Below, piece after piece: positions 1 through 42,489 of a stretch of DNA of 42,489 nt. The notes beneath the pieces were generated by a model, which had not been told where the DNA came from, did not search any database, and worked only from the letters and a program-made list of their open reading frames with translations. Positions within the stretch are counted from its first letter, which is position 1, and each line of letters opens with the position of its first letter. The stretch comes from Clostridiales bacterium (GTDB lineage Bacteria; Bacillota; Clostridia; Lachnospirales; Lachnospiraceae): the NCBI GenBank assembly GCA_023663185.1, contig JAMPHY010000001.1, positions 1-42,489 of the forward strand, read 5' to 3'. Position numbers and translations under genes: made by a program.

Positions 1-16
1 AAAGGAGGTAACAAGC

Positions 17-307
17 ATGAACAAATATGAATTAGCCGTTGTTGTTAGTGCGAAAGTCGAAGACGACGAAAGAGCAGCGATTGTAGAAAAATGCAAGGCT
101 CTTATCGAAAGATTCGGCGGACAAGTTACAAACGTTGACGACTGGGGTAAGAGAAGATTAGCATATGAGATTCAGAAAATGAAAGATGCTTTCTATTACT
201 TCATTCAGTTCGACGCTGAGAGCACTGTCCCGGCAGAAATCGAAAGCCGTGTTCGTATTATGGACAATGTAATCAGGTACTTGTGCGTAAGACAAGACGA
301 GAAATAG
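17..307 (+). CDS. rpsF: 30S ribosomal protein S6
   Basis: Ribosomal protein S6 of the small subunit, which pairs with S18 on the platform of the 30S particle. The 96-aa product has the family's usual length and begins MNKYELAVVVSAK, with the typical conserved stretch DDWGKRRLAYEIQKMKDAFY near residues 41-60. A strong ribosome binding site (AAAGGAGGT at 1-9) precedes the ATG. It is followed directly by ssb and rpsR, the conserved S6-SSB-S18 operon. The operon promoter and any S6:S18 autoregulatory leader lie outside the window. Confidence 0.97.
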   Translation: MNKYELAVVVSAKVEDDERAAIVEKCKALIERFGGQVTNVDDWGKRRLAYEIQKMKDAFYYFIQFDAESTVPAEIESRVRIMDNVIRYLCVRQDEK

Positions 308-323
308 TAGAAAGAGGTAATTG

Positions 324-764
324 ATGAATAAAGTTATACTTATGGGGCGTTTAACCCGTGATCCTGAAGTGAGATATTCACAGAATGATAGTGCAATGGC
401 GATTGCCAGATATACATTGGCGGTAGACCGCAGATTTAATCGTAACGGAGACGAAAACACCGCAGATTTTATTAACTGTGTTGCTTTTGGCAAGGCAGGA
501 GAATTTGCAGAGAAGTATTTCCATAAGGGAATTAAGATTGCGATTTCCGGACGTATTCAGACAGGCAGCTATACTAATAAGGACGGGGTTAAGGTATATA
601 CCACAGATGTAGTTGTTGATGAGCAGGAATTTGCTGAGAGTAAAAACAGCAGTTCCGCAGGCGACGGGGGATTCGCCGGTGGCAGCAGACCACAGCCGGC
701 AGACGCAGGCGATGGTTTCATGAATATTCCCGATGGAATAGACGAGGAGCTGCCATTCAATTAA
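324..764 (+). CDS. ssb: Single-stranded DNA-binding protein
   Basis: SSB coats single-stranded DNA during replication, repair and recombination. The OB fold covers about residues 1-105 (start MNKVILMGRLTRDPEVRYS). A Gly/Ser/Pro-rich flexible linker follows, and the acidic C-terminal tip DEELPF, which in this family docks partner proteins, ends with one extra Asn. I chose ATG 324 over the in-frame TTG at 321 because AAAGAGG at 311-317 is then 6 nt away. It sits 16 nt after rpsF and 24 nt before rpsR, so all three are probably co-transcribed. Confidence 0.97.
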   Translation: MNKVILMGRLTRDPEVRYSQNDSAMAIARYTLAVDRRFNRNGDENTADFINCVAFGKAGEFAEKYFHKGIKIAISGRIQTGSYTNKDGVKVYTTDVVVDEQEFAESKNSSSAGDGGFAGGSRPQPADAGDGFMNIPDGIDEELPFN

Positions 765-788
765 TCGAAATTGATAGGAGGTAATTAT

Positions 789-1052
789 ATGGCTTATACT
801 AAAACAGAAAAGCCTGATTTCGCTGCAAAAAGAAAAGGCGGAATGCACAGAAGAAAGAAAGTCTGTGTATTTTGCGGAAAAGATAATGTAATTGATTACA
901 AAGATGTCAATAAATTAAAAAGATATGTGTCTGAAAGAGGCAAAATTCTTCCCAGAAGAATTACAGGCAACTGTGCTAAGCACCAGAGAGCGCTTACAGT
1001 AGCAATCAAGCGTGCAAGACATGTAGCGTTGATGCCTTACGTTCAGGACTAA
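789..1052 (+). CDS. rpsR: 30S ribosomal protein S18, zinc-binding form
   Basis: S18, the 30S partner of S6. The 87-aa product keeps a full set of metal ligands, C26-x2-C29 and C62-x2-H65, so it is the zinc-binding (C+) form; many bacteria carry C- paralogues without these residues. ATG 789 is chosen because AGGAGGT at 776-782 lies 6 nt upstream; an in-frame upstream TTG at 771 would leave no binding site. It is the last gene of the rpsF-ssb-rpsR operon and is followed by an intrinsic terminator. Confidence 0.97.
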
Positions 1053-1090
1053 GCGGCGCTTAATATCAAAAGTGATTAGAGAGTGACAAT

Positions 1091-1122
1091 AAAGGCAGGG
1101 TTATACTCTGCCTTTAGTTTTT
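1091..1122 (+). terminator. Intrinsic terminator after rpsR
   Basis: Perfect 8-bp stem AAAGGCAG (1091-1098) / CTGCCTTT (1108-1115), 9-nt loop, then a T-rich tail. It closes the ribosomal operon. Confidence 0.85.
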
Positions 1123-1190
1123 AGTACAGGTTGAGTGAAGAAGTATAAGAAGCTTATGTCAGTACGAGGGAGAAAGGACAGGGCTGCTAT

Positions 1191-2270
1191 ATGAAGGATA
1201 ATCGTGATAATGGGAATGGTTTTACAAAGGAACATACGCTAATACTAAAAGGAATTTTGATTTTGATGCTGCTCTTTCATCATTTGTTTTATCCTGACGA
1301 GCTGCAGGAATATTCGGTAAATACATTTATTGAAGACCCGATACTACTGCTTTCATTAGTCACATGGTTTAAGATATGCGTTGCGGGCTTCTGCTTCATT
1401 ACTGCATATGGAATTACTAAGAAATTTATGAGCATACAGGAACTTAAATTTAACGATTATGCACAGGTGACGGCAAGCCGCCTGATTAAATTAGAAATGA
1501 CAATCTTCCCGGTATACATAATAGCGCTTCTGTATAAAACCCTCGTTATGCACATGAGCATGGACTATGGCTACAATATTGTGCAGAATGTAATATATGG
1601 GCTTTTTGATATGTTGGGGCTGGCGAACTATGCGGGAACTCCAACTATAAATGTTACATGGTGGTATCTTTCGTTAGCAATACTGCTCATCGTTTCGATG
1701 CCGCTTATTTATTATTTGTATTCTAAAGGCAGGTATCTGCTTATCGCTCCGGCATGTCTGCTTCCTGCGGTATTATTCATAAATACGGATGTCTTGTATA
1801 CGGAACTGCTTCCGGTAGCGTTTCTTGGAACTGCATTTGCATATGAAAACTGGTTTGAAAAGATAAAGAAATGGAATACTTCATGGAGAAAACCGCTTCT
1901 TTTTGCGGCAATGCTCTTATGCGGCTGGTTTTCGTTTGAACTGAATCGATATGTAAATTACGCATTAGCTTGGCTGCTTATATTTTTCCTGCCTATACTG
2001 GTTCAGGAATATATATCATATGTTCCGATTTTAAGCCATGTGCTAAAATTTATAGGGATACACGCGACAAATATTTTTATTATACATACGTTTATTTACC
2101 GCTACTTTTATGCCGGCGTCATATACGGTCTTTCTGATTCGTGGAAAATATATATGGCGGTATTGGCGTTTAGCCTGCTTGTTTCTGCGATAATTGAGAG
2201 CGCTAAAGCGTTACTTGGATATAATAATCTGATTAATTTATTATGCGATAAGGTTAAAAAGAAATTGTAG
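1191..2270 (+). CDS. Membrane acyltransferase, family 3-like
   Basis: A 359-aa polytopic membrane protein with about ten hydrophobic segments. The N-terminal pattern LKGILILMLLFHHLF, a hydrophobic helix ending in His, is typical of acyltransferase family 3 proteins, which move acyl groups onto sugars or other surface molecules. Substrate cannot be told from sequence. ATG 1191 follows AGAAAGGA at 1171-1178 with a rather long 12-nt spacing. The gene stands alone after the rpsR terminator and 109 nt before gdpP. A role in modifying envelope polysaccharide is inference from the family only. Confidence 0.75.
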   Translation: MKDNRDNGNGFTKEHTLILKGILILMLLFHHLFYPDELQEYSVNTFIEDPILLLSLVTWFKICVAGFCFITAYGITKKFMSIQELKFNDYAQVTASRLIKLEMTIFPVYIIALLYKTLVMHMSMDYGYNIVQNVIYGLFDMLGLANYAGTPTINVTWWYLSLAILLIVSMPLIYYLYSKGRYLLIAPACLLPAVLFINTDVLYTELLPVAFLGTAFAYENWFEKIKKWNTSWRKPLLFAAMLLCGWFSFELNRYVNYALAWLLIFFLPILVQEYISYVPILSHVLKFIGIHATNIFIIHTFIYRYFYAGVIYGLSDSWKIYMAVLAFSLLVSAIIESAKALLGYNNLINLLCDKVKKKL

Positions 2271-2379
2271 CAATATGTCGAAATGTGCGAAGAACCACAA
2301 TATATTGAGGTGGCGCAGATTTATCAAAAGTGATATACTTATTAGGGATTATGTCATATACAATAATTAAGAGGTTATA

Positions 2380-4434
2380 ATGAAAAACAGCGTAAAACTT
2401 AAAGGAAGATTGAAGTCATACTTACAATCCTCACTATATTTAGGATTTTTACTGATAGCTTTAAATGTTCTTATATATCTTATCGAGTATCGTGCAGGAA
2501 TACTGCTTACCTGTTTCGTTATTTTTTATTTTGCGATTATTATTTCTTTGATGTTCTATAATAAACCCATTATTATTAATGAGTTGATAAGTTTTGCCAC
2601 GCAGTACGGGCAGATACAGAGAAGACTGCTGCGGGATTTGGATCTTCCTCATGCTCTTCTTGATGACAACGGGAAGATAATTTGGACAAACATTGCCTTT
2701 GAGGAGGCTGTGAATAAAGAAAAAGGATATCGTAAATCCATAGCGTCTCTTTTTCCGTCGCTTACTAAGGACAAACTGCCGGGAACAGGCGGAGACGACG
2801 AGGTGGAAATCAGGCTTGATTACGGAGAACGCAATTATTTAGCGAAGCTCAAGAAGATTTCACTTAAAGAAATGGCTGAAAACAGTGATATTATCGAAGC
2901 AAAAGGCTATGACGGTTATCTGGTTGCACTGTACCTGTTTGATGAGACTGCATTGCAGATTGCTTTGCAGGAGGTAGACGACCAGAGTCTTGCGGTTGGC
3001 TTGATTTATCTTGATAACTATGAAGAAGCGCTAGAGAGTGTAGAGGAAGTGCGAAGGTCGCTTCTGATTGCGCTGATTGATAGAAAAGTAAATAAATATA
3101 TTGCGGCGCTAGACGGTATCTGTAAGAAGCTGGAGAAGGATAAATATCTTGTCATAATGAGAAAAAAGGCGGTATCCTTACTTCAAGAAAATCGTTTTGA
3201 TATCCTAGAAGACGTTAAGACTGTCAATATTGGTAATGAGATGGCTGTTACCATCAGTGTCGGAGTAGGGCTTAATGGACTTACTTATGCGCAGAACTAT
3301 GAATTTGCCAGAAACGCTATTGATTTAGCGTTGGGACGCGGCGGCGATCAAGCGGTAATGAAAATGCCTGAAAATATCATGTATTTTGGCGGTAAGAGTC
3401 AGCAGATAGAGAAGAGTACACGTGTCAAGGCGAGAGTCAAGGCTCATGCGCTTAAGGAAATTATATCGGTAAAAGACGAAATATATGTAATGGGACACAG
3501 TATGGGAGATACCGACAGTTTTGGCGCTTCGGTTGGAATTTATCGTATTGCTAAGACTTTGGGTAAAATGGCGCATATCGTTCTGGACAATGTTACCGCG
3601 TCGATGCAGCCGATGGTTGAAATATTTAAAGATAATGACGATTATGAACCTGATATGATTATTAACAGCGCGCAGGCGCTTGAAATGATTGGCGGCAATG
3701 CCGTGCTGGTAGTGGTTGACGTGAATAAGCCAAGCCTTACGGAATGTCCGGAGCTGCTTAAGAAATGTAAGTCAGTCGTAGTGCTCGACCATCACAGACA
3801 GGGTTCGGAAATAATTGAAAATGCCACCTTGTCATATACAGAGGCATATGCTTCATCTACTTGTGAGATGGTTTCAGAAATATTACAGTATACGAGCGAT
3901 AACATGAAGCTTAAATCAGAAGAAGCGGCATGTTTATATGCTGGTATTATGATTGACACTAATAACTTCATGACTAAGACAGGCGTAAGAACCTTTGAAG
4001 CAGCGGCATTCCTTAGAAGAAACGGAGCTGACGTAACATGGATACGCAAGCTTTTCCGCGATGATGCGGCTGAATATAAAGCTAAGGCGGACGCAGTCGG
4101 TCAGGCGGAAATCTATAGACAGGCATACGCTATTTCTGCATGTCATGGAGAGCATTTACAGAGTCCGACCGTAGTAGGCGCTCAGGCGGCGAACGAACTA
4201 TTGAATATCAAGGGAGTAAAAGCAAGCTTCGTTTTGACACAGTACAATGGACAGATATATATATCAGCCCGTTCCATCGATGAAGTCAACGTACAGGTAA
4301 TTATGGAACGAATGGGCGGCGGCGGTCATTTGACAATGGCAGGCTGCCAGTTAAAAGACAGTACTATAGAAGGCGGAATTATTGTAATTAAGAATACGCT
4401 TGATAAGATGATTGAAGAAGGAGAGCTGGATTAG
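2380..4434 (+). CDS. gdpP: Cyclic-di-AMP phosphodiesterase GdpP
   Basis: Membrane-bound enzyme that hydrolyses cyclic di-AMP to pApA. Order of parts in the 684 aa: two hydrophobic helices (about residues 17-55), a PAS-like region, a degenerate GGDEF domain (the normal GGDEF site reads EKDKY), then DHH and DHHA1 domains. Seen metal-site motifs are GHSMGDTD at 372-379, VVVDV, LDHH at 469-472 and GGGGH at 646-650. The degenerate GGDEF is normal for GdpP. It lies 44 nt before rplI and then dnaB, the same order as Bacillus yybT-rplI-dnaC. Confidence 0.95.
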   Translation: MKNSVKLKGRLKSYLQSSLYLGFLLIALNVLIYLIEYRAGILLTCFVIFYFAIIISLMFYNKPIIINELISFATQYGQIQRRLLRDLDLPHALLDDNGKIIWTNIAFEEAVNKEKGYRKSIASLFPSLTKDKLPGTGGDDEVEIRLDYGERNYLAKLKKISLKEMAENSDIIEAKGYDGYLVALYLFDETALQIALQEVDDQSLAVGLIYLDNYEEALESVEEVRRSLLIALIDRKVNKYIAALDGICKKLEKDKYLVIMRKKAVSLLQENRFDILEDVKTVNIGNEMAVTISVGVGLNGLTYAQNYEFARNAIDLALGRGGDQAVMKMPENIMYFGGKSQQIEKSTRVKARVKAHALKEIISVKDEIYVMGHSMGDTDSFGASVGIYRIAKTLGKMAHIVLDNVTASMQPMVEIFKDNDDYEPDMIINSAQALEMIGGNAVLVVVDVNKPSLTECPELLKKCKSVVVLDHHRQGSEIIENATLSYTEAYASSTCEMVSEILQYTSDNMKLKSEEAACLYAGIMIDTNNFMTKTGVRTFEAAAFLRRNGADVTWIRKLFRDDAAEYKAKADAVGQAEIYRQAYAISACHGEHLQSPTVVGAQAANELLNIKGVKASFVLTQYNGQIYISARSIDEVNVQVIMERMGGGGHLTMAGCQLKDSTIEGGIIVIKNTLDKMIEEGELD

Positions 4435-4478
4435 ATAAAGATATAGAGTTACGGTAAAAGAAAGGTGTGAAAATCGAA

Positions 4479-4925
4479 ATGAAGGTTATATTGACACAAG
4501 ATGTTAAGTCGTTAGGTAAAAAAGGCGAGGTTGTAAACGTCAGTGACGGATATGCACGTAATTTTATACTGCCCAAGAATTTGGGGCTAGAGGCTGACGC
4601 TAAAAACCTTAATGATTTGAAACTCCAAAAAGAGAGCGAGGCAAGAAAAGCTAAACAGCAGCTTGAGGCAGCACAGGAGATGGCTAAACTCTTAGAGGAC
4701 AAGGAAGTTACGCTTACTATGAAATCGGGCAAGGACGGAAAGGCTTTTGGTTCTATTTCTTCTAAGGAAATTGCAGCGGCGGCGAAGCAGCAATGTAATT
4801 TGGATTTGGATAAAAAGAAGATACAGCTTCCGGAAGCAATTAAAGCGCTTGGCGTATATGAAGTAGGTATTAAGCTTCACGCTAAGGTGACAGGTAAGCT
4901 TAAAGTAAAGATTATTGAAGGTTAG
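4479..4925 (+). CDS. rplI: 50S ribosomal protein L9
   Basis: L9 of the large ribosomal subunit, 148 aa, full length. It starts with the family-typical MKVILTQDVKSLGKKGEVV; an N-terminal RNA-binding domain, a long charged helix (about 40-75) and a C-terminal domain follow. The ATG at 4479 is preferred to GTG 4467 because the latter overlaps the AAAGGTG binding site and would add a non-conserved MKIE. It belongs to the gdpP-rplI-dnaB operon. Confidence 0.97.
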   Translation: MKVILTQDVKSLGKKGEVVNVSDGYARNFILPKNLGLEADAKNLNDLKLQKESEARKAKQQLEAAQEMAKLLEDKEVTLTMKSGKDGKAFGSISSKEIAAAAKQQCNLDLDKKKIQLPEAIKALGVYEVGIKLHAKVTGKLKVKIIEG

Positions 4926-4966
4926 AAAAAGTATTAGTCAGAAATACAAAAGGATGGGATTGGAAG

Positions 4967-6310
4967 ATGCCGCAGCCGATGGAAGAGGCTTTGTTAAAAA
5001 GAATATTGCCGCACAGTATTGAAGCGGAACAGTCGGTCATCGGCTCTATGATTATGGATAAGGAAGCGATTGTGATAGCTTCCGAAATTATCACCGGAGA
5101 TGACTTCTATAGCAGGCAGTACGGAATAGTTTTTGAAGCTATGATAGAACTGAATGACGAGGGCAGGCCGGTTGATTTAATAACTTTACAGGATAGGCTG
5201 AAAGAAAAAGACGTACCGCCGGAAGTCAGCAGTCTGGAATTTGTCAGGGAGCTTATAACTACAGTACCGACCTCGGCAAATATTAAATACTATGCCAATA
5301 TAGTAGCTGAGAAATCTGTACTGCGTAAGCTTATTAAGCTGAATGAAGAGATTGCGAATACCTGCTATGCAGGTAAAGAAAGCCTTGAAGTAATACTGGA
5401 GGATACGGAGAAAAGAGTATTCGATTTAGTACAGCGCAAGAATACCGGTGAGTTTGTGTCAATTAGAGAGATTGTCATGAACGCAATGGATAGAATTGAG
5501 CGGGCGTCGCACAATAAGGGTAATGTTACAGGCGTTGCAACCGGATTTATTGACTTGGACTATAAAACTGCCGGAATGCAGCCCGCGGACTTAATTCTCA
5601 TAGCGGCGAGGCCGTCTATGGGGAAGACTGCATTTGTGCTTAATATTGCTCAATACGTGGCATTTAAGCAGAACCAGACAGTAGCGATATTCAGCTTGGA
5701 AATGTCGAAGGAGCAGCTTGTGAACAGACTTTTTTCAATGGAGTCCAAAGTAGATTCGCAGCACCTTAGAACAGGAAACCTGTCTGACGATGAGTGGGAG
5801 AAATTGATAGAAAGTGCGGGCGTTATTGGAAAGTCCAATTTAATTATAGATGATACGCCGGGAATAAGCATTTCGGAACTGCGTTCTAAATGCCGTAAAT
5901 ACAAACTGGAACATAAACTGGAAATGATTATAATTGATTATTTGCAGTTAATGTCGGGAAGCGGACGTTCTACTGATTCAAGGCAGCAGGAGATTTCAGA
6001 TATCTCACGTTCGCTGAAAGCATTAGCAAGGGAGTTGAATGTACCGGTTATTGCCTTGTCACAGCTGAGCCGTGCAGTTGAGCAGAGACCGGACCACAGA
6101 CCAATGCTTTCTGATTTACGTGAATCCGGTGCGATTGAGCAGGACGCGGACGTAGTTATGTTTATTTATAGAGACGATTATTATAATAAGGATACGGAGA
6201 AGAAAAATATTGCGGAAATAATTATCGCCAAACAAAGAAACGGTCCTATCGGCACGGTAGAGCTGGTATGGCTGCCGGATTTTACAAAGTTTGGGAATTT
6301 GCAGAAATAA
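4967..6310 (+). CDS. dnaB: Replicative DNA helicase DnaB
   Basis: Hexameric 5'-3' replicative helicase, 447 aa, full length. The N-terminal primase-interaction domain (HSIEAEQSVIGSMI near residue 17) is followed by the RecA-like motor with Walker A ARPSMGKT ending at T221, Walker B IIIDYLQLM and the QLSR region. It is called DnaC in Bacillus naming. It follows rplI by 41 nt and precedes a terminator. Its likely loading partners, a DnaD-like protein and a DnaC/DnaI-like ATPase, are also in this window at 35-37 kb. Confidence 0.97.
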   Translation: MPQPMEEALLKRILPHSIEAEQSVIGSMIMDKEAIVIASEIITGDDFYSRQYGIVFEAMIELNDEGRPVDLITLQDRLKEKDVPPEVSSLEFVRELITTVPTSANIKYYANIVAEKSVLRKLIKLNEEIANTCYAGKESLEVILEDTEKRVFDLVQRKNTGEFVSIREIVMNAMDRIERASHNKGNVTGVATGFIDLDYKTAGMQPADLILIAARPSMGKTAFVLNIAQYVAFKQNQTVAIFSLEMSKEQLVNRLFSMESKVDSQHLRTGNLSDDEWEKLIESAGVIGKSNLIIDDTPGISISELRSKCRKYKLEHKLEMIIIDYLQLMSGSGRSTDSRQQEISDISRSLKALARELNVPVIALSQLSRAVEQRPDHRPMLSDLRESGAIEQDADVVMFIYRDDYYNKDTEKKNIAEIIIAKQRNGPIGTVELVWLPDFTKFGNLQK

Positions 6311-6335
6311 ATATTTTTAAATTAAGCATTTGCAC

Positions 6336-6369
6336 AAAAGAGACAAGCCTGATTGGTTGTCTCTTTTAT
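6336..6369 (+). terminator. Terminator after dnaB
   Basis: Perfect 11-bp stem AAAAGAGACAA (6336-6346) / TTGTCTCTTTT (6357-6367) with a 10-nt loop. The T run is short and lies mostly inside the stem. Confidence 0.8.
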
Positions 6370-6411
6370 GATTTTCGGTGCGGATTTTGTCGAAAGGGGA
6401 AGGAGATTAGT

Positions 6412-7023
6412 ATGGAATTAAAGCAGGAGACATTATTAATTTCAGAAACAGCAAAGCAGGTTGGGGTAGAAACTCATGTGCTTAGGTACTGGGAGGAGGA
6501 GTTGCAGCTTCCGATTAAGAGAAATGAAATGGGACACAGGTATTATACTGCTGAGGACGTTAAAAGGTTTAAAGAAATCAAGGTTATGAAAGAACAGGGA
6601 TTACAACTGAAAGCCATCAAGACCATTCTACAGAATGAAGGGCTTGAACTTGGAGAAAAGGAAGATAATGCCGCGGATTTCATGCTTGGTAAAAGGCAGA
6701 AATTTGTTGTCTCTTTATCGGAAGATAACGATAAGGAAGAAAAGGCAAAACGCCTGCAATATTTACTCCAACATATGATGACGGAAACGGTTAAAAATGC
6801 CAATAGAGAGTTGTGCGCTGAGATAAAGGAGAGCATATTAAAAGAACTGGACTACCAGTTCCGCATAAGAGAGGAACGTGAAGAAGAGCAATGGAAAAAA
6901 GAGGAAGAGCATTTCCGTAAAATAGATGAAATGCTTCGCGCAAGATATAATGGTAAAGAAAAGGCGCCCAAAATCAAACATGAAAAGAAGAGCAGGAAGA
7001 AGAACAGAATAGGTATTGTATAA
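6412..7023 (+). CDS. MerR-family transcriptional regulator
   Basis: A 203-aa DNA-binding regulator. Residues about 7-75 form a MerR winged helix (VETHVLRYWEEELQLPIKR, then GHRYYTAEDVKRFKEIKVM). A long charged coiled-coil region follows, ending in a very Lys/Arg-rich tail. No metal- or drug-binding cysteines are present, so the effector is unknown. ATG 6412 is chosen for AAGGAGA at 6400-6406; the longer in-frame reading from 6268 would run through dnaB and its terminator. It is a single-gene unit between two terminators. Confidence 0.85.
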   Translation: MELKQETLLISETAKQVGVETHVLRYWEEELQLPIKRNEMGHRYYTAEDVKRFKEIKVMKEQGLQLKAIKTILQNEGLELGEKEDNAADFMLGKRQKFVVSLSEDNDKEEKAKRLQYLLQHMMTETVKNANRELCAEIKESILKELDYQFRIREEREEEQWKKEEEHFRKIDEMLRARYNGKEKAPKIKHEKKSRKKNRIGIV

Positions 7024-7040
7024 TTAGTAAGAATATAAAA

Positions 7041-7072
7041 AGCATCCAACCGTTTTAAGCTGGATGCTCTTT
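7041..7072. terminator. Terminator between merR gene and ferredoxin gene
   Basis: Stem AGCATCCA (7041-7048) / TGGATGCT (7061-7068) with flanking A run and T run. It lies between convergent genes and probably works in both directions. Confidence 0.75.
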
Positions 7073-7089
7073 CATTTTGTTTGTTTTCT

Positions 7090-7260
7090 TTAACCCTGTG
7101 AAATAGCGCCGGTCGGGCAGGTTCCTGCACAAGAACCGCAATCAATACATTTATCAGGATCAATTTCAAATTTGCCGTCTCCCATACTGATTGCCCCTAC
7201 AGGACACTGTGCCTCGCAAGCTCCACATGCTACGCAGGCGTCTCCAATTACATATGCCAT
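7090..7260 (-). CDS. 2[4Fe-4S] ferredoxin
   Basis: A 56-aa clostridial-type ferredoxin. It has two complete cluster motifs: C9-x2-C12-x2-C15-x3-C19-P and C38-x2-C41-x2-C44-x3-C48-P, with the usual internal symmetry. It should carry low-potential electrons, for example for hydrogenases, Rnf or radical-SAM enzymes. A strong binding site (AAGGAGGG, 7268-7275 on the minus strand) precedes the ATG. A good promoter lies just upstream, so it can be transcribed independently of the pfl genes, although the location next to pflA suggests a shared anaerobic role. Confidence 0.93.
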   Translation of the reverse strand: MAYVIGDACVACGACEAQCPVGAISMGDGKFEIDPDKCIDCGSCAGTCPTGAISQG

Positions 7261-7304
7261 AATCTTACCCTCCTTATTAATAAATAATTATTAATTCACT
7301 CCCT

Positions 7305-7333
7305 ATTTTAATATAAAAGATGGGAATATACAA
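7305..7333 (-). promoter_or_regulatory. Predicted promoter of the ferredoxin gene
   Basis: Read on the minus strand: -35 TTGTAT (7328-7333), 17-nt spacer, -10 TAAAAT (7305-7310). It lies 44 nt upstream of the ferredoxin ATG. Confidence 0.55.
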
Positions 7334-7346
7334 GTCTGTCTTGCGG

Positions 7347-7445
7347 TTATTTCTCTTCGTCTTTTTTCTTTTTCAATTTTATAAGATTGCTTATAATAGC
7401 TATTCCCGCAACTACTACAAAAGCAACGGTGACAATTGTTTCCAT
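7347..7445 (-). CDS. Small single-pass membrane protein, 32 aa, unknown function
   Basis: A 32-aa reading frame. It begins METIVTVAFVVVAGIAII, a hydrophobic stretch long enough for one membrane helix, and ends in a strongly basic-then-acidic tail (KLKKKKDEEK). The start is supported by AAGGAGA at 7456-7462, 10 nt upstream. It begins only 24 nt after the pflA stop on the same strand, so it is likely translated from the pflA message. No Cys is present, so it is not a Cys-rich metal protein. Function unknown; a membrane anchor or regulator for a neighbouring enzyme is speculation. Confidence 0.6.
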   Translation of the reverse strand: METIVTVAFVVVAGIAIISNLIKLKKKKDEEK

Positions 7446-7469
7446 GATATACTTTTCTCCTTGTCTGTA

Positions 7470-8222
7470 CTATTGTTCCGCGCGGCGTTTGCGTATGCCT
7501 TCAAGGATCACTTCCTTCTTAGCAAGCAAGTCCTTCTTTTCCATCGCGGGTACTCCCTTTAGTTTATACTCGATACCGAGCTTTTTATATTTGCTCTCGC
7601 CCATAGTGTGATAGGGCAGCGCGTCTAATGCTTTAAGATTCTTGAACTGACCTATAAAATATCCAAGTTGATATAAATACTTATCATCATCGGTTAAGCC
7701 GGGAACGATTACATGGCGAATCCACATATCGACATTCTTCTCGTCCAAATATTTAGCAAAAGCGAGAATGCCGTCATTGGGCTGCGAAGTAAGTTCCTTG
7801 TGCTTTTCAGGATCAATATGCTTGATATCAAGCATTACAAGGTCTGTTAAAGTCATTAATTTATCAAGCTTTGCAAGCCATTCTGGATTAGCATTAGGTT
7901 TATAAGCTATACCGGAAGAGTCGATACAGGTATGAATACCTTTCTGTTTGGCAAGAGTGAAGAGGTCAAGAAGAAAATCGACCTGCATTAGCGGTTCTCC
8001 GCCGGTCACGGTGATACCGCCACCCTTGTAGAAGCTGATATTTCTTTCGTATTGTTCGATTATATATGCCGGTTCCATTAAGGTGCCGGAGTTCATTTCC
8101 CATGTGTCCGGATTATGACAATAAGCGCACCGCATAGGGCAGCCCTGAACAAAGACGACAAATCTGACGCCGGGACCATCTACTGTACCAAAACTTTCTA
8201 ATGAGTGAATTCTACCCTGCAT
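7470..8222 (-). CDS. pflA: Pyruvate formate-lyase activating enzyme
   Basis: Radical-SAM enzyme that installs the glycyl radical on pyruvate formate-lyase. The 250-aa product has the cluster motif C28-x3-C32-x2-C35 (GCPMRCAYC), the GGEP motif of the SAM site and the typical N-terminus HSLESFGTVDGPGVRF. I take ATG 8222, which has AAGAAAGGA at 8231-8239; the in-frame TTG at 8226-8228 would be only 2 nt from it. The gene is downstream of the split PFL genes but separated from them by two hairpins, so it may be expressed at a lower level. Its target glycine is on the separate 80-aa protein at 8336-8578. Confidence 0.95.
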   Translation of the reverse strand: MQGRIHSLESFGTVDGPGVRFVVFVQGCPMRCAYCHNPDTWEMNSGTLMEPAYIIEQYERNISFYKGGGITVTGGEPLMQVDFLLDLFTLAKQKGIHTCIDSSGIAYKPNANPEWLAKLDKLMTLTDLVMLDIKHIDPEKHKELTSQPNDGILAFAKYLDEKNVDMWIRHVIVPGLTDDDKYLYQLGYFIGQFKNLKALDALPYHTMGESKYKKLGIEYKLKGVPAMEKKDLLAKKEVILEGIRKRRAEQ

Positions 8223-8250
8223 ACTCAAATTCCTTTCTTATATAAATGTA

Positions 8251-8284
8251 CAGAACCTTGAAATTGCTTCCAAGGTTCTGTTTT
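8251..8284. terminator. Hairpin between the glycyl-radical subunit gene and pflA
   Basis: Perfect 10-bp inverted repeat CAGAACCTTG (8251-8260) / CAAGGTTCTG (8271-8280). The T run follows on the plus strand only, so on the minus strand it may be a partial terminator or an RNA-processing or stability hairpin lowering pflA output. Confidence 0.5.
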
Positions 8285-8310
8285 AATGCTAATAATTAAT
8301 ACTAACGTTC

Positions 8311-8330
8311 ATAAAAGCATAAGATGCTTT
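8311..8330 (-). terminator. Terminator-like hairpin after the glycyl-radical subunit gene
   Basis: On the minus strand a 7-bp stem AAAGCAT (8324-8330) / ATGCTTT (8314-8320) with a 3-nt loop, followed by TTTTATG, starts 5 nt after the stop codon. It is weak and likely allows readthrough into pflA. Confidence 0.5.
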
Positions 8331-8335
8331 AAGCA

Positions 8336-8578
8336 TTAGATACTTTCATGGAAAGTACGAGAGATAACATCTGCCTGCTGTTCCGGTGTCAGTTTGATGA
8401 AGTTTACTGCATATCCGGAAACGCGGATTGTAAGCTGAGGATAATTCTCAGGATGCTTCTGAGCGTCCAATAAAGTATCTCTGTTTAATACGTTTACGTT
8501 AAGGTGGTGTCCGCCTTTTGTTGCATAACCATCTAATAATGATACAAGGTTATCTACCTGTGCTGTGTTTGTTGCCAT
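8336..8578 (-). CDS. Free-standing glycyl-radical subunit of pyruvate formate-lyase
   Basis: An 80-aa protein that matches the C-terminal glycyl-radical domain of pyruvate formate-lyase along its length, including HLNVNV (25-30), [15 protein letters not shown] (46-60) and the C-terminal RTFHES. G55 in RVSGY is the residue that becomes the glycyl radical. YfiD/GrcA proteins have the same fold and repair oxygen-cleaved PFL. Here, however, the neighbouring PFL core lacks this domain, so the protein is probably an obligate subunit rather than a spare part. It has its own strong binding site (AAGGAGG, 8587-8593). Confidence 0.9.
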
Positions 8579-8611
8579 GTTAAATTCCTCCTTATATTAA
8601 TAACTATAATT

Positions 8612-8647
8612 ATTATACTATATCCATAACGCTTTCGCGCCATGCAA
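8612..8647 (-). promoter_or_regulatory. Possible internal promoter before the glycyl-radical subunit gene
   Basis: On the minus strand a consensus -10 TATAAT (8612-8617) lies upstream of the 80-aa gene. The best -35-like hexamer, TTGCAT (8642-8647), is 24 nt away, too far; an alternative -10 TATAGT (8617-8622) gives 19 nt. Weak candidate that could supply extra glycyl-radical subunit. Confidence 0.3.
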
Positions 8648-8653
8648 AAGAGC

Positions 8654-8857
8654 TTAATGAAAATCGTCTAACCCCTGTTCCAGAGTCGGTACGCTGCAGG
8701 CAAGAGGGGTTCTGGAGCAATCCGTACATCCCATAGTCTGCACATCTTTAGAATTATTGGACTTCTCATCAACATTGACATTCACGTGTCCGACGCCCTG
8801 CGCCATACCGGAATCCAACATTTTAACAAAGTCGTCAATCATCTGCTTTTCATCCAT
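8654..8857 (-). CDS. Small Cys-containing protein resembling the start of the PFL glycyl-radical domain
   Basis: A 67-aa protein encoded between the PFL core and the glycyl-radical subunit. Residues 7-29 align without gaps to residues 8-30 of the 80-aa radical subunit, with 10 of 23 identical, including LD and HxNVNV. After that the two diverge: instead of the YPQL and RVSGY segments this protein has C44-x2-C47-x6-C54 (GCTDCSRTPLAC) and an acidic tail, and it has no radical glycine. Start ATG 8857 has GGAGGG 6 nt upstream. I do not recognise a named family. A mimic that occupies the radical-domain socket of the core, or a redox or metal-binding accessory subunit, is inference. Confidence 0.8.
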   Translation of the reverse strand: MDEKQMIDDFVKMLDSGMAQGVGHVNVNVDEKSNNSKDVQTMGCTDCSRTPLACSVPTLEQGLDDFH

Positions 8858-8897
8858 TATAATCCCTCCATTCTGCAATATATGCTCTTTTGTCTTT

Positions 8898-10937
8898 TTA
8901 TTTGCTAAGATCTACCTCGATATCTCCTGCGAATACCTGATCTTCTTTACCAAGAGCGCCCGGAATGATGGTAAATGTATTAGAAATACCGTCCTGAGCA
9001 TCCTTGAATGGAAGCTTAGATACTGAAGATAAGGAAGCTACTGCACCGTGGGTATCACGTCCATGCATCGGGTTAGCGCCCGGAGCAAACGGCTGTCCTT
9101 TTCTACGTCCGTCAGGAGTATTACCTGTAGCCTTTCCATAAGTTACGTTAGACGTAATTGTAAGGATAGAGGTTGTAGGAACACCGTTTCTGTAGGTATG
9201 ATGTCTTCTGATAGCAGTCATGAATTTATGAACTACTTCCTGCGCGATAGAGTCTACGCGGTCATCATCATTACCATATTTCGGGAAGTCGCCGGTTGTC
9301 TTGAAGTCAACGATAATGCCGTCTTCATCTCTAATCGGCTCAACCTTAGCATATTTGATTGCTGATAATGAGTCAGCTACGATGGACAGACCTGCAACGC
9401 CTGTTGCGAAGTAACGCTTAACGTCTCTGTCATGAAGAGCCATTTCTGCTCTCTCGTAGCAGTATTTATCGTGCATATAGTGGATAATGTTCAGAGTATT
9501 TACATATACGTCTGCCTGCCACTCCATCATATCCATGAATTTGTCATATACGTCATCATAGTCAAGTACGTCGCCGACAACAGCACGATACTTAGGACCA
9601 ACCTGTTTCTTGGTAACTTCGTCAACACCGCCGTTTAATGCGTATAACAGACATTTAGCAAGGTTAGCACGAGCGCCGAAGAACTGCATTTCTTTACCAA
9701 TTACCATTGAAGATACGCAGCATGCAATACCATAATCGTCGCCATGTGTAACTCTCATAAGGTCATCATTCTCATACTGGATAGAAGAGGTCTGGATAGA
9801 CATCTTAGCGCAGTATTTCTTCCAGTTTTCAGGAAGTCTGGTAGACCATAATACTGTCAGGTTAGGCTCCGGAGAAGGTCCGAGGTTAGTAAGTGTGTGC
9901 AGATAACGGAAGCTCATCTTAGTTACTAACGGACGTCCGTCAACGCCAACACCACCCAGAGATTCAGTTACCCATACAGGATCGCCTGCAAAAATCTGAT
10001 TGTATTCAGGTGTACGTGCGAATTTGATGCAGCGCAGCTTCATAATGAAGTGGTCAACAAATTCCTGAATTTCTTCTTCTGTAAATGTTCCGTTAGCTAA
10101 ATCTCTTTCTGCATAGCAGTCAAGGAATGTAGAAGTACGTCCGAGGGACATAGCAGCTCCGTTCTGCTCTTTTACTGCACAGAGATAACCGAAGTAAGTA
10201 GCCTGAATAGCTTCCTGAACATTTGATGCCGGCTTAGAAATATCGCAGCCGTAAGAAGCAGCCATTTCTTTCATCATCTTAAGAGCTACCATCTGCTCTG
10301 AAATCTCTTCACGAAGACGGATTACATCGTCTGTCATAACACGTCCGGTAGAATCCTTCTGAGCCTGTTTGTCTTCAATCAGATAATCGATACCATACAG
10401 TGCTACACGTCTGTAATCGCCAATGATACGGCCACGACCGTAAGCATCAGGAAGACCTGTGATGATATGGGAAGAACGACAAGCTCTCATTTCCTGATTG
10501 TAAGCATCGAAACAGCCTGCGTTGTGTGTTTTTCTGTGTGTGGAGAAGAACTCGCTGATTTCAGGATCAACTTCATATCCGTTATCGGAGCATGCCTTCT
10601 CTGCCATTCTGATACCGCCGTAAGGCTGGAGTGAACGCTTGAAAGGTTTGTCTGTCTGGAAACCAACAATTTTCTCTTTGCTCTTGTCCAGATAACCGGG
10701 ACCGTGAGATGTGATTGTGGATACAACCTTAGTATCCATATCAAGTACGCCGCCGGCTTCACGCTCTTGCTTCTGTAAATCAAGAACCTGTGCCCATAAG
10801 TCTTTTGTGTTCTGTGTAGGCTCAGCTAAGAATGACTCATCGCCATCATACGGATGATAATTTCTCTGAATGAAGTCGCGCACATTAACTTCACTGTCCC
10901 ATTTGCCGCCTACAAAATCTTTCCATTCTGGTCTCAT
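8898..10937 (-). CDS. pflB: Pyruvate formate-lyase catalytic core lacking the glycyl-radical domain
   Basis: Converts pyruvate and CoA to acetyl-CoA and formate. The 679-aa product follows E. coli PflB from the N-terminus ([19 protein letters not shown]) through the active-site pair C406-C407 (IACCVS) to [20 protein letters not shown]. It then stops at a genuine TAA (8898-8900), where usual PFLs of about 740-760 aa continue for some 70 residues into the glycyl-radical domain. That domain is encoded separately at 8336-8578. Start ATG 10937 is supported by AGGAGG at 10948-10953 and by conserved RPEWKDF; the longer in-frame extension to 10985 has no such support. It is the first gene of the operon behind a near-consensus promoter. 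Confidence 0.93.
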
Positions 10938-10980
10938 TTTGAAATAACCTCCTATTTTAAAAATTTTTGAAAATATATTG

Positions 10981-10993
10981 AGCACCTAGTGCT
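10981..10993. repeat. Small palindrome in the pflB leader
   Basis: AGCAC-CTA-GTGCT, a perfect 5-bp inverted repeat about 20 nt downstream of the expected transcription start of pflB. It could be an operator or a short 5' stabilising hairpin; no regulator is identified. Confidence 0.4.
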
Positions 10994-11017
10994 TTAATAT
11001 GTTTCCCCAGTAAAATT

Positions 11018-11046
11018 ATTATATTTAAAAGATGGAGCCTAGTCAA
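11018..11046 (-). promoter_or_regulatory. Promoter of the pfl operon
   Basis: On the minus strand TTGACT (11041-11046), exactly 17 nt, TATAAT (11018-11023). This is the strongest-looking promoter in the window and gives a leader of about 75 nt before pflB. Confidence 0.8.
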
Positions 11047-11129
11047 GTCAGGCAATGTACTTTTTCGCATACAAAATTAGATTTTTAATGTAAAATTTTG
11101 TGAAATATGCCATAAAGTTTTTGAAAGTC

Positions 11130-11158
11130 TTGCAGTAATTTATCTTTCAGATTATACT
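11130..11158 (+). promoter_or_regulatory. Promoter of the DUF1858 gene
   Basis: TTGCAG (11130-11135), 17 nt, TATACT (11153-11158), diverging from the pfl promoter. The -10 lies in the first of two abutting 22-bp direct repeats. Confidence 0.6.
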
Positions 11159-11190
11159 ATATAAAAATTCAGATATACTATATAAAAAAT
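11147..11190 (+). repeat. Two abutting 22-bp imperfect direct repeats
   Basis: Unit 1 is 11147-11168 and unit 2 is 11169-11190. Both read TCAGAT, then TATACTATATAAAAA, differing by a one-base shift in T and A runs. The duplication copies the -10 element TATACT and lies directly before the SD of the DUF1858 gene. Confidence 0.7.
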
Positions 11191-11206
11191 GCGGAGGTAT
11201 AAAATT

Positions 11207-11398
11207 ATGGCAGAGATTACTAAGGAAATGACAATCGGCGAAATTTTAAGGGTTAATCCTGATGTTGCGCCTGTTTTAATGAACGCAGGAATGCACTGTT
11301 TAGGCTGCCCTTCAGCACAGGGAGAGTCGTTAGAGGAAGCGGCTATGGTGCATGGAATGGACATTGATGATTTGATGGCAAAAATTGAGGCGCTCTAA
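11207..11398 (+). CDS. DUF1858 domain protein
   Basis: A 63-aa protein consisting of a single DUF1858 domain: [21 protein letters not shown] followed by a C31-x2-C34 pair ([17 protein letters not shown]). Such domains appear alone or next to redox and Fe-S proteins in anaerobes; their function is not settled. The CxxC pair could bind metal or do thiol chemistry. The ATG at 11207 has GGAGGT at 11193-11198. It diverges from the pfl operon across a shared promoter region, which suggests co-regulation with anaerobic metabolism but does not prove it. Confidence 0.8.
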
Positions 11399-11415
11399 GG
11401 GGCGCCTCAAATATT
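11385..11415. terminator. Bidirectional terminator shared by DUF1858 and mecA genes
   Basis: Perfect 9-bp GC-rich stem TTGAGGCGC (11385-11393) / GCGCCTCAA (11402-11410). It overlaps the 3' end of the plus-strand gene and the stop codon of the minus-strand gene, so the two convergent genes share one hairpin. Confidence 0.8.
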
Positions 11416-12165
11416 TGCTAATGACTGTATTGCTTTATTTTTGATAATCGGTTCGCAATGCTCTTCTAAATAGGACTCCACAGCAGATGATGAAGGCTCC
11501 AAATGCCCGTATTCAGAGAGTGTATTGCATAGACGATGGTAAGTTGAAGCAAGCTGCCCCGAAGGGTTGACTATCAACAGATACATACCGTCGTCCGCCC
11601 TTTTATATAACGAACTCAGACCTTTGTAGAAGGTATTGGCAATATGAGCGAAGCGTATTATTTCATAGATTGAATCGAATGAAAAAATGCGGCTTGAATA
11701 CGGTTTTAAGGCACCCTCCTGCACAGGCGTATTGTGAGTTATGCCTGTGTCCATAGCCGCAGACGATTTGCTCTGACGGTCAATCCTGCGCAGCATATCT
11801 AACATTTCATCGGTGCTTTCCGATAAAGCGTCAATGATTTCGGAATCTTCATCGTCATCATCGCCATCATCGTGAACGGAAGGAGCAAATTTGGAAAAGC
11901 GCGTATCCAGCTCTTCCGGATCTTCCACTTTCGTTATAATCAGCACAATACATTCGGCGTTCAGCGGTATTGCCTCTATCATAAGAGGAATGTCTTCCGC
12001 TTCAAAGCCAAATTCATAAGCCGCCTGCTGCATCATATCGCGGAACAGGGTTTTTGCTTTTTCCGTACCGTATGCCAGTTCGCTTATTTTCAATTCCCGG
12101 TCTGCAAGGTCCTCCCTTGTCAGTGTGCAGCGGATTTGGTGTTCATTTACTTTTTCTATTTTCAT
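11407..12165 (-). CDS. mecA: Adaptor protein MecA
   Basis: MecA delivers substrates to the ClpCP protease; in Bacillus it targets the competence regulator ComK and also helps ClpC assemble. The 252-aa product has the family N-terminus (MKIEKVNEHQIRCTLTREDL), a central acidic and disordered linker (DDGDDDDEDSE, about residues 98-108), and a C-terminal ClpC-binding domain (FSFDSIYEIIRFAH). It is a single-gene unit with its own promoter. The substrate in this organism is unknown. Confidence 0.85.
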   Translation of the reverse strand: MKIEKVNEHQIRCTLTREDLADRELKISELAYGTEKAKTLFRDMMQQAAYEFGFEAEDIPLMIEAIPLNAECIVLIITKVEDPEELDTRFSKFAPSVHDDGDDDDEDSEIIDALSESTDEMLDMLRRIDRQSKSSAAMDTGITHNTPVQEGALKPYSSRIFSFDSIYEIIRFAHIANTFYKGLSSLYKRADDGMYLLIVNPSGQLASTYHRLCNTLSEYGHLEPSSSAVESYLEEHCEPIIKNKAIQSLANI

Positions 12166-12175
12166 AATAATCCCT

Positions 12176-12216
12176 CATTCTTACTATCACATTCTAACTA
12201 TCACATTCTTACTAAT
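12176..12216. repeat. 14-bp tandem repeat upstream of mecA
   Basis: Units CATTCTTACTATCA (12176-12189) and CATTCTAACTATCA (12190-12203), then a partial third copy (12204-12216). It is transcribed as part of the mecA leader, just upstream of its SD. Confidence 0.75.
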
Positions 12217-12278
12217 AAGATACTGATACTCTAAAGTTATGTGAATAGTTTGTGCAAAAGGTATTTTCTGCTCTTCAT

Positions 12279-12305
12279 ATTATACTTTGTGCAGATTTAA
12301 GTCAA
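12279..12305 (-). promoter_or_regulatory. Probable mecA promoter
   Basis: On the minus strand TTGACT (12300-12305) and TATAAT (12279-12284). Spacing is 15 nt; shifting the -10 by two bases gives TAATAT at 17 nt. Confidence 0.5.
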
Positions 12306-12364
12306 TAGTATGACATAACTCTTTAAAAAAATTTAATAAATTTTATATTATTCCAAAAATTTAC

Positions 12365-12393
12365 TTGATTCTTTGTCAAACTTTGTATATAAT
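12365..12393 (+). promoter_or_regulatory. Promoter pointing into the intergenic region
   Basis: TTGATT (12365-12370), 17 nt, TATAAT (12388-12393). No recognised gene lies directly downstream for 500 bp, so the transcript is unexplained. Confidence 0.55.
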
Positions 12394-12865
12394 AAATAAG
12401 AGATGTCTCCCGACAATCAGTTCAGGAAGGAGGCAATGCAAAATTTAATAAAGAAATCTGTTTCTTATACAATTATATAATTTTTAAGATTATATATACA
12501 TCTATATAGTATGAGAAAGTCTTACAGGCTTATGTGCCTAATCGTAGAATAATTTTTTTCATTCGCTATTTTCACAATTATAATTCACAAGGATTGAAAA
12601 GGTTATACAGTTATTTTTATTTTTTTGAGCATGTCGGAAACATCTTACAGATTACAACACACGTTTTTAAGCGGTTTTTGAATTTTGTCATATTTTGGAT
12701 AAACTGTCACTGTATGTTATTAATGTCACAAAATCCTTTTGGAATTTAAGCGGTTTTCACAGAATATGGTTAGACTGTAGTTTTGCGGAGATAATAAATA
12801 TATTGTGAAGTCCCCGCTTCTTACCGTTATTTCGCAAAAACAGTCAAAAAAAGTAAAAAATCATA

Positions 12866-12894
12866 ATGACGTTGCGCTTATAGTCTGTTATAAT
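12866..12894 (+). promoter_or_regulatory. Promoter of the GH18 gene
   Basis: ATGACG (12866-12871), 17 nt, TATAAT (12889-12894) with an extended -10 (TGTTATAAT). Starts about 20 nt upstream of the ATG. Confidence 0.55.
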
Positions 12895-12921
12895 AAGGAC
12901 GATTAGAAAGGAGCTGGATAG

Positions 12922-14619
12922 ATGAAAAAGATAATTCCGGCGCTGATTGCAATCGTCCTTATTTTTATTGTTGTGGCGGTGGCTTTCGGTGCAAACATAA
13001 TGGAAAAATATTCATATTCGGACGAGCGCGCTGACTTAGAGGAATACTTTGAAATTACGGGGGCGGACGACGTGCCGATTATTCTTCAGGACGAACGGAT
13101 AGCGGAACATGCAAAAATATGGGATAACGTATGTTATTTTGATTTTGATACAGTGCACAAGTATTTTAACGATAGATTTTATGAAGATAAGATTGAACAG
13201 CTTCTTATATATACGACGCCTGATACCATTATACGTACGCAGATAGGCACATCGTCTTGTCAAACAGGCGATGGGGAGTATGAAGATTTAGGCTATGTTA
13301 TTTCCAGATATGACGGGGACGTGCTTTATGTAGCGGCTGACTATGTTAGGCAGTATGCTAATTTTTCATATGAGCTTTTTACCGAGCCGTATCATATGCA
13401 GGTCTATACACAGTGGGACGAAAGGCAGGTAGCTGATATTACGAAAGATACGCAGGTGCGATATCAGGGCGGCATTAAAAGCGATATCCTGACAGACGTA
13501 TCCGAGGGTGATACTGTTATCGTGCTGGAAGAAATGGAAACATGGACTAAGGTAAAGACAAGCGACTCCTATATCGGATATGTGGAAAATAAGAGGCTTA
13601 CGGAGAAGCGCAGCGAGACTCCTGCGCCTGTGACGGATTACGTCGAGCCGGAGTATGCAAGTATTTCAAAGGATTATAAGATTAATCTGGCGTGGCATGC
13701 CGTATATGGACTTGCGGATAACGATAAATTGAAAGATATGCTTGCTTCGACTAAGAGCGTCAATACTATTTCTCCTACGTGGTTTGTATTAACAGGCGTT
13801 GAAGGCGATTATACCAGTTTAGCTTCTTATGATTATGTGGACGCTGCGCATGGAATGGGCTTGGAGGTATGGGCGCTTATAAGTAATATATCCGAAACGG
13901 AAACGATAGATATGTATACGCTTCTTTCCCGTACATCTTCAAGAACCAAATTGATAGACAATCTTATTAACACGGCATTGGAATATGATTTGGACGGTAT
14001 TAACATTGACTTTGAGAGCATAAGCGAGGCTGCGGGCGAAGGTTTTATTGAATTTATCAGGGAGCTTTCCATACCGTGCAGGGCAAACGGAATAGTTTTG
14101 TCGGTAGATAACTATGTGCCTAAGGGATACAATAACCATTATCATAGAAAAGAACAGGGCGTAGTAGCCGACTATGTAATTATAATGGGCTATGATGAAC
14201 ATCATGGAAATAGTGAAGAGGCGGGCTCTGTAGCGTCGATTGATTATGTGGAAGACGGTATTGCCAAGACGGTTGAAGAGGTTCCGGCAAATAAGGTTAT
14301 CAATGCGATTCCGTTCTATACAAGAATTTGGGAGACAAACGGCGGTACTTTAAGTAGTCAGGCAGTCGGCATGGGAATTGCAGATGAATATGTGGATAAT
14401 CATTCTATTGAAATAAAGTGGGACGAAGAGACCTGTCAGAATTATGGCGAGTATCAGTCGGAAAACAGCTATATCCAGATATGGCTGGAGGACGCAGACT
14501 CTATTCAGGTCAAGCTTACTATTATGGACAAGTATAATATAGCGGGCGTGGCGGAGTGGAGACTCGGCTTGGAAGAAGCTTATGTATGGGAGACGATAGA
14601 GGAGTATGTGAATAAATAA
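12922..14619 (+). CDS. Glycoside hydrolase family 18 protein with SH3 domain, cell-wall or spore associated
   Basis: A 565-aa extracytoplasmic enzyme. It has an N-terminal membrane or signal helix (about 4-25), a region of unknown fold (about 30-160), a bacterial SH3-like domain (about 175-230, with SEGDTVIVLEEMETWTKVK) and a C-terminal GH18 barrel. The catalytic DxxDxDxE motif is D358-G-I-N-I-D363-F-E365. GH18 enzymes cleave beta-1,4-GlcNAc bonds; this arrangement resembles YaaH/YdhD-type spore peptidoglycan hydrolases. AAAGGAG precedes the start. Role in spores rather than vegetative wall is inference. Confidence 0.85.
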   Translation: MKKIIPALIAIVLIFIVVAVAFGANIMEKYSYSDERADLEEYFEITGADDVPIILQDERIAEHAKIWDNVCYFDFDTVHKYFNDRFYEDKIEQLLIYTTPDTIIRTQIGTSSCQTGDGEYEDLGYVISRYDGDVLYVAADYVRQYANFSYELFTEPYHMQVYTQWDERQVADITKDTQVRYQGGIKSDILTDVSEGDTVIVLEEMETWTKVKTSDSYIGYVENKRLTEKRSETPAPVTDYVEPEYASISKDYKINLAWHAVYGLADNDKLKDMLASTKSVNTISPTWFVLTGVEGDYTSLASYDYVDAAHGMGLEVWALISNISETETIDMYTLLSRTSSRTKLIDNLINTALEYDLDGINIDFESISEAAGEGFIEFIRELSIPCRANGIVLSVDNYVPKGYNNHYHRKEQGVVADYVIIMGYDEHHGNSEEAGSVASIDYVEDGIAKTVEEVPANKVINAIPFYTRIWETNGGTLSSQAVGMGIADEYVDNHSIEIKWDEETCQNYGEYQSENSYIQIWLEDADSIQVKLTIMDKYNIAGVAEWRLGLEEAYVWETIEEYVNK

Positions 14620-14646
14620 CATGTGATATTTAGCGCTGCTAGTCAC

Positions 14647-14732
14647 GGGTTTAGCCGAAATAAACAACCTAAGGAGTTCCATGCCTGAAAAGCGGTAAGT
14701 CACTCCTTAGGTTGTTTATTTCAACTAAACCC
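14647..14732. repeat. 86-bp palindrome
   Basis: Core arms 14657-14677 and 14702-14722 are 21 bp and perfect (GAAATAAACAACCTAAGGAGT and its complement shown at the right arm ACTCCTTAGG...). Beyond a 2x2 internal loop the outer arms GGGTTTAG (14647-14654) and CTAAACCC (14725-14732) also pair. The loop is 24 nt. No T run follows, so it is not a standard terminator. Confidence 0.9.
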
Positions 14733-14768
14733 TGGGTACTGAATCGTAGAATTATTCACAGCATCGAG

Positions 14769-14907
14769 GCGACATGAATTCATATGCTTCCTTTTGAGGT
14801 CCTTGTAAAACGCCGGTACTTAGCGAGGTGTTTTCGAGCTTAGTACCGTTGCGATTTTACACGGAGCGGGAGCGCGCCTCAAGAGGAAGCATATGAGTTC
14901 ATGTCGC
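14769..14907 (+). repeat. 139-bp composite palindrome
   Basis: Outer arms 14769-14799 and 14877-14907 are 31 nt and differ at two positions; both are U-G pairs if read as plus-strand RNA. A nested hairpin (14804-14861) pairs TGTAAAA with TTTTACA and CGGTACT with AGTACCG. Size and nesting fit a dispersed palindromic element or a structured RNA rather than a terminator. Confidence 0.85.
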
Positions 14908-14926
14908 ATTTACCTGTAAGTTGGTA

Positions 14927-14955
14927 TTTACACCTAAATTTTAAGATTGGATAAG
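14927..14955 (+). promoter_or_regulatory. Possible tcdA promoter
   Basis: TTTACA (14927-14932), 17 nt, GATAAG (14950-14955). Weak match, 14 nt before the tcdA ATG. Confidence 0.3.
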
Positions 14956-14969
14956 AATGGAGGACTATT

Positions 14970-15656
14970 ATGTCAGATAGGTTTATCAGGACGGAAATGC
15001 TGTTAGGTGGGGGAGCCATGCTTAAGCTTAAGAATGCGCATGTCGCCATATTTGGTATCGGCGGAGTGGGCGGATATATAACTGAGGCGCTTGCAAGAAG
15101 CGGCGTTGGACATTTTGATTTGATAGATAACGATAAAGTCTGTATGTCTAACCTTAACAGGCAGATTATTGCTACGGAAGAGACGCTTGATAAATATAAA
15201 ACAGATGTGATGAAGGAGAGGATTCTGTCGATTAATCCGGAAGCGGAAGTGAATGTATATAAATGCTTTTATCTGCCGGAGAATGCAGACCAGATTGATA
15301 TCAGGTGTTATTCTTATGTGGCGGACGCTATAGATACGGTAACGGCTAAAATAGAGTTGATTGTGCGGGCTAAAGAAGCTGGCGTACCGATTATCAGCAG
15401 CATGGGTACAGGCAATAAACTCAACCCTACGATGCTTGAGATTGCCGACATTTATGAAACCTCAGTATGTCCATTGGCAAAGGTAATGAGGAGAGAGCTG
15501 CGTAAGAGGGGGATTGAGAGTTTGAAGGTATTATATTCTAAAGAGGAACCGTTAAAAGTATCCGCAGGCGGTTCTACTCCGGGCAGCGTTTCTTTTGTGC
15601 CGTCGGCAGCGGGGCTGATTATCGCTTCGGAAATAGTTAAGGACATTATAAAATAA
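14970..15656 (+). CDS. tcdA: tRNA threonylcarbamoyladenosine dehydratase (ThiF/E1-like)
   Basis: ATP-dependent enzyme that cyclises t6A to ct6A at position 37 of ANN-decoding tRNAs. The 228-aa product starts DRFIRTEMLLG, carries the nucleotide-binding GIGGVGGY near residue 30 and the adenylation pattern IDNDKVCMSNLNRQI, and ends with the TcdA-type GSTPGSVSFVPSAAGL. GGAGGA precedes ATG 14970. Other ThiF-like activities are possible, but length and C-terminal motif favour TcdA. Proximity to the Fe-S genes is notable, since E. coli csdL (tcdA) sits beside csdA-csdE. Confidence 0.88.
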   Translation: MSDRFIRTEMLLGGGAMLKLKNAHVAIFGIGGVGGYITEALARSGVGHFDLIDNDKVCMSNLNRQIIATEETLDKYKTDVMKERILSINPEAEVNVYKCFYLPENADQIDIRCYSYVADAIDTVTAKIELIVRAKEAGVPIISSMGTGNKLNPTMLEIADIYETSVCPLAKVMRRELRKRGIESLKVLYSKEEPLKVSAGGSTPGSVSFVPSAAGLIIASEIVKDIIK

Positions 15657-15672
15657 AAATTTAAAATGACAG

Positions 15673-15702
15673 TTGACTTTTTTTATAAGATAGAATTATA
15701 AT
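15673..15702 (+). promoter_or_regulatory. Promoter of the Fe-S assembly operon
   Basis: TTGACT (15673-15678), 18 nt, TATAAT (15697-15702). It precedes the Rrf2-type regulator gene, so autoregulation at this site is likely by analogy with IscR. Confidence 0.7.
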
Positions 15703-15745
15703 ATAATTCATACAGGAAAACTATGAAAAGGAGTAGACTGTTGAT

Positions 15746-16180
15746 ATGAAAATTTCGACAAAAGGAAGATATGCGCTGAGGTTAATGCTGGACTTGGCAA
15801 CATATAATACGGGTGGACCGGTAAGCTTAAAAGATGTGGCTAAAAGGCAGGAGATATCGGACAAGTATCTGGAACAGATTATTTCGGTTTTAAATAAAGC
15901 GGGTTACGTAAAGAGTGTAAGAGGCGCACAGGGCGGATATATGCTTAAAAAGCAGCCGTCTGAGTATACGGTCGGCATGATTTTGCGTCTCACGGAGGGA
16001 GACTTAACGCCCGTAAGCTGCGTCGGTGAAGAAAAAGAAGAATGCAGGCGGAGAGAGCAATGCGTCACGGTAAAAATTTGGCAGCAGATATATGATGCGG
16101 TCAGTAACGTAGTGGATAATATCACTCTTGCCGATATGCTGGAATGGCAGGCGGAGCAGACGGATTCGTATAGCATATAA
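15746..16180 (+). CDS. Rrf2-family regulator, IscR-like
   Basis: A 144-aa winged-helix regulator (KISTKGRYALRLMLDLA, then EISDKYLEQI and VRGAQGGYML). It has three cysteines, C92, C100 and C106, matching in number and place the Fe-S ligands of IscR (92, 98, 104), so it probably senses cluster supply. It is the first gene of a unit with cysteine desulfurase and NifU scaffold, the usual arrangement in clostridia. Whether it represses this operon is inferred from the family. CymR-type regulators lack this Cys set, which argues against that alternative. Confidence 0.88.
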   Translation: MKISTKGRYALRLMLDLATYNTGGPVSLKDVAKRQEISDKYLEQIISVLNKAGYVKSVRGAQGGYMLKKQPSEYTVGMILRLTEGDLTPVSCVGEEKEECRRREQCVTVKIWQQIYDAVSNVVDNITLADMLEWQAEQTDSYSI

Positions 16181-16211
16181 GATATATCGACGATGAAAGG
16201 CGGATTGTGAG

Positions 16212-17396
16212 ATGGACAAATTAATATATATGGATAATGCGGCTACGACACAGATGTATGAGGAAGCGGTTGACGCCATGACACCGTATTTTAGAGAATA
16301 CTATGGAAATCCTTCGTCTATTTATACGTTTGCAGGCAAGGCGAAAAAGGCTATTGAAGAAGCAAGGGCGGCGCTGGCAGCGGGCATGGGAGCGAGTTCA
16401 GAAGAGATTTATTTTACCGGCGGTGGCAGCGAGTCGGACAACTGGGCGCTAAAGGCGGCTGCCGAAGCATATGCAGAGAAAGGAAAACACATTATTACAA
16501 GCAAAATAGAGCATCATGCGATTCTCCATACAGCAGAATATCTGGAGAAAAAAGGCTATCGGATAACTTATCTTGATGTAGATGAAAATGGACTCATTAA
16601 TCCCGAAGAGCTAAAGGCGGCAATACGCCCCGATACAATTTTGATTTCCATTATGGCGGCTAATAATGAAATTGGCACGATAGAACCGCTTGAGAAAATA
16701 GGCGAAATAGCTAAAGAGAGCGGTATTCTTTTCCACACTGATGCAGTTCAGGCGTTCGGGCATATTCCAATCGACGTGGATAAAATGAATATTGATATGT
16801 TAAGTGCAAGCGCGCATAAATTGGGCGGACCGAAAGGCATCGGTTTGCTTTATATTCGTAAGGGCGTCAAAGTCCGTTCATTTATCCACGGCGGCGCACA
16901 GGAGAGACAAAGAAGGGCGGGAACGCATAATGTTCCGGGAATCGTCGGCTTTAGCAAAGCGGCTTTGCTTGCGTGTGGAGATATGGATAAGCGCAGCAGA
17001 TACGAGTCAGAGTTAAGGGACTATATGATTGAGCGCGTATTAAATGAAATACCTTATTCGCGGCTTAATGGGGACAGAACCAAGAGGCTTCCGAATAACG
17101 CAAGTTTTTGTTTCCGCTTTATTGAAGGAGAATCTCTACTTATTCTTTTAGACCAGAATGGTATCTGTGCTTCCAGCGGTTCAGCGTGTACGTCGGGAGC
17201 CTTAGAACCTTCGCATGTACTGTTAGCAATCGGGCTGCCGCATGAAATCGCACATGGTTCGATAAGGCTAACCATATCGGAGAGTACGACTCGTGAAGAT
17301 GTTGACTATACGGTAGATAAAATTAAGGAAATAGTTGAAAGATTGAGAAATATGTCCCCATTATATGAAGATTTTATCAGGAAACAGAATAAATGA
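16212..17396 (+). CDS. nifS: Cysteine desulfurase (IscS/NifS type)
   Basis: PLP enzyme that takes sulfur from cysteine for Fe-S cluster building. The 394-aa product has the PLP lysine K203 (SAHKLGGPKGIG), the PLP-site TDAVQAFGHI and the catalytic loop cysteine C326 (SSGSACTSG) of class I desulfurases. It is 31 nt downstream of the Rrf2 regulator and 71 nt upstream of the scaffold gene. The binding site is weak (AAAGGCGG about 10 nt upstream). It could also feed tRNA thiolation; the operon favours cluster assembly. Confidence 0.93.
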   Translation: MDKLIYMDNAATTQMYEEAVDAMTPYFREYYGNPSSIYTFAGKAKKAIEEARAALAAGMGASSEEIYFTGGGSESDNWALKAAAEAYAEKGKHIITSKIEHHAILHTAEYLEKKGYRITYLDVDENGLINPEELKAAIRPDTILISIMAANNEIGTIEPLEKIGEIAKESGILFHTDAVQAFGHIPIDVDKMNIDMLSASAHKLGGPKGIGLLYIRKGVKVRSFIHGGAQERQRRAGTHNVPGIVGFSKAALLACGDMDKRSRYESELRDYMIERVLNEIPYSRLNGDRTKRLPNNASFCFRFIEGESLLILLDQNGICASSGSACTSGALEPSHVLLAIGLPHEIAHGSIRLTISESTTREDVDYTVDKIKEIVERLRNMSPLYEDFIRKQNK

Positions 17397-17467
17397 CACA
17401 TGTTATTAATACACAAACATTACTGATGTTTTGGACATATAAATTTAGGAAGGAGTATAGATATAAA

Positions 17468-17911
17468 ATGTATAGCGAAAAAGTAATGGACCATTTCAAT
17501 AACCCTAGAAATGTGGGGGAAATAGATAATCCTAGCGGCGTAGGCACCGTGGGAAACGCAAAGTGTGGAGATATTATGCGTATATATCTTGATATAGACG
17601 ATGAAGGAATTATCAAAGAAGCTAAGTTTAAGACATTTGGCTGTGGAGCGGCGGTTGCGACAAGCAGTATGGCGACGGAGCTTGTAAAGGGAAAGACTGT
17701 GCAGGAAGCATTGCAGGTGACGAATAAAGCAGTTATGGAAGCTCTTGACGGGCTGCCGCCGGTCAAGGTGCACTGTTCCCTGCTTGCAGAAGAGGCTATT
17801 CATGCGGCATTGTGGGATTATGCTCAAAAGAATAATATAAAGATTGAAGGTTTGGAAAAGCCTGTCAATGATATTGAAGAAAAAGAAACGGATACTGATG
17901 AAGAATACTAA
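17468..17911 (+). CDS. nifU: Fe-S cluster scaffold, NifU N-terminal/IscU type
   Basis: A 147-aa scaffold on which Fe-S clusters are built from sulfur supplied by the upstream desulfurase. The three cluster cysteines are C33 (NAKCGD, with D35), C59 (FGCGAA) and C103 (VHCSLLAEEA). It contains only the IscU-like domain; the ferredoxin-like and C-terminal domains of classical NifU are absent, as is common in clostridia. ATG 17468 has GGAAGGAG 12 nt upstream; a longer frame from 17393 lacks conserved sequence. No hscA, hscB or fdx follow, so the operon is minimal. Confidence 0.93.
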   Translation: MYSEKVMDHFNNPRNVGEIDNPSGVGTVGNAKCGDIMRIYLDIDDEGIIKEAKFKTFGCGAAVATSSMATELVKGKTVQEALQVTNKAVMEALDGLPPVKVHCSLLAEEAIHAALWDYAQKNNIKIEGLEKPVNDIEEKETDTDEEY

Positions 17912-17963
17912 ATTCAATATTAATTGAAGGAATTAGGATATTCTGATGATGATATTTTGTACC

Positions 17964-18002
17964 ATTCCTGCATAAAGTATAACAATACTATTATGCAGGA
18001 AT
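17964..18002 (+). promoter_or_regulatory. Hairpin covering the amidase ribosome binding site
   Basis: ATTCCTGCATAA (17964-17975) pairs perfectly with TTATGCAGGAAT (17991-18002), and the stem continues inside with AGTAT/ATACT. The SD-like AGGA (17998-18001) for the gene at 18009 lies within the right arm. Confidence 0.6.
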
Positions 18003-18008
18003 GAGTAT

Positions 18009-18719
18009 ATGAAACAGAAAGAAAAGCTTAAAGTTATTGCCGCAGTTGCCGCAATCTTGCTTGCTATTACGGCGTTATATTCACTTTCAACTCCCCAAAC
18101 CACGCAGACGACGTCTGACAAATTTATAACTAAAAGAGAAAAACCGTGCGTAGTCATTGACGCAGGACACGGCGGTATAGATCCGGGTAAGGTCGGCATA
18201 AACGGCGCGCTTGAAAAAGACATTAATTTAGAAATTGCCAAGAAGCTGCAGCAATTTTTGGAGCAGGAAGACGTAGAGGTGGTTCTGACCAGAGAATTTG
18301 ACGCGGGGTTGTATGATGAAAATGCTTCCAATAAAAAAGTACAGGACATGAAGAGACGGGTGGAGCTGATAGAAACGACGAAGCCGGTTGTAACGGTTAG
18401 TATTCATCAAAACAGCTATCATGAAGAATATGTACATGGCGCGCAGACTTTTTATTATACGGGCAGTGAGCAGAGCAGGATTCTTGCTGAGAAAATACAA
18501 CAGGTGTTATTAAATGGTCTTGATAAAGACAATACCCGTGAAGCAAAAGCTAATGACAGTTATTATCTTTTGAAGAAAACTTCATCGCCTATTGTAATCG
18601 TGGAATGCGGTTTTCTCTCAAATAGGGACGAAGCTCAGAAATTGGACTCAGACTATTATCAGGAGAAGCTCGCATGGGCTATACATATGGGAATATTGCA
18701 ATATTTGAATGAACTTTAA
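18009..18719 (+). CDS. N-acetylmuramoyl-L-alanine amidase, CwlD-like
   Basis: Zinc amidase_3 enzyme that cuts between muramic acid and the stem peptide. The 236-aa product has an N-terminal membrane helix (about 7-24) and visible zinc and catalytic residues H54 (DAGHGG), E69, H133 (SIHQN) and E199 (VVECGFLSN). Size and anchored architecture match CwlD, which makes muramic-delta-lactam in spore cortex. That role is inference; a vegetative amidase cannot be excluded. The SD lies in a hairpin, suggesting controlled translation. Start 18009 is used because the ATG at 18001 runs into a stop within three codons. Confidence 0.85.
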   Translation: MKQKEKLKVIAAVAAILLAITALYSLSTPQTTQTTSDKFITKREKPCVVIDAGHGGIDPGKVGINGALEKDINLEIAKKLQQFLEQEDVEVVLTREFDAGLYDENASNKKVQDMKRRVELIETTKPVVTVSIHQNSYHEEYVHGAQTFYYTGSEQSRILAEKIQQVLLNGLDKDNTREAKANDSYYLLKKTSSPIVIVECGFLSNRDEAQKLDSDYYQEKLAWAIHMGILQYLNEL

Positions 18720-18726
18720 TACATGC

Positions 18727-18778
18727 GATAGCCAAAATTGAATAGAAGATAGCCAAGACTAAAATATTATGGTATAAT
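18727..18778 (+). promoter_or_regulatory. Predicted rpiB promoter with direct repeats
   Basis: TAGCCA (18750-18755), 17 nt, TATAAT (18773-18778). The 9-mer GATAGCCAA occurs at 18727-18735 and again at 18748-18756, 21 bp apart; the second copy overlaps the -35. Confidence 0.5.
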
Positions 18779-18814
18779 AACCACAAAATATGAACAGATG
18801 TTGGAGGAAAAGAT

Positions 18815-19252
18815 ATGATAGCAATCGGCAGCGACCACGGCGGTTACGATTTAAAAAAGGCGGTAATAGATTATTTTAACGAGCGGGGAATAGAATATAA
18901 AGATTATGGCTGCATGGATAAAAGCTCCTGCGACTATCCGATTTATGGGAAGGCTGTAGCCGAAGCTGTGGCTGACGGTACTTGCGAGAAGGGCATAGTT
19001 ATATGTACGACCGGAATAGGAATCTCTATGGTGGCGAATAAAATACCGGGCATACGCTGCGCGTTATGCTCCGACACGGTATCAGCCAAACTCACAAGGC
19101 TTCATAACGATGCGAATGTATTGGCTATGGGCGGCGGAATCATAGGAAACAATCTGGCGCTTAGTATTGTGGATACATTCCTGAATACAGAGTTTTCTAA
19201 AGAAGAGAAGCACATAAGACGTGTGGCGATGGTGAATGATACATTAAAATAA
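18815..19252 (+). CDS. rpiB: Ribose-5-phosphate isomerase B
   Basis: Interconverts ribose-5-phosphate and ribulose-5-phosphate in the pentose phosphate pathway. The 145-aa product has the RpiB pattern: IGSDHGGYDLK at the start, the catalytic cysteine C64 (ICTTGIGISMVANK) and HNDANVLAMGGG. RpiB and allose-6-phosphate isomerase share this fold; nothing in the context points to allose. It has its own promoter and is followed at once by the SleB-like gene. Confidence 0.93.
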   Translation: MIAIGSDHGGYDLKKAVIDYFNERGIEYKDYGCMDKSSCDYPIYGKAVAEAVADGTCEKGIVICTTGIGISMVANKIPGIRCALCSDTVSAKLTRLHNDANVLAMGGGIIGNNLALSIVDTFLNTEFSKEEKHIRRVAMVNDTLK

Positions 19253-19266
19253 AAGTGGAGGAATTT

Positions 19267-20463
19267 ATGGATTTTAAACGAAAGGCAGCGGGGATTGTTC
19301 TCTTAGCGCTGCTTTGCGCAGCGTATACATGCGTCTACGCCTCAGAGTCAACAAAACAACAGTTGCAGCAAGCGGAGGAGCAGCGTAATCAGACGCAGTC
19401 CGAACTTAATCAGACGATGGAGAATCTGGAAGGACTTGAAGACCAGAGGGATTCTTTAAAGGGAACTTTGTCTAATCTGAATACGGAGTTGTCTCAGGTG
19501 AGCAATAACCTAAGCGATTTGGAGACTAAGATTTATGCGAAGGAAAACGAGATTAATGCGACTAATCTAAAAATCGAGCAGGCAAATAAGGATTTGGAAG
19601 CTGCAATAGCCGTAAAAGATGCGCAATATGAAAATATGAAAAATCTTGTCAAGTTTTTGTATGAAAACGGCGATATTCTGTATCTGGAAATGCTTTTTTC
19701 TGCCGGAAGTTTTTCAGATATGTTGAACCGTGGAGAATATATAGAGCAGTTGTCGGCATATGAGCAAAGAACGCTTCAAAGCTATATAGATACGCAGGAG
19801 ATGATTGAAGAAATAGCCAGCCAGCTTGAGTTGGATAAGGCTTCATTAGAGACAGATAAGAGTGAGCTTGACCAGTATAAAGTACAGGTGGTGGCAGAGC
19901 AGAGCAGGGTATCGGGACTGGTAAGTCAGGCAAGTAACTCGCTTGCCGTTACGTCCGACCAGATATCCGACGCTGAAGCTGCGGCGGAAGCATATGAACA
20001 GCAGCTTAAAGAACAGGATAAAAACATTACGGCGCTAAAGGCAAAACTGGAAGAGGAAATTCGTATGACACAGCTTGCAGCACAGTCAAGCTGGCGTGAT
20101 ATTTCAGAAGTAACCTTTGCCGAAGACGATAGATATCTTCTTGCCAATCTTATCTATTGTGAAGCCGGTGCAGAACCGTATGAAGGTAAAGTTGCAGTAG
20201 GCTCTGTCGTTATGAACAGGGTATTAAGCTCGGTCTATCCGAATACAATAGTGGGCGTTATTTATCAGAATAAGCAGTTTTCGCCTGTGGCAAGCGGAAG
20301 ACTGGCGTTGGCGCTTGCAGAAGGCAGAGCGACTCAGAGCTGTTATCAGGCGGCGGACGAGGTTATGTCAGGTACAACTAATGTTGGGACATGCCTGTAT
20401 TTCAGGACTCCGGTAAGCGGAGTGACGCCTAAATATACCATAGGCGGACATATTTTCTATTAA
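19267..20463 (+). CDS. Secreted coiled-coil protein with SleB-like cell wall hydrolase domain
   Basis: A 398-aa exported protein. A signal peptide (about 1-27, ending near VYAS) leads into long coiled coils (about 30-265) of the PcsB/CwlO type, rich in Gln, Asn and Glu. The C-terminal 115 residues form a Hydrolase_2 (SleB-type) domain starting DRYLLANLIYCEAGAEPYEGKVAVG, with the conserved Glu of CEA. Such domains cleave peptidoglycan glycan strands. ATG 19267 is chosen over GTG 19255 because GTGGAGG at 19255-19261 is the ribosome binding site. A role in division or germination is inference. Confidence 0.85.
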   Translation: MDFKRKAAGIVLLALLCAAYTCVYASESTKQQLQQAEEQRNQTQSELNQTMENLEGLEDQRDSLKGTLSNLNTELSQVSNNLSDLETKIYAKENEINATNLKIEQANKDLEAAIAVKDAQYENMKNLVKFLYENGDILYLEMLFSAGSFSDMLNRGEYIEQLSAYEQRTLQSYIDTQEMIEEIASQLELDKASLETDKSELDQYKVQVVAEQSRVSGLVSQASNSLAVTSDQISDAEAAAEAYEQQLKEQDKNITALKAKLEEEIRMTQLAAQSSWRDISEVTFAEDDRYLLANLIYCEAGAEPYEGKVAVGSVVMNRVLSSVYPNTIVGVIYQNKQFSPVASGRLALALAEGRATQSCYQAADEVMSGTTNVGTCLYFRTPVSGVTPKYTIGGHIFY

Positions 20464-20467
20464 ATAG

Positions 20468-20486
20468 CATGTGTTACGTGACATGC
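20468..20486. terminator. Small hairpin between convergent genes
   Basis: GCATGT (20468-20473) / ACATGC (20481-20486) lies in the short space between converging stop codons. Short stem and no clear T run, so termination is uncertain. Confidence 0.35.
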
Positions 20487-20962
20487 GTTATGGCTTGTTC
20501 AATCGGGGCTTGGAGCCTGCCGAAATCTCCGGCGTATATGCTCCTAAGCAGATTGTTCAGTTGCAGCAGGGCTTTTTTAAGAGTAGCTTCCGATATGAGC
20601 CTCTTCTCTAATGCCTCGGCAAGCTCGTCCAAATCAATTACTTTTACAAAGCCGTTCGGACTAACTTCTACGTCTGCGAGAAGGTCGGTGACGATATATG
20701 TATTTGTTTCCTGAGAGTATTCGTATTCCACAATATCACAGTACCAAAACATCAGGGAATCGTCCTGGCGAAGAAATTTACTGACTTTAAAACCTTCATT
20801 AAGATAATAACAGGAATAGCCGTGGTGAAGTTCGCGTTTGGGTTTTAGGGAGTTCCAACCGGTAACAATTATCTCCTTGTCTTGAAACAAAATTTTATCG
20901 TCTTTTAACAGGATACATTCTTCCGGGATAATTCTTTTACGATATAATATGGGTTCTGACAT
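20474..20962 (-). CDS. DUF402 domain protein
   Basis: A 162-aa cytoplasmic protein of the DUF402 (FomD/YgaC-like) family, whose studied members are nucleoside di- or triphosphate phosphatases. Family features seen include the paired aromatic and acidic stretch FWYCDIVEYEYSQETNTYIV followed by DLLADVEVSPNGFVKVIDLDEL. The ATG has AGGAGA 7 nt upstream. The gene is isolated and convergent with its left neighbour. The substrate is unknown. Protein ends in ITHVT, partly encoded by the inter-gene hairpin. Confidence 0.8.
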   Translation of the reverse strand: MSEPILYRKRIIPEECILLKDDKILFQDKEIIVTGWNSLKPKRELHHGYSCYYLNEGFKVSKFLRQDDSLMFWYCDIVEYEYSQETNTYIVTDLLADVEVSPNGFVKVIDLDELAEALEKRLISEATLKKALLQLNNLLRSIYAGDFGRLQAPIEQAITHVT

Positions 20963-21065
20963 GTTTTCTCCTGACTTTTACATTATTATATATAAGACGT
21001 TACACCGCATTATTTAAAAAGTCAACGATAAGTTGTTTTTTATGACATGTTTGGTGGAAATTTAC

Positions 21066-21094
21066 TGGACAATTAGACAAAAAATGGATATAAT
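21066..21094 (+). promoter_or_regulatory. Promoter of the ATP synthase operon
   Basis: TGGACA (21066-21071), 17 nt, TATAAT (21089-21094); 42 nt before the first gene. No other convincing promoter is seen in the operon. Confidence 0.7.
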
Positions 21095-21135
21095 TCTATT
21101 TATGGATATAAAAAAACCTTTGTAAAGGGAAAAAA

Positions 21136-21423
21136 GTGAAATATAATAAAAATGTCTATAATGCCTTGATGATGGTAAGCCAGTTTGGTATTAATATGCT
21201 TGTTCCGATTTTTCTTTGTTCTGTTATAGGTATTTTCATAGATGAAAAATGCGGAACCGATATCTGGGTGATTATTTTATTTTTTGTCGGAGCGGCTGCC
21301 GGATTTAAGAATGTAATGAGATTTGCCAAGAAAATATATGAAGTCCCAGCCGAAACGCGCAGGCGTAAGGACAGAGGACGGAAAGATGAACGCGATGGAG
21401 AAGAGCCGGAAGATAAAAATTGA
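21136..21423 (+). CDS. atpZ: AtpZ/AtpI-family ATP synthase accessory protein
   Basis: A 95-aa protein with two membrane helices (about 8-35 and 40-62) and a very charged C-terminal tail. The pattern SQFGINMLVPIFLCSVIGIFID and VGAAAGFKNVMRF is typical of AtpZ, a helper of F-type ATPase assembly that also works with AtpI in ion transport. It starts with GTG 21136, preceded by AAAGGGA 5 nt away. It is the first gene of the operon and its 3' end overlaps the next gene by 38 nt. Confidence 0.8.
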   Translation: MKYNKNVYNALMMVSQFGINMLVPIFLCSVIGIFIDEKCGTDIWVIILFFVGAAAGFKNVMRFAKKIYEVPAETRRRKDRGRKDERDGEEPEDKN

Positions 21424-21799
21424 TACAACACTCTTTGACTTGTGTCTGGGTATTTTTTTTTATGGGCTGGTGTTCCAGATGATTATGCTGATATTTTCGC
21501 GCAGCGCCGAATACAGCATAGGATTGTGGATTGGCGTTATATTGGGGATATTTGGCGCCATACATATGTGGTGGTCGCTTAACAGAGGTCTTGATATGCC
21601 GGAGAAAGATGCCGTCAGGACAATAGGAGGACAGAGCATTGTAAGGTTTGCGGCGCTTTTTGCAGTAATGGCAGTACTTTACCAAAGTGGATTTGCTAAT
21701 CCGATTTTTACATTTTGTGGTTATATGGGAATGAAAGTGTCTGCATATATGCAGCCTTTTACACATAAAATCAGTTCCAAAGTATTTGGAATGCAATAA
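21386..21799 (+). CDS. atpI: ATP synthase subunit I (AtpI)
   Basis: A small membrane protein of 137 aa with four hydrophobic segments, in the position of AtpI between atpZ and atpB. AtpI helps assemble the c-ring. Sequence conservation is low in this family, so the call rests mainly on context and topology. The start is ATG 21386 or ATG 21395; both lie within the atpZ reading frame, suggesting translational coupling. The longer frame from TTG 21323 has no binding site. Confidence 0.7.
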   Translation: MNAMEKSRKIKIDTTLFDLCLGIFFYGLVFQMIMLIFSRSAEYSIGLWIGVILGIFGAIHMWWSLNRGLDMPEKDAVRTIGGQSIVRFAALFAVMAVLYQSGFANPIFTFCGYMGMKVSAYMQPFTHKISSKVFGMQ

Positions 21800-21823
21800 T
21801 TTAAGTACAAAGGGGGTGAGATT

Positions 21824-22546
21824 ATGGGGCAAGGAATTCTATTGTCTGCCGACGCTGATATAGACTTTATGATACATGGAGTGTTTTCTTATCAGCTTTT
21901 TGGGCAGACTGTCTGGATTACGACGACTCATGTCTGCGTACTGATTGTCATGCTGGTGATTATCGGATTTTGCATTGCAGCAAATAAAGTAATCAAACAT
22001 GCCTCTGAGGTTCCGGGAACTTTTCAGAACATCGTAGAGATGGTTGTGGAAATGTTGGACAATATGGTTAGCGGTGTCATGGGTAAATTTTCGCCCCAGT
22101 TCCGGAATTATATTGGAACGATATTTATCTTTATTCTTCTAAGCAATTTTTCCGGATTGTTTGGACTGCGGCCGCCTACGGCTGATTATGGAGTCACTTT
22201 CCCGCTCGGTATCATGACTTTCACACTGATACTTTTCAATAAGTTAAGATACCAGAAGGTAAAGGGCTTTATTGCCGGTTTGTGTGATCCGTGGCCTTTT
22301 TGGGCGCCCATCAATATCATTGGCGACGTTGCCGTGCCGATTTCGATTTCGCTGCGTTTATTTGCCAATGTTTTGTCCGGAACGGTTATGATGGCGTTGG
22401 TTTACGGTCTGCTATCCAAGATTGCGATTATATGGCCGGCGGCGCTTCATGTTTATTTCGACTTGTTCTCAGGCGCAATTCAGACATATGTATTCTGTAT
22501 GTTGACTATGACATACATTACAGACGCCTGTACGACAGACGGTTAA
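21824..22546 (+). CDS. atpB: ATP synthase F0 subunit a
   Basis: Membrane subunit a forms the ion half-channels against the c-ring. The 240-aa product has five to six helices and the essential arginine R178 in SLRLFANVLSG, preceded by NIIGDVAVPISI. The unusually good SD AAAGGGGGTGAG lies 8 nt upstream. Given the sodium signature of the c-subunit, this channel probably conducts Na+, which cannot be judged from subunit a alone. Confidence 0.94.
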   Translation: MGQGILLSADADIDFMIHGVFSYQLFGQTVWITTTHVCVLIVMLVIIGFCIAANKVIKHASEVPGTFQNIVEMVVEMLDNMVSGVMGKFSPQFRNYIGTIFIFILLSNFSGLFGLRPPTADYGVTFPLGIMTFTLILFNKLRYQKVKGFIAGLCDPWPFWAPINIIGDVAVPISISLRLFANVLSGTVMMALVYGLLSKIAIIWPAALHVYFDLFSGAIQTYVFCMLTMTYITDACTTDG

Positions 22547-22608
22547 GCGGCGGATAATTGAATATCATAAGGGCTGCTTTACATTATTAAGTTATTAAAA
22601 TGCTTTAA

Positions 22609-22893
<285 letters not shown>

Positions 22894-22931
22894 GAGCCTC
22901 TGGCAAAAATAAGTGAAAGGAGGCTTAAAGC

Positions 22932-23495
22932 TTGAATGCGATAGTTAGAATGAATCTTGTATTGGCATCGGCTGAAATGGAGCCAAGACTTTTCAACTTA
23001 GACTTTCAGTTGCTTCATGATGCAGGATTGTCCATTATTGCGGTAATTGCATTGTTCTTTATTGCATCGCACTTTTTATTCAATCCTGTCAGGAATATGC
23101 TTCAAGCAAGACAGGATAAGATTAAGGGCGAACTCGATAACGCTGCAAAGGACATGGCGGATGCAAGAGAGTTGAAGGCTGAGTATGAAGCCAAGTTGAA
23201 AGATATTGATAAAGAAGCGGAGAACATCTTAAGCGAAGCAAGGAAGAGAGCATTAGCGAATGAGAACAAGATTGTTGCCGAGGCAAAAGAAGAAGCCGCA
23301 AGAATTGTTGAAAGAGCTAATGTGGAAGCCGAACTGGAGAAGAAGAAAGCGGCTGACGAAGTTAAGCGAGAGATGGTGGTATTGGCATCTTTGATGGCAG
23401 GAAAGGTCGTAAATGCGGCAATTGATACGACTGTTCAGGATAGTCTGATTGATGAAACGCTGAGCGAAATGGGTGAAAGTACATGGCTAAGCTAA
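22932..23495 (+). CDS. atpF: ATP synthase F0 subunit b
   Basis: Peripheral stalk subunit of 187 aa. It has one membrane helix (about 33-52, ASHFLFNPVRNML at its end) and a long charged helix that dimerises and reaches F1. It uses a TTG start at 22932, with AAAGGAGG 9 nt upstream; the next in-frame ATG (22950) would lie 27 nt from that site. The 3' end overlaps atpH by 13 nt. Confidence 0.92.
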   Translation: MNAIVRMNLVLASAEMEPRLFNLDFQLLHDAGLSIIAVIALFFIASHFLFNPVRNMLQARQDKIKGELDNAAKDMADARELKAEYEAKLKDIDKEAENILSEARKRALANENKIVAEAKEEAARIVERANVEAELEKKKAADEVKREMVVLASLMAGKVVNAAIDTTVQDSLIDETLSEMGESTWLS

Positions 23496-24028
23496 TTTCA
23501 AAGACATATGGAGATGCGTTGTTTGAACTAGCAGTAGAAGAAAACAAAGTTGACGAGCTGTATGAAGAGATACAACAGCTACGGGATATCCTTAAGAAAA
23601 ATGATGAATTTGGCAGACTTATGGAACATCCAAAGATTATCAAAGAAGAGAAGCTTAAGGTGCTTGACAATGTTTTTAAGGGAAAACTTTCCGACGAACT
23701 GTTAGGTTTTATGACAATTATAATTTCCAAAGATCGTTATCAGGAAATAGACGATATTCTGGAATACTTCATTATGGAAGTGAAGAAGTATAAAGGAATA
23801 GGCGTCGCTACTGTTACTACGGCAGTTCCGCTCCGGGACGAACAGCGCGCAAAGATTGAGCGCAGACTTCTTGATACAACAAAATATAAGTCTATGGAGA
23901 TGCATTATAAACAGGATGCTGCACTGATTGGCGGTATGGTAGTACGTATCGGCGACAGGGTTGTGGACAGCAGCATAAAAACAAAATTAAATGAAATGCA
24001 GAGAGATTTATTAAAAGTTCAGATTTAA
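23483..24028 (+). CDS. atpH: ATP synthase F1 subunit delta
   Basis: Links the peripheral stalk to the top of F1. The 181-aa product begins MAKLISKTYGDALFELAVEE, has the helical N-terminal domain, and ends with the family motif GGMVVRIGDRVVDSSIKTKL. Its start lies inside the last codons of atpF, consistent with coupled translation. Length is normal. Confidence 0.94.
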   Translation: MAKLISKTYGDALFELAVEENKVDELYEEIQQLRDILKKNDEFGRLMEHPKIIKEEKLKVLDNVFKGKLSDELLGFMTIIISKDRYQEIDDILEYFIMEVKKYKGIGVATVTTAVPLRDEQRAKIERRLLDTTKYKSMEMHYKQDAALIGGMVVRIGDRVVDSSIKTKLNEMQRDLLKVQI

Positions 24029-24056
24029 ACTAATTTTAAAAGAAAGGTGCGTATGA

Positions 24057-25562
<1,506 letters not shown>

Positions 25563-25575
25563 ACAGGATATAAGA

Positions 25576-25609
25576 AGCTAAACAACGTTTAGCTAAACAA
25601 AGCTTAGCT
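25576..25609 (+). promoter_or_regulatory. Overlapping hairpins between atpA and atpG
   Basis: AGCTAAAC (25576-25583) pairs with GTTTAGCT (25587-25594). The second arm also begins AGCTAA (25591-25596), which can instead pair with TTAGCT (25604-25609). The two hairpins share bases and exclude each other. They end 11 nt before the atpG SD. Confidence 0.55.
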
Positions 25610-25629
25610 AGAAAGTAGAAGGTGATGCT

Positions 25630-26493
25630 ATGGCCTCAATGAGAGATATTAAAAGGCGAAGGGGTAGTATCCAAAGTACTCAGCAGATTACTAAAGCAAT
25701 GAAGCTGGTTTCTACTGTAAAACTGCAGAAGGCAAAAAATCGTGCAGAACAGGCGAAAGCATACTTTAACTGTATGTATGAGACAGTGACCTCTATGCTG
25801 GCAAAAACAGAGAACTTAAACCATCCTTATCTAAAAGGCGGAGAGTCTTCAAAGAAAGCCGTAATAGTTATAACCTCTAACAAAGGACTTGCGGGCGGAT
25901 ATAACTCTAATGTTGTGAAGCTGATTATGCAGAGCGGTTTGAAGAAAGAGGACCTACGTATTTATGCGATAGGAAAAAAGGGACGTGATTCATTGAATCG
26001 TAAAGGCTATGAAATAGTGGAAGATAATTCCGACATTATTGAAGAACCGCTTTACGTAGATGCGATGGCGCTCAGTTCAAGGGTTTTGGAGTCCTATGCA
26101 AAAGGCGAGGTTGGAGAAATTTATCTTGCTTATACCGGATTTAAGAACACTGTGGTACATGAACCCACTTTGTTGAAACTGCTTCCGGTAGAGGCAGAGA
26201 AAAAAGATGAAAAAGTACAGGATAAATCAAGTAAAGCGCTAATGAACTTTGAACCGGAAGACGACGAGGCGCTCGAACTGATTATTCCGAAGTATGTTAC
26301 CAGCCTGATATACGGAGGTCTGATAGAAGCAGTTGCCAGCGAGAATGGTGCGAGAATGCAGGCGATGGATTCCGCAACAAGCAATGCTGAAGAAATGATA
26401 GACCACTTATCGTTAATGTATAACAGAGCAAGACAAGGCTCTATTACACAGGAATTAACAGAAATTATTGCGGGAGCAAATGCCATTTCGTAA
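25630..26493 (+). CDS. atpG: ATP synthase F1 subunit gamma
   Basis: Central rotating shaft, 287 aa. N-terminal helix MRDIKRRRGSIQSTQQITKAM and C-terminal helix (RARQGSITQELTEIIAGANAIS) are both typical. A charged insertion around residues 190-215 (EKKDEKVQDKSSKALMNFEP) is found in many clostridial versions. It precedes atpD by 45 nt. Confidence 0.95.
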   Translation: MASMRDIKRRRGSIQSTQQITKAMKLVSTVKLQKAKNRAEQAKAYFNCMYETVTSMLAKTENLNHPYLKGGESSKKAVIVITSNKGLAGGYNSNVVKLIMQSGLKKEDLRIYAIGKKGRDSLNRKGYEIVEDNSDIIEEPLYVDAMALSSRVLESYAKGEVGEIYLAYTGFKNTVVHEPTLLKLLPVEAEKKDEKVQDKSSKALMNFEPEDDEALELIIPKYVTSLIYGGLIEAVASENGARMQAMDSATSNAEEMIDHLSLMYNRARQGSITQELTEIIAGANAIS

Positions 26494-26517
26494 TATCTGA
26501 CAGATGGCAAAGTATGA

Positions 26518-27942
<1,425 letters not shown>

Positions 27943-27956
27943 GGGGTGGGTTAGGC

Positions 27957-28364
27957 ATGGCTGAGAATGATAATAAGTTTACCTTAAAGATTATTACACC
28001 GGACAGGGTATTCTACGAAGATGAAGTATCAATGGTGGAGTTTAATACCATAGAGGGAGAAGTCGGTATATATAAGCAGCATATTCCGATGACTATGATT
28101 ATCGCTCCCGGTATTTTGACGATTACTCAGGACAACGATATTAAAGAAGCTGCATTACATGCGGGCTTCGTAGAGGTTTTACCCGATGGGGTGACGATTC
28201 TGGCGGAGATTATTGAATGGCCCGTGGAGATTGATTTGGAAAGGGCGCAGGACGCAAAAACACGTGCGGAGGACCGAATCAGAGAAAAAGCTCCGGGCAC
28301 TGACATGAAGCGTGCCGAGATGTCGCTTAAACGTGCGATTGCCAGAATTGAAGCAGTAAAATAG
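27957..28364 (+). CDS. atpC: ATP synthase F1 subunit epsilon
   Basis: Shaft-base and regulatory subunit, 135 aa. It has the N-terminal beta-sandwich (LKIITPDRVFYEDEVSMVEFNTIEGEVGI) and the C-terminal helical hairpin (AQDAKTRAEDRIREKA onward) that can inhibit ATP hydrolysis. It is the last gene of the operon and is followed by a strong terminator. Confidence 0.95.
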   Translation: MAENDNKFTLKIITPDRVFYEDEVSMVEFNTIEGEVGIYKQHIPMTMIIAPGILTITQDNDIKEAALHAGFVEVLPDGVTILAEIIEWPVEIDLERAQDAKTRAEDRIREKAPGTDMKRAEMSLKRAIARIEAVK

Positions 28365-28378
28365 TATAATTATTTATT

Positions 28379-28413
28379 AAAAGGGACAGGCTTAATTTGG
28401 CGCTGTCCCTTTT
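28379..28413 (+). terminator. Terminator of the ATP synthase operon
   Basis: Perfect 11-bp stem AAAAGGGACAG (28379-28389) / CTGTCCCTTTT (28403-28413), 13-nt loop. Confidence 0.88.
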
Positions 28414-28433
28414 GAATGTGATAAGAATATATT

Positions 28434-28462
28434 AACAAACTTTTGGGGCGGCGCATATGATA
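28434..28462 (+). promoter_or_regulatory. Sigma-K-like promoter
   Basis: AAC (28434-28436), 17 nt, CATATGATA (28454-28462), matching the Bacillus sigma-K pattern mAC-17-CATAnnnTA. No sigma-A promoter is seen in the same gap. Confidence 0.4.
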
Positions 28463-28508
28463 AGATAAAAATAGCAATATTACAGAATAGGAAAGGAGTA
28501 TAGCCAAA

Positions 28509-28940
28509 ATGAATCAATCGAGGATTCTTCCTTTCTATATGGCATATCCGCTTCCCCTGTATTATCAGGAGGAAGATACCGTAACGCGCGATTTGGAATA
28601 CTTACAGCAAATGTATCCTGCCGAAGCCAAACGCTATCAGAAAGTAATAGCGGAAATCTTAAATCAGATAGACTACGACGGCAGCGTCATATATGATGAA
28701 TATCCTGATAAGTGGCAGTTGTATAGACTAACTAAGACAGTAATGGATAAAATAAGACGAATGGACGGTATAAATGAAGCAGTTCAGAACCAAAATCCGC
28801 AAGCAGAAAACGCTGGAACAGCGAGTCCGGCTGAGAACGATAAATATGGAGAAAACTTTGAAGACTTTGTTCAAGTACTGCTCTATTATGAGATATATAA
28901 GAAGAGACACGCCAATCATAGAGGAATTTTAAAATTCTAG
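28509..28940 (+). CDS. Conserved-looking hypothetical protein, possible spore-coat-associated
   Basis: A 143-aa soluble protein. The N-terminal part is rich in Tyr, Pro and Leu (YMAYPLPLYYQEEDTV), followed by helical, Tyr-rich sequence (RDLEYLQQMYPAEAKRYQK, DYDGSVIYDEYPDKWQLYRL) and a low-complexity Asn/Ala/Glu linker before a basic tail. I do not recognise a named domain. AAAGGAG at 28493-28499 precedes the ATG. Composition resembles small spore-coat proteins such as CotJB, and the promoter resembles sigma-K, but both points are weak on their own. Confidence 0.65.
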   Translation: MNQSRILPFYMAYPLPLYYQEEDTVTRDLEYLQQMYPAEAKRYQKVIAEILNQIDYDGSVIYDEYPDKWQLYRLTKTVMDKIRRMDGINEAVQNQNPQAENAGTASPAENDKYGENFEDFVQVLLYYEIYKKRHANHRGILKF

Positions 28941-28992
28941 TTGAGCTTTTGCACTATTCTGATTAAAATATAATCATGGGCAACTGTGGATA

Positions 28993-29039
28993 TGCAAGAC
29001 AAAGAAGGGTTAGGCATAAGACTGGCTCTTCTTTGTGCA
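28993..29039 (+). repeat. Long hairpin in the leader of the 848-aa gene
   Basis: Arms CAAAGAAGGGTTAG and CTGGCTCTTCTTTG pair with G-U pairs on the plus strand, closed outside by TGCA/TGCA across a 2-nt bulge. The loop is 8 nt and no T run follows, so it looks like a leader structure rather than a terminator. Confidence 0.5.
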
Positions 29040-29099
29040 GACATCGTAGATACTCCGGTATACAAATTCGCAGGCTAAGGAAAGAGCACGGTTATTAAT

Positions 29100-31646
29100 A
29101 TGAAAAAAACAATTTTAAAAGGCGTTTATCTGCTGATAGTCTTTGCTGCATCGCTGTTTTTTATAAGCAAAGCAATGAATAAAGGAAATACGGACATGAC
29201 TACGGAGATGGGAGAGGCAACTTTTCCCATCGTCACCATGAATATAGGCGAATATCAGGTAAACAGACTGCACGGTTACGCAAAGAGTATGGACACAAGG
29301 TATTTAAGGGACGCATTGCTGCCGGTCGGCTTAGACAGGAATGTGTCTTTTGCGATAGAAACATACGGTAGGGCTATTGATACAATCGCCTTTGAGGTGA
29401 GAAGTATTAATGGTGAACGGCTGGTAGAAAGCACGATGGTTGAAGATTACGAAGAAGAGGATAATGCAATTCAGTGTAAAGTTACGCTTAAGGATTTAAT
29501 CAGTGCAGGTGAAGAGTATATGTTTGTACTTCTTTTAACGCCTGCCGAGGGAGAGCCTATACGCTACTATACAAGAATCATACAGACTGAATCAATGTAT
29601 ATTCAGGAGAAGCTGGAATATGTTCTGGACTTTCACAATCGCACCTTTGACAGAGAAGAAGCGGCGGAGCTGACCAAATATCTCGAATCTAATTCAGAAG
29701 GAGATAATTCGACATTTCATAAAGTTACAATACACAGCAGTTTCAATCAGGTTACATGGGGGGATTTGAATGTAGACCGGATAACCGCTCCCGTAGTTAA
29801 TATTAAAGAACTAGATGAACGGACAGGCTCGTTTAAGTTAGAATATGATGTGATTACGCGGGACGGGGGAAAGAAAAACTACTATAAAGTCAGTGAATTT
29901 TATCGTATTCGTTATACTCCTGAGCGCATGTATCTGTTAGACTTTGAGAGGGAAATGAACCAGATTTTTGATGATGAAGCAGATGTTTTTGCCAATGACA
30001 AAATTATGCTGGGTATTGTGGATAGCGAGGTTGAAATAAAAGAGAGTGACGGCGGCAATGTGTTTGCCTTTGTAGGCTCTAATAAGTTATATAGTTACAA
30101 TGTGTCAGATGAAAAATTGGCGGTCCTCTTCTCGTTTTATGAAAGAGGCGGGGACGTTACGGATTATAGAAATAGCTATAATAGGCATAAAATTAAAATC
30201 CTCAATGTAGACGAAGTTGGAAATGTTAAGTTCATGGTATATGGATATATGAACAGAGGCAGGCATGAAGGTGAAGTGGGCGTTTCCGTATATTTCTATA
30301 ACAGCATGAGTAATGTGATTGAGGAGCTCGTATATATTCCGTATGACAGATCTTATGAATTATTGAAAACCGATATAGAAAAGCTGGCGTATATAAATAA
30401 GTCGGATATTTGTTACATTATGCTGGAGGGAAGCGTATATGCCATTAATCTCGCAGATAGAAGCTATTCCGTTATTGCTTCCGGACTGACCGAGGATAAT
30501 TTTAAAGTATCTAAATCGAATAAAATGCTGGTATGGCAGGAGGGCGGAAATAAATATAGTTGTACCACGTTAAAATTACTTAATCTGAGTACGGAGACCG
30601 AGACTGAGATAAAGGCAAAAGATGGAGAATACATCTCACTGATTGGCTTTATGGAAGAGGACATGATTTACGGTTTTGTAAAGCAGGGAGACATTGAAAA
30701 TGACCATATAGGTATAGTGACATTTCCGATGTATCGTCTGCAAATACAGAACGACGCAGGAAAAGTTTTAAAAACCTACAATGAAAACGGAATTTTTGTT
30801 GTAGACAGTTCCATAGAAGATAATCAGATTATTTTGTCAAGGGTAATGCGAGATGAGGAAACGGCGGAGTACGTTCCTGTAGCGAACGACCAGATTGTGA
30901 GTACGGAGCAGGCTAAGGCGCAGAGAAACCATGCTATAAGCGTAGTAATAGACATATATGAGACCATATGGGAAATTGAGGTTAAAGAAGATATCGACAC
31001 TAAAGCGCTAAAGCTACTTACGCCTAAGGAAGTTCTTTTTGAGGGAGAGCGTGATATTGCCATTCAAAACAACGAGCCTTTGGAAGATACGTTCTATGTA
31101 TATGGGAAGCATGGAATTGAAGGAATTTTTTCCGGTCCGGGTAAGGCTGTGATTTACGCCTATGCAAATGCCGGAGTAGTAGTTAATAAAGAAGGTGAAT
31201 ATATATGGAAGAGGAGTACGCGGAACGTCAGAAATCAGATTATGGCGATAGAAGGAGAGTCGGTAACAGAGTATAATACCAGCTTGTCCGTCTGTCTGGA
31301 TACAATCTTAAGGTTTGAGGGTGTATCTAAAAGAACCAGATATCTTCTGGAAAGGGGCGAAACAGTTTCGTCGATTCTGGAAGCAAGTCTGAATGATATA
31401 CAGATTTTGGATTTGACCGGCTGTAGCTTGGACGCCGTTCTCTACTATGTGAATATGGATATTCCGGTGCTGGCGATGCTGCGTGACGGTAATGCTGTTT
31501 TAATTGTGGGATTTAATGAATTTAATATAGTGGTAATGGATCCGCTTACCGGCGAGGTCTATAAAAAAGGCATGAACGACTCTACGGAGTGGCTTGCCGA
31601 AAACGGAAACCATTTTATTACTTATGTCAGAAATAAGCAGAATTAG
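29100..31646 (+). CDS. Large membrane-anchored surface protein with a C39-peptidase-like C-terminal domain
   Basis: An 848-aa protein with one N-terminal membrane helix (about 7-24); the rest is probably outside the cell. Residues about 50-690 are beta-rich with no domain I can name. The last 120 residues resemble the C39/papain-like fold: C732 in SVCLDTILRFEGVS matches the catalytic-Cys helix, and DGNAVLIVGFNEFNIVVMDPLTG matches the His strand and Asp. The position of the catalytic His is N798, while D814 is kept. So the domain is either inactive, used for peptide binding, or uses another His. Promoter and SD are weak. Confidence 0.65.
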   Translation: MKKTILKGVYLLIVFAASLFFISKAMNKGNTDMTTEMGEATFPIVTMNIGEYQVNRLHGYAKSMDTRYLRDALLPVGLDRNVSFAIETYGRAIDTIAFEVRSINGERLVESTMVEDYEEEDNAIQCKVTLKDLISAGEEYMFVLLLTPAEGEPIRYYTRIIQTESMYIQEKLEYVLDFHNRTFDREEAAELTKYLESNSEGDNSTFHKVTIHSSFNQVTWGDLNVDRITAPVVNIKELDERTGSFKLEYDVITRDGGKKNYYKVSEFYRIRYTPERMYLLDFEREMNQIFDDEADVFANDKIMLGIVDSEVEIKESDGGNVFAFVGSNKLYSYNVSDEKLAVLFSFYERGGDVTDYRNSYNRHKIKILNVDEVGNVKFMVYGYMNRGRHEGEVGVSVYFYNSMSNVIEELVYIPYDRSYELLKTDIEKLAYINKSDICYIMLEGSVYAINLADRSYSVIASGLTEDNFKVSKSNKMLVWQEGGNKYSCTTLKLLNLSTETETEIKAKDGEYISLIGFMEEDMIYGFVKQGDIENDHIGIVTFPMYRLQIQNDAGKVLKTYNENGIFVVDSSIEDNQIILSRVMRDEETAEYVPVANDQIVSTEQAKAQRNHAISVVIDIYETIWEIEVKEDIDTKALKLLTPKEVLFEGERDIAIQNNEPLEDTFYVYGKHGIEGIFSGPGKAVIYAYANAGVVVNKEGEYIWKRSTRNVRNQIMAIEGESVTEYNTSLSVCLDTILRFEGVSKRTRYLLERGETVSSILEASLNDIQILDLTGCSLDAVLYYVNMDIPVLAMLRDGNAVLIVGFNEFNIVVMDPLTGEVYKKGMNDSTEWLAENGNHFITYVRNKQN

Positions 31647-31651
31647 GAAGG

Positions 31652-31694
31652 ACTGCTGTTCATAGTTCAAATGTAGCCTGAAGGCTGTGAACAG
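31652..31694 (+). repeat. Hairpin pair before the DNA glycosylase gene
   Basis: CTGTTCATAG pairs with CTGTGAACAG (one G-U pair), enclosing a small AGCC-TGAA-GGCT hairpin. It ends at the GGGGAG SD. Confidence 0.45.
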
Positions 31695-31711
31695 GGGAGT
31701 AAATTATTTAT

Positions 31712-32194
31712 ATGGAATATCATAATATACCGCCTTTATATGATGAAAATTCAGAGATTTTAATATTGGGCTCGTTTCCAAGCGTAAAATCCAGAGAGGC
31801 GCAGTTTTTCTATAACCACCCGCAGAACCGTTACTGGAAGGTAATGGCGGCTATATATGGGAGTTCTGTACCTAAGACAATAGAAGAGAAGAAAAGGTTG
31901 ATGCTGTCAAATCATGCGGCAATGTGGGACGTAATAGCAAGCTGTGATATATCGGGTTCAAGTGATAGCAGTATAAGAAACGTGATACCTAACGATATAG
32001 GGCGGCTTCTTAATGAAACTAAAATAACAAGGATATATACAAACGGCGGTACTGCTCATAAATATTATCAAAAATACATAAAAGAGCAGACGGAAATGGA
32101 CGATATTATCCTGCCGTCTACAAGTCCAGCTAATGCACAGTGGTCGTTGGACAGATTAATAGAGACGTGGAGAGTAAAGCTTGAAGATATGTAG
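31712..32194 (+). CDS. DNA-deoxyinosine (hypoxanthine) glycosylase
   Basis: A 160-aa uracil-DNA-glycosylase-fold enzyme of the HDG family, which removes hypoxanthine from deaminated adenine sites. Family motifs seen are ILGSFPSVKSREAQFFY with NHPQNRYW near the N-terminus and LPSTSPANA near the C-terminus. The length is normal for the family. It stands between unrelated membrane-protein genes, and its SD (GGGGAG) lies about 14 nt before the ATG at the edge of a hairpin. Confidence 0.82.
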   Translation: MEYHNIPPLYDENSEILILGSFPSVKSREAQFFYNHPQNRYWKVMAAIYGSSVPKTIEEKKRLMLSNHAAMWDVIASCDISGSSDSSIRNVIPNDIGRLLNETKITRIYTNGGTAHKYYQKYIKEQTEMDDIILPSTSPANAQWSLDRLIETWRVKLEDM

Positions 32195-32277
32195 CTGGAT
32201 GCAGCATCATATGAGTCCATGCCGCCCAAGATTATGAATAGTAACTAGAAATTAACAGAGAAGGAATGGTTTTAAGT

Positions 32278-32928
32278 ATGAAAAAGATATTTGAATATTT
32301 CAGAAAAACAGGCTGGAAACGCTTGGCGTCGATGGCAGCTGGCAATATATTTCTTGGGATAGGCATAAGCATATTCAAATTTGCCGGATTGGGAAACGAT
32401 CCGTTTAGCGGCATGGTTATGGCGCTTTCTGAGAACGCCGGCATGCAGTACGCTCATTTTCTCTTGATTTTAAATGTATTCATATTTATACTGGAATTTA
32501 TTTTTGGTAAGGAATACATTGGCGCCGGAACTATATTTAACGCGCTCTTTCTTGGATACATAACCACGATTTCTTATGAAATATTATTACGTCTGTTTAG
32601 CAAGCCTGAGATATTGCCGGTTCAGATAGTTGTTATGCTGATAGGAACCGTTGTTACCGGACTGGGACTTTCTCTATACCAGACGCCCAACGCAGGCATC
32701 TCGCCATATGACAGCCTTGCTGTAATTATGGCGAAAAGAATGCCTAAGATAGCCTACTTTTGGCACCGCATATGCACTGATGCAATATGCGCCCTTATAT
32801 GCTTTTTAGCAGGCGGTATTATTGGGCTGGGAACCCTCGTATCAGCGTTTGGCTTAGGACCTGTCATCAACTTTTTTGATGTTCATTTTACCCGTAAAAT
32901 ACTTGGTGAGAGTGAGGATATTTTGTAA
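32278..32928 (+). CDS. YczE/YitT-like integral membrane protein
   Basis: A 216-aa membrane protein with five to six helices. It resembles the YczE group: MAAGNIFLGIGISIFKFAGLGNDPFSG, then TPNAGISPYDSLAVIMAKR, and a final helix pair. Function of the family is not known; some members lie near transcription regulators or surfactin genes. I take ATG 32278, 12 nt from GAGAAGGA; ATG 32266 overlaps that site. It is convergent with queT. Confidence 0.75.
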   Translation: MKKIFEYFRKTGWKRLASMAAGNIFLGIGISIFKFAGLGNDPFSGMVMALSENAGMQYAHFLLILNVFIFILEFIFGKEYIGAGTIFNALFLGYITTISYEILLRLFSKPEILPVQIVVMLIGTVVTGLGLSLYQTPNAGISPYDSLAVIMAKRMPKIAYFWHRICTDAICALICFLAGGIIGLGTLVSAFGLGPVINFFDVHFTRKILGESEDIL

Positions 32929-32971
32929 TTATAAATTATACTGCATGTTGTTATTTCTATTTGTTTTTATG

Positions 32972-33463
32972 TTATGCAAAAATATTTTTTCTGTTTTTTT
33001 CTAAAGCAAACATAAGAATCATTCCTAAGATTCCACATGAAATAACTTCTCCCGCGCCTACGGTCAGAAAATAATATACATAGCAGTATGCCACGGAAAC
33101 GCCTTCTATCAGCAATCCGTAGCCATAAATCAGTACAAATGGAACAATAATTGCATTGGCAAGAATTGGCGGTATAGGCGCGAACCACTTCCATTTCTTA
33201 AGCGCATAAGTACCTAAGGCGCCGATAAGGGTAGCGAGGGTTCCAAAAATAATGTCCGGCAATGCACAGCCGGTCAAGATATTGCTAAGAAAGCAGCCGA
33301 TAACCAGACCGGGTATAGCGGCAGGCGTAAAATAAGGTAAAATAGTGAGTGCTTCTGAAAAGCGGACCTGTATAGCGTAGTTTGCGAGTCCGAAGGAATT
33401 GGCAATGAATGTCAACACTACATAGAGGGCAGCAATCATAGCTGCCTGAGATTGTTTTTTCAT
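32972..33463 (-). CDS. queT: QueT-family queuosine precursor transporter
   Basis: A 163-aa membrane protein with about five helices. It matches the QueT substrate-binding component of ECF transporters: AAMIAALYVVLTFIAN, then IQVRFSEALTILPYFTPAAIPGL and GCFLSNILTG. QueT brings in preQ1 or a related queuosine precursor and needs the shared ECF module, which is not in this window. AAAGGAG precedes the ATG. It is 86 nt behind prs on the same strand; the gap holds three successive hairpins that could regulate it. Confidence 0.88.
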   Translation of the reverse strand: MKKQSQAAMIAALYVVLTFIANSFGLANYAIQVRFSEALTILPYFTPAAIPGLVIGCFLSNILTGCALPDIIFGTLATLIGALGTYALKKWKWFAPIPPILANAIIVPFVLIYGYGLLIEGVSVAYCYVYYFLTVGAGEVISCGILGMILMFALEKNRKNIFA

Positions 33464-33496
33464 ATTTAGTTATCTCCTTTAGTTTTGTTTTTTTCT

Positions 33497-33567
33497 TCGT
33501 CTATAGACGATTCGGTCAGGAAGGTCTCGAACTGACCGGAGCGGGTTTGTTAATTCAACTCACCCGC
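33497..33567 (-). promoter_or_regulatory. Three-hairpin leader before queT
   Basis: Minus-strand order: GCGGGT/ACCCGC (33541-33567, spanning the prs stop), CGGTCAG/CTGACCG (33513-33538) and TCGTC-TATA-GACGA (33497-33510), followed by an A-rich stretch and the SD. It does not match the preQ1 class I core that I know. Confidence 0.5.
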
Positions 33568-34737
33568 GTTATATCTTGCAATGATAGAATGTATACGCTC
33601 TACGGGATTGAGCAAATCGCTTATAGAACTGTCATGATTAAGGGTATCAATCAAATAGGCGATATATTTGCTTAAATCGCAGTTAATATACCATTCTCTC
33701 TTAAGCAGTTCTGGCGTCTGATAGATAAGGTTAGTAGTCAGAACTCTGTCTATTATACCGCTTTCATATGATTTGTCAAATCTTTCCAGACCTGATGTAA
33801 ATAATCCGAAGGAAGCAAATATGAAAATACGGTTTGCCTTGCGTTTTTTTAGTGCGGCAGCGACTTCAAGTACGCTCTCGCCGGAAGAAATCATGTCGTC
33901 AATAATAATCATATCTTTGCCTTCTACGCTGCTGCCTAGAAATTCATGCGCGACGATAGGGTTTTGACCGTCTATTATTTCGGTATAGTCTCTTCTTTTA
34001 TAGAACATACCCATATCGAGCCCTAATACGTTAGCGATATAAATAGCCCGGCTTGTACCGCCTTCATCGGGGCTGATTACCATCATGTGATTATTATCAA
34101 TAGTAAGTCCCTTTACGTTAGTCAGTAAACCTTTAATAAACTGATAGGACGGCTGTACGGTTTCAAAGCCGTGCAGGGGAATTGCGTTCTGCACTCTTGC
34201 GTCATGGGCGTCGAAGGTGATGATATTGTCCACTCCCATACTGACCATTTCCTGCAACGCAAGGGCACAGTCCAAAGATTCCCTTGTAGTCCTCTTAGAC
34301 TGGCGGCTTTCATATAAAAATGGCATTATTACTGTAATACGTCTTGCCTTACCGCCTACCGCGGCTATAATACGTTTTAAATCTTGATAGTGGTCATCGG
34401 GCGACATATGATTCTCATGCCCGCATAAAGAATATGTAAGGCTGTAATTGGCAATATCCACAAGCACATATAAGTCTGTGCCGCGGACTGATTGATTGAT
34501 AACGCCCTTTGCCTCTCCTGAGCCAAAGCGTGGAACTTTAGCGTTTAATATATAGGAATCCCGCTGATATCCGGTAAAAGCGAGACTGTCTTTGTGCTCG
34601 CTTTCACGCTCGGCTCTCCATTTTACCAGAAAATAGTCTACTTTTTCACCCAGAGACTTGCAGCCTTCTAATGGTATAATACCCAGAGAACCGACGGGAA
34701 TAGTTTCCAGATTTCTCTTTTCTTCACGTTTTGCCAT
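33550..34737 (-). CDS. prs: Ribose-phosphate pyrophosphokinase (PRPP synthase), divergent
   Basis: Makes PRPP from ribose-5-phosphate and ATP for nucleotide, His and Trp synthesis. The 395-aa product is longer than the usual 310-320 aa. It keeps the family architecture with ITVIMPFLYESRQSKRT, ITFDAHDARVQN, VISPDEGGTSRA and the PRPP loop IIIDDMISSGESV. The usual loop reads DDxxxTGGT, so this version is divergent. ATG 34737 has GAGGA 5 nt upstream and follows the dnaC-like stop by 8 nt; the GTG at 34749 lacks a good site. Divergent long Prs proteins are known in clostridia. Confidence 0.85.
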   Translation of the reverse strand: MAKREEKRNLETIPVGSLGIIPLEGCKSLGEKVDYFLVKWRAERESEHKDSLAFTGYQRDSYILNAKVPRFGSGEAKGVINQSVRGTDLYVLVDIANYSLTYSLCGHENHMSPDDHYQDLKRIIAAVGGKARRITVIMPFLYESRQSKRTTRESLDCALALQEMVSMGVDNIITFDAHDARVQNAIPLHGFETVQPSYQFIKGLLTNVKGLTIDNNHMMVISPDEGGTSRAIYIANVLGLDMGMFYKRRDYTEIIDGQNPIVAHEFLGSSVEGKDMIIIDDMISSGESVLEVAAALKKRKANRIFIFASFGLFTSGLERFDKSYESGIIDRVLTTNLIYQTPELLKREWYINCDLSKYIAYLIDTLNHDSSISDLLNPVERIHSIIARYNAGELN

Positions 34738-34745
34738 ATAAATCC

Positions 34746-35717
34746 TCACTTTCTGTTTAGCAATCGCTTCTTGTACATGCGAATATCGGGACCTGTTAAT
34801 TTACAGATTTCATAATGACTGGTTATACGGGAAAAGATACGGTCTGAGTATCTGTTCCGCAGCTCTTCCAAAGAAAGATTAGTGGAAATAATTGTAGATT
34901 TCTTCCACATATGACGCTCATTCAATAATGCAAAAAGCTGAGCGGCAACAAACTGATTCGTCATTTCCGTACCTAAATCGTCTATAATCAGCAAGTCGCA
35001 CTGATAAAGGTCATTATACCTGTCGCGCTGTTCTTCCCTGTTCTTGTAATCAAAGGAATATTTGGATAATAAGTCAAAAAGGCTGGAAGAACTAAAATAA
35101 ATAACGGAATGTCCGCTTTCAATAAGCTCTTTTGCCACACAATTTGACAAAAATGATTTCCCTGTACCCACTGTACCATAAAAAAATAAATTATGGTAGT
35201 CAGAATTGAAATTTTTAATAAAATTTTGACAGGTCGTAACGGCATTTCTAAAGTGCGCTAAATGCTCCCCCTCATAATATTCATATGATAAGAAGTCAAA
35301 GTTCTCGCTTTGCAGCATTTCGCGAATGTTAGACTGTTCATATAGAAGCGTAATCATTGCCTGCTTGAAGCAATGGCATTTCTGACCGTCGATATATCCG
35401 GTGTCTTTGCAGTCGGGGCATTCATAAACGGGCTTCAAATAATCTTCCGGAAGATTGGCGTTAATTAAAAGACGAGCTTTTTCTTCGGCAATGTCGCCAA
35501 GCTTATCTTTTAAATCTTCTATGGCGGCTTCGTCGCCCTCCAGATACTTTTTGCCTTGAAGTACGGAAATAGCGGCTACGGAATCCTCCAGCTCACGATA
35601 ACCGGGAACGTTGTCGTATACATATGCCATTTTGCGCTCTAGCTCGTGGCGGTTTTTTAACTGTTTGTTTTCATAGTCTCGGAGTATGATATCATACTGT
35701 GTATTGGTAAGCGACAC
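34746..35717 (-). CDS. dnaC: DnaC/DnaI-like helicase loader ATPase
   Basis: AAA+ ATPase that loads the replicative helicase on DNA. The 323-aa product has an N-terminal helical domain, a zinc-binding motif CPDCKDTGYIDGQKCHC (about 117-133), Walker A GTVGTGKS with K187, and Walker B LLIIDDLG. An IstB-like transposition helper has a similar ATPase, but the N-terminal zinc domain and the DnaD-like neighbour argue for a loader. It begins with GTG 35717, with AAAAAGGAGA 6 nt upstream. Confidence 0.88.
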   Translation of the reverse strand: MSLTNTQYDIILRDYENKQLKNRHELERKMAYVYDNVPGYRELEDSVAAISVLQGKKYLEGDEAAIEDLKDKLGDIAEEKARLLINANLPEDYLKPVYECPDCKDTGYIDGQKCHCFKQAMITLLYEQSNIREMLQSENFDFLSYEYYEGEHLAHFRNAVTTCQNFIKNFNSDYHNLFFYGTVGTGKSFLSNCVAKELIESGHSVIYFSSSSLFDLLSKYSFDYKNREEQRDRYNDLYQCDLLIIDDLGTEMTNQFVAAQLFALLNERHMWKKSTIISTNLSLEELRNRYSDRIFSRITSHYEICKLTGPDIRMYKKRLLNRK

Positions 35718-35768
35718 TTTAGGTCTCCTTTTTGTTCATTTTGACTAAACTAATAGTAACAGATAGGA

Positions 35769-36779
35769 CTAATTACTTAACAACTCTTTTTCAAGCGCAT
35801 CGAAATCATACTGATTTTGCTTGAATTGGTTGAACTTATTGGTAGAAGAGATTTTGGTGGTTTTGGCTTTGCGATAATTCTCTTCAACCTGATGTATATC
35901 TGCTTTATGATGAACCCCCGCTTTATACCAGTCGCTTAAAATGCGGTCGGCATATTCAAAACGGTGATTGTCCGTGGCAAGCACTGTTTTTTCGCACGCC
36001 ACTGAAATAACATCATATTCAAAGGCAAATTCCTTAGTCCAGCGGGTTATATAAGTCACTTCCGTCTGAGTGGGCGTGTTGGATTTACCAAGCGCCTTCA
36101 TAATATCATATACGGTCTTGTCATATTTATGTACATACCGTGCCGCCTGTTTAGGAGTGGTAATTCCTGCCTGAGCCCAGTCAATAGCAACTTTCTCGAT
36201 ATATCTTAAATCCTTCTTGCCGTGGTCCACGCAATATTGTATCAGATGGTCTATTAAGTCCTCAGAAAATCCCAGTTTGTCTGAGATGAAAAGGATTGTT
36301 TTCATTTCCGCCGCGCTTAAAGTCTTCTTAAGGTACTGCTCGGTAATAAATAATAGTCTGGAAGCAGCTTCGTCCGATTTGAAAGCCTTTAATTCATCTA
36401 ATGTATAAGAAGGCTTTTCATAGGGATTAATTTCGGGCGCTTCCATGACGCTGACAGTAGGAGTATGCGTATCTATAGTATTTACATTCAAATCCAGTAT
36501 ATGAATGCCGTTAAGGTTCTTATTCTCATCATAATCCAGCGTAAGCAGACGGTTCTTTTCCCAATATTTTAAGGCGCGAAGAACGTCTTTCTCCGTGTAA
36601 TTGAACATGTCCGCAATATCAGAAACGCTGGTGGTGCGTTTGGCGCTCATCATACGAGTCAGATAAAGGTATATTTTTATCTGTGCGTCATTGGCTTCTT
36701 TCATATATTCGTCAATAAATCGATTGGGAATAACTGTGGCGTCCGTATAATTATCCTGATAGATAGTTAAACTATTCAT
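35769..36779 (-). CDS. DnaD-domain replication initiation protein
   Basis: A 336-aa primosome protein. Residues about 15-90 form a winged helix (DEYMKEANDAQIKIYLYLTR, VSDIADMFNYTEKDVLRAL); two DnaD/DnaB-II type domains follow (for example LSAAEMKTILFISDKLGFSEDLIDHLIQYC and IEKVAIDWAQAGITTPKQA). Such proteins remodel DnaA-bound origin DNA and recruit the loader. ATG 36779 has AGGA 9 nt away; the frame extends to 36839 without support. It leads the operon with the loader gene. Confidence 0.85.
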   Translation of the reverse strand: MNSLTIYQDNYTDATVIPNRFIDEYMKEANDAQIKIYLYLTRMMSAKRTTSVSDIADMFNYTEKDVLRALKYWEKNRLLTLDYDENKNLNGIHILDLNVNTIDTHTPTVSVMEAPEINPYEKPSYTLDELKAFKSDEAASRLLFITEQYLKKTLSAAEMKTILFISDKLGFSEDLIDHLIQYCVDHGKKDLRYIEKVAIDWAQAGITTPKQAARYVHKYDKTVYDIMKALGKSNTPTQTEVTYITRWTKEFAFEYDVISVACEKTVLATDNHRFEYADRILSDWYKAGVHHKADIHQVEENYRKAKTTKISSTNKFNQFKQNQYDFDALEKELLSN

Positions 36780-36869
36780 ATTAAATCGTCCTGCTTTCTG
36801 CATCATAAGAAAATAAGTTATCATGTAGTTCGCGGACAAAAGATACGCTTGTACATTGAAAACATATGA

Positions 36870-36898
36870 ATTATAGCATGGGAAATTTTAAAAAGATA
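36870..36898 (-). promoter_or_regulatory. Promoter of the dnaD-like operon
   Basis: Minus-strand extended -10 TGCTATAAT (TATAAT at 36870-36875) with a weak -35 TATCTT (36893-36898), 17-nt spacing. The DnaA-box cluster begins about 50 bp further upstream. Confidence 0.5.
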
Positions 36899-36944
36899 TA
36901 GTAAATATGCCAGAAAGAAAAAACAAACACGTGTTCACAGCCTA

Positions 36945-37049
36945 TGTGGACAATGTGGATAACAAGGTCAACCTATGAATTTGCGATAAAAAATATCCAC
37001 AGTCAAAAGAACGGTTAAAGAGTCCTTTTTATGTGGATATTGTGGAAAA
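36945..37049. promoter_or_regulatory. Cluster of five DnaA-box-like 9-mers
   Basis: TGTGGACAA (36945-36953), TGTGGATAA (36954-36962, perfect consensus), ATATCCACA (36993-37001, opposite orientation), TGTGGATAT (37032-37040) and TGTGGAAAA (37041-37049). Boxes 1-2 and 4-5 abut with no gap. They fill the space between the murC stop and the dnaD-like promoter. Confidence 0.7.
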
Positions 37050-38444
37050 TTATTTTTTAAGAAGGTTTTCCGCTATTTTAACGACATCTCCGGCGCCCAT
37101 AGTTATCAACAAATCATCTTTTGTGCAATTTTCCAAAACGAAATTTTCAATCTCATCAAAAGAAGGAAAATAATAACAACTGTGTCCAAGCTTTTCTATT
37201 TCTTCCTTAAGAGTCTCTGAGCTGATACCCAGAGTGTCTTTTTCTCTTGCGGCATATATATCCGTGAGAATAACCTTATCGGCAATAGAAAGCGCTTTAG
37301 CAAATTCAGGAAGAAACATTTTAGTTCTTGTATAGGTATGCGGCTGGAATATGCACCATGTTGTTTTATGCGGATATTTTTTTGCCGCATTTAAAGTTTG
37401 GGTAATTTCTGTAGGGTGATGCGCATAATCATCTATTATAGAGAAGCCGTTTACCTCGCCTTTATATTCAAAGCGTCTGTCTGTTCCGTTAAAATCGGAC
37501 AAAGCCTTTCTGATAATACCATTATCAATACCGAGAAATTCAGCGGCGGCAATAGCGGCACAGGCGTTTTGAACATTATAAAGTCCGGGAACGCGGAGTG
37601 AATATGCTACGCTGTCTTTGACGCCCGCCTTTTCGATGTTAAATGAAGGGTGTCCGAATTCGTCATAGGAAATATTCGTAGGTATATAGTCGCAGCCAGA
37701 GGACATGCCATAGGTTATAACTTTGCATGAAAGCGACGACGTAATTTCCTCCAAGTCTGCAATATCGCCGTTTATAATAAGAGCGCCGCCGTCGTCGCCA
37801 GAGGGCAGCAGCTTAGCAAACTGACGGAATGAATTACGGATATCGTTAATGTCCTTGAAAAAGTCGAGATGGTCTTCTTCTATATTAAGTATAATGCCGA
37901 TTTTGGGAAAAAGACTTAAAAAACTGTTGGTGTATTCGCATGCTTCCGTGACAAAATAGCCGGATTTCCCCAGTCGAAAATTTCCGCCTATTTCCTTAAA
38001 AATTCCGCCGATGGATAAAGTCGGGTCTGTATCCGCTTCAAGCAAAATTTCAGACAGCATGGAGGTAGTGGTGGTTTTGCCGTGTGTACCGCTTACGGCA
38101 ATGGGGACTTGGTAATTTTTCATTAATTGTCCAAGCAACTGTGCACGGGTAAGAATAGGGATACCGGCTTCTCTTCCGGCAGCAAGCTCCGGATTATCGT
38201 CTTTGATGGCGCCGTTGGTATATACAATTAAATCCGGCAGAGGTCTAAGGTTTTCCCTGTTGTGACCATAGTAAACAGTGGCGCCTTTAGCGGTTAAGGT
38301 TTCGGTGAGAGATGACTGCTGTCTGTCAGAGCCGGACACCTTGAACCCTTCGGAAAGTAGTATCTCGGCAAGGCCGCTCATGCTGATGCCGCCTATTCCG
38401 ATGAAAAATACATGAATCGGATTTTCAAAATTGATGTGATACAT
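37050..38444 (-). CDS. murC: UDP-N-acetylmuramate--L-alanine ligase
   Basis: Adds L-Ala to UDP-MurNAc, the first step of the peptidoglycan stem peptide. The 464-aa product has the N-terminal FIGIGGISMSGLAEIL, the ATP loop SGTHGKTTTTS with K123, and the catalytic and binding stretch IDDYAHHPTEI. Length is normal. AGGAAG precedes the ATG. It has its own promoter and sits apart from other mur genes. Downstream it ends 1 nt from the DnaA-box cluster. Confidence 0.96.
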   Translation of the reverse strand: MYHINFENPIHVFFIGIGGISMSGLAEILLSEGFKVSGSDRQQSSLTETLTAKGATVYYGHNRENLRPLPDLIVYTNGAIKDDNPELAAGREAGIPILTRAQLLGQLMKNYQVPIAVSGTHGKTTTTSMLSEILLEADTDPTLSIGGIFKEIGGNFRLGKSGYFVTEACEYTNSFLSLFPKIGIILNIEEDHLDFFKDINDIRNSFRQFAKLLPSGDDGGALIINGDIADLEEITSSLSCKVITYGMSSGCDYIPTNISYDEFGHPSFNIEKAGVKDSVAYSLRVPGLYNVQNACAAIAAAEFLGIDNGIIRKALSDFNGTDRRFEYKGEVNGFSIIDDYAHHPTEITQTLNAAKKYPHKTTWCIFQPHTYTRTKMFLPEFAKALSIADKVILTDIYAAREKDTLGISSETLKEEIEKLGHSCYYFPSFDEIENFVLENCTKDDLLITMGAGDVVKIAENLLKK

Positions 38445-38488
38445 AATTGCAACTTCCTATCTAAATATAATAATATACTTCTATAAGT

Positions 38489-38517
38489 ATTATACGCATT
38501 TGCAATAAAAAAACCAA
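38489..38517 (-). promoter_or_regulatory. Probable murC promoter
   Basis: Minus-strand TTGGTT (38512-38517), 17 nt, TATAAT (38489-38494). Confidence 0.5.
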
Positions 38518-38564
38518 TATTTTTTACATGTAAGAAATTTTATCAAAAATTCACAACATTCCTG

Positions 38565-39668
38565 CTATGATATTGTTATCTCGGATATATATTTGATCCA
38601 TTCATCGCATATTTTATCGGGTTGAACCTTTGCTAGTATTTTCTTGGCGTTTTGCCCCATAGCCTCGGCTTTTTCCGGATTTGAAAGCATATAGTCTAAA
38701 GCTTGCCATAATGGTTCCACCTGTCCGGTGGGAACTAATATACCGGATATTTCATTCTGAACCAATAACGCAGACCCCCCACACGGACAATCTGTGGCAA
38801 TGCAGGGAAGTCCGAGCGCCATCGCTTCTATCAGGGCATTTGGCATTCCTTCATAATCCGAAGTCAATACAAAGACTGCCGCATTCTGTATTTCTTCGTG
38901 TAATATATCTGTGACGCCCATAAAAAATACTTTATTTTCTAAGCCTGCGCTGTCAATATATCTTTGTAGTTCTTCGTAACAATCCTGTTCTTCCACCACA
39001 CCATAAATTTTTAAAATATACGCGGGATATTTTTGGGCAATAATTTGAAATGCGCGAAGCAGCAGCAGTTGGTTTTTTTGTCTGCTTATGCGCCCTACAG
39101 TAACAATTTCGTTATCTCGTATTAGTGAATGGGAAACTTTATCTTCTGAATTCAAATATTTTTCTGATAGTGGATTAAAGATAATGCACGATTTTTGCTG
39201 AAATTTTTTAGAAAAAAAGCGCATTGCATCAGGGGTTTGGAATACACCGCCGGACGCCTTGTTCTCCATGTACCATGTCGGTATCTTGTAGGGTGCGTAA
39301 TCAACCTGCGGGTCGTTTCTTACCGATATAATTAAAGGCGTTTTCATGCCAAACATTGCGAAAGCGCTTCTGAAATTTGCCTTATTACAAAATGATATTA
39401 CTAAGTCCGGTTTTTCTGCGCGTATACATTTTCTGAGTCTGACAAACCGCAGCCATGCATTATAAAGTCTGCCGTGATTTATATCTTTATCCGTAAGCCC
39501 TACATGAATCCGTCTGACCTGTTCGTCTGTTTCGTATTCATCTTCGGAGCGCCATTGCGTTGTAAGTATTACTTCATATCCCCGCTGGATAAAAGTATGG
39601 CTTAAAACACTTACTACATGCTCCGCGCCTCCGCGTCCCATGCTGTTTATGTGAAATAAAATCTTCAT
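38565..39668 (-). CDS. Glycosyltransferase family 4
   Basis: A 367-aa GT-B glycosyltransferase. The N-terminal acceptor domain starts MKILFHINSMGRGGAEHVV; the donor domain has TVGRISRQKNQLLLLRAF and the E-x7-E motif in SDYEGMPNALIEAMALGLPCIATD. Such enzymes build capsule, lipid-linked or teichoic-type glycans; donor and acceptor are unknown. The SD is weak (GAGAAC). It stands alone, without other polysaccharide genes, and diverges from glgC. Confidence 0.85.
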   Translation of the reverse strand: MKILFHINSMGRGGAEHVVSVLSHTFIQRGYEVILTTQWRSEDEYETDEQVRRIHVGLTDKDINHGRLYNAWLRFVRLRKCIRAEKPDLVISFCNKANFRSAFAMFGMKTPLIISVRNDPQVDYAPYKIPTWYMENKASGGVFQTPDAMRFFSKKFQQKSCIIFNPLSEKYLNSEDKVSHSLIRDNEIVTVGRISRQKNQLLLLRAFQIIAQKYPAYILKIYGVVEEQDCYEELQRYIDSAGLENKVFFMGVTDILHEEIQNAAVFVLTSDYEGMPNALIEAMALGLPCIATDCPCGGSALLVQNEISGILVPTGQVEPLWQALDYMLSNPEKAEAMGQNAKKILAKVQPDKICDEWIKYISEITIS

Positions 39669-39834
39669 TTTATGTTCTCATTGCCCTTTCAATTAACAGT
39701 TCTAATTTCTGTAGTTACATAATATAGTATCATGTACAACCATATTTTTCTATACTTTTTTGCTTTTATGAAAAATGAACAAAAAAATTGCAAAATTTGT
39801 CAAAATAATATAATATATTAATAAGATAACTGAG

Positions 39835-39855
39835 ACAAAATGATAATAATTTTGT
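39835..39855. promoter_or_regulatory. Inverted repeat upstream of the glgC promoter
   Basis: ACAAAAT (39835-39841) and ATTTTGT (39849-39855) form a perfect 7-bp inverted repeat 9 bp upstream of the -35. Possible operator of an unknown regulator. Confidence 0.4.
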
Positions 39856-39863
39856 AAATAATA

Positions 39864-39892
39864 TTCACTTTCATATATAATTGTGTTATAAT
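39864..39892 (+). promoter_or_regulatory. Promoter of glgC-glgD
   Basis: TTCACT (39864-39869), 17 nt, extended -10 TGTTATAAT (TATAAT at 39887-39892). Confidence 0.6.
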
Positions 39893-39936
39893 ATATGTGA
39901 AAAAGACAAGTAGATATATAAACAAGAGGTGAGGAT

Positions 39937-41211
39937 ATGATTAAGAAAGAAATGATTGCCATGCTTTTAGCGGGCGGTCAGGGAAGCAGATTAGGCGTGT
40001 TGACTTCCAAAATGGCTAAACCGGCGGTATCGTTTGGAAGTAAGTACAGAATTATTGATTTCCCTTTGAGCAACTGCATTAATTCGGGGGTTGATACAGT
40101 TGGTGTTCTGACGCAGTATCAGCCGCTTCGTTTAAATACCCATATTGGCATAGGCATTCCGTGGGATTTGGACAGAAATATCGGAGGCGTTACGGTGCTT
40201 CCACCATATGAGAAAAGCTCTAACAGCGAATGGTATACAGGCACAGCGAATGCAATTTATCAGAACATTGCATATATGGAGAGCTTTAACCCGGAATATG
40301 TGCTGATTCTTTCCGGAGACCATATTTATAAGATGGATTATGAGGTAATGCTGGGTTTCCATAAACAGAACGGAGCGGACGTCACGATTGCAGTTATGCC
40401 GGTGCCGATGGAAGAGGCTAAGCGTTTTGGCATTATGATTACTGATGAAAATCATAGAATTACCGATTTTGAAGAGAAACCTGAGAATCCGAGAAGCAAT
40501 CTCGCGTCTATGGGTATATACATATTTAACTGGAAAACCTTGAAAGAAGCGCTGCTTCTGAATGCGGAACAGCCGGGGCTGGATTTTGGCAAGCATGTTA
40601 TTCCTTACTGCCATAAGAACGGTTCGCCTCTTTACGCATATGAGTTTAACGGATATTGGAAGGACGTAGGGACGCTGCATTCATATTGGGAAGCGAACAT
40701 GGAGCTTATCGATATAGTTCCGGAGTTCAATTTATATGAAGAATACTGGAATATATATACCAAATGTGAGATTCTTCCACCACAGTACATTGCGCCTGAC
40801 AGCGTAATAGAGAGAAGCATTATAGGAGAAGGCTCTGAAATATATGGACAGGTATATAATTCGGTAATCGGCTGTGGAGTTGTGATTGGCGAAGGAACTG
40901 TTGTAAGGGATTCTATTATTATGAACTCTACGCAAATACAGCGTGGCTGCGAAATAAATAAAGCGATTGTTGCTGAGAATGTTGTTATTAGTGAAAACGT
41001 GAAGCTGGGCGTAGGAGAAGAGAGACCTAACGAGACAGATCCGCATATTTATAATAACGGTATAGTGACGGTCGGCGAGAACAGCGTTATTCCTAAAGAT
41101 GTATCCGTAGGGAAAAACTCAGTTGTATTCGGCGTTACAACCAACAAAGATTATGATAATGGGTATTTGCCAAGCGGCAGAACCTTGATTAAGGCAGGTG
41201 ATGAGCAGTGA
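39937..41211 (+). CDS. glgC: Glucose-1-phosphate adenylyltransferase, catalytic subunit
   Basis: Makes ADP-glucose for glycogen. The 424-aa product has the nucleotidyltransferase start [16 protein letters not shown] followed by [19 protein letters not shown], the substrate site [24 protein letters not shown], and a C-terminal left-handed beta-helix. All catalytic motifs look intact, unlike GlgD. AGAGGTGAGG precedes the ATG. It overlaps glgD by 4 nt, so the two are made together. Confidence 0.95.
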
Positions 41212-42326
41212 GAGCAATAGGAATTATTTTAGCGGGCGGTAACAATCACAGAATGAAGACGCTTACTCAAAAAAGAGCTGTTTGTGCCATGCCTATTGCG
41301 GGAAGCTACCGTGGTATCGACTTTGCACTCAGTAATATGACTAATTCTCATATAAACAAAGTGGCGGTCTTTACACAGTATAATGCGGGAAGCCTGAACG
41401 AACATTTAAGTTCTTCTAAGTGGTGGGACTTCGGACGTAAGCAGGGCGGCTTGTATGTCTTTACGCCGGCGGTAACAGCAGAAAGTAACGCATGGTACAG
41501 AGGCACGGCAGATGCAATAGCTCAAAACTTAGCATTTTTAAAAAATAGCCATGAACCATATGTGGTTATTTCTTCCGGCGACTGCGTTTATAAGATGGAT
41601 TATAATAAAGTTTTGGAATATCATATTGATAAGAAGGCTGATATCACCGTGGTATGCAAGGACATGGGCTCGGATACTAATGTAGAACGCTTCGGAACAA
41701 TCAAGATGAATGAGGAAAGCCGTATAGAAGAGTTTGAGGAGAAACCTGTGGTTGCCAAATCCAATACGATTTCCTGCGGTATCTATGTCGTCAGAAGGCG
41801 GCAGTTGATTGAAATGATTGAAAAGAGCGCAGAGGAAGACCGTCATGATTTTGTAAAAGACATTCTTATCCGCTATAAAGATATGAAGCGGATTTTCGGC
41901 TACAAAATCAAAGAGTACTGGAGTAATATCGCGACAGTTGACGATTACTTCAGAACTAATATGGACTTTCTTAAGCCGGATATCAGGGATTATTTCTTTA
42001 AACAATATCCGGACGTTTATTCGAGAGTAGACGACAATCCGCCGGCTAAATATAACGTGGGCGCCAGAATTAGAAACAGCTTGATTTCGAGCGGTTGTAT
42101 TGTGAACGGTACTGTGGAAGATTCGATTATCTTTAAGAAAACTTATGTAGGAAATAATTGTTATATCAAAAATTCAATTATCTTAAATGACGTTTATATT
42201 GGAGATAATACGCATATTGAGAATTGTATCGTTGAAAGCCGGGGAACAATCCGTGCCAATTCATATTACAGGGGGGAAAATGGTATAGAGATTGTTGTCG
42301 AGCATAATGACAGATATGTTATCTAG
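41208..42326 (+). CDS. glgD: Glucose-1-phosphate adenylyltransferase, GlgD subunit
   Basis: Partner subunit of GlgC; in Firmicutes it adjusts the activity of the GlgC/GlgD enzyme. The 372-aa product keeps the fold but the N-terminal loop reads [14 protein letters not shown] with altered residues compared with GlgC (GGQGSRLG), and [10 protein letters not shown] replaces [10 protein letters not shown], typical of GlgD. It starts with GTG 41208 inside the glgC stop (GTGA overlap), with AGGTGATGAG upstream. Synthase and branching genes are not in the window. Confidence 0.93.
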
Positions 42327-42407
42327 TTTAACATAAAACAAAAGTTGCTATTGATTACAAGCTACGTGGCTTGATGGGTATGACTTGTGTGGAAAAGCTT
42401 GTGAAAA

Positions 42408-42428
42408 CCGACAGTAATCTGTTCGGTA
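42408..42428. repeat. Hairpin between glgD and spoVG
   Basis: ACCGACAG / CTGTTCGGT with a one-base bulge and TAAT loop. No T run follows. Confidence 0.4.
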
Positions 42429-42453
42429 TCATACGATAAGGAGGCTGAGCTTC

Positions 42454-42489
42454 ATGAGAATTACTGATGTCCGCGTGCGTAAAATGACT
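42454..42489 (+). CDS. spoVG: SpoVG, start of gene only
   Basis: The first 12 codons, MRITDVRVRKMT, match the start of SpoVG, an RNA/DNA-binding regulator involved in sporulation and cell division. AAGGAGG at 42438-42444 lies 9 nt upstream. The gene is cut by the window edge. The call rests on these 12 residues and the SD. Confidence 0.8.
   Translation, partial: MRITDVRVRKMT

Follow-up and report, generated by a model that had tools for sequence, protein, structure and literature searches.

Pyruvate formate-lyase (PFL) is a main enzyme of fermentation in gut bacteria and is cleaved by oxygen at its radical glycine. In 2025, most glycyl radical enzymes, PFL included, were described as single-chain homodimers, with the remark that further accessory subunits may be unidentified (PMC12590467, in the parts consulted). 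Among the accessory subunits described in the same parts of that article, BSS beta and gamma are small additional subunits of benzylsuccinate synthase (BSS), itself a glycyl radical enzyme, and BSS beta touches the radical domain and influences how the thiyl radical forms. Among the closest described systems is PflB of E. coli with GrcA (YfiD), a small protein that supplies the RVSGY domain in trans; PflB G734A together with GrcA yields formate in vivo (PMC12338860, in excerpt). An engineered pair from the same organism, tPFL (residues 1-695) and truncYfiD (residues 61-127), is as active as the normal enzyme once activated; however, truncation at 695 leaves a core whose binding to YfiD is too weak to measure and whose activation is poor, and residues 696-733 of cleaved PFL aid YfiD binding (PMC8683613, in excerpt). 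A naturally split PFL, its radical subunit GrcA3, or the third protein described below was not recognised as a subject of the open-access PMC literature among the matches listed, and the portions of PMC13252398 and PMC11528403 consulted contain nothing on them.

Organization of the locus

The window, i.e. the whole stretch of 42,489 nucleotides that was analysed, encodes a PFL core, a third gene, GrcA3, and the activating enzyme PflA in this order on the minus strand. The core (8898..10937, minus strand; 679 aa) starts at the ATG at 10937 behind the Shine-Dalgarno (SD) sequence AGGAGG and stops at the TAA at 8898, where the glycyl-radical domain would begin, as the initial annotation had stated. 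It belongs to TIGR01255 by score (1096 bits, cut-off 994.2), but it matches only positions 2-665 of the 744 in the profile and has no glycyl-radical domain on the same chain. Also confirmed is the separate radical-domain gene, which has its own SD (AAGGAGG) at a distance of 319 nt between gene and core stop: GrcA3 (8336..8578, minus strand) has 80 aa and the motif R52-V-S-G55-Y. PflA, a radical SAM protein (7470..8228, minus strand), scores 295 bits with TIGR02493 (cut-off 231.75), so that an activating-enzyme gene lies near the core. The initial annotation overlooked a third conserved gene ('mid') within the 319-nt gap (8654..8857, minus strand), which has its own SD (GGAGGG), is kept in relatives, and encodes 67 aa (GCTDCSRTPLACSVPTL).

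Aligned with E. coli PflB (PDB code: 1h16), the two proteins are complementary: the core aligns up to its own residue 669, equal to chain residue 681, and GrcA3 residues 8-79 align to 682-758, while about ten residues at the core end and seven at the GrcA3 start are unaligned. The break is in nearly the same place as in engineered tPFL. The catalytic Cys pair is retained as Cys406-Cys407 (C418-C419 in E. coli), and the kind of activase is the same as that of E. coli; however, E. coli PflB is full length, whereas the core here never has a radical domain. Likewise, YfiD has 127 aa, the N-terminal half of which is disordered, whereas GrcA3 has 80 aa without such a half. GrcA3 scores 161.3 bits with NF038360 (cut-off 158) and only 100.6 bits with TIGR04365 (cut-off 170), the profile of the spare-part proteins GrcA/YfiD. 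The 80-aa radical-domain family is already named in NCBIfam, as GrcA3.

A promoter-like site (TTGACT-17-TATAAT, 11018..11046, minus strand) upstream of the core matches the consensus at 11 of 12 positions; this is a consensus match only, ten such sites being found against 10.6 expected in shuffles. A terminator-like stem of 14 pairs (8250..8281, minus strand) lies 3' of GrcA3, before PflA, and is the longest of eight stems in the region, where 2.8 are expected in shuffles. With this stem between GrcA3 and PflA, the core, third gene, and GrcA3 would be one transcription unit.

Distribution among related genomes

The split was followed in two sets. The closest relatives were the best 80 of 586 matches in public genomes, hence near relatives only, with cores 93-98% identical. 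The radical domain is absent from all 80 of these cores, GrcA3 forms an ORF of its own in 78 loci and lies past the contig end in the other two, and the third gene is present in 80/80. More widely, among 120 sampled genomes of the family, 45 have a split core; almost all of these 45 belong to different genera, and GrcA3 adjoins the core in every one. Forty-three of these cores are intact and two (G060 and G022) are cut by contig ends; the latter were counted as split and excluded from the trees. The same layout in 45/120 genomes and in the closest relatives rules out an assembly error or a frameshift as the cause of the split. In addition, many stops lie downstream in the core frame; therefore, core and GrcA3 are not a single frame interrupted by one stop.

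It has to be considered whether GrcA3 serves as a spare part in the manner of E. coli GrcA/YfiD, with a full-length PFL elsewhere doing the work and the core being a relic. The NCBIfam name of NF038360, 'autonomous glycyl radical cofactor', fits this explanation, and a full-length PFL is indeed present beside the split core in two of the 45 split genomes (G085 and G119). However, a full-length PFL of this type was not seen in the other 43, where no radical domain other than GrcA3 was seen for such a PFL, in disagreement with the family name. In the present genome (94.8% complete), the search for another full-length pflB found none, the sole PF02901 match being the core without radical domain, so that no full-length enzyme was seen that could be rescued as by GrcA/YfiD; a Gly_radical match outside the locus reads as a class III RNR by its own sequence. 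Moreover, a dN/dS of 0.037 (80 loci) points to strong purifying selection on the core, which speaks against a relic. For these counts, 50 full-length PFL proteins from 48 genomes were considered, of which 48 were fetched (G023 and G079 were left out), and the fragmented PFLs of G034, G045, and G089 were left unclassed.

The catalytic Cys pair is conserved in 43/43 split rows and in 44/44 full-length rows, and GrcA3 lacks Cys in 44 of the 45 split genomes. A second, unlinked GrcA3 is found in six split genomes, in three of them near a Crp/Fnr-type regulator.

Evolution of the split

In a phylogenetic tree, the 43 split rows and four full-length rows form one clade (SH-aLRT 99), and when ten loci of three other families in the order are included, the clade has 57 rows (SH-aLRT 99). 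The trees were made by a quick method with SH-aLRT support only and a midpoint root, and the second tree used 21 of the 48 fetched family rows. The split/full character needs three changes on the tree. Several origins of the split were considered and rejected, as both trees give one; apparently, the split arose once within the order and was followed by two re-fusions, the re-fusions being placed less firmly. An AU test against a split-only clade gave p 0.023, a moderate value for a group that was named after the tree had been seen. The fork of one re-fused locus, L099, has support values of 96 (first tree) and 94 (second tree).

Among the full-length PFLs of the sample, the four re-fused ones have the most GrcA3-like radical domains (151.5-161.9 bits; the next has 141.0), and in L099 the core is followed by CGCEEVTC and then by the GrcA3-like domain. 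A single origin with two re-fusions is good evidence for one enzyme made up of core and GrcA3, and re-fusion of core and radical domain also speaks against GrcA3 as a spare part; overall, that explanation appears very improbable.

To judge from these comparisons, it is highly likely that the locus encodes an obligate multi-chain PFL, in which GrcA3 is the normal radical subunit, whether or not it is exchanged. The initial annotation had claimed an enzyme assembled from two chains. Assembly from separate chains is upheld by the sole PF02901 match, the 43/45 split genomes without full-length PFL, and the re-fusions; the count of two left out the third gene or, in other genomes, a Cys-bearing tail on the core.

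The third gene and the Cys-bearing tails

The third gene is not a chance ORF, since its dN/dS is about 0.06 and the other frames are closed in 80/80 relatives; this dN/dS is a rough value, with synonymous sites near saturation (400 random pairs). Neither in Pfam nor in NCBIfam was a separate family found for the protein, and the gene appears to be undescribed. In E. coli, we know of no third gene of this kind. By hhalign, the N-half of the protein matches GrcA3 with probability 95.9 and E 6e-9 over 34 columns; at the level of profiles, it is a homologue of the first part of the radical domain, a helix/strand mimic from which the glycine loop is absent. The C-half carries two or three Cys in all 27 third proteins.

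Either a third gene or a Cys-bearing core tail is present in all 45 split genomes: the third gene lies between core and GrcA3 in 28 and is unlinked in one, and the remaining 16 have a tail on the core. At least two Cys are found in the last 30 residues of 16/16 tailed cores and of 0/27 other cores. Third gene and Cys tail exclude each other in split genomes. Engineered tPFL is artificial and a poor binder, whereas nearly all the natural loci have a third protein or a Cys-bearing tail. The motif [ASP]C.[IVT]P[NTI] is shared by 25/27 third proteins and 7/16 core tails; the other nine tails are only Cys-bearing (e.g. CACCEPN) and lack this motif, so that shared descent with the third protein would be indicated for seven tails at most. 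On the first tree alone, the arm may have switched between core tail and separate gene during evolution. The arm is not strictly required, since third gene and Cys tail are both absent from L234 (G303, 99% complete), one of the ten loci of other families. In the four re-fused genomes, two of them 86-88% complete, the third gene was not found.

Cys376 was considered as a split-specific partner of the arm, as it is present in 43/43 split rows and only 8/44 full-length rows; however, it is also present in 4/4 re-fused rows and therefore marks the clade rather than the split.

The Cys of the arm could bind a metal (Zn or Fe-S), as in accessory subunits of other glycyl radical enzymes. Two to three Cys per protein and a size resembling that of the 7-10 kDa subunits (PMC12590467, in the parts consulted) are in keeping with this. 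However, Cys number and spacing vary among arms, and no four-Cys set was found among the 27 third proteins or the 16 tails. BSS beta and gamma bind [4Fe-4S] clusters (PMC12590467, in the parts consulted), whereas the third protein lacks the four Cys of the BSS/HPAD-type accessory subunits and resembles the radical domain itself. Metal binding is therefore quite improbable.

A possible mechanism

In the proposed enzyme, the 679-aa core would hold the sites for substrate and CoA as well as the Cys-Cys pair and end just before the radical domain, and GrcA3 would dock at the position of the C-terminal domain of an ordinary PFL. PflA would set the radical on G55 of GrcA3, from which it would move to the Cys pair of the core. 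GrcA3 would thus be the normal and usually sole radical subunit, and not a spare, and a fresh GrcA3 could replace one cleaved by O2. Exchange of the radical subunit after O2 damage, as proposed in the initial annotation, is plausible, because E. coli PFL accepts a radical domain in trans both in vitro and in vivo (PMC8683613, PMC12338860) and six split genomes carry the second GrcA3, three of them near the Crp/Fnr-type regulator.

It counts against this enzyme that E. coli PFL cut at 695 binds YfiD weakly and is activated poorly, for which a natural split core would have to compensate. In the proposed enzyme, the radical-domain groove would be empty whenever GrcA3 is away, and a helper may act there: the short Cys-bearing arm, either core tail or third protein, might serve this groove, the third protein binding in it via its radical-domain-like N-half. 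The arm could then guard the open active site, with the Cys pair kept reduced or plugged, until GrcA3 displaces it. Of the roles considered for the arm, we tentatively favour this guard role, which may well prove wrong. The varying number and spacing of the Cys count against it, as do the third proteins of L055 and L061, which end after the first Cys pair. Somewhat doubtful is the full three-part version, in which the third protein as a decoy fills the groove, a mobile Cys arm keeps the Cys pair reduced, and fresh GrcA3 displaces both.

Alternatively, third protein and Cys tail may be docking aids that recognise GrcA3 (or PflA) and assist loading, in the way that residues 696-733 of cleaved E. 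coli PFL aid YfiD. The N-half homology of the third protein overlaps the E. coli recognition element (PMC8683613, in excerpt), and strong third-gene matches are found only where the radical subunit is separate, except in G006, in which no PFL was seen. However, the radical-domain mimic is absent from the tail class; the 16 core tails have only the Cys, so that the mimic is not the common part. A docking function is possible, though rather unlikely. The Cys arm may also quench or store the radical, a thiol giving its hydrogen to the glycyl radical of GrcA3 as a switch-off before oxygen cleavage. In nearly all split loci, the arm does lie next to the radical subunit, and BSS beta promotes inactivation of the catalyst, potentially by radical quenching (PMC12590467, in the parts consulted); however, third protein and GrcA3 would be competitors for the groove, and quenching is considered improbable. 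AlphaFold2 models of core and third protein without and with GrcA3 had mean pLDDT values too low for use (38.9 and 41.8), most likely due to alignments that are too shallow.

If the split enzyme is real, the radical domain can be an exchangeable subunit in normal metabolism, and not just a part for repair, as shown by 45/120 sampled genomes of a large gut family, and docking, loading, and replacement of radical domains become testable. The third protein would be a candidate factor for handling a radical enzyme in the absence of its radical part; if the guard role also holds, decoy and Cys arm would give an oxygen-sensitive radical enzyme a built-in stand-by state. Annotation is affected as well, since the radical subunit carries the label of an autonomous cofactor.

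Two PDB entries named 'Formate acetyltransferase' (PDB codes: 38lb and 38la) are likewise cores without a radical domain, and no GrcA3-type chain was found alongside them. 38la ends at LGKED, which may be a natural end or that of a construct. The C-terminal tail of 38lb is Cys-bearing (PDCACAADASAKEGCEDN); in 397 genomes of the family, this entry is matched best by cores with short split-type open frames, at an identity of 75% or less.

The PFL locus and its two separate chains

The initial annotation described a pyruvate formate-lyase (PFL) core ending early, at about 679 aa, with the RVSGY-bearing radical domain on a separate 80-aa gene with its own Shine-Dalgarno sequence, and both observations were confirmed. 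The core (8898-10937, minus strand, 679 aa) matches the PFL profile only at positions 2-665 of 744, and the radical domain absent from it is carried by the 80-aa protein (8336-8578, minus strand, RVSGY), already named GrcA3, an autonomous cofactor, in NCBIfam (NF038360). A Shine-Dalgarno sequence lies ahead of each gene, and 319 nt separate the two. That account did not mention a third gene in the gap (8654-8857, 67 aa), which also has its own Shine-Dalgarno sequence. When aligned to E. coli PflB (PDB), as had been suggested, the two proteins cover complementary parts: the core reaches residue 681 and GrcA3 residues 8-79 align to 682-758, leaving unaligned about 10 residues at the core end and 7 at the GrcA3 start. 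Counted from the alignment offsets, G55 of GrcA3 corresponds to E. coli G734, and Cys406-407 of the core to C418-C419.

The locus has the profile, catalytic cysteines and activase of the PFL family, and lacks its single-chain feature; the 80-aa protein belongs to GrcA3 and not to the YfiD spare-part family. PflA (7470-8228) follows GrcA3. Since a promoter-like site lies upstream of the core and the region's longest terminator-like stem lies between GrcA3 and PflA (both by consensus match only), the core, the third gene and GrcA3 appear to form a single transcription unit. After pflA there is a 56-aa two-[4Fe-4S] ferredoxin (NF058577; 7090-7260, minus strand), which could supply electrons to the activase. 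Divergent from the operon, 11189-11398 (plus strand) encodes a 69-aa hybrid-cluster-protein-associated redox disulfide domain protein (TIGR03980 / DUF1858).

Occurrence in related genomes

No full-length pflB was found in the window's genome (94.8% complete), where the split core is the single PF02901 match. Of its three Gly_radical matches, two are the halves of the PFL locus; the remaining one, on contig 2, looks from its own sequence like a class III ribonucleotide reductase. In a sample of 120 family genomes, which almost all represent different genera, an intact core stops near the same place in 43, and two more cores are cut by contig ends (genomes G060 and G022); GrcA3 lies directly downstream of the core in all 45. 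Full-length PFL occurs in 48 of the 120 (row count), and only two split genomes, G085 and G119, have one as well. Among the best 80 of 586 hits in public genomes, which are Lachnospiraceae records (e.g. Parablautia muri, Parablautia intestinalis) with cores 93-98% identical, the radical domain is absent from every core, and a separate GrcA3 ORF is present in 78, falling past the contig end in two. A sequencing or assembly artefact was rejected because the same layout recurs in 45 of the 120 family genomes and in these best 80 of 586 relatives. The split PFL is a genuine PFL variant, both widespread and lineage-restricted; on comparative grounds it is highly likely to be a multi-chain enzyme, and a third conserved component accompanies it.

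At a strict cut-off of 1e-38, by which weaker relatives would be missed, standalone GrcA3 was found in 53 of 295 genomes of the order (row count), from four families (f1, f8, f11, f22), and in only two of 398 genomes of the phylum sample, both from the window's own family.

Evolutionary history of the split

In a first tree of 91 core regions, 43 split and four full-length rows formed one clade (SH-aLRT 99). When 10 split loci of three further families and 18 full-length rows from order and phylum were included, a second tree recovered the same clade (support 99), here made up of 53 split rows in a total of 57. Three changes between the split and full states are needed on both trees, which can be read as one split and two re-fusions, in L099 and in the trio L100-L102. 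Holding the split rows together without the four full-length rows lowered lnL by 67.7 (p-AU 0.023), a moderate level of rejection for a group chosen after the tree was seen; the fork holding L099 was supported at 96 and 94 in the first and second trees, respectively. The radical domains of the four rows score 151.5-161.9 bits against GrcA3, the next full-length PFL scoring 141.0, which is in line with re-fusion. In L099 a single chain runs from the core through a short CGCEEVTC stretch into a GrcA3-like domain. Fusion of two genes to one chain in relatives is classical evidence of joint function.

A third gene or a cysteine-bearing tail

The third gene is present in all of the best 80 of 586 relatives. 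Its dN/dS is about 0.06, compared with 0.037 for the core and 0.051 for GrcA3 (rough values), and by these sequence comparisons it is under purifying selection. The first 34 residues of its product are homologous to the GrcA3 start (hhalign probability 95.9, E 6e-9), and the NCBIfam GrcA3 profile matches 25 of 27 third proteins, all far under the cut-off. The protein is without the glycine loop, has 2-3 cysteines in its C-half (motif e.g. GCTDCSRTPLACSVPTL), and gave no Pfam family and no PDB match. The third proteins of L055 (G012) and L061 (G026) end after the first Cys pair (GCTDCAK, GCTTCSQ), without the ACSVPTL part.

Among the 45 split genomes, the third gene lies between core and GrcA3 in 28 and elsewhere in one (G002); the remaining 16 lack it, and their cores end in a tail containing at least two cysteines. 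All 45 therefore have one or the other. The last 30 core residues hold at least two cysteines in 16 of 16 tails and, without exception, none in the other 27 cores; third gene and Cys tail are mutually exclusive. The motif [ASP]C.[IVT]P[NTI] occurs in 25 of 27 third proteins and clearly in seven of 16 tails; an example is CGDMACKVPTLHKGID of the L053 tail beside CNNNMACSVPTLHKDID of the third protein in L049, a near relative of L053. The remaining nine tails bear cysteines and are not clearly like this motif. The two forms interchange on the tree, with 8 changes by parsimony under either label, at least 2-3 being forced by well-supported branches. Of 10 loci from other families, eight have the third gene, one a tail (L239) and one neither (L234). 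GrcA3 is without cysteine in 44 of 45 cases. In the four re-fused genomes (G074 and G011 are 86-88% complete) the third gene was not found.

Strong third-gene matches occur in 30 of the 120 family genomes, namely 29 split genomes and G006, which is 67% complete and showed no PFL. The unlinked copies adjoin a CheC-like gene (G006:C13:12160-12345, in L240) and a MoxR-type AAA gene (G002:C64:103694-103885, in L241).

Proposed mechanism

In ordinary PFL the radical glycine is on the C-terminal domain, beside the catalytic cysteines. One study reports that E. coli PFL cut at 695 and supplied with YfiD 61-127 has normal activity once activated, with poor binding and poor activation (PMC8683613); another describes formate production by a PflB G734A strain when GrcA is present (PMC12338860). 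Since the E. coli domain works in trans and the natural core break is close in position to the engineered cut, GrcA3 is probably the normal radical subunit, not fused to the core. PflA would load the radical on GrcA3 at the core, and oxygen-cut GrcA3 would be replaceable.

A second GrcA3, not linked to PFL, is present in six split genomes (L092, G080:C21; L094, G041:C33; L095, G112:C18; L096, G064:C61; L097, G031:C17; L098, G042:C178); a seventh second copy, followed by PflA, is at a contig edge. These copies are in line with exchange of the radical subunit. In three of the six (L092, L095, L098) a Crp/Fnr-type regulator lies upstream in the same orientation, suggestive of a reserve under redox control. 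Four short radical-domain ORFs (85-93 aa; G038:C45:15031, G110:C17:37624, G015:C118:65340, G111:C2:59720) score 69-74 bits to GrcA3 and might serve other glycyl radical enzymes as spare radical domains.

YfiD binding is stated to require residues 696-733 of cleaved E. coli PFL (PMC8683613). The third protein may sit in the radical-domain groove, since its N-half is homologous to a region overlapping these residues. The Cys arm is the part common to third protein and tail; it accompanies the separate radical subunit, and re-fused forms have lost it or keep it only as a linker. On the simplest interpretation, the arm would look after the open active site by keeping the catalytic cysteines reduced, or by covering them, until GrcA3 binds. 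It could instead be a docking aid for GrcA3 or PflA, or a radical quencher; a metal site is the least likely, because there are only 2-3 cysteines at variable spacing.

Relation to known systems

A 2025 paper describes most glycyl radical enzymes, PFL included, as single-chain homodimers, and notes that further accessory subunits may remain unidentified (PMC12590467). Among the papers listed from open-access PMC, none was recognised as dealing with a naturally split PFL, with GrcA3 or with the third protein. The PDB entries 38lb and 38la are, like the window's core, PFL cores without the radical domain, and at least one laboratory therefore probably has a split-type core in hand. The 38lb chain finishes with a Cys-bearing tail, and the top matches to it in 397 family genomes, at no more than 75% identity, are cores whose open frames are short and of the split type; no GrcA3-type chain was found with 38lb in the PDB.

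Eight proteins of 64-94 aa (L242-L249; G100:C7, G060:C56, G060:C117, G112:C40, G116:C6, G031:C9, G002:C29 and G080:C18, in order) weakly match the third protein in their N-half (E 1e-6 to 6e-4). Their neighbours are mixed, and inspection of these stretches by eye revealed no glycyl radical enzyme; no Pfam family was found for L243, and no NCBIfam family for L243 and L246. Six share the motif YHHGRCD[VI]GSP, and L244 and L247 end in ECCNMYGR and KCCNVYGK.
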